DNA of 47,099 bases from a bacterium (lineage in GTDB: Bacteria; Patescibacteriota; UBA1384; XYA2-FULL-43-10; JAKAMI01), in the NCBI GenBank assembly GCA_021812945.1, contig JAKAMI010000004.1, positions 1 through 47,099 of the forward strand, written 5' to 3'. Shown here one piece after another: positions 1-47,099 of the stretch (positions are counted from its first letter, which is position 1; each line of letters opens with the position of its first letter). The translations under genes were made by a program, and so were the position numbers. The notes beneath the pieces were generated by a model that was not told the origin of the DNA, ran no database searches, and saw only the letters and a program-made list of their open reading frames with translations.

Positions 1-53
1 GCTCCCGGGATGACTACTCCGTAGGTGGTAGCACCACCAATTCTATCTTTCAT
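1..53 (-). CDS. partial CDS, N-terminus only (MKDRIGGATTYGVVIPG...)
   Basis: ATG at 53 on minus strand preceded by AGGAAAGAGG; open to window edge; too short for family assignment. Confidence 0.4.
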   Translation of the reverse strand, partial: MKDRIGGATTYGVVIPG

Positions 54-299
54 GGACACCTCTTTCCTAGGAGGTCATCTTAGCATTTTAGACGACCAAG
101 TGTCCACGATGTATCTGGACCTACACAGGTTTGATCACTAAGAAAACCACCAGATACATTTTTCCCTTGGAAAAAGAACCCTGTGTGTCGAGACAAGAAC
201 CCAGAATTTTAGATAAACGTCAAAATTTCTCCCGTTCAATAAAACTTGTATAAGTAGAGTCTTTTTGGTAAAACATGGATAAATAATCAAGGGGTTTAC

Positions 300-917
300 A
301 TGAAAAGTTTACTTATTACTGGCGCCCCTGGGACTGGCAAGACGACCCTGGCTCGACTTCTGTCACAACAACTGCCTGACTACCAGTGTTTGGGTACTGA
401 TATCATTCGTGAAATTGTGAGACTTTATTATCCGAAACTCAAATATCCTTGGTTTCACCTTTCCTCCGTTCAGGGCTATAAATTTGCCCCCAAGGGTTTA
501 GACCCGGTGGTCTGGGGTTATGAGAGCCAATCGAAGTTATTAGCTCCTTGTATTGATGCGATTTTACAAAGATTTGAGAAGGAAAGGGGAAACGTGATTT
601 TGGAAGGGGCGGCCCTCGTTTCAAAATTATCCAGTCAAATTTCAAATGCCAGCTTACAACAAGTTGTGATAAGCGTCCTGGACGAAAAACAACATTTAGA
701 ACAGTTGAGGCGGCAGGGTGAAACCAGATCAGTATATAAAATTGAAAATTTTCCCCAGATTAGGCATTTTCAAGAGTACCTTATTTCTCTAGCAGAACAA
801 AAAAACATCCCGGTTATTGATAACAAAGATCGACACGAGACCGTAAATAAAGTATTAGAACTGATATCTGACAAAACGCCTGACTGTCTGATATCGTTTG
901 GGTCAAAAAAACGGTGA
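300..917 (+). CDS. P-loop kinase/ATPase, 2-phosphoglycerate kinase-like
   Basis: N-terminal GAPGTGKTTLARLL Walker A, GTDIIREIVR. Confidence 0.7.
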   Translation: MKSLLITGAPGTGKTTLARLLSQQLPDYQCLGTDIIREIVRLYYPKLKYPWFHLSSVQGYKFAPKGLDPVVWGYESQSKLLAPCIDAILQRFEKERGNVILEGAALVSKLSSQISNASLQQVVISVLDEKQHLEQLRRQGETRSVYKIENFPQIRHFQEYLISLAEQKNIPVIDNKDRHETVNKVLELISDKTPDCLISFGSKKR

Positions 918-918
918 T

Positions 919-1584
919 TCAAGATGTCTTCAACCTGCTAAAAACGGTTAAGTCTACCTGTTTGAGAGAATCGAGGATAATATCGGCTTGGCACAGGTTT
1001 TGCGGCGGAGTGTTGGAGTTTTTGACGGCGATACAGAAACAACCAGCAGCTTTAGCGGAAAGGATACCATTGGTAGCGTCTTCGAGAACCACGCACTCCT
1101 TGGGTTTCAGACCGAGCCGTTTTGCGGCTAAAAGGTAAGGTTCGGGGTGGGGTTTGCCGTTTTTGACATGATCGGATGAAACAATCTCATCAAAATATTT
1201 GTGAAGTTTGAACTTACCTAGAATCGTCTCGATCCAGTGACTGGTTCCTGAGGAGGCGATCGCGACTTTTAGTCCTTTTTTTCTAAAAAACTTGAGTGAT
1301 TTTTTAAGACCGGGCATCAGCTCCAAGCCCTGTTCAACTAGCTCGTAAAGAATCTGATGGCGTTCTTTCCAAGCCTGATCGTAGGACATTTCCAGCGAAA
1401 AAATTTCGATCATTCGGGGTACAATTTCCGAAATTCGTTTGCCAATAAAACTAGAATGGATTTCTTCAGTGAACAAGTCGAAATCTCCACCATGCCGTTC
1501 AACTAAAACCCGCCAGCTTTCCTGGTGAAGCGGTTCAGAGTTGATCATAAGATCATCTAGATCATAAATCGCGGCTTTGATCAT
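919..1584 (-). CDS. HAD-superfamily hydrolase (beta-phosphoglucomutase-like)
   Basis: YDLDDLMINSEPLH, IASSGTSHWIE, GKPHPEPYLLAAKRLGLKPKECVVLEDATNGILSAKAAG; start set at the ATG of MIKAAIYD. Confidence 0.85.
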   Translation of the reverse strand: MIKAAIYDLDDLMINSEPLHQESWRVLVERHGGDFDLFTEEIHSSFIGKRISEIVPRMIEIFSLEMSYDQAWKERHQILYELVEQGLELMPGLKKSLKFFRKKGLKVAIASSGTSHWIETILGKFKLHKYFDEIVSSDHVKNGKPHPEPYLLAAKRLGLKPKECVVLEDATNGILSAKAAGCFCIAVKNSNTPPQNLCQADIILDSLKQVDLTVFSRLKTS

Positions 1585-1736
1585 TCGACCTTGGAATTTT
1601 CGATCAGTTTTTTGATACTCTCGGGCATTTCGCGGCAGGCGCAGTTTTTGGCATGAGTGACATGCCATTTTATGCGCTCATCAATACTCGGATTTTTGGG
1701 CATCCTATTTTTCAAATGCCAGTCTTTGTTGATCAT
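1581..1736 (-). CDS. small Cys/His protein, 51 aa (MINKDWHLKNRMPKNPSIDERIKWHVTHAKNCACREMPESIKKLIENSKVE)
   Basis: Below ORF-track cutoff; stop overlaps the HAD start as ATGA. Confidence 0.55.
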   Translation of the reverse strand: MINKDWHLKNRMPKNPSIDERIKWHVTHAKNCACREMPESIKKLIENSKVE

Positions 1737-1748
1737 AATTTCTGCTTG
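1729..1748. repeat. 20-bp direct repeat copy 1 flanking hicBA
   Basis: TTGATCATAATTTCTGCTTG. Confidence 0.7.
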
Positions 1749-1791
1749 TCAAAATGTTTGTTTGGCCATATCATCCTTGTACTATCTGGTT

Positions 1792-2004
1792 TTATCGAAA
1801 ATCACTCTCTTTGAGACCAGACTGAAGTAGAATAGATTGAAATGTGCCGTGAGGGATTTCCTTTTTGCTCATTTTAATAATCACTGTTCGCACCACTTTT
1901 CCGGTTTTTCGAAATTTACCATGCGAGCCCCTCTGGGAAACAAAAAAGAAGCCCTTATCTGTAAGGACTTTGATGACCAGTCTAAGCTGGATAGGTTTAG
2001 GCAT
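1792..2004 (-). CDS. hicA: HicA-family mRNA interferase toxin
   Basis: MPKPIQLRLVIKVLTDKGFFFVSQRGSHGKFRK with catalytic SH dsRBD-like core; start could also be 2016. Confidence 0.75.
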   Translation of the reverse strand: MPKPIQLRLVIKVLTDKGFFFVSQRGSHGKFRKTGKVVRTVIIKMSKKEIPHGTFQSILLQSGLKESDFR

Positions 2005-2218
2005 GTTTGAAAACAAGTGGAACGATATCCAACCTTTCCACCTTTGTTATTTTGGAAACGGGTGTATCTTCAAAATACAACTCCAGGGCTTCCAAAAGGC
2101 ATGCTATCGCTTCATCTTTTGTACTGCCAAAACTAGATATTCCGGTGTTCAGATTCCATGATATATAGCTTTTGCCGTCTTTCCAAACCACGTTTTTTAG
2201 ATCGATTTTACGCATCAT
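1997..2218 (-). CDS. hicB: HicB-like antitoxin (short)
   Basis: GKSYISWNLNTGISSFGSTKDEAIACLLEALELYFED; immediately upstream of HicA on the same strand. Confidence 0.7.
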   Translation of the reverse strand: MMRKIDLKNVVWKDGKSYISWNLNTGISSFGSTKDEAIACLLEALELYFEDTPVSKITKVERLDIVPLVFKHA

Positions 2219-2320
2219 TTATCCATCTTTTGACTTCCTTGATCTTATCATATAGATTAGGATCAAATTAGTCAAATCAATAAATTTCTAACGGGCTAAA
2301 ATATAACTTTTTCTTTGGCT

Positions 2321-2340
2321 TTGATCATAATTCCTGCTTG
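2321..2340. repeat. 20-bp direct repeat copy 2 flanking hicBA
   Basis: TTGATCATAATTCCTGCTTG, one mismatch to copy 1. Confidence 0.7.
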
Positions 2341-2442
2341 ACTTTATAACGACCTCATTATAGCACAGCCGGTCCGGATCTGAAGATTGCAAGTAATTCG
2401 AAGGGTAGACATGAACCGGTAAATTCTGGTAAACTTAGACTC

Positions 2443-2913
2443 ATGGATTCCATTATCGTATATAGTGCCAAATATTTACTATTTCTCTCGCTTGTAGTTG
2501 CCGGCATTGCTTTTTTGTATACCGACAGGACTACGAAAATAAAAACTATCTGGCTCGGTCTGATAGCCTCGCCGATAGCCCTTATCATTACCGAAATATT
2601 CGGAAGATTGGTCTATGATCCCAGACCGTTTGTTGTCGACAATATCCAACCGCTTTTCGAACATGCCGCCGACAACGGATTTCCTTCCGACCACGCGCTC
2701 GCAGCCGCGCTTGTGGCTTTCGTGGTGTTTTCGTTCAATAAAAAAGTCGGTTTTGTTCTGATAGTATTCACTATTTTGATCGGAGTAGCGAGAATCCTGG
2801 CTCGGGTCCATCATCTGCTCGACATCGTCGGAGGCATATCGATTGCGCTGGTTTCGGTAGTGTCGGCATACTATATCTTAAAAGCCTACTATCCGGCGAG
2901 ACGTTCGAGTTAA
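2443..2913 (+). CDS. PAP2-family phosphatase (undecaprenyl-diphosphatase-like)
   Basis: YDPRPF, GFPSDHA, RVHHLLDIVGG motifs. Confidence 0.8.
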   Translation: MDSIIVYSAKYLLFLSLVVAGIAFLYTDRTTKIKTIWLGLIASPIALIITEIFGRLVYDPRPFVVDNIQPLFEHAADNGFPSDHALAAALVAFVVFSFNKKVGFVLIVFTILIGVARILARVHHLLDIVGGISIALVSVVSAYYILKAYYPARRSS

Positions 2914-2944
2914 AAATCTCGGATTGACGGCAGGCGACAGTGGT

Positions 2945-3265
2945 TTACTTCTTTTCTTCTTTCAATTGCGGTTTGCAGACCATGGCTCCGCCCCGAACCG
3001 GACAGATGAGATGGCAGGAACAATCGCCAAGGCAGTTTTCGGGATGAACGGCAACCGATACTTTTTTACCATTTCGCTCTTGCAGTTCATAACAGTGACC
3101 GGTACAAACCTTTAGGCACATCCCGCAACCGGTGCATTTTTCCGGATCGACGTATTCCAAAAACGTCGGAATCCACGCCTTACCATTTTTTCGAACATTT
3201 GTCGTCCAACTCTGTCCCGTATCTAAATGATCTCCCAGAATTGAACAGCACTCTTTTTCAGTCAT
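2945..3265 (-). CDS. 4Fe-4S ferredoxin-like protein
   Basis: CTGCGMCLKVC and NCLGDCSCHLICP cysteine motifs; GGAG upstream of ATG at 3265. Confidence 0.8.
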   Translation of the reverse strand: MTEKECCSILGDHLDTGQSWTTNVRKNGKAWIPTFLEYVDPEKCTGCGMCLKVCTGHCYELQERNGKKVSVAVHPENCLGDCSCHLICPVRGGAMVCKPQLKEEKK

Positions 3266-3303
3266 AATTTTTCTCCTTTTAGTTAGATTCAATTGTCTAC
3301 GAC

Positions 3304-4002
3304 CTAGTTAAATTTTCTCAAAATTTCTTCCACGGAGGCGTCGGCGAAGATTTTCATAGTATCAAATATTTTGAGAGTGGGGTGTTTGGGGATTAGAAGC
3401 TGTAAGTCGGTGCAGGCGAGAACCACACAGTCAACATTTTTATTCTCAAAATCGTTAATAATACGGATCAACTCTTCCCGATCGTGGTTGTTTTGTCGTC
3501 CGTTGACCAGATTCAAAATAAACTTTCCCATTTTGGCTTGTTCGAAATCGTTGGGTTTTTCAAACTCGAGACCATTTTTTTCGAAGGCGTTTTCATAGAG
3601 TTTGTTCTCGATGGTTGCGGAAGTCGAAACGATGCCGACCTTTTTTAAATTATTTTTCTTCAGAAACTTAACCGTTTCCTCGACGATACTTAAAACCGGG
3701 ACGGAAACGGCATTTCTAATCTCGTCTATGAAGACATGCAAAGAGTTGCACGGCATGACGATGAAGTCGGCTCCGGCTTTTTCCAATCTCTCGGCTTCTG
3801 CGACTAAGTAGGGAATATATCTCTTTGAACCGACATTTTTAGTTATCAGATCTTCCTCAATCCGGTAGGGCAGCGGCACGCTGGCGATGATGACGCCGGG
3901 TCTGGCGATTTTGGATCTTTTTTGGCACGAAAAAACCAGGTCGAGGTAAAACTCCGACGTGGTTTCCGGTCCAAGACCTCCGATGATGCCGATAGTTTTC
4001 AT
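3304..4002 (-). CDS. aspartate/glutamate racemase family protein
   Basis: MKTIGIIGGLGPETTSEFYL, MPCNSLH, VVLACTDLQLL; long N-terminal extension of the track ORF rejected because it crosses a tRNA. Confidence 0.85.
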   Translation of the reverse strand: MKTIGIIGGLGPETTSEFYLDLVFSCQKRSKIARPGVIIASVPLPYRIEEDLITKNVGSKRYIPYLVAEAERLEKAGADFIVMPCNSLHVFIDEIRNAVSVPVLSIVEETVKFLKKNNLKKVGIVSTSATIENKLYENAFEKNGLEFEKPNDFEQAKMGKFILNLVNGRQNNHDREELIRIINDFENKNVDCVVLACTDLQLLIPKHPTLKIFDTMKIFADASVEEILRKFN

Positions 4003-4050
4003 TTTAAATTGGTTAAAATCTTTTCTATATCTTCTACATCGTCGAGATGC

Positions 4051-4139
4051 TGGCGGAAGGAGAGGGATTCGAACCCTCGATACCTTGCGGTATACACGCT
4101 TTCCAAGCGTGCGCACTAGACCAACTATGCGATCCTTCC
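4051..4139 (-). tRNA. tRNA-Ser(GGA)
   Basis: Acceptor GGAAGGA/TCCTTCC, anticodon arm CACGC-TTGGAAA-GCGTG, long variable arm, T-loop GGTTCGAATCC, encoded CCA. Confidence 0.93.
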
Positions 4140-4204
4140 GTGACTTTAATTTAGCAGAAAGAGGCTGATTTTTAAAGACCGAAATCAAGAATGTAAGAAA
4201 AGAA

Positions 4205-4430
4205 AGAGCCTGTGGCACACGAAGTCCACAGGCTTGCGAGTCGGCTGCCGGCCGGGTACATCCCGATTTGTCGGCTAACCGTACGGCTAGTGGAGGACAC
4301 TCAGGGGAGGACGTCAACCAGCGCAGTCGCCATTCCGGCGGTATACCGGACGGGGTCAAACCGGTATCTGCGAGGCTACTCGGGAAGATGTCGCATCTCT
4401 TCCTTTTCGCGATTGACGCGCCTACCCTTA
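4205..4430 (-). ncRNA. candidate structured non-coding RNA, ~225 nt
   Basis: Promoter-like TTGACT-N17-TATTAC upstream, intrinsic terminator downstream, no convincing ORF, several hairpins including CGCCggaatGGCG, ACCGG..CCGGT, CTAGCCGtaCGGTTAG. Confidence 0.5.
4207..4234 (-). terminator. intrinsic terminator
   Basis: AGCCTGTGG...CCACAGGCT followed by CTTTCTTTTCTT on minus. Confidence 0.7.
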
Positions 4431-4435
4431 CCGCA

Positions 4436-4464
4436 GTAATACCAATACCGCTAAGAGAAGTCAA
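4436..4464 (-). promoter_or_regulatory. sigma70-type promoter TTGACT-17-TATTAC
   Basis: -35 at 4459-4464, -10 at 4436-4441 (read on minus). Confidence 0.5.
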
Positions 4465-4508
4465 CGGGGTGGAAAATAGCTCCTGTTTACAAGCGGGCTG
4501 GTTATGTT

Positions 4509-6302
4509 ATGTTTAAAACTATGAACGATGAAGTTGAGGAGATCAAGCGCAAGATCGACATCGTGGAGTTTATCGGCTCCTATGTCACCTTGAAAAAAGC
4601 CGGAACCAATTACAAAGGTCTCTGTCCTTTTCACAACGAAAAAACACCGTCGATGATGGTCTCGCCGGAGAAGCAGATTTTCAAGTGCTTTGGTTGCTCG
4701 GAGGGTGGCGACGTATTTTCTTTCTTAATGAAAATAGAGGCGCTGGGTTTTGGCGATGCTCTAAAAACCCTGGCGGTCAAAGCCGGCGTAACCCTGAAAC
4801 CCAGGTATTTCGAAAAGCTTACTTCGGGGGAGCAGCCGGGGCAAAAAAGCCGACTTTTAGAGTTAAATGAACTGGCGGGCAGAGTTTATCACAAAGTCTT
4901 GGTTGATCACCCCAAAGCGGTTAAAGCCCGTGAGTACCTAGATGGGAGAGGTATCACTCAAAAAACTATCGAGGAGTTCAACTTTGGCTATGCGCCAGAC
5001 TCCTGGGACTTTCTGATCCGTTTCTGCGAGAAGCACGGCTACACCGAAAAGGAGCTCATACTCTCGGGTTTGGCCGTTCGCAAGAATCAGATCGAGAATA
5101 GCTCAAACAACCGCCAAAGTTACGATCGTTTCCGCGGTCGGATAATGTTCCCGATTTGCAACATCCTCGGCTCCACTGTCGCTTTTACCGGACGAGACTT
5201 GGTGGACAGGGAAAACTCTCCCAAATATTTGAATTCTTCGGAGTCGCCGATCTACCACAAAAGTCTGATTATCTACGGTTTGGACAAGGCCAAGATCGAG
5301 ATCAAAAAGACCGACCGAGTTATTATTGTCGAAGGACAGATGGATGTAGTCGCTTGCCACCAAGCGGGTTTTAGAAATGTCGTTGCCACTTCTGGCACCT
5401 CGTTGACCAAAGAGATGTTGGAAACTCTGAGTCGATACACCTTCAACATTTACTTCTGCTTCGATAGCGATAATGCCGGCCAGCTGGCTCTAAAGCGGGC
5501 CATTGGTCTGGCAGGGGAACTGGATCTCGGGACTAAGGTTGTCACTCTTCCTAAAGAATTCAAGGATCCGGACGAAGCCATTCAAAAAGATCCGAAAAAC
5601 TGGCCGGAGGCGGTGGAGAGAGCCAAGCCCGGGCTTGAGCATCTCGTAGACATTTACACCTCCAACCTGAACGATATTAACGATAAGCGAGCGGCGCAGA
5701 AAGAGTTGCTGCCGCTGATAAAAATTCTAAAGAGTGAGACGGAAAAGGAGTACTATATTAAGTATTTAGCCAAGAAGTTACTGGTCACCGAACAAACGTT
5801 AATAGAGGAGATGAGGCGACTTAAAGTCCAAGAGTCCAAAAGTCCGGAAGTCCAAAAGGAAGAAGAAACCGGAAGTGAATTATCGGATCAGGAAAAGCTG
5901 TTGGCGGTGTTGTTGGAGAAGCCGGCAGTACTGAAAGATCAACTTGGAAAAGCTGTTCAGTTACTGCGGCCGATGGGGGAGTTTGAGCGATTGATCATCA
6001 AAATAAAGCAGCTTGATCCGGTCGATGAAAAAACTGTTAGCGATATTTTAAAACAAACGGTCAAGAAAGACCGCCTCAAAGAGATTTGGCTGGGGTTAAT
6101 GTCGGAGTTGGACGATCCCGAGGCAGGAATTAACGACCTAGCCGAGGATCTACTAAAAGGACTAAAAAAGGCGAGTCTGGAGGACAGAAAAAACATCATT
6201 TTGAAACAAATCTCCGAAGCCGACTCAAAGGGCGACAAGAAGCTTTGCCTCAAATTGCTAAAGGAGCTCAATTCTGTTATAATCAACGGTAGTAAGGAGT
6301 AG
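4509..6302 (+). CDS. dnaG: DNA primase
   Basis: CHC2 zinc finger CPFHNEKTPSMMVSPEKQIFKCFGC; TOPRIM VEGQMDVVACHQAG. Confidence 0.95.
   Translation: MFKTMNDEVEEIKRKIDIVEFIGSYVTLKKAGTNYKGLCPFHNEKTPSMMVSPEKQIFKCFGCSEGGDVFSFLMKIEALGFGDALKTLAVKAGVTLKPRYFEKLTSGEQPGQKSRLLELNELAGRVYHKVLVDHPKAVKAREYLDGRGITQKTIEEFNFGYAPDSWDFLIRFCEKHGYTEKELILSGLAVRKNQIENSSNNRQSYDRFRGRIMFPICNILGSTVAFTGRDLVDRENSPKYLNSSESPIYHKSLIIYGLDKAKIEIKKTDRVIIVEGQMDVVACHQAGFRNVVATSGTSLTKEMLETLSRYTFNIYFCFDSDNAGQLALKRAIGLAGELDLGTKVVTLPKEFKDPDEAIQKDPKNWPEAVERAKPGLEHLVDIYTSNLNDINDKRAAQKELLPLIKILKSETEKEYYIKYLAKKLLVTEQTLIEEMRRLKVQESKSPEVQKEEETGSELSDQEKLLAVLLEKPAVLKDQLGKAVQLLRPMGEFERLIIKIKQLDPVDEKTVSDILKQTVKKDRLKEIWLGLMSELDDPEAGINDLAEDLLKGLKKASLEDRKNIILKQISEADSKGDKKLCLKLLKELNSVIINGSKE
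5825..5856 (+). repeat. (AGTCCNNN)x4 octamer array inside dnaG
   Basis: AGTCC at 5825, 5833, 5841, 5849. Confidence 0.8.
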
Positions 6303-6435
6303 ACTCTCGCGGATCTCATGGACGAACATTTTAAAGTTTAGCAAACTTGTGAGTGATAACAGTCTTTTTAGATCAGCAAAGACTGTCATCATCAGCTGAG
6401 ATGATTTGTGTATTAATTACATTGTTATAAAAAAA

Positions 6436-7581
6436 ATGGCGAAGAAAGCAATCTATTTAAATAAAGAAGAAGAACTACCGTTTCCGCCGCAGGTGGTGGA
6501 GCTTTTGCATCGCGGGCGCGATCACGGCTTTATTTCTCTCAAGGAGCTAGTCCAAGCGTATCCGGAGGCCGAAGACCAGCTCAAAGAGGTCGATGCGGTT
6601 TTTGATTACCTGCTGGAGAAAGGCGTCGATATCATGGATGCGCCGGGCGGGAATCTGTTCGAGAAAGTGCGTCAGGAGACGGCGGACATCATCGCCGCCG
6701 GCGATGAGATCCGGCCGGAGGACTTGGAGATCAAGGAATCGGACATTGTCGAGGTTTCCGACGACTCGGTGCGGATGTATCTGCGGGAGATCGGCCGGAT
6801 ACCGCTTTTAACCACCGAGGAAGAGATCAAACTAGCCAAGCGAATGGAAGCCGGCGACAAACTGGCCAAAAAACGGTTGGCTGAAGCCAACCTGCGTTTG
6901 GTGGTTTCCATTGCCAAGAAATACATCGGCCGCGGCCTTTCCCTATTGGATTTAATTCAAGAAGGCAACACCGGACTGATGCGGGCGGTGGAAAAGTTTG
7001 ATTACAAAAAAGGCTATAAATTTTCAACCTATGCCACCTGGTGGATTCGCCAGGCGATCACTCGGGCCATCGCCGACCAGGCCAGAACCATCCGGATTCC
7101 GGTGCATATGATTGAGATCATCAACAAACTGATCCGGGTGCAAAGACAGCTGGTGCAGGAGCTGGGACGCGAACCTAAGCCGGAGGAGATCGCCGATGTT
7201 TTGGGTATCGATGTTCAAAAAGTCGAACATATTATCAAAATATCTCAGGAAACAGTCTCGCTGGAGGCGCCGGTAGGGGAGGAGGAAGATTCCAAGCTCG
7301 GGGACTTTATCGAGGACGACAAGAATCTCTCGCCGGAGGAGTCGGCTATCAGTCAATTACTCAAAGGGCATATTGACGAATTTCTAGGTTATCTCTCCCC
7401 TCGCGAACAAAAGATCCTGAAAATGCGTTTCGGCTTGGCCGGCGAGCGTACTCACACCCTCGAAGAAGTCGGTCAGGAGTTCGGCGTGACCCGAGAACGT
7501 ATCCGCCAGATCGAAGCCAAGGCCCTCCAGAAACTCAAAAAACACGAGCGCTCAACGGAGCTGGAAGACTACCTTAAATAA
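6436..7581 (+). CDS. rpoD: RNA polymerase primary sigma factor
   Basis: Region 2 [48 protein letters not shown]; region 4 [18 protein letters not shown]. Confidence 0.95.
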
Positions 7582-7620
7582 ATTACAAAGTCCAAAATCC
7601 AAATTTCAAAACGTATAAAT

Positions 7621-7654
7621 CTAAAATCACCCGAAAATACGCGGGTGATTTTAG
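7621..7654. terminator. bidirectional intrinsic terminator after rpoD
   Basis: CTAAAATCACCCG aaaatacg CGGGTGATTTTAG. Confidence 0.8.
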
Positions 7655-7696
7655 TTAAGCAAACTAGAAAATCGTTGATATTGCCAGAACAATTTG

Positions 7697-8074
7697 TCAC
7701 GAAGCCAGCTTGAGATGCTTTTCGATAGTTTTGATTTTGGCTTCCAAGCGGTCTTGCCGGACGACACCGAAATATCTTTCTTGATCTAATTTTTGTAAGA
7801 TGCCGGTTTGTTTTTCCAGAATATCATGCACCCAAACGTTGTCTTTTCCGAGTTTATTCAAGCGTTTTTCTATTTCTTCAAACCGACCATCAACCCGAGT
7901 GAACTCGCCCGATATCTCTTTTCGAAACCCCATAAACTCGTCCGACACCTCTTTTCGAAAATCCGTGAACTCGCCGGATACTTCTTTTCGGAATCTAATA
8001 AATTCGTCGGCAACCATTTGCCGAAAATCGTTAATTATTTCAACAATTTCTTCATTTTCAATTTTTTTCTTCAT
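7697..8074 (-). CDS. coiled-coil protein with tandem FRKEVS(G/D)EF repeats
   Basis: FRKEVSGEFTDFRKEVSDEFMGFRKEISGEFTRVDGRFEEIEKRLNKL. Confidence 0.6.
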   Translation of the reverse strand: MKKKIENEEIVEIINDFRQMVADEFIRFRKEVSGEFTDFRKEVSDEFMGFRKEISGEFTRVDGRFEEIEKRLNKLGKDNVWVHDILEKQTGILQKLDQERYFGVVRQDRLEAKIKTIEKHLKLAS

Positions 8075-8112
8075 GTTTTTTTAATTCTACTCCCGGTAAA
8101 AATAATGTCAAA

Positions 8113-9900
8113 TCAACTTTTGTTTATGGTCACACTCGTCTCGGCAGAGTTGCCGGCGGCGTCATAAGCCTTGGCTTTCAGAGTATAGCTGCCGTTGGGA
8201 GTACCGTGACTCTGCCAGGTCCGAGAAATGGAGCTTGAGTTCTCGGTAGCCACCAAGGTGTTGTTAATATAAAACTCCATTTTTACCACCCCGACATTGT
8301 CACTGCCGATAGCAGTGATGTTCAGGTTGCCGCTGTCCCAACTGTAAGGACTGGTCGAAGGCGAAGCGATCTGAACCGTCGGGATCTCAGTGTCACCGCC
8401 TGTCTGATTGCCTATAATAATAGTGATCTCTTTGGTAGTGGTGTTGAGACCGTCGCTGGCGACTACTTTGAGCTGGTGATTTCCGTTGGGATAACTTAAG
8501 GTGTTTATGGCGACCGCAAAGGGGGCGATCGTTTTGGTATCCAGAAGAGCGCTATCAAGATAAAAATTGGCGTTGTCAACCTTTACATCGTCCGTGATAT
8601 CGGCACTGAAATTGATTGTGCCGCTAACGGTTTGCCCGTTGGTCGGCGAGGTTATATTCACCGCCGGCGGAGTCGAATCGACGGCCTGGTTGTTTATCGA
8701 AATATTCTCGGCGGCATCTTGGCAATTGTTGCTTTGGTCGCAGGCTGTCGCTTTCAAACTGTAAGCGCCGTTTTGCTTGCTTTTAGAATTGAAACTAAGT
8801 TGCCAGAAATCTCCGGACTTGGCAGCGAGTCCAAGTGAGTCGCTGTTCAAAAAGTATTCGACTTTGGAAACCGCCACGTTGTCGGTAGCGGCGGCCGCCA
8901 AGCTGATCGTACCAGTTAGCACGGCATTGGCCGCCGGACTCAGGATCGAGATGGTTGGGGCGACGGTATCGGAAGCTCCGCTAGCCCGACCGAAACTCAA
9001 AAACCAATTGCGAGTCCCGGGGTCGGAAGGGTAGCCGTAAGTAGCGGCCATCTGCTGATTTTTGAACGGGGAAAAAAGATATTTGTAATCTTCGGCCACA
9101 ATTTCCGCATCGCAATTGGCCCAGCCTTTGGAGTAATCAGGCGCGGTAGTAGTCATGGAGAGCGGGCGGGCTTGGTAGTAACTATCGGGAAATCTGGCGC
9201 TATATGGGATCTGATAGGTCAGCCATTTATTATAAAGAGAAAAATGGTGACCGTATTCGTGAGCCAGAGTCATCTCCAGATACTCTAAAATGTAGGGCGA
9301 GCTGGCATAATAGTAAACATTTAAATCGATGTAGGCATAAACTGAAGTGATGCGGGTACCATCGGTAGAATAGGCTCCGTTGTACATCCCGCTCCAGCCG
9401 GAGGCGCCGGCATCGACGAAGCGGATTTCGTGGAGCGAGGGCAACTCTTGTTTGGTCCAGAGAAGCGAGGTCGCCATATAACTTTTGAGCGAGTTGATCA
9501 AATAACCGTATTTGCCGGTGGTATCGATCACGTTCAGGTCATAAGGAGTACCGGCGGTTGGGGTTTGGCTGGCGAAACCGTTGAGTTTGCTGACAGTCTC
9601 GGAGCCGATCGATCCCTCGGAGACTATGGTGGTTTTGCCGACGGTTTTAGTCGAAAGGTCGGTATTTTGATGAACTGGAGGATTTTTATCAAGGGCGTTT
9701 AAGGCGTCTTTGGAGACGTCAACATTTCCAGCAGTTGTGTTTCCCGAATGGTTTAGAGTTACCGAAATCTGCTTGTTCCGTGGGACCAAATAGCTAAAAA
9801 TAAGATAACCACAGAAAGCCAAAAACAAGACCAGGAAAATCCCCGGCACAAGGTAATCGTGAAACTTATGAGGTTTTTTAGGGATGAAGTCTGGATCCAT
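8113..9900 (-). CDS. membrane-anchored surface protein: zincin-like metallopeptidase region plus tandem bacterial Ig-like domains
   Basis: N-terminal TM; LAHEYGHHFSLYNKW (HExxH); repeated VTITSPxNGxxVSGTxxxxAxxTDxxxV Ig-like blocks. Confidence 0.75.
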   Translation of the reverse strand: MDPDFIPKKPHKFHDYLVPGIFLVLFLAFCGYLIFSYLVPRNKQISVTLNHSGNTTAGNVDVSKDALNALDKNPPVHQNTDLSTKTVGKTTIVSEGSIGSETVSKLNGFASQTPTAGTPYDLNVIDTTGKYGYLINSLKSYMATSLLWTKQELPSLHEIRFVDAGASGWSGMYNGAYSTDGTRITSVYAYIDLNVYYYASSPYILEYLEMTLAHEYGHHFSLYNKWLTYQIPYSARFPDSYYQARPLSMTTTAPDYSKGWANCDAEIVAEDYKYLFSPFKNQQMAATYGYPSDPGTRNWFLSFGRASGASDTVAPTISILSPAANAVLTGTISLAAAATDNVAVSKVEYFLNSDSLGLAAKSGDFWQLSFNSKSKQNGAYSLKATACDQSNNCQDAAENISINNQAVDSTPPAVNITSPTNGQTVSGTINFSADITDDVKVDNANFYLDSALLDTKTIAPFAVAINTLSYPNGNHQLKVVASDGLNTTTKEITIIIGNQTGGDTEIPTVQIASPSTSPYSWDSGNLNITAIGSDNVGVVKMEFYINNTLVATENSSSISRTWQSHGTPNGSYTLKAKAYDAAGNSAETSVTINKS

Positions 9901-10009
9901 GCTAGTTTTATTCTAGCAAAAATTAAAAAAAGTTGGTATCCTAGGGATAGTGACAGTTATCAGTGGTCGGTTTTCCGCCGAAGTTATAATAAAATAGTTA
10001 TTACAAGTT

Positions 10010-10462
10010 ATGAAAAAGAATGTACGCTACAAAAACGAGTATCAAAACAAAGGGCATGAGTGTAAAAATCTGGTGATTCGCTGTATGGACTTTCGGTTTA
10101 CGCCATACATAAAAGGGCTGCTGGACCAAATGTATGCCGATGAGGGCGGGTTTGAGAGTTACGATTCGCCCGGTGTCGGCGCCGGAGCTTCAAAAGCGAT
10201 CATTGACCAAGGTTCGCGGCCAGTGGTCTTTTCTTCTATCGACATTGCCGTTCAAAAACATCAGGCCAAAAGGGTCGTAGTGATCGATCACATAGATTGC
10301 GGCGCCTACGGGGGTAGCAGCCAATTCGAAAGTCCTGAAAAAGAGGAGGAGTTTCACATTATCAAACTGAAAGAGGCCGGAGAGATTCTGAAAGATAAAT
10401 ATCCGGAGCTTGAAGTAGTCTTGCTTTATCAAGACTGGGACATGCTAACGCTTATAAAATGA
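10010..10462 (+). CDS. beta-carbonic anhydrase-like protein
   Basis: VIRCMDFRFTP and VIDHIDCGAYGG motifs. Confidence 0.7.
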   Translation: MKKNVRYKNEYQNKGHECKNLVIRCMDFRFTPYIKGLLDQMYADEGGFESYDSPGVGAGASKAIIDQGSRPVVFSSIDIAVQKHQAKRVVVIDHIDCGAYGGSSQFESPEKEEEFHIIKLKEAGEILKDKYPELEVVLLYQDWDMLTLIK

Positions 10463-10562
10463 AGCAGTGACCGCCACAGATCTACGCCACAGATTGGGAC
10501 CGATCGGCCTTGAATCAGTGGAGTTCATCAGTGGAGGTTGCTCAACAATAAATATTGGAGGG

Positions 10563-11384
10563 ATGATGGCAGCGGATCCGATTCAAAATAACCAATCTGC
10601 AACTAATGCGCCGGTGATGAGCAACGATCTAAACACTAAGGCAACTTCTGTCAAAGAGGAGGAACTTCCAAACCCGCTAGACGATGCGACTAAAGCGAAT
10701 TTACCGGACTTCTCTCAGGTCAGCGACAAGAATCAACTTGATCAAGATGTAGTGGCTAAGGAGCCCGATTTGACGACGGAGGAAAAACTACCGGAGGAGC
10801 TGAAACTTTCTTCGGAGAACGAGGCGGGACAACCCCAAGGCTCTGAGATGATGCAGCCTACGGTTTCGCCACCGACCACGACCGAGCCGGCGGTTTCCGA
10901 TCAAACACAACCGGATCAACCGGTTGCCGCCTCGGCGAATCCACAAATCAACCAGTCCATGAGTCAGCCAATCCCCAATCCAGACTTGGCAAATGCTTTC
11001 GGTGTCGGCCAGCCGCAAACTGCGGCACTATCCTCTCAAATACCGGATGAGATTAAAGGCTGGAACTGGGGGGCATTTTTCCTAAGTTGGATCTGGGCTA
11101 TCGGCAACCAAGTTTGGATCGGGCTTTTAGCCATCCTCGGCCCTCTATGGCTACCGATGATAATTATTTTAGGGGTAAAGGGCAACGAGTGGGCTTGGCA
11201 GGCTCGCAAGTTCGCCTCGGTCGAGGATTTTAGAAAGACTCAATCAGCCTGGGTTAAATGGGGTATAGTATTGTTCGCTCTGCAAGTCATTATTATCATC
11301 TTGGTCGTTTCAGCCGTAGTCAGCGCCTACCGTTCCAACTCCACCACCACAACCTCCACTCCGACTTACCAGTATCAATATTAG
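10563..11384 (+). CDS. membrane protein with Pro/Gln-rich N-terminus and DUF2628-like C-terminal region
   Basis: WNWGAFFLSWIWAIGNQVWIGLL...; GGAGGG upstream of ATG at 10563. Confidence 0.6.
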   Translation: MMAADPIQNNQSATNAPVMSNDLNTKATSVKEEELPNPLDDATKANLPDFSQVSDKNQLDQDVVAKEPDLTTEEKLPEELKLSSENEAGQPQGSEMMQPTVSPPTTTEPAVSDQTQPDQPVAASANPQINQSMSQPIPNPDLANAFGVGQPQTAALSSQIPDEIKGWNWGAFFLSWIWAIGNQVWIGLLAILGPLWLPMIIILGVKGNEWAWQARKFASVEDFRKTQSAWVKWGIVLFALQVIIIILVVSAVVSAYRSNSTTTTSTPTYQYQY

Positions 11385-11422
11385 TTGGATATCAGCGATC
11401 TATAAAGCGATAACGGCCCCCG

Positions 11423-11457
11423 CGAGGGAGGCCGTTATCGGTCAGAACGTGCGGAGT
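11423..11457 (-). terminator. hairpin downstream of the 31-aa ORF
   Basis: GATAACGGCCtccctcgcgggGGCCGTTATC on minus. Confidence 0.6.
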
Positions 11458-11474
11458 TGTTGAGAGCTCGACCT

Positions 11475-11570
11475 CTACGGAGTATATCGCGCGAGCACAA
11501 TTTCTGCGGCGATGAGAGTGAAAAAGACCCCCCAAAGCCACCAAGGACACTCCTTGAGCGCATCTCGCAT
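11475..11570 (-). CDS. 31-aa single-TM small protein (MRDALKECPWWLWGVFFTLIAAEIVLARYTP)
   Basis: GGGAGGcagaaATG; downstream hairpin GATAACGGCC..GGCCGTTATC; below ORF-track cutoff. Confidence 0.6.
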   Translation of the reverse strand: MRDALKECPWWLWGVFFTLIAAEIVLARYTP

Positions 11571-11635
11571 TTCTGCCTCCCTTCACAACGGATCGCTGGC
11601 TGACTCTAGTGGTTCATTCTCAATTGTGTATTGGC

Positions 11636-11746
11636 TTAGCCGAAAAAGAGGATGGTCAGGACGAAGACGACGACCAAAAGACCGAAGCAGGTGTCGCCGC
11701 TATAGCAGGCCGTGCCGTAGCTGGAAGATTGCTTGTTGTCTGCCAT
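11636..11746 (-). CDS. 36-aa single-TM small protein (MADNKQSSSYGTACYSGDTCFGLLVVVFVLTILFFG)
   Basis: ATG to stop, TM-like C-terminus, directly upstream of the 31-aa ORF; no strong SD. Confidence 0.45.
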   Translation of the reverse strand: MADNKQSSSYGTACYSGDTCFGLLVVVFVLTILFFG

Positions 11747-11960
11747 GAGAAATTTATCAATGCTAATGGCTTCATATTAGCAAAAAATCGAAGCGTCGAA
11801 AATACTTCTCCTACTGAAGTACTAATTTCACGAATGTGCGGATATCATTGTTTGCGTCATCCTGGACTAGCATAACGATGAAAGATTCCATAATAAAATG
11901 GTACAGACCGTGGAATTGTTTGTCGACGATTCCTCAGAATAACGTACTAAATCAGACTCC

Positions 11961-12638
11961 TTAGGATGATGTAGATACCAGCTTGCCGTCGCGAAGACGG
12001 AAGGTTTGTTTTGCGTCCTTGGAGATTGATTCATCGTGGGTTACGGCAACGATGGTAGTATTTTCAGTTTTAGCCAAGTTTTCAAGCAATTTAACGATTA
12101 CCTTACCAGTGGCGGAATCAAGATTGCCGGTCGGTTCATCGGCCAGTATTAGGCTTGGTTTGTTGGATAGCGCTCTGGCTATAGCGACTCTTTGCTGTTC
12201 GCCACCGGAGAGTCTGGTAGGTTTTCGGTTAAATTTTTCTTCGGTAATACCAACCTCTTTTAGAAGCCTGGCGGCTCTTTTTTTACGCTCGGTTTTTTTG
12301 AGGCCGGCAAATTCCATTGGCAGCATAACATTTTCAATCGCCGTCAAATTTGGCACCAGATTGTAACCCTGAAAGACGAAACCGATTTTGTTCCGACGAT
12401 AATCAATCAGTTTGCGATCGCCCAGCCGGCAGATATCCCTGTCGTCGACCAGAATCTGGCCGCTGGTTGGGCGATCAAGCGCTCCCAAAAGTGAAAGCAG
12501 AGTAGTTTTACCGCTGCCGCTCTTGCCGACAATGGCGGCAAAAGTTCCGTCCGCCACTTCAAGCGAGATGTTATCAACAGCATTGACGAAGCTGTCGCCG
12601 GATTTGAATTTTTTACTGACAGACATGATCTTAAGCAT
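11961..12638 (-). CDS. ABC transporter ATPase (LolD/MacB type)
   Basis: GKSGSGKTTLL, LSGGEQQRVAIARAL, LILADEPTGNLD. Confidence 0.92.
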   Translation of the reverse strand: MLKIMSVSKKFKSGDSFVNAVDNISLEVADGTFAAIVGKSGSGKTTLLSLLGALDRPTSGQILVDDRDICRLGDRKLIDYRRNKIGFVFQGYNLVPNLTAIENVMLPMEFAGLKKTERKKRAARLLKEVGITEEKFNRKPTRLSGGEQQRVAIARALSNKPSLILADEPTGNLDSATGKVIVKLLENLAKTENTTIVAVTHDESISKDAKQTFRLRDGKLVSTSS

Positions 12639-12647
12639 ATCTACCTC

Positions 12648-12710
12648 GAATTTTTAATTTTCAATGAATTTTAAATTCGAAAATGTTAAAAATTATAAAA
12701 TTATAAATTA
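12648..12710. repeat. inverted AATTTTN heptamer arrays between ABC ATPase and permease
   Basis: AATTTTT AATTTTC AAT...; reverse complement AATTTAT AATTTTAT AATTTTTAAC. Confidence 0.65.
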
Positions 12711-14099
12711 TTCGGAACGAAGGACTTCCGCCGGACGGATTTTAGAAATAATGAAGGCGGGAATGGCGCTACCCAATATTGCGACTAGTACAGCTGCCCC
12801 GAGACCGTATAAAATAATCTCAGCCCCAACATTTGTATGAAGATTGCGTAGGGCATTTCCCGCACTGTTGCCAAAGCCGGCTCCCAATCTTAACAATTGT
12901 CGTCCGGTGCCGCCACCGGCTGTTGTTTGGTTCGAAGATACGGCATTATTAACCAAAACACTGAGAATAGGATTGCTCAGAGCCAGACCCAGGATCATGC
13001 CGACTACGCTGCTGATCAGGGTTAACACCAACGATTCAACGGTAAATTGAGTGGCGATTATAAAGTTGGAAGCGCCTATAGCTTTTAACACTCCGATTTC
13101 GCGCCGGCGTTCACGAACGATCATTACCATGGTTAGAAAGATGATTATTGATCCGGCCACCAACGCGCCCACCAGGCTATAAAACGAAATGTTTTTAATA
13201 TTTTGCAGGGGAGCGATGGCCTGATTGGAGGCGTCTTGTTGAGAAGAAACGTCTACGGTGCTGCCGAGTTTATCTTTGATTGCCGTTTGGACAGCTGAGA
13301 CATTATCAATAGAGTTGACCTCAACAATCACAGTGTTGATAGCACCGGCTTGGCCGGAAAGATTTTGCACGGTTTTTATCGGCATTACTATGGTGGCATT
13401 GGCGAACTCGCTGCCGGCATCAAAAATTCCAGTCACGGTAATTGTCTGCCCGTAAGCTAGAAAAGTTGAACCGACCGACAGGTTATTTTTGGCCGCCAGG
13501 GCGGTGCCGATCATTGCCAGATTATCTGAAGAATTACTGTCAATCTTGTTACCGCTTAAGATGTCGAATTTGCTTATACCAAGAGAACTAAGACCGGTCA
13601 CAGAACTTAAATCGCTAACTCCAGTTAACATAATCGGCACAGAAAAAGTACCCAAAGAGGTAGAGCCGCCGTTTTCGTTCGCCCGCTGGCGGTTGCCAAA
13701 AGAGCCCGGCGAAATGGAAGAATCCAGATTGGTGGTATTATTGGCGATTGTATTGTTTTGTGATTGCGGGCCGCCTGTCGGAATAGTGGAACCGTTTTTT
13801 CTTAATCTATCAGATAGGGTTTTGGTAACCGAAGCGACATTCGGAATCGCGGAAATGTCGGAGGCTTTCTGATCGGTCAGTAGTTCGCCGCCACCCTCAA
13901 AACCACGGACTCCGGCGGGGGAGACTGTAACGATATTGCCGATAGAGCTTTTAACATTATCAATCTTTGCCTGAACGGTTTTTAGAGACATTAGCATCAC
14001 AAGCGCCATGCTGATTGAGACTGCTAAAATAAAAACGATCGAAATAGTACGAATACTGTTTCTGAAAGCATTCAAAAAACCGCGTTTGATTGTGCCCAC
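12708..14099 (-). CDS. MacB/FtsX-type ABC transporter permease
   Basis: N-terminal TM, large extracytoplasmic region, C-terminal RRREIGVLKAIGAS and three TM segments. Confidence 0.88.
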   Translation of the reverse strand: MGTIKRGFLNAFRNSIRTISIVFILAVSISMALVMLMSLKTVQAKIDNVKSSIGNIVTVSPAGVRGFEGGGELLTDQKASDISAIPNVASVTKTLSDRLRKNGSTIPTGGPQSQNNTIANNTTNLDSSISPGSFGNRQRANENGGSTSLGTFSVPIMLTGVSDLSSVTGLSSLGISKFDILSGNKIDSNSSDNLAMIGTALAAKNNLSVGSTFLAYGQTITVTGIFDAGSEFANATIVMPIKTVQNLSGQAGAINTVIVEVNSIDNVSAVQTAIKDKLGSTVDVSSQQDASNQAIAPLQNIKNISFYSLVGALVAGSIIIFLTMVMIVRERRREIGVLKAIGASNFIIATQFTVESLVLTLISSVVGMILGLALSNPILSVLVNNAVSSNQTTAGGGTGRQLLRLGAGFGNSAGNALRNLHTNVGAEIILYGLGAAVLVAILGSAIPAFIISKIRPAEVLRSE

Positions 14100-14154
14100 T
14101 TAGACCTCCGTGAATAGCCAATAGTTGATAATTATTATGAATAAAGATCGCAAC

Positions 14155-14193
14155 AAAAACGGCCGGCGCAGGGAGGGGACACCGGCCGTTTTT
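14155..14193. terminator. strong bidirectional hairpin
   Basis: AAAAACGGCCGG...CCGGCCGTTTTT, 12-bp perfect stem. Confidence 0.85.
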
Positions 14194-14202
14194 GCTATTA
14201 TC

Positions 14203-14673
14203 CTAGCGGATAACGATTGAAGTCGCTTGAACGACGCCGTTGCTGTCTGACGCGCCGGAAACGACGATATTGTTGCCAACAATCAAGTCTAAGAGTTTGG
14301 CAATCTGGCTGTTTTTGCTAAACGAAGTGGTAGATTGGACATTAACCGCGATATCTTTAGTTCCGTTATTGATCGTCAAAGTATTGCCGTCAATCTTTGT
14401 TACGTCGCCGCTAACGCCTCGGTTAAGAAAACGCCGACCGATGGTTCCGCGACCCGCCATCCCGCGTCCGAGAAAGGCATTTTTTCCGATATTTACTTTG
14501 TTTTCAAATCTCGCGTGCCTGTTAGTGAATCTTGCCGCAGCCATCGCTCCGCCCAGAACAATTAAAACACCCACGACAACAAGCACTATTTTAGTTCCGT
14601 AATGATGATAACGTCCATCTTTCAGCTTGCTGTCATCTTGATTTTTAATTTCCTCAATCTTGTTCTCGTTCAT
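14203..14673 (-). CDS. membrane-anchored DUF5666-like protein
   Basis: TM near N-terminus; GDVTKIDGNTLTINNGTKDIAVNVQSTTSF. Confidence 0.65.
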   Translation of the reverse strand: MNENKIEEIKNQDDSKLKDGRYHHYGTKIVLVVVGVLIVLGGAMAAARFTNRHARFENKVNIGKNAFLGRGMAGRGTIGRRFLNRGVSGDVTKIDGNTLTINNGTKDIAVNVQSTTSFSKNSQIAKLLDLIVGNNIVVSGASDSNGVVQATSIVIR

Positions 14674-14925
14674 ATACTCCTTCCTAAACTACACAGATTT
14701 TTACACGGATTGACACCGATATGGTTGATTGATTATATCACGCCGATAACCATCACCGTGAGAGGTAATGGTTATCGCCGATAGTTCTTAATCTAACCCG
14801 GGCAATTCATTGTAATCCTCCAAACATTTACTTTTACTCTCTAGCCGTTTTCGACCGCCTCAATCATAAAACAGCTATCTGAGAAAAAGCTTAAGATAAT
14901 AGCACTATCGTCCCCGCGGTGACGA

Positions 14926-15951
14926 CTAGATAGGCAACTTGACGGTAAACTCGGAGCCGTGGTCATGAGAGGAGGCAACGTAAATATCTCCATGGTGGAT
15001 CTCGGTGATACGTTTGGCTATTGATAGCCCCAGACCGTAACCGTCGCATTTTTCTTTGCAACGCGATTGGTCGGCGCGGTAAAAGCGGTTGAAGATGTGG
15101 GGCAGATCGCCGGCTTTAATGCCCATGCCTTGATCCTTGACCCTGATTACCGCATATTTTTTGTCTTCACGGATATCAATCGAAATCATGGTCTTTTCAG
15201 GACTGTATTTGACGGCGTTGTCCAACAAAATTACAAACAATTCGATCAAACTAGCTTTATCACCCAGAACCTTTGTGCGAAGAGATCCTGAATCAAGTTC
15301 AGGATGACAATTAATGGTAATTAATTTCTTTTCTGCCAAGCCGGCGACTCTCTCGTAAGCCTCAGTGATCATCTCGGACAATACTACTTCCCTAAAATCA
15401 TGCCTATCATCACTATCGTACTTAGCCAGCTTGAGCAAGGCATTGGATAAAGATTCTAATTTGCCGATTTCTTCCAAATTGCTCTGAAGAAGTTTTTTGG
15501 CCTCATCACCGGAGAGTTTTTTATCACGCAAATTAACCTCAATTTCGCTGCGCATAGCTGTCAAGGGAGTTTTTAGTTCGTGGCTGGCGTCGGCCGTAAA
15601 GCGATTTTGGGCTTCGACTATTTCCTCAATAGGTTTCAAAGTCCGCCGCGCGAAAAAATAACCGCCGGCTGAGGAAAGGATCAAGATCAAAATATTCAGA
15701 TAGATTAAATTGGTCTCGATATGACCATTGCTCTCGTCGATTTGCTGTCGTCTGGCGTTTTCTATCTCATCAAACGGGAACGGCAGCCGATTATTACCGG
15801 GAAGATTGCGAATGATAGATGTTTGCCTGTCCAGGCCCCGACCGATCTCGGCCGAAGAGATTTGATATAAAACAACCGAAAAAGCTATGCTGATGATCAT
15901 GACAACCAGCACGTAGAAAACTGTTAATCTGAGATAAGCGGAGTGGAACAC
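14926..15951 (-). CDS. sensor histidine kinase
   Basis: FTADASHELKTPLTAMRSEIEV H-box; DNAVKYSPEK; GLGLSIAKRI. Confidence 0.92.
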   Translation of the reverse strand: MFHSAYLRLTVFYVLVVMIISIAFSVVLYQISSAEIGRGLDRQTSIIRNLPGNNRLPFPFDEIENARRQQIDESNGHIETNLIYLNILILILSSAGGYFFARRTLKPIEEIVEAQNRFTADASHELKTPLTAMRSEIEVNLRDKKLSGDEAKKLLQSNLEEIGKLESLSNALLKLAKYDSDDRHDFREVVLSEMITEAYERVAGLAEKKLITINCHPELDSGSLRTKVLGDKASLIELFVILLDNAVKYSPEKTMISIDIREDKKYAVIRVKDQGMGIKAGDLPHIFNRFYRADQSRCKEKCDGYGLGLSIAKRITEIHHGDIYVASSHDHGSEFTVKLPI

Positions 15952-15952
15952 T

Positions 15953-16057
15953 TAATAATTTTTAATTTTCAACTTACAATTTTCAATAAAATCGCAATTC
16001 TTAAATGTTTAAGCGTTGAGCCTTGAAAATTCAATGAAAATTGCAAAATTGAAAACT
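15953..16057. repeat. inverted AATTTTC heptamer arrays between response regulator and kinase
   Basis: AATTTTT AATTTTC AACTTAC AATTTTC; reverse complement AGTTTTC AATTTTGC AATTTTC. Confidence 0.7.
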
Positions 16058-16730
16058 AGGCTTGGATTTTGTACCCAAAGCCTCTCACCGTTTGAATCAG
16101 ATCCGGTTTTTTGGGGAAAGGTTTGTCGATTTTATTTCTTAAATATCCAATATAAACTTCGACAGTGTTGGGTAAAATGTCAGCGTCGTAGTCCCAAACG
16201 TGGGAGATAATATTGTCTTTAGTTAATATCCTGCCGCTGTTTCTCATTAGATATTCAAGTAGGGCAAATTCTTTGCTTGAAAGCTCGATATTTTTGTTAC
16301 CGCGATTGACCCGAAAAGTGACCGGATTAAGCTCTAAGTCATCAGTCTTTATGATGTTGTCCTCAACCTTTTGTGGACGTCTAAGGAGGGCTCGGACGCG
16401 AGCCAGAAGTTCCTCAAAAGCGAAAGGTTTGACCAAGTAATCGTCGGCGCCGGCATTTAGGCCTTCGACCCGGTCTTCTACGCGATCCTTGGCGGTTAAA
16501 ATCAAGATTGGCGTATTGTTTTTCTTCTGACGCAGCAGCTTACAAATTTCAATGCCGTCGATCTCCGGAAGCATCCTATCAAGTATGATGAGATCATACT
16601 CTATGGTCCGGGCCTGCCCTAAACCGTCTTTGCCGTCATACGAAACATCAACAGCAAAATGTTCCTGTTCTAAGCCTTTCTTGATAGCGTTTGCGATCTT
16701 GTGATCGTCCTCAACAATTAGTATTCTCAT
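16056..16730 (-). CDS. OmpR-family response regulator
   Basis: MRILIVEDDHKIANAIKKGL; LILDRMLP; winged-helix C-terminus VWDYDADILPNTVEVYIGYLRNKID. Confidence 0.95.
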   Translation of the reverse strand: MRILIVEDDHKIANAIKKGLEQEHFAVDVSYDGKDGLGQARTIEYDLIILDRMLPEIDGIEICKLLRQKKNNTPILILTAKDRVEDRVEGLNAGADDYLVKPFAFEELLARVRALLRRPQKVEDNIIKTDDLELNPVTFRVNRGNKNIELSSKEFALLEYLMRNSGRILTKDNIISHVWDYDADILPNTVEVYIGYLRNKIDKPFPKKPDLIQTVRGFGYKIQA

Positions 16731-16950
16731 AAACCTTCGGTTTATCCCTCACGGATCTACAAATCAAGCGAAAGTACAAATAGCACGCGAAGCCCATTTG
16801 TATTTTTGTCAAATTTGTATATTCGCGAAGGGTTTAGGTAACTCTGTTACCAAACAGAGTATAGCAGGAAACTGAGAAAAAGTTGAGAACGAAGCAGCCC
16901 TTGACAAGAGATAGTTAAGGTACTAAACTAAGTTGGTGGACTAGCCACTG

Positions 16951-17042
16951 TTGAGACAATAGGAAGACATAGTTAAGACGTTGTTAGAAATTGTAACGGC
17001 AATGTCTAACTACCGTCTCGCTATTTCTATCAACTTCTAACT
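16951..17042. repeat. inverted decamer arrays, same family as 40476-40583
   Basis: GAGACAATAG gaAGACATAG ttAAGACGTTG ttAGAAATTG; inverted ttAGAAGTTG atAGAAATAG cgAGACGGTAG ttAGACATTG. Confidence 0.8.
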
Positions 17043-17050
17043 GTGCTTAA

Positions 17051-18817
17051 ATGCTTAAACTTTTGCGTTTGTTCAAACCCTACCTCTTTCATTTCTTGGC
17101 GCTTTTAGCGCTGGTTTTTTTGACGGTTTATACTTCGCTGCAATTGCCGGACTACATGGCCAAGATAGTCAACGAGGGGATAGTGCTTAAAGATAACGGC
17201 CTGATATTGCGAACCGGCGGGACCATGCTCCTGATAGCCTTGGCCGGAGCCGTCGCTACGATCGGAGTAGGCTTCCTGGCTTCGAAAATCGCCACTGGCG
17301 TGTCCATGGATGCCCGAGCCAAACTGTTTGCCAGAGTCGAAAGTTTCTCTTTAACCGAGTTCAACAAATTTTCTACCGCCTCCCTGATCACCCGCTCCAC
17401 CAACGACGTTCAACAGATCCAGATGGTTTTAGTGATTCTACTTCGCATGGTTCTACAAGCGCCCCTAACCGGCGGCTGGGCCATCGTCAAAGCTTATGAT
17501 ATTGCTCCCTCAATGAGTTGGATTATGTATCTGGCCGTGGCTGTTTTGATCGGCATCATCATCGTTTTATTCTCGGTGGCTTTACCCAAATTTCAGCTGC
17601 TGCAAAAATTGGTCGACAAACTAAACTTAGTCACTCGTCAGAATCTAACGGGGCTTCGGGTCATTCGTGCCTTTAACAACGAAAAGATTGAGCAGGAAAA
17701 ATTTGAAAAAGCCAATGTCGATCTGACCAACACCAACTTATTTGTCAATCGGATCATGGTGGTAATGCAGCCGGTGATGATGTTGATGTTCAATCTGACG
17801 GCCATTACTATAGTCTGGGTCGGAGCTCATCTGATCGGCGACGGCAACCTGCTGATCGGTAACATGATCGCCTTTATGCAGTACTCGATGCAGGTGATTA
17901 TGGCTTTTCTCATGGTCTCAATCATTTTTATCATGATCCCTCGCGCTTCGGTTTCGGCCAAACGGGTGATGGAGGTTATCGAGACCGAACCGGCCATCAC
18001 GGATCCCAAAGAACCGAAACAATTTACAAACGGCGGAGGCCTGGTCGAGTTTAAAGATGTAACTTTTGCTTACCCGGGCGCCGATGATCCGGTACTTTGC
18101 AATATCAATTTCGAGGCCTGCCCGGGCCAAACTACCGCCATCATCGGCAGCACCGGCAGTGGCAAGTCAACTTTAATAAATCTGATCCCCCGTTTTTACG
18201 ATGTCTCCGGCGGCCAGGTGCTGGTTGACGGGATCGATGTTCGCGAGCTGAAACTCGAAGATCTTTACGCCAAGATCGGTTACGTGCCCCAGCGCGGCGT
18301 ACTTTTTTCAGGTACGGTTGAGAGCAATATCAAATACGGAGCGCCCGAAGCGTCCATAGACGAAACCCGAAAAGCGGCAAAAATTGCTCAAGCCGATGAA
18401 TTTATCACCCACCTGGAGGGAAAGTTTGAAGCCGGCATCGCCCAAGGCGGGGCCAATGTTTCCGGAGGCCAAAAACAGCGCCTGTCGATTGCCAGAGCCA
18501 TAGCCAGGAATCCGGAGATTTATATTTTTGACGATAGCTTCTCGGCTCTGGATTTCAAAACCGACGCCAACTTGCGCCGAGCCTTGTTATCCGAGACTAA
18601 AAATAAAACGGTCCTAATCGTAGCTCAGCGCATTTCCACTATCTTAAACGCCGACAAAATCGTCGTGCTTGATGAAGGCAGGATTGAAAGCATTGGTACC
18701 CATCAGGAATTAATGCGGTCATCCAAGGTCTATCAGGAAATTGCTTACTCCCAGCTTTCCGAAGAAGAATTAAAAGGTTATCAGATTAATTTGGATAAGG
18801 CGGATGCCAGTGCATAA
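17051..18817 (+). CDS. ABC transporter ATP-binding/permease (degenerate-site subunit)
   Basis: Walker A GSTGSGKST, NVSGGQKQRLS, Walker B IYIFDDSFSALD (D for catalytic E), AQR instead of H-loop His. Confidence 0.93.
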   Translation: MLKLLRLFKPYLFHFLALLALVFLTVYTSLQLPDYMAKIVNEGIVLKDNGLILRTGGTMLLIALAGAVATIGVGFLASKIATGVSMDARAKLFARVESFSLTEFNKFSTASLITRSTNDVQQIQMVLVILLRMVLQAPLTGGWAIVKAYDIAPSMSWIMYLAVAVLIGIIIVLFSVALPKFQLLQKLVDKLNLVTRQNLTGLRVIRAFNNEKIEQEKFEKANVDLTNTNLFVNRIMVVMQPVMMLMFNLTAITIVWVGAHLIGDGNLLIGNMIAFMQYSMQVIMAFLMVSIIFIMIPRASVSAKRVMEVIETEPAITDPKEPKQFTNGGGLVEFKDVTFAYPGADDPVLCNINFEACPGQTTAIIGSTGSGKSTLINLIPRFYDVSGGQVLVDGIDVRELKLEDLYAKIGYVPQRGVLFSGTVESNIKYGAPEASIDETRKAAKIAQADEFITHLEGKFEAGIAQGGANVSGGQKQRLSIARAIARNPEIYIFDDSFSALDFKTDANLRRALLSETKNKTVLIVAQRISTILNADKIVVLDEGRIESIGTHQELMRSSKVYQEIAYSQLSEEELKGYQINLDKADASA

Positions 18818-18835
18818 CGTCATTTCCACCTCTCA

Positions 18836-18985
18836 TACTGTCATCCCCGCGAAGGCGGGGATCCACTAATAATTAATCGGGTAGATTCCCGCCTTCGCGA
18901 GAATGACGAAAAAAAGCGAGGGGATTCCGTGGCTAATAGGACGGACAACGGGATCCTTCGTTCGATGACTCGCTCAGGATGACAT
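18836..18985. repeat. cluster of dispersed palindromic repeats (GTCATCCCCGCGAAGGCGGGGATCC, CTCAGGATGAC types)
   Basis: Related copies at 24058-24129, 31651-31787, 33459-33489, 46500-46655. Confidence 0.8.
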
Positions 18986-21015
18986 ATAATAATATGACTG
19001 AACAAGATAAACCACAAGTAAAAACGCCACCTCGCCAGGGCTCGATGGGCGGCGCCGGCCCAATGGGCGGGGGAGCCGTTCGCGGTTTGGTCGAGAAGCC
19101 AAAAAACTTCAAGGCGACCATGCGCGACCTTTTGAAATACATCGGTCGCTTCAAAAGATCGATTCTTTTGGTGCTGATATTTGCGGTTGCAAGTACGGTT
19201 TTTGCCATCCTCTCTCCGAGAATGCTGGGCAACATGACCAACCAGGTAGTCTCCGACTACATAAATATGAAGGCTTACGACGGCATCATCGGCAGTTTAC
19301 CCAAGGGAGTAACCCTGCCGCCCGGGACAACCGGCAAAGATCTGATCAACAAACTTCCGGCCGCCCAGGCGGCGCAAATACCGGCCGATAAACTAGACCA
19401 AATTAAAAATCTTGATTTGTCGCACCGGCCCAGCATTGATTTTGTCAAAATTCGCAACATCGCTTTCTGGCTTCTCGGACTGTATCTTCTAAGCGCTCTT
19501 TTTAGCTATATTCAAGGCTGGATCATGACCGGCGTGTCGCAGAAGATCACCTACCAGTTTCGCCGCGACATCTCCGAGAAAATCAACCGGATGCCGCTGG
19601 GCTACTTTGACAAAAGAACTTTCGGCGAAGTTCTAAGCCGCGTGACCAACGACGTCGATACGGTCAGCCAAACCCTAAACCAAGGATTGTCTCAAATCGT
19701 TACCTCGGTTACGATGATCCTGGGAATCCTCATCATGATGTTTACTATCAGCTGGAACTTGACGCTGGTGGCCGTTATCACCGTGCCGCTAAGCTTCATC
19801 CTCATCGCCCTAATCATCCGGAAGTCACAGCATTACTTCAAGGAACAGCAGGATACTCTGGGCCACATTAACGGCCACATCGAAGAAATGTATGCCGGCC
19901 ACAATGTGATGCGGGTAATGGGCGGAGAGAAACGCTCGGTTGCCAAATTTAAAAAAATCAACCGCCAACTTTACGGAAGCGCCTGGAAATCGCAGTTTTT
20001 GTCCGGCCTGATGATGCCGATAATGACCTTTATCGGCAACCTGGGATTTGTCGGAGTCACGGTTTTGGGTGGCTGGTTGGCCCTAAACGGTAAAATCCAG
20101 ATCGGCGATATCCAGGCCTTTATCCAATATGTCAACCAGTTCAATCAGCCGATAATGCAAACCGCCAACATTGCCAATGTGATGCAATCGACAGCCGCGG
20201 CGGCCGAAAGAGTCTTCGAGTTTCTATCGGAAGAAGAGGAGGAGCCGGATATAGCCGATGCCGCCAAAATCGAAGAGGTTAAAGGCGGAGTTGAGTTTGA
20301 AAATGTGGTTTTTGGCTACAACCCCGACCAAACCATTATCAAGGGTTTTAGCGCTCACATTCAGCCGGGTCAGAAAATTGCCATAGTCGGACCAACCGGC
20401 GCTGGTAAGACAACTATCGTTAATTTGTTAATGCGCTTTTACGATGTCAATTCCGGCGGCATCAAAATCGATGGTGTCGATACTCGGAAAATGAAGCGTG
20501 CCGACGTCCGAAAACTCTTCGGCATGGTATTGCAAGATACCTGGTTGTTCAATGGCACGGTGAGGGAAAACATCGGCTACGGCAAACTCGGGGCCAGCGA
20601 TGAGGAGATAATCGAGGCAGCCAAAGCGGCGCATGCCGATCACTTCATCCACGCCCACCCGATGGGTTATAAAATGGAATTAAACGAAGAGGCCGATAAT
20701 ATTTCACAGGGTGAAAAACAGCTTTTGACCATCGCCCGAGCCATGCTGGCTCAGACCCCTATGTTAATCTTAGATGAGGCCACCAGCTCGGTTGATACCC
20801 GCACCGAAATTTTGATTCAAAAAGCCATGGAAAATTTAATGAAAGGCAAAACCAGCTTTGTTATCGCCCACCGTCTCTCAACCATACGCGGAGCGGATCT
20901 GATTCTGGCGATGCGCGACGGCAACATTGTCGAGCAGGGAACCCACTTAGAGCTTATGGCTAAGCAGGGTTTCTACGCCTCGCTCTACAACAGCCAATTT
21001 GCCGCCCGAACATAA
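18979..21015 (+). CDS. ABC transporter ATP-binding/permease (canonical-site partner)
   Basis: GPTGAGKTTIV, NISQGEKQLLTIARA, LILDEATSSVD, IAHRLST. Confidence 0.93.
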   Translation: MTYNNMTEQDKPQVKTPPRQGSMGGAGPMGGGAVRGLVEKPKNFKATMRDLLKYIGRFKRSILLVLIFAVASTVFAILSPRMLGNMTNQVVSDYINMKAYDGIIGSLPKGVTLPPGTTGKDLINKLPAAQAAQIPADKLDQIKNLDLSHRPSIDFVKIRNIAFWLLGLYLLSALFSYIQGWIMTGVSQKITYQFRRDISEKINRMPLGYFDKRTFGEVLSRVTNDVDTVSQTLNQGLSQIVTSVTMILGILIMMFTISWNLTLVAVITVPLSFILIALIIRKSQHYFKEQQDTLGHINGHIEEMYAGHNVMRVMGGEKRSVAKFKKINRQLYGSAWKSQFLSGLMMPIMTFIGNLGFVGVTVLGGWLALNGKIQIGDIQAFIQYVNQFNQPIMQTANIANVMQSTAAAAERVFEFLSEEEEEPDIADAAKIEEVKGGVEFENVVFGYNPDQTIIKGFSAHIQPGQKIAIVGPTGAGKTTIVNLLMRFYDVNSGGIKIDGVDTRKMKRADVRKLFGMVLQDTWLFNGTVRENIGYGKLGASDEEIIEAAKAAHADHFIHAHPMGYKMELNEEADNISQGEKQLLTIARAMLAQTPMLILDEATSSVDTRTEILIQKAMENLMKGKTSFVIAHRLSTIRGADLILAMRDGNIVEQGTHLELMAKQGFYASLYNSQFAART

Positions 21016-21129
21016 AAAGGAAGCAGTGACCCCCACCCCACTTCGCTCTAAAGAGCTACGAGGGGGCAAGCTGATCTGCCGGCCGGCCGTAGCCTTGGCG
21101 AAGGCTGGTGGTGGTCACCCATCAATATT

Positions 21130-21567
21130 ATGACCCGCAACGATAAAATTGAAGAATTGACCCGCAATTTCGAATCGATCAAACGTCGGTTGGCTTCTGG
21201 ATTTTTACCTTTGATGGGCAAGATGGACATTACTCCGGCCCAGGGCCAACTTTTGCATATTATTAAGCATCACAAAAATTGCGGCGTGACTGAGATAGCC
21301 CAGTTTTTAAATATTTCCAAGAGCGCAGCCACCCAATTGGTTGAACCGTTGGTTGGGAGAGGGTATCTGGTGCGTCAAGTGGATGAATCTGACCGCCGGG
21401 CCTCAAAAATCAAAATCTCTACCAAAAGCCGCCTGAAAATGGAGCTTGTAAAGAAGCGTATAATGAAACGAGTGAGCAAGATATTCGAAGTTTTAAATAA
21501 TAATGATCTTGGAAAATTGGTCGAACTGAGCAGAAAATTGCTAGAAAATCCTGAGTCTAAGGACTAG
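21130..21567 (+). CDS. MarR-family transcriptional regulator
   Basis: VTEIAQFLNISKSAATQLVEPLVGRGYLVRQVDESDRRASKIKIS. Confidence 0.9.
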   Translation: MTRNDKIEELTRNFESIKRRLASGFLPLMGKMDITPAQGQLLHIIKHHKNCGVTEIAQFLNISKSAATQLVEPLVGRGYLVRQVDESDRRASKIKISTKSRLKMELVKKRIMKRVSKIFEVLNNNDLGKLVELSRKLLENPESKD

Positions 21568-21618
21568 TTGCATCTATCCAAACTGACAAGCCCCCCGACT
21601 TGTCGGAGGGCACGGCTG

Positions 21619-21780
21619 TCACTCGGCTTGGAAGTCGGAATCACTGTCGACCCCATGGGATCGAGCCGGTCCGCGTCTTCTTGCCTCCTGTTCTCTCAGG
21701 CGCTTGTCTCTGCACTCATCACACTCGATTACGACGAGATCGGTATCAGCCCAGACGCACTTCTGGCATCGTGGTGGCAT
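21619..21780 (-). CDS. 53-aa zinc-ribbon-like small protein (MPPRCQKCVWADTDLVVIECDECRDKRLREQEARRRGPARSHGVDSDSDFQAE)
   Basis: AAAGGAGcttccgATG; promoter TTGACA-N16-TATAGT; CxxC..CxxC; GC-rich; downstream hairpin; not in ORF track. Confidence 0.65.
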   Translation of the reverse strand: MPPRCQKCVWADTDLVVIECDECRDKRLREQEARRRGPARSHGVDSDSDFQAE

Positions 21781-21826
21781 CGGAAGCTCCTTTGTTGTGA
21801 GTGGTCGTTAGCGAAAACTAATTAAA

Positions 21827-21854
21827 ACTATACTATCAAGTTTTTTCATGTCAA
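21827..21854 (-). promoter_or_regulatory. sigma70-type promoter TTGACA-16-TATAGT
   Basis: -35 at 21849-21854, -10 at 21827-21832 (minus). Confidence 0.65.
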
Positions 21855-21904
21855 GTTCGTGTAGATCCGACACACAAAAAGATCAACAATGATATAATAA
21901 AGCT

Positions 21905-22795
21905 ATGGAAACGTGGTCGGTCAAGAATAAAGTGGCTATGGTAACCGGAGGGACCTCCGGTATGGGTCTGGAGACTTGTAGGGCGCTGGCCAAAGCTGGT
22001 GCGGATCTTATAATAGTAGGACGCAACCAGCAGAAGTGCCGAAAAACTATTGATGATCTTAGGGTTGAAACCGGAAACCAGAAAATAAACTATCTAATTG
22101 CCGACTTATCTGAGATGGAATCCGTCCGGAAGATGGCCAAAGAGTTTCATACTAAGTATGACAAACTCCAGTTGCTGGTAAACAACGCTGGCGGGTTTTT
22201 CTTGAAGCGCGAGCTGACAACCGAAGGTTTGGAAAAGACTTTTGCCCTCAACCATCTTGGGCATTTTTTGTTGACCAATTTACTGCTCGACATCATTGAA
22301 AAGAGCACTCCGGTCCGCATTATCAACGTCTCGTCCTGGGAGCATTTCCGCGCCAGATACGACAGAGAGAATCTCCAAGGCGAGAAAGATTATGCCGGTT
22401 GGGATGCCTACAATCGATCCAAATTATACAATATTCTCTTTACCTACGAATTGGCTCGGCGTCTCAAAGATCCGAAGATTACCGTCAACACCGTTCACCC
22501 GGGCTGGGTCAAGACCTCCATCGGCAAGAATAACGGGATCCTAGCCAAAACTGTTTTGCCCTTGATGCAACTTAAGGCAATCCCTGTTGATGAGGGAGCT
22601 AAACCTTGTATTTATTTATGCACTTCGCCCGATGTTGCGGGCGTCTCGGGCAAATATTTCGATAAAATGGTCTGTTCGCCCTCCTCCGATGAATCTTGCA
22701 ACGCCGAAAATGCTCGCGATCTCTGGCAAATCAGCGAAAAATTATGCAAATTACAACCGGCGATGTCACCTCGTAGGTGGCAGTATGCCGGTTAA
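21905..22795 (+). CDS. short-chain dehydrogenase/reductase
   Basis: VTGGTSGMGLETCRALAKAGA; LVNNAGG; YNRSKLYN. Confidence 0.9.
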   Translation: METWSVKNKVAMVTGGTSGMGLETCRALAKAGADLIIVGRNQQKCRKTIDDLRVETGNQKINYLIADLSEMESVRKMAKEFHTKYDKLQLLVNNAGGFFLKRELTTEGLEKTFALNHLGHFLLTNLLLDIIEKSTPVRIINVSSWEHFRARYDRENLQGEKDYAGWDAYNRSKLYNILFTYELARRLKDPKITVNTVHPGWVKTSIGKNNGILAKTVLPLMQLKAIPVDEGAKPCIYLCTSPDVAGVSGKYFDKMVCSPSSDESCNAENARDLWQISEKLCKLQPAMSPRRWQYAG

Positions 22796-22849
22796 TCTAT
22801 TCTGATTTTTGTTTCATTTTTAGCCCTAAGCCACCATATTTGACTGGTT

Positions 22850-24049
22850 ATGAACGAATTACTTACCAATATCGGCAAACCAACCTCGATCTGGCTGGAT
22901 ACCACGCCGGAAACCGATTATCCGGAGCTGGCTGCTGATCTTGAAGTTGACATCGCAATTGTCGGCGGGGGAATCGCCGGGCTGCTTACCGCGTATTACC
23001 TGCAAAAATCAAGCCACAAAGTTGCAATCTTGGAAGCGGATCGGATAGTCAAGGGCACGACCGGTTTTACCACGGCCAAGATCACCTCCGGTCACGGACT
23101 GAAATATCAGACATTAGTAAAAAAACTGGGGCAAGGCAAAGCGCAAATCTATGCTTTAGCCAACCAGCAGGCGGTCGAGGGCTGGGCTGCTCTCGTCGAA
23201 GAGTTAAAAATCGATTGCGACTTTGTACGCCAGCCCGCTTACTCTTATGCCGCCGGTAAAGATTGGACCGATATTGTCAAGAAAGAAGTTGAGGCGGCCA
23301 AGAGCCTAGGTCTACCGGTCGGTTTTGTCGAAAGAGCCCCGGTATCATTTAAAAATTACGGTGCGATAAAATACGAAAATCAGGCGCAGTTTCACCCGCG
23401 AAAGTTTCTTTTGGCTTTATCAAAAATTATGATCGACCGAGGTGGATTAATCTTTGAAAACTCAGCGGTCGGCGAGGTTTTAGAGAATCAGAAAAGATTG
23501 GTGACGAAGAACGGAAGTATTAAGGCGAAAAAAATCATTATTGCCACCAATTATCCCATTTTTGATCCCGCAGATATTTTTAAAGAATTAAAGGCTCATC
23601 AATCCTACACTTTGGGGGTCACTATCGGCGGAAAAATGGCCGAGGGGATGTTCATTGGTTTTGAAGAAAAAAACTTTCACTCTTTCCGTTCCCAAGCTTG
23701 GAGAAAGGGGAAAGAAATCTTGCTGGTCGGCGGTGAAGCGGTCTTGGACGACGATCTATTATCAACGGATGAGCATTACGCGAGACTGGCAAAGTGGGCC
23801 AGAGAACATTTCGATATTAAGTCAATAGAATATCACTGGACCACCAGCGACTCGGAAACTCCGGACGAAGTGCCGGTGATCGGCCGGTTGATCCCCGAGA
23901 GCGACGACTTTTTCGTTGTCACCGGCTTTGTCGGCTGGGGGATGACCCATTCCTGGGTCGCGGCTCAAATATTAAACAGTGAAATATTGGGCCGGCCGCA
24001 TCCTTGGAGCCGGCTTTACTCGGCGGAGAGAATCAAAAAGCATGACTAA
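22850..24049 (+). CDS. FAD-dependent oxidoreductase (DAO family)
   Basis: DIAIVGGGIAGLLTAYYLQ; DEVPVIGRLIPESDDFFVVTGFVGWGMTHSW. Confidence 0.88.
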   Translation: MNELLTNIGKPTSIWLDTTPETDYPELAADLEVDIAIVGGGIAGLLTAYYLQKSSHKVAILEADRIVKGTTGFTTAKITSGHGLKYQTLVKKLGQGKAQIYALANQQAVEGWAALVEELKIDCDFVRQPAYSYAAGKDWTDIVKKEVEAAKSLGLPVGFVERAPVSFKNYGAIKYENQAQFHPRKFLLALSKIMIDRGGLIFENSAVGEVLENQKRLVTKNGSIKAKKIIIATNYPIFDPADIFKELKAHQSYTLGVTIGGKMAEGMFIGFEEKNFHSFRSQAWRKGKEILLVGGEAVLDDDLLSTDEHYARLAKWAREHFDIKSIEYHWTTSDSETPDEVPVIGRLIPESDDFFVVTGFVGWGMTHSWVAAQILNSEILGRPHPWSRLYSAERIKKHD

Positions 24050-24185
24050 TATTATTATCATGTCATCCTGAACATGGTTCAGGATCCTACTCTTCGAAAT
24101 AGAGATCCCGAAACGAGTTCGGGATGACAAGAAGAATAGGCGAATGATAAAAAGGGGCTAAATATTTTATTAAGAGGAGATCAAA

Positions 24186-24455
24186 ATGTCAGAGATTGAA
24201 CCATGGAAAAACGGCCAAGCCGGAGTTGTCATCATCGACCACAAAAAAACCGCCGTGTATAAGGACGAGGCGGGACAGGTTCATGCCGTTTCAGCCATCT
24301 GTACGCACATGGGCTGCACCATCGGCTGGAACGCAGACGAGCGAACTTGGGATTGCCCCTGCCACGGGTCCCGTTATAGCATCGAGGGCAAGGTGCTTCG
24401 CGGCCCGGCCAAAAAAGACCTGGAACGGGTCGAGATTGATTATCTTAAAAAATAG
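24186..24455 (+). CDS. Rieske 2Fe-2S protein
   Basis: CTHMGC and CPCHGSRYS. Confidence 0.92.
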   Translation: MSEIEPWKNGQAGVVIIDHKKTAVYKDEAGQVHAVSAICTHMGCTIGWNADERTWDCPCHGSRYSIEGKVLRGPAKKDLERVEIDYLKK

Positions 24456-24649
24456 AGCTCAAAGCCGTAAAATCCGTGGATCAATACCACTATCAAAAGA
24501 GCGATCCAAACAACCCTGGTGTGAACCCAAAAAGGCAATTTTAGGATGCGGGTTCCGATACTGATCTGAAGAAGCAACAAAAAAAGCGCCAGAAATCCGA
24601 GCCAGATGTTGAGTGGCTTATTGAAAATTATCGGGTCTGGCAGAATCAT
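24440..24649 (-). CDS. small two-TM membrane protein, possible haem-binding
   Basis: Two hydrophobic helices with His (WVHTRVVW, VLIHGFYG). Confidence 0.5.
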   Translation of the reverse strand: MILPDPIIFNKPLNIWLGFLALFLLLLQISIGTRILKLPFWVHTRVVWIALLIVVLIHGFYGFELYFLR

Positions 24650-24669
24650 ATTATTGGTTTGGATTAAGA

Positions 24670-25044
24670 CTATCGGATGGTTATGGTGCCCTTCATGCTG
24701 GGATGGATTCTACAGTGATAGCTGTATGTCCCGGGTTCGGTGATTGTGATGGTGGCGGTTTGTCCGGCGCTGACGGCTTGGTCGAACTTGCCGTTGTCCG
24801 CAGTCACGGTGTGGTTCGCGCCATCGTTGTTAGTGAAGGTGATGGGAGTGCCCGCATTGATCGCAATATTGTTCGGATTGAAAGCAAAGTTGCTGATGGT
24901 CACGGAATTGGTCTCTGCCGGAGCTTGAGTCGAGCTTTTGGAATTACCGGACGAATTACTCGAACCGCCATAACCGCCTTTGATCAGAAAATAACCGGCT
25001 ACGGCCAACACGGCCACTATCACGACAATTATTATAGTTTTCAT
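24670..25044 (-). CDS. secreted cupredoxin (plastocyanin/amicyanin-like)
   Basis: Signal/TM; NNDGANHTVTAD and GTYSYHCRIHPSMKGTITI copper ligands. Confidence 0.85.
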   Translation of the reverse strand: MKTIIIVVIVAVLAVAGYFLIKGGYGGSSNSSGNSKSSTQAPAETNSVTISNFAFNPNNIAINAGTPITFTNNDGANHTVTADNGKFDQAVSAGQTATITITEPGTYSYHCRIHPSMKGTITIR

Positions 25045-25108
25045 CTTCGCACCTATTTAATGATTACTACAACCATAGCAGAAAAGGCGATTAAGCAAAA
25101 ATTAGGAT

Positions 25109-25624
25109 TTATATTTCGATCCAATAACGTTTTTTGTTAGGCAGATTATTGCTCTGGACAAAAATATTTTCCAAGACGCCGCCGTTTTTTTCAATGATTT
25201 TGGCCGAGCCGATGTTTTCTTCATCGCAAGTAATCAAAACCCGGCTGAGTCCAAGTTTTTTAGCTTCTATGAGCGCCAACTTCAGGATCAAGGTTCCATA
25301 GCCCTTACGACGCTCGCTTGGTCTGATATGGTAACCGATGTGCCCGCCAACATCTAGAAGGTTTTGATTTAAGCGATGGCGGATATTGGTGGTGCCGAGA
25401 TATTTGTCTTTCTCAACCAGCCAAAAATCACTGGCAGGGACAAAGCCTTCGGGTAAGTTTCGACCAAGTTCATGGTCGGTACGCTCGTTTAAATAGGCCT
25501 CGAAACCAGCTGCATCCACTTCGGGAAGATGCTGGTATTTGTAAGTCTTATCGTCTATAAATTCACGACGCGCTTCAAGAAAAGATTCTTTATACTTAGC
25601 TGAGGGTTTAGCTAGTTGCGGCAA
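25109..25624 (-). CDS. GNAT acetyltransferase
   Basis: GGHIGYHIRPSERRKGYGTLILKLALIEAKKLGLSRVLITCDEENIGSAKIIEKNGG. Confidence 0.88.
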   Translation of the reverse strand: MPQLAKPSAKYKESFLEARREFIDDKTYKYQHLPEVDAAGFEAYLNERTDHELGRNLPEGFVPASDFWLVEKDKYLGTTNIRHRLNQNLLDVGGHIGYHIRPSERRKGYGTLILKLALIEAKKLGLSRVLITCDEENIGSAKIIEKNGGVLENIFVQSNNLPNKKRYWIEI

Positions 25625-25674
25625 GAAATTTCCTTTGGAGGTAAATAATTAATAATAATGAAACCGAAGGGCGG

Positions 25675-25995
25675 TCAGCCGTCTTTTCTGTCGTCTAAAA
25701 AGTTGACCGCAGCCTCGATAAAATACGCCAGAAAAGCATAAACTATCAGGGCAAAAATGGCCGAGAATTCGACGACAAAGTAACCGTCGAGGACCGGAGC
25801 CGGAAAGATGCCGGCAAACGGGGAAAGCAGGGGCTTGGTGGTTTCGTAAACCCAAGTGACAAACGAAGCTTGAGTGCTGGCACCAAAGAGTTTCAAAATG
25901 ATCCGGAGTCCGATGAGTGTCTCGACAAAACCCAAGGCGAGGTTAGTGATGAATAGTAAATACTGAGCGATGCTTGGCAGTTTAAGACTTTTCAT
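25675..25995 (-). CDS. YggT-like membrane protein
   Basis: RIILKLFGASTQASFVTWVYETTKPLLSPFAGIFP. Confidence 0.6.
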   Translation of the reverse strand: MKSLKLPSIAQYLLFITNLALGFVETLIGLRIILKLFGASTQASFVTWVYETTKPLLSPFAGIFPAPVLDGYFVVEFSAIFALIVYAFLAYFIEAAVNFLDDRKDG

Positions 25996-26130
25996 AATAT
26001 TCCTTTCATCCTAAACTTAACATTTTTTTCGATTGTGTCAAGTAGTGCAGGCTCGGAAAGCGGGAACCGGACCGAACCGCTACCCCTTTGTATTTTAACG
26101 GTTTCGGTCCGGATTTTCTCATCGTTTCGG

Positions 26131-26328
26131 TTAGATTCCGGCCCGGTGGAGAAGATTGAGGAAAAGGCCGATGGAAAGCAGGGTGAGCGCAAACCAGATA
26201 GCGAGTCCTACCGGTGAGCCCCATTCATCCCATCTATGCCTTCGCGGTTTCCACCAGACGTCCGGAGTTTCCAAGAGCTTCTTTTGCGTGGCTTCGTCAA
26301 AAGCCTCTTTGAACTCTTTTTTGTCCAT
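26131..26328 (-). CDS. small single-TM membrane protein
   Basis: C-terminal TM GLAIWFALTLLSIGLFLNLL. Confidence 0.5.
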   Translation of the reverse strand: MDKKEFKEAFDEATQKKLLETPDVWWKPRRHRWDEWGSPVGLAIWFALTLLSIGLFLNLLHRAGI

Positions 26329-26532
26329 AGTTATTCCGTGAAGTTAGGTTAATAAAACCATCCAATTCGACTCCGCCATCCGGCGGATTGGACAGTTTGG
26401 GGCCCTTGATTTTCGGTTGGACTCTTGTATTTGTCCCAAGGGTAGGACAAGAGTGTCTAAACCAACAATTTAAAATATAATGGATTTTTTCCCAAGTGTA
26501 AATGGTTTTTCGACCAAAGTCTTTTTGAACGT

Positions 26533-27120
26533 CTATAACAACTTTTTATAAACATAAACGGAGGCTAACCAGACTATTGGCGTAGCGACAAAAATGCCGA
26601 CACCCAGACAAATCACGCCCAAAATAAATACTCCAAAAGAAACGATCCCGAAGCCCAAAAGAGCCATTTTTACTCCGGAAGTCATCTTGGCGCTTTGTCT
26701 CATTGCTTCCATAACGCCCATATCCTTATCGACAATCAAGTTGATCGTCATACTGTACTTCAGCGCCCAGTAGATTCCGGGGATTATTAGTAAAATAAAA
26801 CCGGCAGCAACGATCAGACCTACCAAAATTGACCCGCCGGCTATCGACCAAATGTATTTGGACTGGCTAAAAAGTTTTCTAAGCGGCAATTTCTTCTCGT
26901 CATGGTCGTAGTAGTTAAATAAAATTTTTAGGTATCCGGCAATCAGCCAGGCCGAGACGAATATTCCAACCAGCCCTAGCGCCGGATTGATCTCGCTGCT
27001 GAAGATACTTTTTATTCCGATCACTAAAATGGCCAAAACCACAAAGTACCAGAAATTTTTCTTGATCCCTTGCCAGCCGTAGCCAAACGCCTTCCCGATC
27101 TCCACTCTTTTTGTTGCCAT
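26533..27120 (-). CDS. polytopic membrane protein
   Basis: Multiple TM segments, AFGYGWQGIKKNFWYF start. Confidence 0.65.
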   Translation of the reverse strand: MATKRVEIGKAFGYGWQGIKKNFWYFVVLAILVIGIKSIFSSEINPALGLVGIFVSAWLIAGYLKILFNYYDHDEKKLPLRKLFSQSKYIWSIAGGSILVGLIVAAGFILLIIPGIYWALKYSMTINLIVDKDMGVMEAMRQSAKMTSGVKMALLGFGIVSFGVFILGVICLGVGIFVATPIVWLASVYVYKKLL

Positions 27121-27152
27121 TTTTTGCTCCTTTGATTAGTTATTTGTTGAAT

Positions 27153-27221
27153 CTAAATCAAACTCTCGACAAATTCAGGGATTATTGCAGTTCCATCGAT
27201 AATTGTTACTTTCATATTCAT
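27153..27221 (-). CDS. 22-aa mini-ORF, possible leader peptide (MNMKVTIIDGTAIIPEFVESLI)
   Basis: AAAGGAGtattATG; ends just upstream of the 27120 gene. Confidence 0.35.
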   Translation of the reverse strand: MNMKVTIIDGTAIIPEFVESLI

Positions 27222-27335
27222 AATACTCCTTTAACATACCCAATCCATCTTGACAAGGACGTGGAATATCTATATATTTAGTGTTGAATTAATCTCCGGC
27301 CCGAGGTTTATATACCTCACTTGCGGGAGATTTTT

Positions 27336-27743
27336 TCATTCCTCCGGGAAAACCGAAATAAAATCTTTTCGTCCTTTGCCGTTTTCTTTTATCTGAACGT
27401 AGAACAGCTCTCCATTCTTGGTTACTCCCCCGAAGCGGTGAACAATATTCTTTTTATTATTGGGATCGGGTTTTGAGATAGGTCTGTAGTGAGAATTTTG
27501 AATGAGTTCAAACGCACAGGAAAGTAATTTCAATCTTCGTAGGCGATCGCGTGAAGTTTTTTGGTTAAGGTGCTCCCAAAACAAATTAATAAAAATCTTA
27601 TCTTTTTTGAAGTAGGGAGATCTCAAATAATTAGTCCTTTTTGACCTCTTTTCGATTTCATGAAAAGCTTTGCGAGCCTTTTTTATAATCTCTTTGTAAC
27701 TCGTGCCTGTCAATTTGCTAGTTTTGGTTTTGTAGAGGACCAT
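27336..27743 (-). CDS. hypothetical protein, possible RelE/barnase-like nuclease fold
   Basis: C-terminal HRFGGVTKNGELFYVQIKENGKGRKDFISVFPEE; weak assignment. Confidence 0.4.
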   Translation of the reverse strand: MVLYKTKTSKLTGTSYKEIIKKARKAFHEIEKRSKRTNYLRSPYFKKDKIFINLFWEHLNQKTSRDRLRRLKLLSCAFELIQNSHYRPISKPDPNNKKNIVHRFGGVTKNGELFYVQIKENGKGRKDFISVFPEE

Positions 27744-27780
27744 CTTTTAAAAATTTATCGCAAGAATCTGTTTTACGTGT

Positions 27781-28491
27781 TTATTTCTTCCCCGTTGTGA
27801 TCTTTCTCATCGTCTCGCGGTAGGCGATGGCCGGGAGGGAAGCTATATTATCCTCTAAATATTGTAGCACTTCCTTAGGGTTTCGCCTTGAAAGCGAGCG
27901 CAGAAGCCATGAAATAGCTTTGGTTATAAGTACCTTTTTTTCACTTTTTCGCTTGTCGATAGTTCGGTAGGCCAGTTTTCGAAGTTTAGGATCACTCGAT
28001 GTCGAACCGGGCTTCACTTGCAGAACCAGGCTGGCGCGGCGAAGCTGGATGTTTTGGTCGTTTGAAAATTTGATTATGGTTTTTTGCCACTCGTCTAAGC
28101 GGTCTAAAACCTCGTTTTCCCGAAAAAGCGACTGGCAGATCCCGTCGCACTCGGCCCAGCCGGAGGTAGGGCGGAGCCACCGCTCCAACATTTCAAAATC
28201 GATGTTTTCTCTTGTCTTAGCCGAGATAGCCAAAAGTTTGCCGGCGAAATTGACAAACTCGAAAGTATCGGACATTAAAAGTTCGTTCAGCGTTTCGACT
28301 ATCTGCTTGGAGGGAAGCGACTTGATATCTCTTAATGTCTGCCACAAGACCCTGTCGCGATCCGCTGACTTCACATTCAGAAACTTTCTTCTTGTCCCCA
28401 AATATTTCTTTACAAATTCCCGCTCTTTTTCCGTGCATGGCCGAGAGACTTTGGCGAGTTCGTTTTTAATACTGTTAGCGAGTTTGTGCAT
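27781..28491 (-). CDS. DNA alkylation repair (AlkD-like HEAT repeat) protein
   Basis: WAECDGICQSLF, KKVLITKAISWLLRSLSRRNPKEVLQYLEDN. Confidence 0.6.
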   Translation of the reverse strand: MHKLANSIKNELAKVSRPCTEKEREFVKKYLGTRRKFLNVKSADRDRVLWQTLRDIKSLPSKQIVETLNELLMSDTFEFVNFAGKLLAISAKTRENIDFEMLERWLRPTSGWAECDGICQSLFRENEVLDRLDEWQKTIIKFSNDQNIQLRRASLVLQVKPGSTSSDPKLRKLAYRTIDKRKSEKKVLITKAISWLLRSLSRRNPKEVLQYLEDNIASLPAIAYRETMRKITTGKK

Positions 28492-28506
28492 TAGGATTAA
28501 GAATTT

Positions 28507-29481
28507 TCACACTCTGCCGGTTATTAAGGCAAGTTCGGCAGCCCGGGTCCAAATACCATTGGCGGCTTGTCTAAATATGGCCAGAGGTTTGTATTTTTCC
28601 GGTTCGATTCGTAACTCATCGACCCGTGGTAGGGGATGGAGAATGGTGATCCGGTCTTTCTCGGCTCGTTGTTTGTTCGCATACTCGATCAAGTTCATAT
28701 CGACAAAGTAGGGCTCTCTTTCAGCCGCTCGTTGTTCTTCTTTGGTCATATATTCTTTCTGGACTCTGGTGCAGTAGAGTACGTCGCAGTTCTGGATTAT
28801 CTTGCGAACATCTGAGGTTTCGATCATCCTGACCTGACTTCGGTACTTCGCCAAAATCTCTTTGGGCATGCGCAAACCCTCTGGCGAGACTAAGTAGACG
28901 GTATTATTTGGCCATTTGGAGATCAGCGGCAAAAGAGAATGGACCGTCCGGCCGTTTTTTAGATCACCCATAAAACAAAAAGACAGGTTTTGTATTCGTC
29001 TCCGTTCATCTATTATCGTTTTTCCATCGAGAATGGCTTGGGTCGGATGCTGATCGGTACCCTGGCCTCCGGAAATGACCGGAGCAAGCGAGCCGCGAGC
29101 CAATTCGTCGACACTTTTCGGAATGGCGCTTCGACAAACTATGACATCGGCCAGGCCGGCGGAATCAGCCGTGCCCCCGACAACCCTACCCGTATCCAAA
29201 AAGGATTCGCCCTTGGCCAGACTACTGGTTTGACTGTCTGCGATAGAAATTACCTGTCCCCCAAGCCGGAGCATAGCCGATTCGAACGAAAGCCGAGTCC
29301 GGGTGGAGGGCTGGGCGAAGACCGTAGCTAGAACGAGTCCTTTCATAACCTGAAGGAGTGGCAAGCGGTCAGTCTTATAAAGTCGTTCGTATTCGGCCGC
29401 CTGATTCCAGATCTGTGTAATCTCTGTTTTAGATAGCTTCTCAATCCGCAGAATGTCTTTTCCGATCAATCGATTTTTCAT
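28507..29481 (-). CDS. pyrB: aspartate carbamoyltransferase
   Basis: FAQPSTRTRLSFESA, TDQHPTQAILD, ILHPLPRVDEL. Confidence 0.9.
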   Translation of the reverse strand: MKNRLIGKDILRIEKLSKTEITQIWNQAAEYERLYKTDRLPLLQVMKGLVLATVFAQPSTRTRLSFESAMLRLGGQVISIADSQTSSLAKGESFLDTGRVVGGTADSAGLADVIVCRSAIPKSVDELARGSLAPVISGGQGTDQHPTQAILDGKTIIDERRRIQNLSFCFMGDLKNGRTVHSLLPLISKWPNNTVYLVSPEGLRMPKEILAKYRSQVRMIETSDVRKIIQNCDVLYCTRVQKEYMTKEEQRAAEREPYFVDMNLIEYANKQRAEKDRITILHPLPRVDELRIEPEKYKPLAIFRQAANGIWTRAAELALITGRV

Positions 29482-29683
29482 TTAGCTCGCTTTGGTTTCA
29501 TGTTTCTTTTGCTCATTTTAACACAAATCGATCTTGGAGAATAATTAAGGCGCTTTGATTTTATGACAGAAGTTTATCGTTCCTGAAAAATTGACGGCGA
29601 CTGGGACAAATGAAGATTCATTTGATATAATCAAAAAAAGATCGGATTATTTGTGCTAAGGGTTGAGATAACACGGAGGGATT

Positions 29684-31639
29684 ATGAGAAAGTGGCAGCT
29701 GGTTATACCAGTTTGCGTCGGTCTGGTTCTGCTCGGCGCCGGAGGGTATTTTGCTTACCAGAAATTTTTTAAGAAACACCCCGCGCCAGCGGTCGGGGAG
29801 ATCAAACCGGTAAATCCGACTTTTGATATGATTCACGGCAAGACCATACGCGCCACTGCCGCTTCCGGCGGCAGCGTTTCCATTTACGATGCGAACAAAG
29901 TCGGGACGCTGGTGGAAATCCCGGCGGGGGCTTTGGAGAAAGATGCCGAGATCAAAATCATCCCCATTAAAAAGACCGGAGGTGATATTTCCGGAGTAGC
30001 TATTTTTCCCGAAAACACCCGGTTCAAAAAACCGGTCGGTCTGACCTTTGACTATTCCTTAAGTTCATTCAAAAATGATAAAGCTCCGGAAAACGCCATG
30101 GGCACCGATATCAGGACCAGCGGCAGCTCTCATATCTATCGTTACAATACCGTCTCAACCAGCTTTGTGCCGCAACTGGTGAATCGCAGTACTGAAACCA
30201 AAAGGATGATTACCGCCGAGGTGATGTCGGGAGGGATTTACAACTATGTTCTAGACGATAAAAAGGAGGTTGACCGAGCGAATTATGCTTTGAGTTTTAA
30301 AGACCAGACGGTGCAAACTACGCTCGAAGCCGCCAACTCCTTGTTTGCCAATCACAAAACGGTCACGGGAGATGCAAAAAACCTTTTGAAGAGCGCCATC
30401 GTCCGCGTCAAAGCTAACAAAACCCCGGATATCCTGGAACTTAGCGCGGCTTTAGCGGCCGATAAATCTTTATCCAAACAGAGGTCTTTCCTAATCGAAC
30501 GCGCCCACGCGGATGCTTATGCCGGATATTTGGAGACCATCTGCAAGGATCCGTCAGTCGGTTTGGACCAGGTTCTTTCAGCCTGGAAAACCGCCCAGAT
30601 GGCAGGTTACAATTCAGCTTCGGAGAATTGCAAAACTCGCGTTCAAAACGATGTGGCCAAAAGAGTCAATGCGCTGCTGGACCAGCCGGACCCGAGCTAT
30701 GTCGATCTTCTGAAGGCCAGCCAAGACGTCGAACTGGTCGGTCTGGACGATAAATTTGATGCGGCCATTGCCAAAAAACGCCACGACAAAGCGGTTCGTG
30801 AAGCCCAAGAGCTTCTGAAAGACCCGAGCGTCGACCCCAGAATTATCGCGATAGCCCTGCAAAATATGCAACTTTTTGTTGATGACAAACCGGACCTGAC
30901 GCAAGCCTTGCAAGACAGGATGAATCAGGGGCTGAACACCGATGTGCAGAGAGTCTTAAGTGATCCAAACGCCACCAAACAAGATATCGAACGCGCTCTA
31001 GCTAAAAACGATTTTACCGGTGGCAACGAAGAAACCAAAAAGAAACTGGAAGACAAACTCAAAAACGCCAAAGACGGTCCGGACGCCAAAGTCGATGAAA
31101 CCGCCAACCAACAAGTCGAGGAAGAGATGCCGGCCTTTGACTGGGCTACCATTGGTGTGGCTTTTCTTAAAATGATGGGGGTCGAGGATTTTTCGGAGGC
31201 GGGGCTCAAGTCTTGGGCCGATCAAAAAGCGGCTGAGTTCGAAGAGTTGAAGGCTTATGTATTGGGGGTTTGTGCGTTCGACCAGGCCATGGGCGCCTCA
31301 ATAGATTGTGCCGGATATGAAAGCCAGCTAGATTCCGCTATTGACCAATTCAAAGACGGCATTGACGAGCAAGCCGAGAAGGTTGGCGCCATTCAAGCTC
31401 TTCCCGAAGATCAAGTGGATAACAGCTACGACGGCAACAACAACGAGAGCCTAACCGTGAGCTGTATTTCCAAAGAGGAGGCGGCCCAGATCGATCCGCA
31501 AGGTAAGCTTGGCTACACCGTCTGCCCGGATGAAACCGGCGCCAACGGAAGTCCGGCTGAGCCGGATTCCGGAGCAACTGACAACTCTTCTTCCGCTGAG
31601 TCCGCTTCCGGCGGCGCCTCGACAAACGAGGCTCCCTAG
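29684..31639 (+). CDS. secreted/membrane-anchored hypothetical protein
   Basis: N-terminal signal/TM, long charged helical region, SD GGAGGG. Confidence 0.65.
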   Translation: MRKWQLVIPVCVGLVLLGAGGYFAYQKFFKKHPAPAVGEIKPVNPTFDMIHGKTIRATAASGGSVSIYDANKVGTLVEIPAGALEKDAEIKIIPIKKTGGDISGVAIFPENTRFKKPVGLTFDYSLSSFKNDKAPENAMGTDIRTSGSSHIYRYNTVSTSFVPQLVNRSTETKRMITAEVMSGGIYNYVLDDKKEVDRANYALSFKDQTVQTTLEAANSLFANHKTVTGDAKNLLKSAIVRVKANKTPDILELSAALAADKSLSKQRSFLIERAHADAYAGYLETICKDPSVGLDQVLSAWKTAQMAGYNSASENCKTRVQNDVAKRVNALLDQPDPSYVDLLKASQDVELVGLDDKFDAAIAKKRHDKAVREAQELLKDPSVDPRIIAIALQNMQLFVDDKPDLTQALQDRMNQGLNTDVQRVLSDPNATKQDIERALAKNDFTGGNEETKKKLEDKLKNAKDGPDAKVDETANQQVEEEMPAFDWATIGVAFLKMMGVEDFSEAGLKSWADQKAAEFEELKAYVLGVCAFDQAMGASIDCAGYESQLDSAIDQFKDGIDEQAEKVGAIQALPEDQVDNSYDGNNNESLTVSCISKEEAAQIDPQGKLGYTVCPDETGANGSPAEPDSGATDNSSSAESASGGASTNEAP

Positions 31640-31909
31640 CTCGATTTTGTCATCCTTAAGCTAATTTCTGTCATCCTGAGCCTGCGAAGGATCTTATCCC
31701 ATACTTTAGAGATTCTTCACTGCGTTCAGAATGACAGTCAAAAGGTAAAGATTCTTCGCTTTAAGGCTTAAGAATGACAGAACAAGCTACATTTCGCTGC
31801 AAACTAAAAGTAGAATAAAAGCCGCTGCCTATGATGATAACTTATTGCGCATTGATCAGGTTACTTCATAATTTGGTATGAGGATACTTTATTCTCAAAA
31901 GGAGAAATA

Positions 31910-32773
31910 ATGAAAAATGGATTTTCGACCGTTGCAATTATCTTACTGGTGGCTGCCGGCCTGCTTGGAGGCGGGGTAATCGGTTACGAATTTCGCGAGC
32001 CAATAAGGAGAGCTGCTGTTAATGTGGGCTCTTCGCTGGGCATTGCTGATACTACAACTTCCAACAATACAAGTTCAAGTATAGCCTCAACTTCAGCAGT
32101 CCAATTCGAAATTGAGGGGACAACAGCCGAGGTAAATGTATCTTCGGGCACCGTAGTGGTAAATGTTAAAAGCTCGACCGACAATGTCAAAGAGCTGCGT
32201 CTTTCACAGGTTCCGGTGTTGGTTACCGGTTCAACCGGTATAACGTTTGGTGATAACAAGAATCTAAAACTCGCCGATATTCCGCTCAACTCAAAGATCC
32301 ATATTCACGGCTCATTAGTCAGCGGGATTTTTGCCGCCAGTAAAATTGAAATCCAGAAAGAGGACTCTTCGACCGAAGCGGCAACCGACCAATCAACAGA
32401 ATTTGAAATCCAAGGGACGGTGCAAAGTGTTGCTTCAGACGGGGTTACCCTGGCTGTGACCGCGGCTAACAAGGCGGTTAAAAATCAAATCGGGGCTACG
32501 GTTACTTTGAAGGTGACTTCGGTGACTTCAATAGAGAAGAATGACAGTCATATAGCCGTTACCGGTCTGGTTGTTGGGGACAAGCTCAAAGCGGAGGGTA
32601 AAATCATCTCCGGTTTTTACACCGTTTCCAGCATCGAGGTTAAAGTTACCGAAAAGGCCGATACGATTTCCGAGTCGACAAACCAGACCGAGGCCGACAA
32701 ACAGGCTGCTGAAAAAGCGGCTGAAGCAGCCAAAAAGGCCGCCGAAGCTGCCGCCGAGGCACAAAGCAACTAG
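31910..32773 (+). CDS. secreted protein with two DUF5666-like repeats and Ala/Lys-rich tail
   Basis: FEIEGTTAEVNVSSGTVVVNVKS...; FEIQGTVQSVASDGVTLAVTAANK... Confidence 0.65.
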   Translation: MKNGFSTVAIILLVAAGLLGGGVIGYEFREPIRRAAVNVGSSLGIADTTTSNNTSSSIASTSAVQFEIEGTTAEVNVSSGTVVVNVKSSTDNVKELRLSQVPVLVTGSTGITFGDNKNLKLADIPLNSKIHIHGSLVSGIFAASKIEIQKEDSSTEAATDQSTEFEIQGTVQSVASDGVTLAVTAANKAVKNQIGATVTLKVTSVTSIEKNDSHIAVTGLVVGDKLKAEGKIISGFYTVSSIEVKVTEKADTISESTNQTEADKQAAEKAAEAAKKAAEAAAEAQSN

Positions 32774-32791
32774 ATTTTGGCGGTGTATTTG

Positions 32792-32829
32792 CTATGAAAA
32801 AAGGCCCTTTTTGGGGCCTTTTTTCATAG
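32792..32829. terminator. bidirectional terminator, 16-bp perfect stem
   Basis: CTATGAAAAAAGGCCC tttttg GGGCCTTTTTTCATAG. Confidence 0.9.
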
Positions 32830-32885
32830 TCTTAGTACGCTACCTTCAAGCTCAAAGGTTTGAGATAAAAGGGGCGAGCGAAAGA

Positions 32886-33194
32886 CTACTCGCCTTCCGC
32901 CGGAGAGCACTGACCACCTTGGCCGTGCTGATCTGTCGAGGAATCACGCGGGGCAACGACCCACTCTCCGGTGGCGAGCCGGACGCAGGGGAGGTTTCGG
33001 GAACGCCGTGGTATCGGAGGAGCGCTCAGATCGGGGACCATTTCTCCGCTTGGGAGCCTCTTGCAGGGGTATATGGGCACATCGAGAGGCAGCGTGTAGG
33101 CTGCGCAGACGTCTTCGGGCGGCGGGGCGCCGGTGTTGCCGAAGAGATGACGGCGGGAATCATCAAGTTGCTTCTGGAATTTGGTATTATACAT
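32886..33194 (-). CDS. 102-aa hypothetical protein with duplicated PCxRLxxGExV motif
   Basis: AAGGAGGGttgtcATG; promoter TTGACA-N16-TAAACT; GC-rich; downstream hairpin GGCGAG..CTCGCC. Confidence 0.6.
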   Translation of the reverse strand: MYNTKFQKQLDDSRRHLFGNTGAPPPEDVCAAYTLPLDVPIYPCKRLPSGEMVPDLSAPPIPRRSRNLPCVRLATGEWVVAPRDSSTDQHGQGGQCSPAEGE

Positions 33195-33214
33195 GACAAC
33201 CCTCCTTCACTATA

Positions 33215-33242
33215 AGTTTAACAATAATTTGAGACTTGTCAA
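33215..33242 (-). promoter_or_regulatory. sigma70-type promoter TTGACA-16-TAAACT
   Basis: -35 at 33237-33242, -10 at 33215-33220 (minus). Confidence 0.6.
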
Positions 33243-33274
33243 AAAGGGATATTTTTAGTATTGTCGTAGTGTCG

Positions 33275-33339
33275 TTCCCGAGTAGCCCCGATGTTTCGAT
33301 CGGGATCCCGACAAGCAAAGCTTCGTCGGGACTCAATGG
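33275..33339 (+). pseudogene. truncated duplicate of tRNA-Asn 5' end split by a ~45-bp palindromic repeat
   Basis: TTCCCGAGTAGC (33275-33286) and CTCAATGG (33332-33339) together match TTCCCGAGTAGCTCAATGG of the real tRNA. Confidence 0.6.
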
Positions 33340-33354
33340 GATCAAAAATGTTAT

Positions 33355-33658
33355 TCCCGAGTAGCTCAATGGCAGAGCAAACGGCTGTAGACCTATTGCA
33401 GCTCTTACAGGAAACTGTAAGATGAACTTTTTGGGATAACGGTGAAGGCTAAATTTTGTGTCATTCCCGCGAAGGCGGGAATCCACTCAACATGCTAATA
33501 CCGTGGGAACCCCGAGGAATCGGGGAGCGCCGTAGAGACTAGATACCAAAACACCTAAAATCGAAAGATCATGGTGAAGATATAGTCCACGCCATTATGA
33601 AAATAGTGGATAAAGTGTAACCGTTAGGTTGTCGGTTCGAGTCCGACCTCGGGAGCCA
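33355..33658 (+). tRNA. tRNA-Asn(GUU), exons 33355-33388 and 33618-33658
   Basis: TCCCGAG/CTCGGGA acceptor, AACGG-CTGT|TAA-CCGTT anticodon arm, GTCGG-TTCGAGT-CCGAC T arm, CCA encoded. Confidence 0.92.
33389..33617 (+). ncRNA. group I intron between anticodon positions 35 and 36
   Basis: P1 GGCTGT/GCAGCT with U.G at the splice site; P7 strands AGACTAGAT and AAGATATAGTCC; P9-like CCATTAT-gaaa-ATAGTGG; terminal G. Confidence 0.9.
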
Positions 33659-33662
33659 TAAT

Positions 33663-33690
33663 AAAATGATCACCTTTGAGTGGTCATTTT
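33663..33690 (+). terminator. intrinsic terminator after tRNA-Asn
   Basis: AAAATGATCAC ctttga GTGGTCATTTT. Confidence 0.8.
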
Positions 33691-33754
33691 GTTATTCAGG
33701 CTTGAGAGAAGTTGGGAAAATTGATATGATCAGACTAGGATTAATGAAAAACTT

Positions 33755-34177
33755 ATGGATGAGCACAAAATTCGTATCTCGGCCAAGTGTTTTTGTTTCG
33801 ACAGCCAAGGCAAGGTTTTGCTAGTCAAAAGCAACCAAGGTGATTTCTGGTCTACCCCGGGCGGGGGAGTCGAGGAAAATGAAAGCTTGACCGCGGCGGC
33901 AAAAAGAGAGGTCATGGAGGAAACCGGCTACACCGTTAAGGTTGATCGGTTTGTCTTTATTCAAGATTATCAGACTAAGACATATAAAATACGCAATATA
34001 GAAGTCTTCTTTGTCGGCAAGATCGATGAGTCAATACCCCAGGCCACCGAGTACGACCACGAGTTTCGGTTTTTCACCGAAGAAGAATTCCTTAAATTGG
34101 TTTTTCGGCCGGAGGGAGTAAACCCGTTCAAACTGAGAGAAGTGGAAGGGGTGGAGTATGGCACATACCTTCGGTAA
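33755..34177 (+). CDS. NUDIX hydrolase
   Basis: GGGVEENESLTAAAKREVMEETGY Nudix box. Confidence 0.93.
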   Translation: MDEHKIRISAKCFCFDSQGKVLLVKSNQGDFWSTPGGGVEENESLTAAAKREVMEETGYTVKVDRFVFIQDYQTKTYKIRNIEVFFVGKIDESIPQATEYDHEFRFFTEEEFLKLVFRPEGVNPFKLREVEGVEYGTYLR

Positions 34178-34191
34178 ATATCAATGTTGAA

Positions 34192-34324
34192 AAACTCTAA
34201 ACCCCAAACTCTAAACTCTAAAGAAATTCAAAAGTTAAAAATTACAAATCCAAAAATTTTTTAAGTTTTTTTGATTTTATTATTTTGAGTTTTTTTAGGA
34301 TTTAGAATTTAGAGTTTAGGATTT
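34192..34324. repeat. inverted heptamer arrays (AAAYYCT)n
   Basis: AAACTCT AAACCCC AAACTCT AAACTCT; reverse complement AAATCCT AAACTCT AAATTCT AAATCCT. Confidence 0.85.
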
Positions 34325-34338
34325 CCCGAAGGGATAAT

Positions 34339-35055
34339 ATGGCGATAATTGTTGCTTTCTTCACAATTTGCTTCACGCTTTTAGGCGGTTTGTTTGCCCT
34401 AAGGCTCAAAGATAAACTCCACCTAATTTTAGGTTTCTCGGCCGGAGCGGTTTTGGGCGTGGCTTTGTTTGATCTGATCCCGGAGTCAATAAATCTAGCC
34501 CAAAGCGGGTTCAATATGGAGACGGTGACTTTGTTTATCGCCGGCGGTTTCGCCTTTTATATGGTCCTGGACAGATTATTTTCTCTGCATCTCCACGGCG
34601 AGGATGAGTGTTGTAAGGAAAGCCATCGAGGGACATTGGGCGCCTTGACGCTCTGTTTTCACAGCTTTTTGGACGGCTTGGGTATCGGTTTGGCCTTCAA
34701 AGTCTCACCGGCCATCGGCTGGGTAGTAGCAGCGGCGGTCCTTAGTCACGATTTTTCCGACGGCATCAACACCGTAAACATGATTTTGAAAAATAAAGGT
34801 GGGGTCAAGCAGGCTTTCCGCTGGCTGGTCTTCGATGCTTTGGCTCCGGCGTTTGGCGTTTTGGCGGCCTTCTCATTTACCCTCAAAGAATCGACGCTCG
34901 GTCTCTTGCTGGCAATCTTTGCCGGTTTCTTTCTCTATATCGGCGCCGGCGAGCTGACCCCCGAGAGTCACCACCGGCATCCGACTTTCCTGACCACTCT
35001 GATGACGATCTTCGGCATTGTAGTCATCGGCTTGGCCATCCACTTTGCGGGGTAA
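34339..35055 (+). CDS. ZIP-family metal transporter
   Basis: HSFLDGLGIGLAFKVSPAIGW, SHDFSDGINTVNMIL. Confidence 0.85.
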   Translation: MAIIVAFFTICFTLLGGLFALRLKDKLHLILGFSAGAVLGVALFDLIPESINLAQSGFNMETVTLFIAGGFAFYMVLDRLFSLHLHGEDECCKESHRGTLGALTLCFHSFLDGLGIGLAFKVSPAIGWVVAAAVLSHDFSDGINTVNMILKNKGGVKQAFRWLVFDALAPAFGVLAAFSFTLKESTLGLLLAIFAGFFLYIGAGELTPESHHRHPTFLTTLMTIFGIVVIGLAIHFAG

Positions 35056-35059
35056 TTTG

Positions 35060-35101
35060 GAGCCCACGCTTTAGCGTGTTAACAGCCTAAAGGCTGGACT
35101 C
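35060..35101. repeat. double-hairpin repeat element
   Basis: GAGCCCACGCTTTAGCGTG ttaa CAGCCTAAAGGCTGGACTC. Confidence 0.8.
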
Positions 35102-35167
35102 AAAAGAATCGATAAGGGTTTATCTGGATTAAGATATTTGCTACTATAAAAGTAAGCGGAGGAGAGT

Positions 35168-35806
35168 ATCAAAAAAAGATCAAAATTCTATTTGTATGGT
35201 ACGCTGGTCATCGTTTTTGCTGCGCTTTTGTCTGGTTATTTTTATTTGCCAAGTATTTTGGGCGACACGGTTTATCCTTTGCAGTACACCGATTCTATTA
35301 TCAAATGGTCGGCGGCTCACAAGGTCTCGCCAGACTTGACCGCCGGCATCATTTACCAGGAAAGTCATTTTAACCCCCAAGCCGTATCGGGGCCGGGGGC
35401 ACGGGGCTTGATGCAGATTATGCCCACAACCGGAGCCGGTATCAACAAAGCTTTCAACGTTCCGGGTTACAACGCGGATAAGCTCTACGATCCCGACATC
35501 AGTATAATGTTCGGTACTTGGTATATCAGCACCTTGATCCAGCGATATGACGGCAATACCGCGGCCGCCTTGACGGCTTACAATGCCGGCAGCGGGGCGG
35601 TTGACCACTGGTTTTCACTCGGGTTGTTTAGCGGCGGCAACAGCTACTCCAAGAGAGTTTTGGAGTATCAAACCATTTACCGCAATTACTACGGCCGCGA
35701 ACTTTTCGGAGTCAATTTCAAAGAACAAGCCATCGAAAAACCAAAACCGAGCTTTCTCTGGAGCCGGATGATCCAGGACTTGGTGGGACTGAGGTACGGG
35801 ACGTAG
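35168..35806 (+). CDS. lytic transglycosylase (SLT domain), probable ATC start
   Basis: IIYQESHFNPQAVSGPGARGLMQIMPTT; GGAGG-5nt-ATC; in-frame stop at 35153. Confidence 0.8.
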   Translation: MKKRSKFYLYGTLVIVFAALLSGYFYLPSILGDTVYPLQYTDSIIKWSAAHKVSPDLTAGIIYQESHFNPQAVSGPGARGLMQIMPTTGAGINKAFNVPGYNADKLYDPDISIMFGTWYISTLIQRYDGNTAAALTAYNAGSGAVDHWFSLGLFSGGNSYSKRVLEYQTIYRNYYGRELFGVNFKEQAIEKPKPSFLWSRMIQDLVGLRYGT

Positions 35807-35842
35807 GAGTCCGAGAGTCCTGGAGTCCAGAAGTCTAAATTA
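35807..35842 (+). repeat. (AGTCCNNN)x4 array, left flank
   Basis: AGTCCGAG AGTCCTGG AGTCCAGA AGTCTAAA. Confidence 0.8.
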
Positions 35843-35849
35843 AGAACAA

Positions 35850-36203
35850 ATGTCAAACGGATTTAAAGATTTAATTGTCTGGCAAAAATCGATAGATTTA
35901 TGTATTAGAATATATAGATTAACCGCAAAGTTTCCTTCTTCAGAGCAATATTCGATTATATCTCAGTTAAGAAAAGCAGGATCATCTGTGCCCGCCAATA
36001 TCGCTGAGGGCTGTGCTAGATTTTCAAAAAAAGAATTTACTCACTTTCTCTGGATCGCATACGGATCTTTAGCTGAGGTTGATACTTTCTTGATAATTTC
36101 TCAAAAATTGGGATTTGTTAAAGAAGCTGACTTAGTCGATATTAATGAGCTAAAAGAAGAGATTCGGAAAATGATTAAAACATTGATTAAGATTCAAAAT
36201 TGA
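35850..36203 (+). CDS. four-helix bundle protein (S23 / 23S rRNA IVS family)
   Basis: FKDLIVWQKSIDL, SSEQYSIISQLRKAGSSVPANIAEG. Confidence 0.9.
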   Translation: MSNGFKDLIVWQKSIDLCIRIYRLTAKFPSSEQYSIISQLRKAGSSVPANIAEGCARFSKKEFTHFLWIAYGSLAEVDTFLIISQKLGFVKEADLVDINELKEEIRKMIKTLIKIQN

Positions 36204-36210
36204 CCTTATT

Positions 36211-36250
36211 TTCTTTCGGACTTTCGGACTTTTAGACTCTAGGACTTTAC
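36211..36250 (-). repeat. (AGTCCNNN)x4 array, inverted right flank
   Basis: reverse complement AGTCCTAG AGTCTAAA AGTCCGAA AGTCCGAA. Confidence 0.8.
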
Positions 36251-36253
36251 GCT

Positions 36254-38041
36254 ATGACTTCACAAGAGTTAAGAAATAAATTTTTGAATTTTTTTGAACA
36301 GCGGGGGCACAAGATTATGCCTTCTTTTTCTCTAGTGCCCGACGAAACCGACCCGTCGGTGCTTTTTACCACCGCCGGCATGCATCCCTTCAAGCGATAT
36401 TATGCCAAACCTGATCTGGCTCCAGCCCCTGCTATTGTTACGATCCAAAAATGTATCCGAACCGGCGACATAGAGGAAGTCGGCGATGCCACTCACCTGA
36501 CATTTTTTGAAATGCTGGGGAATTTCTCTTTCGGCTACCCGAAAAAAGAAGGCTCCTATTTCAAAAAAGAGGCGATTGCGTATGCTTGGGAGTTTTTGAC
36601 CAAAGAACTGAACATCGAAATATCCAGGCTCTCAGCCACTTATTTCAAAGGGGAAGGTGGGATACCCGAGGACAAAGAATCATACGATATCATACGGAAT
36701 ATTACCAAATTACCGGAAGGCAAAATTGTTGGTACCGGTAAGTCCGAAACCTTTTGGTCGCTCGGGACCGAGAACTCCCCGGGCGGGCCAACCGTGGAGT
36801 TCTACATTGATAATATTGAAATCTGGAATCTAGTCTTTAATGAGTATATTTTACGAAATGAAAAATACGAACCGTCAGAGTACAAAGGCGTCGATACCGG
36901 CATGGGGTTCGAGCGTCTGCTGGCGGTTTTAAATCAGGCGGAAAATGTTTATCATACAGATATCTTTGAGGAATCTCACCGAAAATTGCACCAGCTTTTC
37001 AAAACTGAAAACCCGGTTGCGGAAAGGATTATCCTCGATCATTTGCGGGCGGCGGTTTTTATCATGGCTGACGGAGTCAGGCCTTCAAACAAGGGAGCCG
37101 GTTATGTCTTACGCCGCTTGATCCGTCGAGCTATCGTCAAGGCCAAAACCTTGGGGATTGAGGAGAATTTTTGTGCACGAGTGGCTACAACAATAGGTCA
37201 TTCTGAAGCCGATCCGAATCGGCTGCAGAATCCCACGAATGTTGGGATCCTTCGTTACTCTCAGGATGACGTGTTTAATGAGTTTGAAAAAGAAGAAACC
37301 AAGTTTCGAAAAACTTTGGCCCAGGGCCTTCGAATAATCAAGTCTCAAAAAGAATTTAGTGGTAAAGTGTTATTCGATCTGTACCAGACATACGGCATAC
37401 CGGTAGAAATTACTATTGAGGAAGCCGAACGACTTGGTAATGATATTAGCAATGAGACAATGAAACAGTTTAACAATGAGCTTTTGGCTCATCAAGAGCT
37501 TTCGCGGACGGCTTCGGCGGGGATGTTCAAGGGAGGGCTGGCCGATGCCGGCGAGGAAACGACTCGGCTTCATACCGCGGCACATCTGATGTTGGCAGCC
37601 TTGCGTCAGGTTTTAGGAGAGGAAGTGACTCAAAAAGGTTCGAACATTACTGCTGAGAGATTAAGATTTGATTTCAATTATCCGGAAAAGCTGACTTCGG
37701 AGCAGATCAAATCGGTGGAAGATATTGTAAACGAAAAAATTAAGGAGGATCTGCCCGTCACGATGGAGGAGATGGGCATTGACGACGCCAAAAAGTCCGG
37801 CGCCATGGGGGTATTCGATGACAGGTACGGGGACAAGGTGAAGGTTTACACAATCGGTAGGACCCATTCGACTCTTCTTCGCCAAGCCCAGGATCGCTCA
37901 GGGCCAATCGAGAAGCCGTTCTCGATTGAGATTTGCGGCGGCCCGCATGTCAAAAGAACCGGCGAACTCGGCCGCTTCAAAATCATCAAAGAAGAGTCCT
38001 CCTCCGCCGGTGTCCGGAGGATCAAAGCAATATTGGAATAG
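36254..38041 (+). CDS. alaS: alanyl-tRNA synthetase (short form, no C-terminal DHHA1 domain seen)
   Basis: FTTAGMHPFKRYY, GDATHLTFFEMLGNFSFGYPKKEGSYF, HTAAHLMLAALRQVLG, ICGGPHVKRTGELG. Confidence 0.95.
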   Translation: MTSQELRNKFLNFFEQRGHKIMPSFSLVPDETDPSVLFTTAGMHPFKRYYAKPDLAPAPAIVTIQKCIRTGDIEEVGDATHLTFFEMLGNFSFGYPKKEGSYFKKEAIAYAWEFLTKELNIEISRLSATYFKGEGGIPEDKESYDIIRNITKLPEGKIVGTGKSETFWSLGTENSPGGPTVEFYIDNIEIWNLVFNEYILRNEKYEPSEYKGVDTGMGFERLLAVLNQAENVYHTDIFEESHRKLHQLFKTENPVAERIILDHLRAAVFIMADGVRPSNKGAGYVLRRLIRRAIVKAKTLGIEENFCARVATTIGHSEADPNRLQNPTNVGILRYSQDDVFNEFEKEETKFRKTLAQGLRIIKSQKEFSGKVLFDLYQTYGIPVEITIEEAERLGNDISNETMKQFNNELLAHQELSRTASAGMFKGGLADAGEETTRLHTAAHLMLAALRQVLGEEVTQKGSNITAERLRFDFNYPEKLTSEQIKSVEDIVNEKIKEDLPVTMEEMGIDDAKKSGAMGVFDDRYGDKVKVYTIGRTHSTLLRQAQDRSGPIEKPFSIEICGGPHVKRTGELGRFKIIKEESSSAGVRRIKAILE

Positions 38042-38053
38042 GAAAGGAGAACT

Positions 38054-38353
38054 ATGGTTTATGGCGAAGGTAAATCAAACGTAGGGTTAGATAGAAACAA
38101 TGAACCGAATATTTCTCTCGCCGTAGGTCTCAACAATCTTATCGACGAAGTTGAGGAAGAAGGAGGGGTAGTTGAAAGAATAGTTCCTAGAGAATTGTTA
38201 AGTCGAATAGATAGTATTTTAGAAAAAGCGCAGCAAAGCGGTATTTCTATTAAAGGGTCTACACTAGCGGAATTAAACGGGTTGCAAAAAGCAGAAAAAA
38301 GAATGTTGTCAGATTGGCTAAGTTCTCATAAATCAAAAGAAGGGTCTATTTAG
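38054..38353 (+). CDS. hypothetical protein
   Basis: ORF directly downstream of alaS with AAAGGAG upstream. Confidence 0.55.
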   Translation: MVYGEGKSNVGLDRNNEPNISLAVGLNNLIDEVEEEGGVVERIVPRELLSRIDSILEKAQQSGISIKGSTLAELNGLQKAEKRMLSDWLSSHKSKEGSI

Positions 38354-38375
38354 CCACATAGTTCTAAAACGCGTT

Positions 38376-38421
38376 GAGGCTCGCCTAAACAGTCCATGCG
38401 GGACTGATTCGGACGAGCCTC
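38376..38421 (-). terminator. nested hairpin downstream of 38429..38938 cassette
   Basis: GAGGCTCG..CGAGCCTC enclosing CAGTCC-atgc-GGACTG-like stem. Confidence 0.6.
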
Positions 38422-38428
38422 TTCGGTA

Positions 38429-38485
38429 TTATGCGATCGGGGCACGCGGTGGTTTTCTCTCCTTCATGTCGACCTTGCGCGCCAT
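38429..38485 (-). CDS. 18-aa basic mini-ORF (MARKVDMKERKPPRAPIA)
   Basis: GGGAGGcgtgaccaATG; downstream of 38507..38938 in the same cassette. Confidence 0.4.
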   Translation of the reverse strand: MARKVDMKERKPPRAPIA

Positions 38486-38506
38486 TGGTCACGCCTCCCT
38501 AGCAGA

Positions 38507-38938
38507 CTAGCAGAACGCCTCGCGGAACGCCTCGATGATCTGGCGGTCTGTCTCGTCGAAGCTCGGCATTGCACTCTGGTAGCCGTCGGGGTCCAGAATC
38601 GACTCACGAACCCACTCGGCCAACGCTAACATGTGCTTGGTCGTCGACAGCGGGTCCTCGCCCGGATCGGCCATGGCCTCGCGGAGGTGCTGCGCGAGAT
38701 AGACCAGCTCGACAGGATCGTGGAGGAGTCTCTCGCGATACCCCTTGGCCTTCTCGGCGTAGACCTCCGCCAACTCGAGGCAAGAGGCGTCTCCGAGGCA
38801 GAAGATCTCATCTCGGACAAACCCCAGAACTTCGTTCGGGCCCATTGCCCTGACCTTCCCGAGACAGTCGTCCAGCCAGCCGAGCTGAAGAGAACTCAGA
38901 CCGACCTGCTGAAGTGTGACAACATCGGTAACCATCAT
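38507..38938 (-). CDS. 143-aa hypothetical helical protein
   Basis: GGGAGGcgccATG; promoter TTGACA-N16-TATTTT; GC-rich codon usage unlike neighbours. Confidence 0.65.
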   Translation of the reverse strand: MMVTDVVTLQQVGLSSLQLGWLDDCLGKVRAMGPNEVLGFVRDEIFCLGDASCLELAEVYAEKAKGYRERLLHDPVELVYLAQHLREAMADPGEDPLSTTKHMLALAEWVRESILDPDGYQSAMPSFDETDRQIIEAFREAFC

Positions 38939-38973
38939 GGCGCCTCCCTTGATCGGATGTCGGCAATGGCTTA

Positions 38974-39001
38974 AAAATAGCAGAATTATTGAGTTTGTCA
39001 A
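38974..39001 (-). promoter_or_regulatory. sigma70-type promoter TTGACA-16-TATTTT
   Basis: -35 at 38996-39001, -10 at 38974-38979 (minus). Confidence 0.6.
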
Positions 39002-39017
39002 ACAGAATTTTGTTTTT

Positions 39018-39171
39018 AAGTCCAGCCTTCAGGCTGTGACACCGTAAACGGTGGGCTCAAGACGATTTGAGACCAAGCTTTAGCTTGTTTCCAAAGCACC
39101 CTAAAGGCTGGTCTCAAAAATATTGGAGTCCGAGCTTCAGCCGGTTATTTGAGCACGCTCAAGCGTGGACT
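39018..39171. repeat. three tandem double-hairpin repeat elements
   Basis: GTCCAGCCTTCAGGCTG..CACCGTAAACGGTGGGCTC; GAGACCAAGCTTTAGCTTG..GGCTGGTCTC; GAGTCCGAGCTTCAGCC..CACGCTCAAGCGTGGACT. Confidence 0.8.
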
Positions 39172-39212
39172 ACAATTTCGCAATTATTTTGATATTTGTT
39201 ACAATGTAAACA

Positions 39213-40469
39213 ATGGTTTTCGGATTCAAGGGTCTCCGCAAAGGAGGCAAAAAACATTTCGCCTTGGCGCTGGACATTGGAACCGAATTTGTCAAGGCGC
39301 TGATCTACCGCATCGAGGGCAATCGAGGCGTAGTTGTTGGGGTTGGCAAACAGAGGCAAAGATTGTCCGATATGCAGGGCGGTAAGGTAACCGATATCGC
39401 CGGGGTCATCGCCAACTGCGAGGAAGCCTTACAACACGCGGCGGAGATGGCTCACGAAGCGCCCCGCCAGTGCGTCATCGGCATCGCCGGCGAGCTGGTC
39501 AAAGGCACAACCACTACGGTGCACTATGAGCGCGACCATCCCCTGACGAAAATAACAGTCTCAGAGCTAAAAAACATCATTGCAAAGGTTCAAAACAGAG
39601 CTTTCGACAAGACCCGCCAGACTTTGGCTTGGGAGACCGGTTACCGCGAGATCGATGTCCGACTGGTCAACTCTGCGGTGGTTGACGTCCGAATTGACGG
39701 CTACCGTGTCACTAACCCGGTCGGTTTTCAAGGCCGCGATATCTCCATCGGCGTTTTCAACGCCTTCGCGCCGATAGTTCACCTCGGTGCTTTGCAAACC
39801 ATATCGGAGGGGTTAGGATTGGACTTGCTGGCGGTAGCCGCCGAGCCCTACGCCGTGGCCCGTTGCATGGGGCTTGAGGAATCGACCGACTTTTCCGCTA
39901 TTTTTATCGACATCGGGGGCGGCACCACCGACATTGCCGTAGTGCGAAATGGCGGGGTTGAGGGGACGCGGATGTTTGCCATCGGCGGGCGGGTTTTCAC
40001 CAAACGGGTGGCGCAGGAGCTTGATTTATCATTTGGTGAAGCCGAGAAGAAGAAACTGGAATATTCCGAAGGGAAATTGTCTGAGGAGGAGGCGGAAAGG
40101 GTCAAGAAGGGCATCGATGCCGATTGCCAAGTTTGGCTTTCCGGAGTAGAATTAGCGTTAGGGGAGTTTGGCGGCTCCGATCTTTTGCCGTCCAAAATTT
40201 TACTCTGCGGCGGCGGTTCCCTACTTCCGGAGATCCAGGAGTTCTTGGAATCCCGCGAATGGGTCAAACGTTTGCCTTTCGCCCGCCAGCCCAAGGTGGA
40301 GTTTATCCATCCTTCCGACGTCGCCAATATCTCCGACGAAACCGGCGAACTGGTGGGCGCACAGGACATTACCCCCATGGCTCTGGCCAATCTCGGCATC
40401 GACCTCTCCGGAGAATCAGGCGTGGTTGAGGGGATACTGGATCGGGTGGTTGAGTCGATTAAAGAGTAA
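39213..40469 (+). CDS. FtsA/PilM-like actin-family ATPase
   Basis: FALALDIGTEFVKALIY, AIFIDIGGGTTDIAVVRNGGVEGTRMFAIGG, ILLCGGGSLLPEI. Confidence 0.85.
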   Translation: MVFGFKGLRKGGKKHFALALDIGTEFVKALIYRIEGNRGVVVGVGKQRQRLSDMQGGKVTDIAGVIANCEEALQHAAEMAHEAPRQCVIGIAGELVKGTTTTVHYERDHPLTKITVSELKNIIAKVQNRAFDKTRQTLAWETGYREIDVRLVNSAVVDVRIDGYRVTNPVGFQGRDISIGVFNAFAPIVHLGALQTISEGLGLDLLAVAAEPYAVARCMGLEESTDFSAIFIDIGGGTTDIAVVRNGGVEGTRMFAIGGRVFTKRVAQELDLSFGEAEKKKLEYSEGKLSEEEAERVKKGIDADCQVWLSGVELALGEFGGSDLLPSKILLCGGGSLLPEIQEFLESREWVKRLPFARQPKVEFIHPSDVANISDETGELVGAQDITPMALANLGIDLSGESGVVEGILDRVVESIKE

Positions 40470-40475
40470 ATAGTG

Positions 40476-40583
40476 ATAGACGTGGCTAGACATAGTGAGA
40501 AATAGTTAGACATGGTAAGACAAAGCAAGACATTGACAAACAATTTCTCTCTATCGTCTCACTATTTCTCTCTACTTCTAACG
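40476..40583. repeat. inverted decamer arrays (NNAGAMATAG)n
   Basis: Six forward units atAGACGTGG ctAGACATAG tgAGAAATAG ttAGACATGG taAGACAAAG caAGACATTG, then four inverted units. Confidence 0.85.
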
Positions 40584-40597
40584 GCATTCGAAAACGC

Positions 40598-42655
40598 ATG
40601 GAAGATAAGTTGATATATCTCGAATCGGATGAGGAAATCACCTCGGTTATCGACAAGATCAGTAAAGCTACCAGTGTCGATGTCGCCCTGGTGATACCTC
40701 GAGGGGGAAACCTTGCGCAGAGCATCGTTAATTTGAAATTGCTGAAAAAGCGTGCTTCTGATTTGGGTAAAGATGTCTCTTTGGTTACCGCCGACAAGAT
40801 CAGCCGTAACCTGGCTTCGCAGGTGGGGATCTCGGTCTATTCACGAGTGGATGAAGTCGGCCGCAGATCCGTGCCGCCGGCACCGCTTATGGCTGAAAGA
40901 CCAGTCGCTATAGCCGAGGAGGTTATTAAATCCGACGTTCCCGCGCCGGCACCGGCCAAACCGGCCGAGGAGTTGCCGGAGATGCCCGGGATCAAGATAC
41001 ATCGGTACTATGATGAACGAAGTCAATCACCGGTGATCAGTAATCAGTTATCAGGGGAAAGTAATACAAAGTCAGAACCGAATTTGAAAACTGACAACCG
41101 AAAACTGACAACCGAAAACAAATCTTTAGAGCCATCGAAGGACGAGGTAGTTGAGGAAAGTGTTCAAAAAGACGTTGAGAAACCAATTCCTGCCGAGGTC
41201 ATCGAGCTTCCAGAGCATCCGGTAATCGTGGAGTCCGAAAATCCCGGAGTTCGAAAGTCCGAAGAAAATCCAGAAATAAGGGAAGAAAAACTCCCGGAAG
41301 AAAGCGGTTTCAAACGCAAGAAAATCAGTGTCAGAGACGCTATTAAAAATAGTCGGGAGTCACAAGATAGTCCAGAGTCCCAAGCCATGCCTGCCGGCAG
41401 GCAGGTCCAAAGTCACGAGGAAGAATATTCAAAATCAAGAATTAATAATTCTGACGAATCGAAACCCAAACTTCCGGGTCGGCGATTCAAGCCGATGAAA
41501 AAACGCCGGGCGTTGTTTGTGCTGATCGCTCTAGCCCTTGCTGTCATCTTAGCTTTCGGTTATCTGATACTGCCGCAAGCCAAGGCCACCGTCACCTTCA
41601 AGGCGGAAAATTTCGATCAGAGTTCCGAGGCCGCCATCAGTACCGCCCAAAAGGGAACAGACGCGGATAACGTCATTATTACCGCTACTCAGAACAGCGT
41701 AGACAAAGAGATTTCAGACAAATTTTCTGCTACCGGACAAAGAAATATTGGTGCCAAAGCAACCGGTAAAGTCACTCTTTTTAATGCCGGTTCATCTGCC
41801 CCGCAGAAAATAAATTCCGGACAGGTTCTAAGCTACGACAGTAAAAATTTTACTATCAACGCCGCTGTAACCATTCCGGGAGCCTCGGTTTCGGGAGGCA
41901 ACATTGTCCCTGGGCAAGTCTCGGCCGACGTCACCGCTACCGACTCGGGCGAAGTCTATAATTTGGCTCTGGTTAAATCTCCCAATAAATTCGTGCTGAA
42001 CAGTTTTCCCTCGACCCAGACTTGGGCCGAATCGGCCGCGGCCTTTGCCGGCGGCTCGACCCAAAATGTCAAAGTAATCCAACAGAGTGACATCAATTCG
42101 GCTCAAGAAGCTATTAAAACCAAGCTTTCGGCCCAGGCCAAAGAGGAGGTTTTGAAGAAAGTTCCCACAACCGAAAAATACCTTGACGGGACCATTTCCG
42201 AAAACATTAGCGCTCTTTCATCTTCGGCTCTGGCAGGGGCGCAAGCCGACGACTTTACTTTTTCCGGGAAAATCAGCACCGGCATTTTATCCTTTAACGA
42301 GAATACTCTCAGGGATTTGTTAATATCAAAATATGAAGCCAAACTGGACCGAAACCGCGTCTTGGTGCAAAAGGATAAGATAGTGCTGGACTATCTTATC
42401 AAATCGTTGGACATGGCTTCGGGCAAGGCCGTTTACACTATCAAAATGTCCGGAAAAATCAGCAGTCGGGTTGACACCGAGAGACTGAAGGAACAGCTCA
42501 GCGGCAAGCCGCTGGATGAAGCGAAGCGGGTATTGTCTGCCATCGACTTAGTCAAATCGGTAGACCTTCGGATGTCTCCCAATCTTTCCGTTTACAAAAC
42601 TATGCCGCTGTTTAAGAACAGTATAAAAATTGAAACATTATACGAAACGGAATAA
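40598..42655 (+). CDS. baseplate J-like membrane protein with disordered linker
   Basis: N-terminal domain VALVIPRGGNLAQSIVNLKLLKKRASDLGKDVSLVTAD; TM; C-terminal GKVTLFNAGSSAPQKINSGQVLS. Confidence 0.7.
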   Translation: MEDKLIYLESDEEITSVIDKISKATSVDVALVIPRGGNLAQSIVNLKLLKKRASDLGKDVSLVTADKISRNLASQVGISVYSRVDEVGRRSVPPAPLMAERPVAIAEEVIKSDVPAPAPAKPAEELPEMPGIKIHRYYDERSQSPVISNQLSGESNTKSEPNLKTDNRKLTTENKSLEPSKDEVVEESVQKDVEKPIPAEVIELPEHPVIVESENPGVRKSEENPEIREEKLPEESGFKRKKISVRDAIKNSRESQDSPESQAMPAGRQVQSHEEEYSKSRINNSDESKPKLPGRRFKPMKKRRALFVLIALALAVILAFGYLILPQAKATVTFKAENFDQSSEAAISTAQKGTDADNVIITATQNSVDKEISDKFSATGQRNIGAKATGKVTLFNAGSSAPQKINSGQVLSYDSKNFTINAAVTIPGASVSGGNIVPGQVSADVTATDSGEVYNLALVKSPNKFVLNSFPSTQTWAESAAAFAGGSTQNVKVIQQSDINSAQEAIKTKLSAQAKEEVLKKVPTTEKYLDGTISENISALSSSALAGAQADDFTFSGKISTGILSFNENTLRDLLISKYEAKLDRNRVLVQKDKIVLDYLIKSLDMASGKAVYTIKMSGKISSRVDTERLKEQLSGKPLDEAKRVLSAIDLVKSVDLRMSPNLSVYKTMPLFKNSIKIETLYETE

Positions 42656-42708
42656 AAATTCAAAAGTGCAATTAATAATTATCTAATTTTAACTTTCAAT
42701 TTTGACTT

Positions 42709-43143
42709 TTGAATTATGACTTATTAATTATGTATCTAGGCATCGACTACGGGAAAAAGAAAGTTGGAATAGCGGTCGGGGAGAGCATTGCTTTTTCCCG
42801 CGGTTTTTATAATAACAATCAGGAGCTGTTTGGTAAAATTGTCGAGTTGATCAAGGGCGAGGAGATCTCAGTGGTGGTTCTGGGCCTGCCGGTCAAAGAT
42901 TCCGGCCAAGAGGGAGAGTTAGCCGAGGAGATCCGGCGGTTCGGCCAGAAACTAGCTGCCAACACTTCGGCGGAGATAGTTTATGAAAACGAGTCAGACA
43001 CCAGCTTTGCTTCTCATCAAGAGTTGAAAAACGCCGGCATCGACATCCGCTCGGCAAAAACAGAAGTCGATGGACTGGCTGCCGAGAAAATCCTGCAACA
43101 ATATATAGATAGTTCAAAATTCAGATCTCAAATCTCAAAATAA
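42709..43143 (+). CDS. ruvX: putative pre-16S rRNA nuclease RuvX/YqgF (start probably 42730)
   Basis: MYLGIDYGKKKVGIAVGES; VVVLGLPVKDSG; DGLAAEKILQQYID. Confidence 0.88.
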   Translation: MNYDLLIMYLGIDYGKKKVGIAVGESIAFSRGFYNNNQELFGKIVELIKGEEISVVVLGLPVKDSGQEGELAEEIRRFGQKLAANTSAEIVYENESDTSFASHQELKNAGIDIRSAKTEVDGLAAEKILQQYIDSSKFRSQISK

Positions 43144-43201
43144 ATGAATAATTTTGAATTGATAACTACACTTTGAGATTTGAATTTTGAGGTCTGAGAT
43201 T
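43114..43201. repeat. inverted heptamer arrays (TCAAATC)n between ruvX and mltG
   Basis: TCAAAAT TCAGATC TCAAATC TCAAAAT; reverse complement TCAGACC TCAAAAT TCAAATC TCAAAG. Confidence 0.85.
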
Positions 43202-44161
43202 ATGAACAAAAAAATACTCTTAATTATTTTGGGTTTGGCGGTAATTGGGGCAGTTTCACTGCCTTTTTATGTGGTGCGGGAGCTTAACCATTCGGTTTCT
43301 TCCAACCACCGGCTGACGGATTTTGTGGTTTCCGACGGTGAGACAACCTCGGCCATCGGCAGTCGTCTGGTGGAGCAGAAATTGATTAATAGTAAGCTGA
43401 GTTTTTTGGTTTACGTTTATTCTAGAAACAAGAAAATCCAGTCCGGGAACTATGAACTTTCGGCCGATATGAGCGAGAAGAACCTTATCGATACCATCAG
43501 CGTCGGTCAGACCAAAACCATCCGGGTGACTATTCCCGAGGGCTGGAGATTAGAGCAAATAGCGGCCCGACTGGAAGCCAAAAAAGTGGTAAAGTATGAC
43601 GACTTCATACAAGCCGCCAAGGGCAGCGAAGGCTACCTTTTCCCCGACACCTACGATTTTAGAACCGACTTGACGGCCGCGGCGGTGGCGCGGATGATGA
43701 CGGCGAACTTTGACAAGAGAACCATCGGGTCAAATCTAGCCAAGAATGATATTATTTTAGCCTCAATAATTGAAAGAGAAGCGGAGAACGACGCCGACCG
43801 GGCGGGGATTGCCGGGGTTTTTGCTAATCGACTTAAGATCAATATGAAACTCCAATCCGATGTGACTGTGATCTACCAAAGGGATAACAATAACTATCGA
43901 ACCGGCGATCAAAGTTTTCAATTCTGGCAGAAACTGGCTTCAGGCGATATTACTCGAGTTACGGGGAGTTATAGTACTTATCAAAACGCCGGCCTTCCCC
44001 CGGGACCAATCTGCAACCCGGGGCTAAAAAGCCTCGAAGCGGCCCAAAATCCGGCCGAACATGGCTACTTGTATTTTCTTTACGGGCCAAAAGGCGACAT
44101 CCACTACGCCTCTTCCCAAGCCCAGCAAGATCAAAACGCTCAGAAATATCTGGGGTACTGA
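43202..44161 (+). CDS. mltG: endolytic murein transglycosylase
   Basis: GYLFPDTYDF, ASIIEREAENDADRAGIAGVFANRLKINMKLQSDVTVIYQ, YNTYQNAGLPPGPICNPG-type C-terminus. Confidence 0.93.
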   Translation: MNKKILLIILGLAVIGAVSLPFYVVRELNHSVSSNHRLTDFVVSDGETTSAIGSRLVEQKLINSKLSFLVYVYSRNKKIQSGNYELSADMSEKNLIDTISVGQTKTIRVTIPEGWRLEQIAARLEAKKVVKYDDFIQAAKGSEGYLFPDTYDFRTDLTAAAVARMMTANFDKRTIGSNLAKNDIILASIIEREAENDADRAGIAGVFANRLKINMKLQSDVTVIYQRDNNNYRTGDQSFQFWQKLASGDITRVTGSYSTYQNAGLPPGPICNPGLKSLEAAQNPAEHGYLYFLYGPKGDIHYASSQAQQDQNAQKYLGY

Positions 44162-44183
44162 ACATTGATCTAACTAATGTATT

Positions 44184-44217
44184 CACCCCGAGGGTAGGCT
44201 CTGATTCCCTCGGGGTG
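44184..44217. terminator. hairpin terminator after mltG
   Basis: CACCCCGAGGG...CCCTCGGGGTG. Confidence 0.75.
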
Positions 44218-44228
44218 GGATGATTTCT

Positions 44229-44267
44229 ATAAAGACAGTCTTCGCTGGTTTCGAAGACTGTCTTTAT
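44229..44267. repeat. 16-bp inverted repeat
   Basis: ATAAAGACAGTCTTCG...CGAAGACTGTCTTTAT. Confidence 0.9.
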
Positions 44268-44304
44268 CCGCGACTGTCGACTGATTAAAATATTTTTTCC
44301 TCTG

Positions 44305-44334
44305 ACACTTTAGTCACGATCGTGACTAAAGTGT
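44305..44334. promoter_or_regulatory. perfect 30-bp palindrome, putative operator
   Basis: ACACTTTAGTCACGATCGTGACTAAAGTGT. Confidence 0.6.
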
Positions 44335-44418
44335 GACTGATAAATGAGTAATGGACAAAGCTGAATAAACTACACTACAAAAGACGGTCATTAGTTCAAA
44401 TATTATTATTGCCAAGCA

Positions 44419-44447
44419 TTGACTTTTTGGTTCGTATCGACTATTTT
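44419..44447 (+). promoter_or_regulatory. sigma70-type promoter TTGACT-17-TATTTT
   Basis: Located between the 30-bp palindrome and the pyrF-like start. Confidence 0.6.
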
Positions 44448-44542
44448 CTAAATAGCCAACCTAACTCGGTTACACCCATCAAAGTGGCCGGTCTAGGCTT
44501 CTTTGAGGTTTGGCATACTGCTGTTACGGAGGTGTTGTAAAG

Positions 44543-45583
44543 TTGAGAGAATATGCGCCGGAGAGCTTTGTGGCCCGGTACGACAAACGGGCCAGGGAGA
44601 AGAGGTCGGTCCTCTGTGTGGGGATTGACCCCACAGCGAAGCACATCCCGCCGAAGTTCGGGTTCGGGAGTGCATCGAATCTTGCCAACTGGTGGGCGTA
44701 TCTGAAGCTGGTGATTGAGCTGGCGGCGCAGTACGCTGCCCAGGTCAAACCCCAGTCGGCGTTCTACGAAGCGGTAATGCGCCTCGGTGGCATGGAGCTG
44801 TTGTACAAGGTGGTTTGCTACGCCCATGAGCTTGGGCTGCTGGCTACCATCGATGCCAAGCGTCAGGATATCGGCAACACTGACGAGCACTACGCTCTCT
44901 GGATCTTCGGTGACTGCGATGGTGACGGTGACAACTGGATGGTCACAGGACTCGATGGCTACAACGGTTTCGAGTTTGACGCCTGCACGCGCAACATCTA
45001 CCTCGGCCCGACCTTCTGGCCAAACGACAAGGAGCAGAACTGGTGGCCTTACATGCAGAAGGGCAAGATGCCCATCCTCATGTGTCGGACGAGCAACGGG
45101 GAGGCACCCTGGCTCCAGGACCTATCACTGAGCCGCAACCAGCCGGATGGTAGGATCGTCGACCCCAATTTCTCGCTGGTCTACCAGTGGGTGGCCGGCG
45201 AGATCCAGCGTCTCGATGCGGAAGCGGCAGAGAGGAGTGGCGGGGTTGCCTGCATCGGCGCGGTCGTAGGCGCGACCTACCCTCAGGAGGCGATGATCTG
45301 CCGCCAGCTTGCGCCGGACGTATTTTTCCTCATTCCAGGGTATGGCGCGCAGGGTGGCGGAGCGGCTGGTGCAGTCGCTGGCTTCCCCAACGATGGGCGC
45401 CTCCTCGGCACGGTCAACTCCAGCCGTGGTATCACCACTGCATGGGCGGACAAGAACGGCGACCCGAAGCCCGGCGATCCATTGATGCACGTCGAGGCGG
45501 CGATCGTCGATGCCAACAACGAGTTGAACGAGGCCCTCGAGGCAAAGCTCGGCCTGGACCCGTACGGCGCCCTCGCCGCGTAG
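44543..45583 (+). CDS. pyrF: orotidine 5'-phosphate decarboxylase-like protein (TTG start)
   Basis: SVLCVGIDPT, IDAKRQDIGNTDEHYA, CRTSNGEA; GGAGGT 9 nt before TTG. Confidence 0.85.
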   Translation: MREYAPESFVARYDKRAREKRSVLCVGIDPTAKHIPPKFGFGSASNLANWWAYLKLVIELAAQYAAQVKPQSAFYEAVMRLGGMELLYKVVCYAHELGLLATIDAKRQDIGNTDEHYALWIFGDCDGDGDNWMVTGLDGYNGFEFDACTRNIYLGPTFWPNDKEQNWWPYMQKGKMPILMCRTSNGEAPWLQDLSLSRNQPDGRIVDPNFSLVYQWVAGEIQRLDAEAAERSGGVACIGAVVGATYPQEAMICRQLAPDVFFLIPGYGAQGGGAAGAVAGFPNDGRLLGTVNSSRGITTAWADKNGDPKPGDPLMHVEAAIVDANNELNEALEAKLGLDPYGALAA

Positions 45584-45643
45584 GTGCGGCGGCACGACGG
45601 AGTCGTTCCAACCCACTCCCAAAACGGGAGGAGGTGAAACAGA

Positions 45644-46381
45644 ATGGGAATCGTCGAAGTGATGTCGCTCCCTAACCTACGCGGATCGCTTAGGCAGATG
45701 TTCGAGGATCGCTTGCCTCGGATCCTCGATCGGCCCGAGATGATGCGGATGCTAGAGCTGTGCAGTGCTCTCTGGGCGTACGACCCCGAGTTTGAGCCGA
45801 GGATGCCCCACCCGATTCTGCGAAGCGGTGCCCACAGTGACTTCTTCGTGAACTGCATGGATGCCCTGAAAGAAAGCACGGTGCTCAACGCGCTGGCCCA
45901 TCAGATTGTAATCCGATGCAGCGACATGGTGTGTCAGATGACTGAGGACGACTGGGTTATCGGTGCCGAACGCGCAGGTGCGCCGATCAGTCAGGAGGTC
46001 GCTCGGTTGGTGGGATGTCGCCATGCCACAGTCGAGAAGGACAGTGATGGCAACCCGACGGTCTTCAACCGGTTCGACATCACGGCTAGGGAGAAGGTGC
46101 TTCTGGTCAACGATCTGCTCAGTCACCCAGACGGTAGCACCTATATGTCTAAGGTGGCTGTGCAGCAGGCGTGTCCAGAGGCAGAGATCCTTCCCGCCGC
46201 GATGCATGTCGTTAATCGGTCGAACGCCGAGAGGCTGATCGACGACACACCGGTGCGGGCGCTCTTGCCGTTATCTCCCCGTGAGTATCCGGCAGACAAC
46301 TGCCCCCTGTGTCAGGAGGGCTCAGAGGCGCTGAAGTTCAAGGCGAACAAAGCGCTGTTCTACGCCTATCTGAGAAGCTAA
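45644..46381 (+). CDS. pyrE: orotate phosphoribosyltransferase-like protein
   Basis: LRSGAHSDFFVNCMDAL, GAERAGAPISQEVARLVG, KVLLVNDLLSHPDGSTYMS; AGGAGG upstream. Confidence 0.7.
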   Translation: MGIVEVMSLPNLRGSLRQMFEDRLPRILDRPEMMRMLELCSALWAYDPEFEPRMPHPILRSGAHSDFFVNCMDALKESTVLNALAHQIVIRCSDMVCQMTEDDWVIGAERAGAPISQEVARLVGCRHATVEKDSDGNPTVFNRFDITAREKVLLVNDLLSHPDGSTYMSKVAVQQACPEAEILPAAMHVVNRSNAERLIDDTPVRALLPLSPREYPADNCPLCQEGSEALKFKANKALFYAYLRS

Positions 46382-46441
46382 GCCAAGACCGAGCGGGGAA
46401 CTCGGTTGCGATAAGTGAGAACTGGAATGTGAGTGAACTGG

Positions 46442-46470
46442 GAAGGCCGGCCGCCGCAATGCCGGCCTTC
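46442..46470 (+). terminator. hairpin after pyrE-like gene
   Basis: GAAGGCCGG...CCGGCCTTC. Confidence 0.6.
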
Positions 46471-46739
46471 AGTGGTTTAAAAGCAAGATCAAATGTAAAT
46501 AGATTCCCGCCTACGCGGGAATGACACAAGGAGAGGCGGAAATATCTGGATCCTGAAACAAGTTCAGGATGACAATATAATTATTCGCTTCGCTAGATCC
46601 TTCCCACTTCGCTAATGCTTCGCGGGACAAGTCACTCGCTGACTCGTTCAGGATGACCAAAAGGGGTACTTTTGTGACGGGGAGAGCGCACCGTCGGGTT
46701 GCAATTTTTGGGGAGTTGAGATAAGTTGGTAATGTGGCA

Positions 46740-47099
<360 letters not shown>

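Follow-up and report, generated by a model that had tools for sequence, protein, structure and literature searches.

A group I intron of a widespread type interrupts the anticodon of a patescibacterial tRNA-Asn gene and carries a REP-like repeat

The window analysed here, a stretch of 47,099 nt from a patescibacterial genome, raises the question of whether an asparagine tRNA can be encoded by a gene that is split inside its own anticodon. With introns disallowed, ARAGORN misses the gene at 33355-33658. With introns allowed, it independently proposes the 229-nt intron described by the first-pass annotation, with the junction gctgt|taacc. Joining 33355-33388 to 33618-33658 gives a 75-nt tRNA-Asn(GUU) with a full cloverleaf (TCCCGAGTAGCTCAATGGCAGAGCAAACGGCTGTTAACCGTTAGGTTGTCGGTTCGAGTCCGACCTCGGGAGCCA), which ARAGORN calls tRNA-Asn(gtt). 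The complete cloverleaf with loop CTGTTAA and encoded CCA claimed at first pass is therefore found both in the sequence and by ARAGORN. The claimed insertion between anticodon positions 35 and 36 (GU|U) agrees with the ARAGORN boundary and with the guide G that lies opposite U35. We estimate at about 94% the probability that this tRNA-Asn(GUU) gene is interrupted at U35/U36 by a group I ribozyme of a mobile family, whose splicing, homing and endonuclease loss are deduced. The features of the locus are collected in Table 1.

Table 1. Features of the interrupted tRNA-Asn locus (positions in the window)
Feature	Position	Strand	Basis or remark
tRNA-Asn(GUU) 5' exon	33355..33388	+	ends with anticodon bases GU (34-35); read from sequence, cloverleaf and boundary by ARAGORN
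P1	33383..33403	+	5' exon GGCTGT 33383-33388 x guide GCAGCT 33398-33403; U35.G at splice site
Group I intron, 229 nt	33389..33617	+	RF00028, ARAGORN boundary, empty/filled site in G024 vs G054
P2 hairpin, GAAA loop	33403..33422	+	each of the 8 pairs has a two-sided change in some row; 90.9% of cells paired
P3	33429-33434 x 33546-33551	+	pseudoknotted with P7; 100% of cells paired, 4/6 pairs covary
P4	33439-33443 x 33500-33504	+	100% paired; A-U/U-A swap in 4/18
P5	33447-33449 x 33494-33496	+	loop L5 enlarged; 85.2% paired
REP-like palindromic repeat TGTCATTCCCGCGAAGGCGGGAATCCACT in L5	33459..33487	+	42 genomic matches, <=2 mismatches
P6a hairpin CCCCGA-GGAA-TCGGGG	33510..33525	+	homologues 70.3% paired, length variable
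P7	33537-33541 x 33583-33587	+	100% paired; compensatory T-A to C-G in G004
P8	33552-33555 x 33573-33576	+	100% paired, 3/4 pairs covary
P9 hairpin, GAAA loop	33592..33609	+	82.5% paired, 5/7 pairs covary
tRNA-Asn 3' exon	33618..33658	+	starts at U36, CCA encoded; sequence, ARAGORN
Terminator-like hairpin	33663..33690	+	3' of tRNA, AAAATGATCAC/GTGGTCATTTT then GTTATT; by eye from sequence

Because the 5' exon terminates in CTGT and the intron in GTG, either of two registers yields a seven-base loop. Splicing two bases upstream (CT|GT...G|TGTAA) would give the anticodon UGU, that is a tRNA-Thr, and this register is the one chosen by ARAGORN in 71 of the 114 pattern-found stretches among the matches listed. 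However, the U.G pair required at the splice site sits at U35 and not at U33. In all 107 parsed introns among the matches listed, P1 pairs the guide G with U35 and A with U33; the guide was sought as GCAG, which is present in each parsed intron. The tRNA bodies also argue for asparagine: U1-A72 is found in 106 of 107 and G73 in all 105 readable ones, again among the matches listed, and we take both as marks of tRNA-Asn from the known E. coli molecule. Moreover, the intact gene of G024, a congener of the intron-bearing G054, reads CTGTTAA. On guide geometry, acceptor features and this intact gene, the threonine register was rejected and appears extremely improbable. The asparagine register is retained below.

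The surroundings of the gene include a GC-rich palindromic stretch upstream, at 33270-33330, whose first 17 bases (33270-33286) are 88% like the start of the tRNA-Asn. The 127 bases upstream of the tRNA (33230-33356) do not recur elsewhere in the genome. The terminator scan did not report the hairpin at 33663..33690. The gene further downstream (33755-34177) contains a Nudix box, GGGVEENESLTAAAKREVMEETGY, recognized by eye.

The group I identity put forward at first pass is supported by a covariance match above cut-off and by a covarying core. Rfam RF00028 matches 33379-33609 on the plus strand (51.9 bits, E 2e-10), a score that exceeds the 50-bit cut-off by just 1.9 bits, and no alternative Rfam family overlapping the intron was found. 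All the structural elements originally listed were seen: P1 with its U.G pair, the GAAA-capped P2 and P9, the two P7 strands and the terminal G, the omega-G at 33617. No homing-endonuclease reading frame is present in 33389..33617. Helices P2 to P9 were drawn on the window sequence and then counted on an alignment of the 18 nearest introns. P3, P4, P7 and P8 are paired in 18 of 18 aligned homologues with compensatory changes (covarying pairs: four in P3, three in P8, one each in P4 and P7). Over the whole drawing, 90.7% of 784 cells are paired, against 74.3% when shuffled and 33.7-46.9% when slid, a figure favoured by the drawing of the structure from one of the aligned sequences. The covariation score, less exposed to this effect, reaches 0.510 in the 18 homologues; shuffling lowers it to 0.185, and no slid version exceeds 0.140. 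The unconstrained fold of the precursor (z = -5.7 versus shuffles) includes P1, P2, P4, P7 and P9 together with the tRNA arms. By analogy, P7 would be the guanosine-binding helix. With its short length and its GAAA loops on P2 and P9, the intron may belong to subgroup IC3, the cyanobacterial tRNA-Leu type, which has such loops.

Is this the only asparagine tRNA of its host? The genome (912 kb, 42 contigs) is 96% complete, and none of its 43 other tRNA genes is a second or uninterrupted tRNA-Asn. Such an intact copy, named at first pass as evidence against the intron, was thus looked for in the assembly without being found. tRNA-Ile(GAU) and tRNA-Ala(UGC) were not found in this genome either which, with a completeness of 96%, means that an intact tRNA-Asn may lie in the unassembled part. 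Group I introns occur in the tRNA-Ile of relatives of the same order. The locus itself could be a dead copy whose intron lost splicing, for example through the repeat in L5, asparagine codons being read by the unassembled intact gene. The incomplete assembly, the additional repeat within the ribozyme and the low Rfam score all speak for this explanation. However, there is no obvious lesion in the tRNA body or in the ribozyme core, L5 lies at the periphery, and in the predicted fold the repeat forms a hairpin of its own while the core helices are kept. In addition, both forms occur together in none of the genomes searched. A dead copy is therefore considered very unlikely. Among 39 near-complete genomes of the class, the intact tRNA-Asn pattern was found in 16, the interrupted one in 12 and both in 0 (Fisher p 0.0004), a split that is not a full census since at least one (G018/L039) of the 11 genomes fitting neither pattern has an interrupted gene that the pattern missed. 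G024 and G054, which belong to one genus, have an empty and a filled site respectively with identical tRNA bodies. This pair fixes the intron boundaries and shows that gain or loss took place within a single genus.

Other tRNA-like genes showed peculiarities. G055, a relative from the class, has two interrupted tRNA-Asn genes on C8 and C24 (L024, L087), one intron being long and HNH-bearing and the other short. The sequence at L045:570-644 (minus strand) is tRNA-like, with an anticodon stem TAGCC/GGCTA around only four bases, and receives no assignment from ARAGORN. At L063:121-195 (minus strand) a 75-nt tRNA is called Ser(aga) but is too short for a tRNA-Ser; its anticodon loop apparently has nine bases (CTCAGAAAA).

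The interruption of tRNA-Asn by such an intron, our preferred reading, is not an isolated case. The first-pass annotation found a position inside the Asn anticodon less familiar; this site is not rare. At least 107 introns (105 distinct) were parsed at tRNA-Asn 35/36 from at least 114 stretches in named genomes. Their hosts are mostly Patescibacteria, and the parsed introns also include at least six from Omnitrophota, at least two from cyanobacteria and at least one from Myxococcota. The cyanobacterial and Myxococcota loci have native-looking flanks, as judged by eye. The intron call is solid, and at least a hundred further genomes share both this intron and its site. In a FastTree phylogeny the window intron falls within a set of 17 introns with 99% support (local support only). 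In the input of this tree the core starts of L130, L165 and L182 were mis-set, and they were corrected by hand in the alignment only.

Long members of the family often carry an endonuclease gene. Among the matches listed, 31 introns reach 450 nt or more; by motif, 16 of these contain an HNH-type reading frame and 11 a fragment of one. The same motif search found such a frame in none of those shorter than 300 nt. Pfam confirmed HNH for two of the three frames tested. In the examples read, the P1 loop holds the frame, with the splice site on one side and the guide on the other. G004, a relative of the same order, has an HNH form of the window intron (L239), and the lack of an endonuclease in the window copy probably reflects a loss. 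The locus L209, from an uncultured cyanobacterium, has a tRNA-Asn intron of 898 nt. A 224-aa reading frame in this locus looks by eye like a LAGLIDADG homing endonuclease (LTPLGIALWYLDDGS), in contrast to the HNH type seen in other members.

The repeat lodged in L5 is a second feature of the window copy. With 42 sites in the genome, frequently as inverted pairs, against 0 for the reversed control, it is a dispersed palindrome with many copies in one genome, as expected of a REP. L5 of the G004 intron (L239), from the same order, lacks it. The intron of G034 has another, different dispersed palindrome (18 sites) in its P8 region, and the two cases indicate at least two separate arrivals of REP-type sequences in this intron family. 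The G021 intron, with a REP-like hairpin in its P1 loop, was considered as a third case and rejected, as the hairpin is not dispersed in the G021 genome. No report of REP insertion in such introns was found in the literature searched. The source genome has five Y1_Tnp genes, and the repeat adjoins one of the four Y1 loci examined; a link between repeat and Y1 transposase is conceivable on this basis.

The following scheme may account for these observations. After transcription, the intron would fold and P1 would position the 5' splice site at U35.G. An external guanosine bound in P7 would attack this site. The 3'-OH of U35, once free, would in turn attack after the terminal G, joining the exons and yielding the loop CUGUUAA. 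The ancestor of the intron would have belonged to a mobile family specific to tRNA-Asn 35/36 and spread by homing endonucleases of the HNH type encoded in the P1 loop; the window copy would have lost its endonuclease and acquired a REP repeat in L5. Splicing of this intron and homing of the family are both predicted from sequence. A broader interpretation, to which we give slightly less than even odds as a whole, is that a single HNH-carrying homing family at this site crosses Patescibacteria, Omnitrophota, Cyanobacteria and Myxococcota, and that the peripheral loops of these essential ribozymes serve as a safe harbour for REPs, which would have settled independently in L5 here and in the P8 region in G034.

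If the window copy splices, the only asparagine tRNA detected in this genome relies on a ribozyme, and the same would hold for many Patescibacteria. Since a tRNA finder misses an interrupted tRNA-Asn gene or calls it tRNA-Thr, such genomes may look incomplete. The empty and filled sites within one genus, together with long endonuclease-bearing and short introns, provide a system in which homing into a tRNA gene can readily be studied, and the repeat in L5 amounts to a natural test of the tolerance of a group I ribozyme.

Known group I introns of tRNA genes have a guide paired to the anticodon stem and GAAA-capped P2 and P9. The cyanobacterial tRNA-Leu(UAA) intron is inserted between positions 34 and 35, while the window intron lies in tRNA-Asn at 35/36. 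Archaeal-type BHB introns are short, bounded by a bulge-helix-bulge and usually located at 37/38, in contrast to the 229-nt ribozyme observed here at 35/36. The tRNA group I introns listed in PMC8450103 and PMC4033280 are likewise small ribozymes in the anticodon loop, but those previously listed concern other isotypes and other positions; the usual position is 37/38 according to a 2014 review. PMC8172020 also mentions tRNA group I introns in genomes, mostly of CPR, that had been newly circularised. The group I introns of CPR 16S and 23S rRNA genes (Tsurumaki et al. 2024, PMC11270868) have similar hosts and also carry homing endonucleases; however, they occupy rRNA sites, and tRNA is not mentioned in that paper. 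The 23S gene of the source genome (L006:7059-12094) has itself group I introns at 8362-8587 and 9232-9438 (minus strand; 61.1 and 69.1 bits), and no 16S match was found in the stretch of this genome searched. REP elements with RAYT/Y1 transposases are small palindromes scattered through a genome and frequently arranged as inverted pairs, as in the source genome, where, in contrast to these systems, just one of the four Y1 loci examined has the repeat nearby. A close parallel is the novel tRNA insertion site of Patescibacteria announced by Nakagawa, Amikura, Omae and Suzuki (bioRxiv 2025, 10.1101/2025.07.03.662931): as far as its citation in PMC12641178 tells, host and kind of element are alike and the site is probably identical. 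The intron type at tRNA-Asn 35/36 is already widespread, and the unusual trait of the window copy is the REP repeat lodged in its ribozyme.
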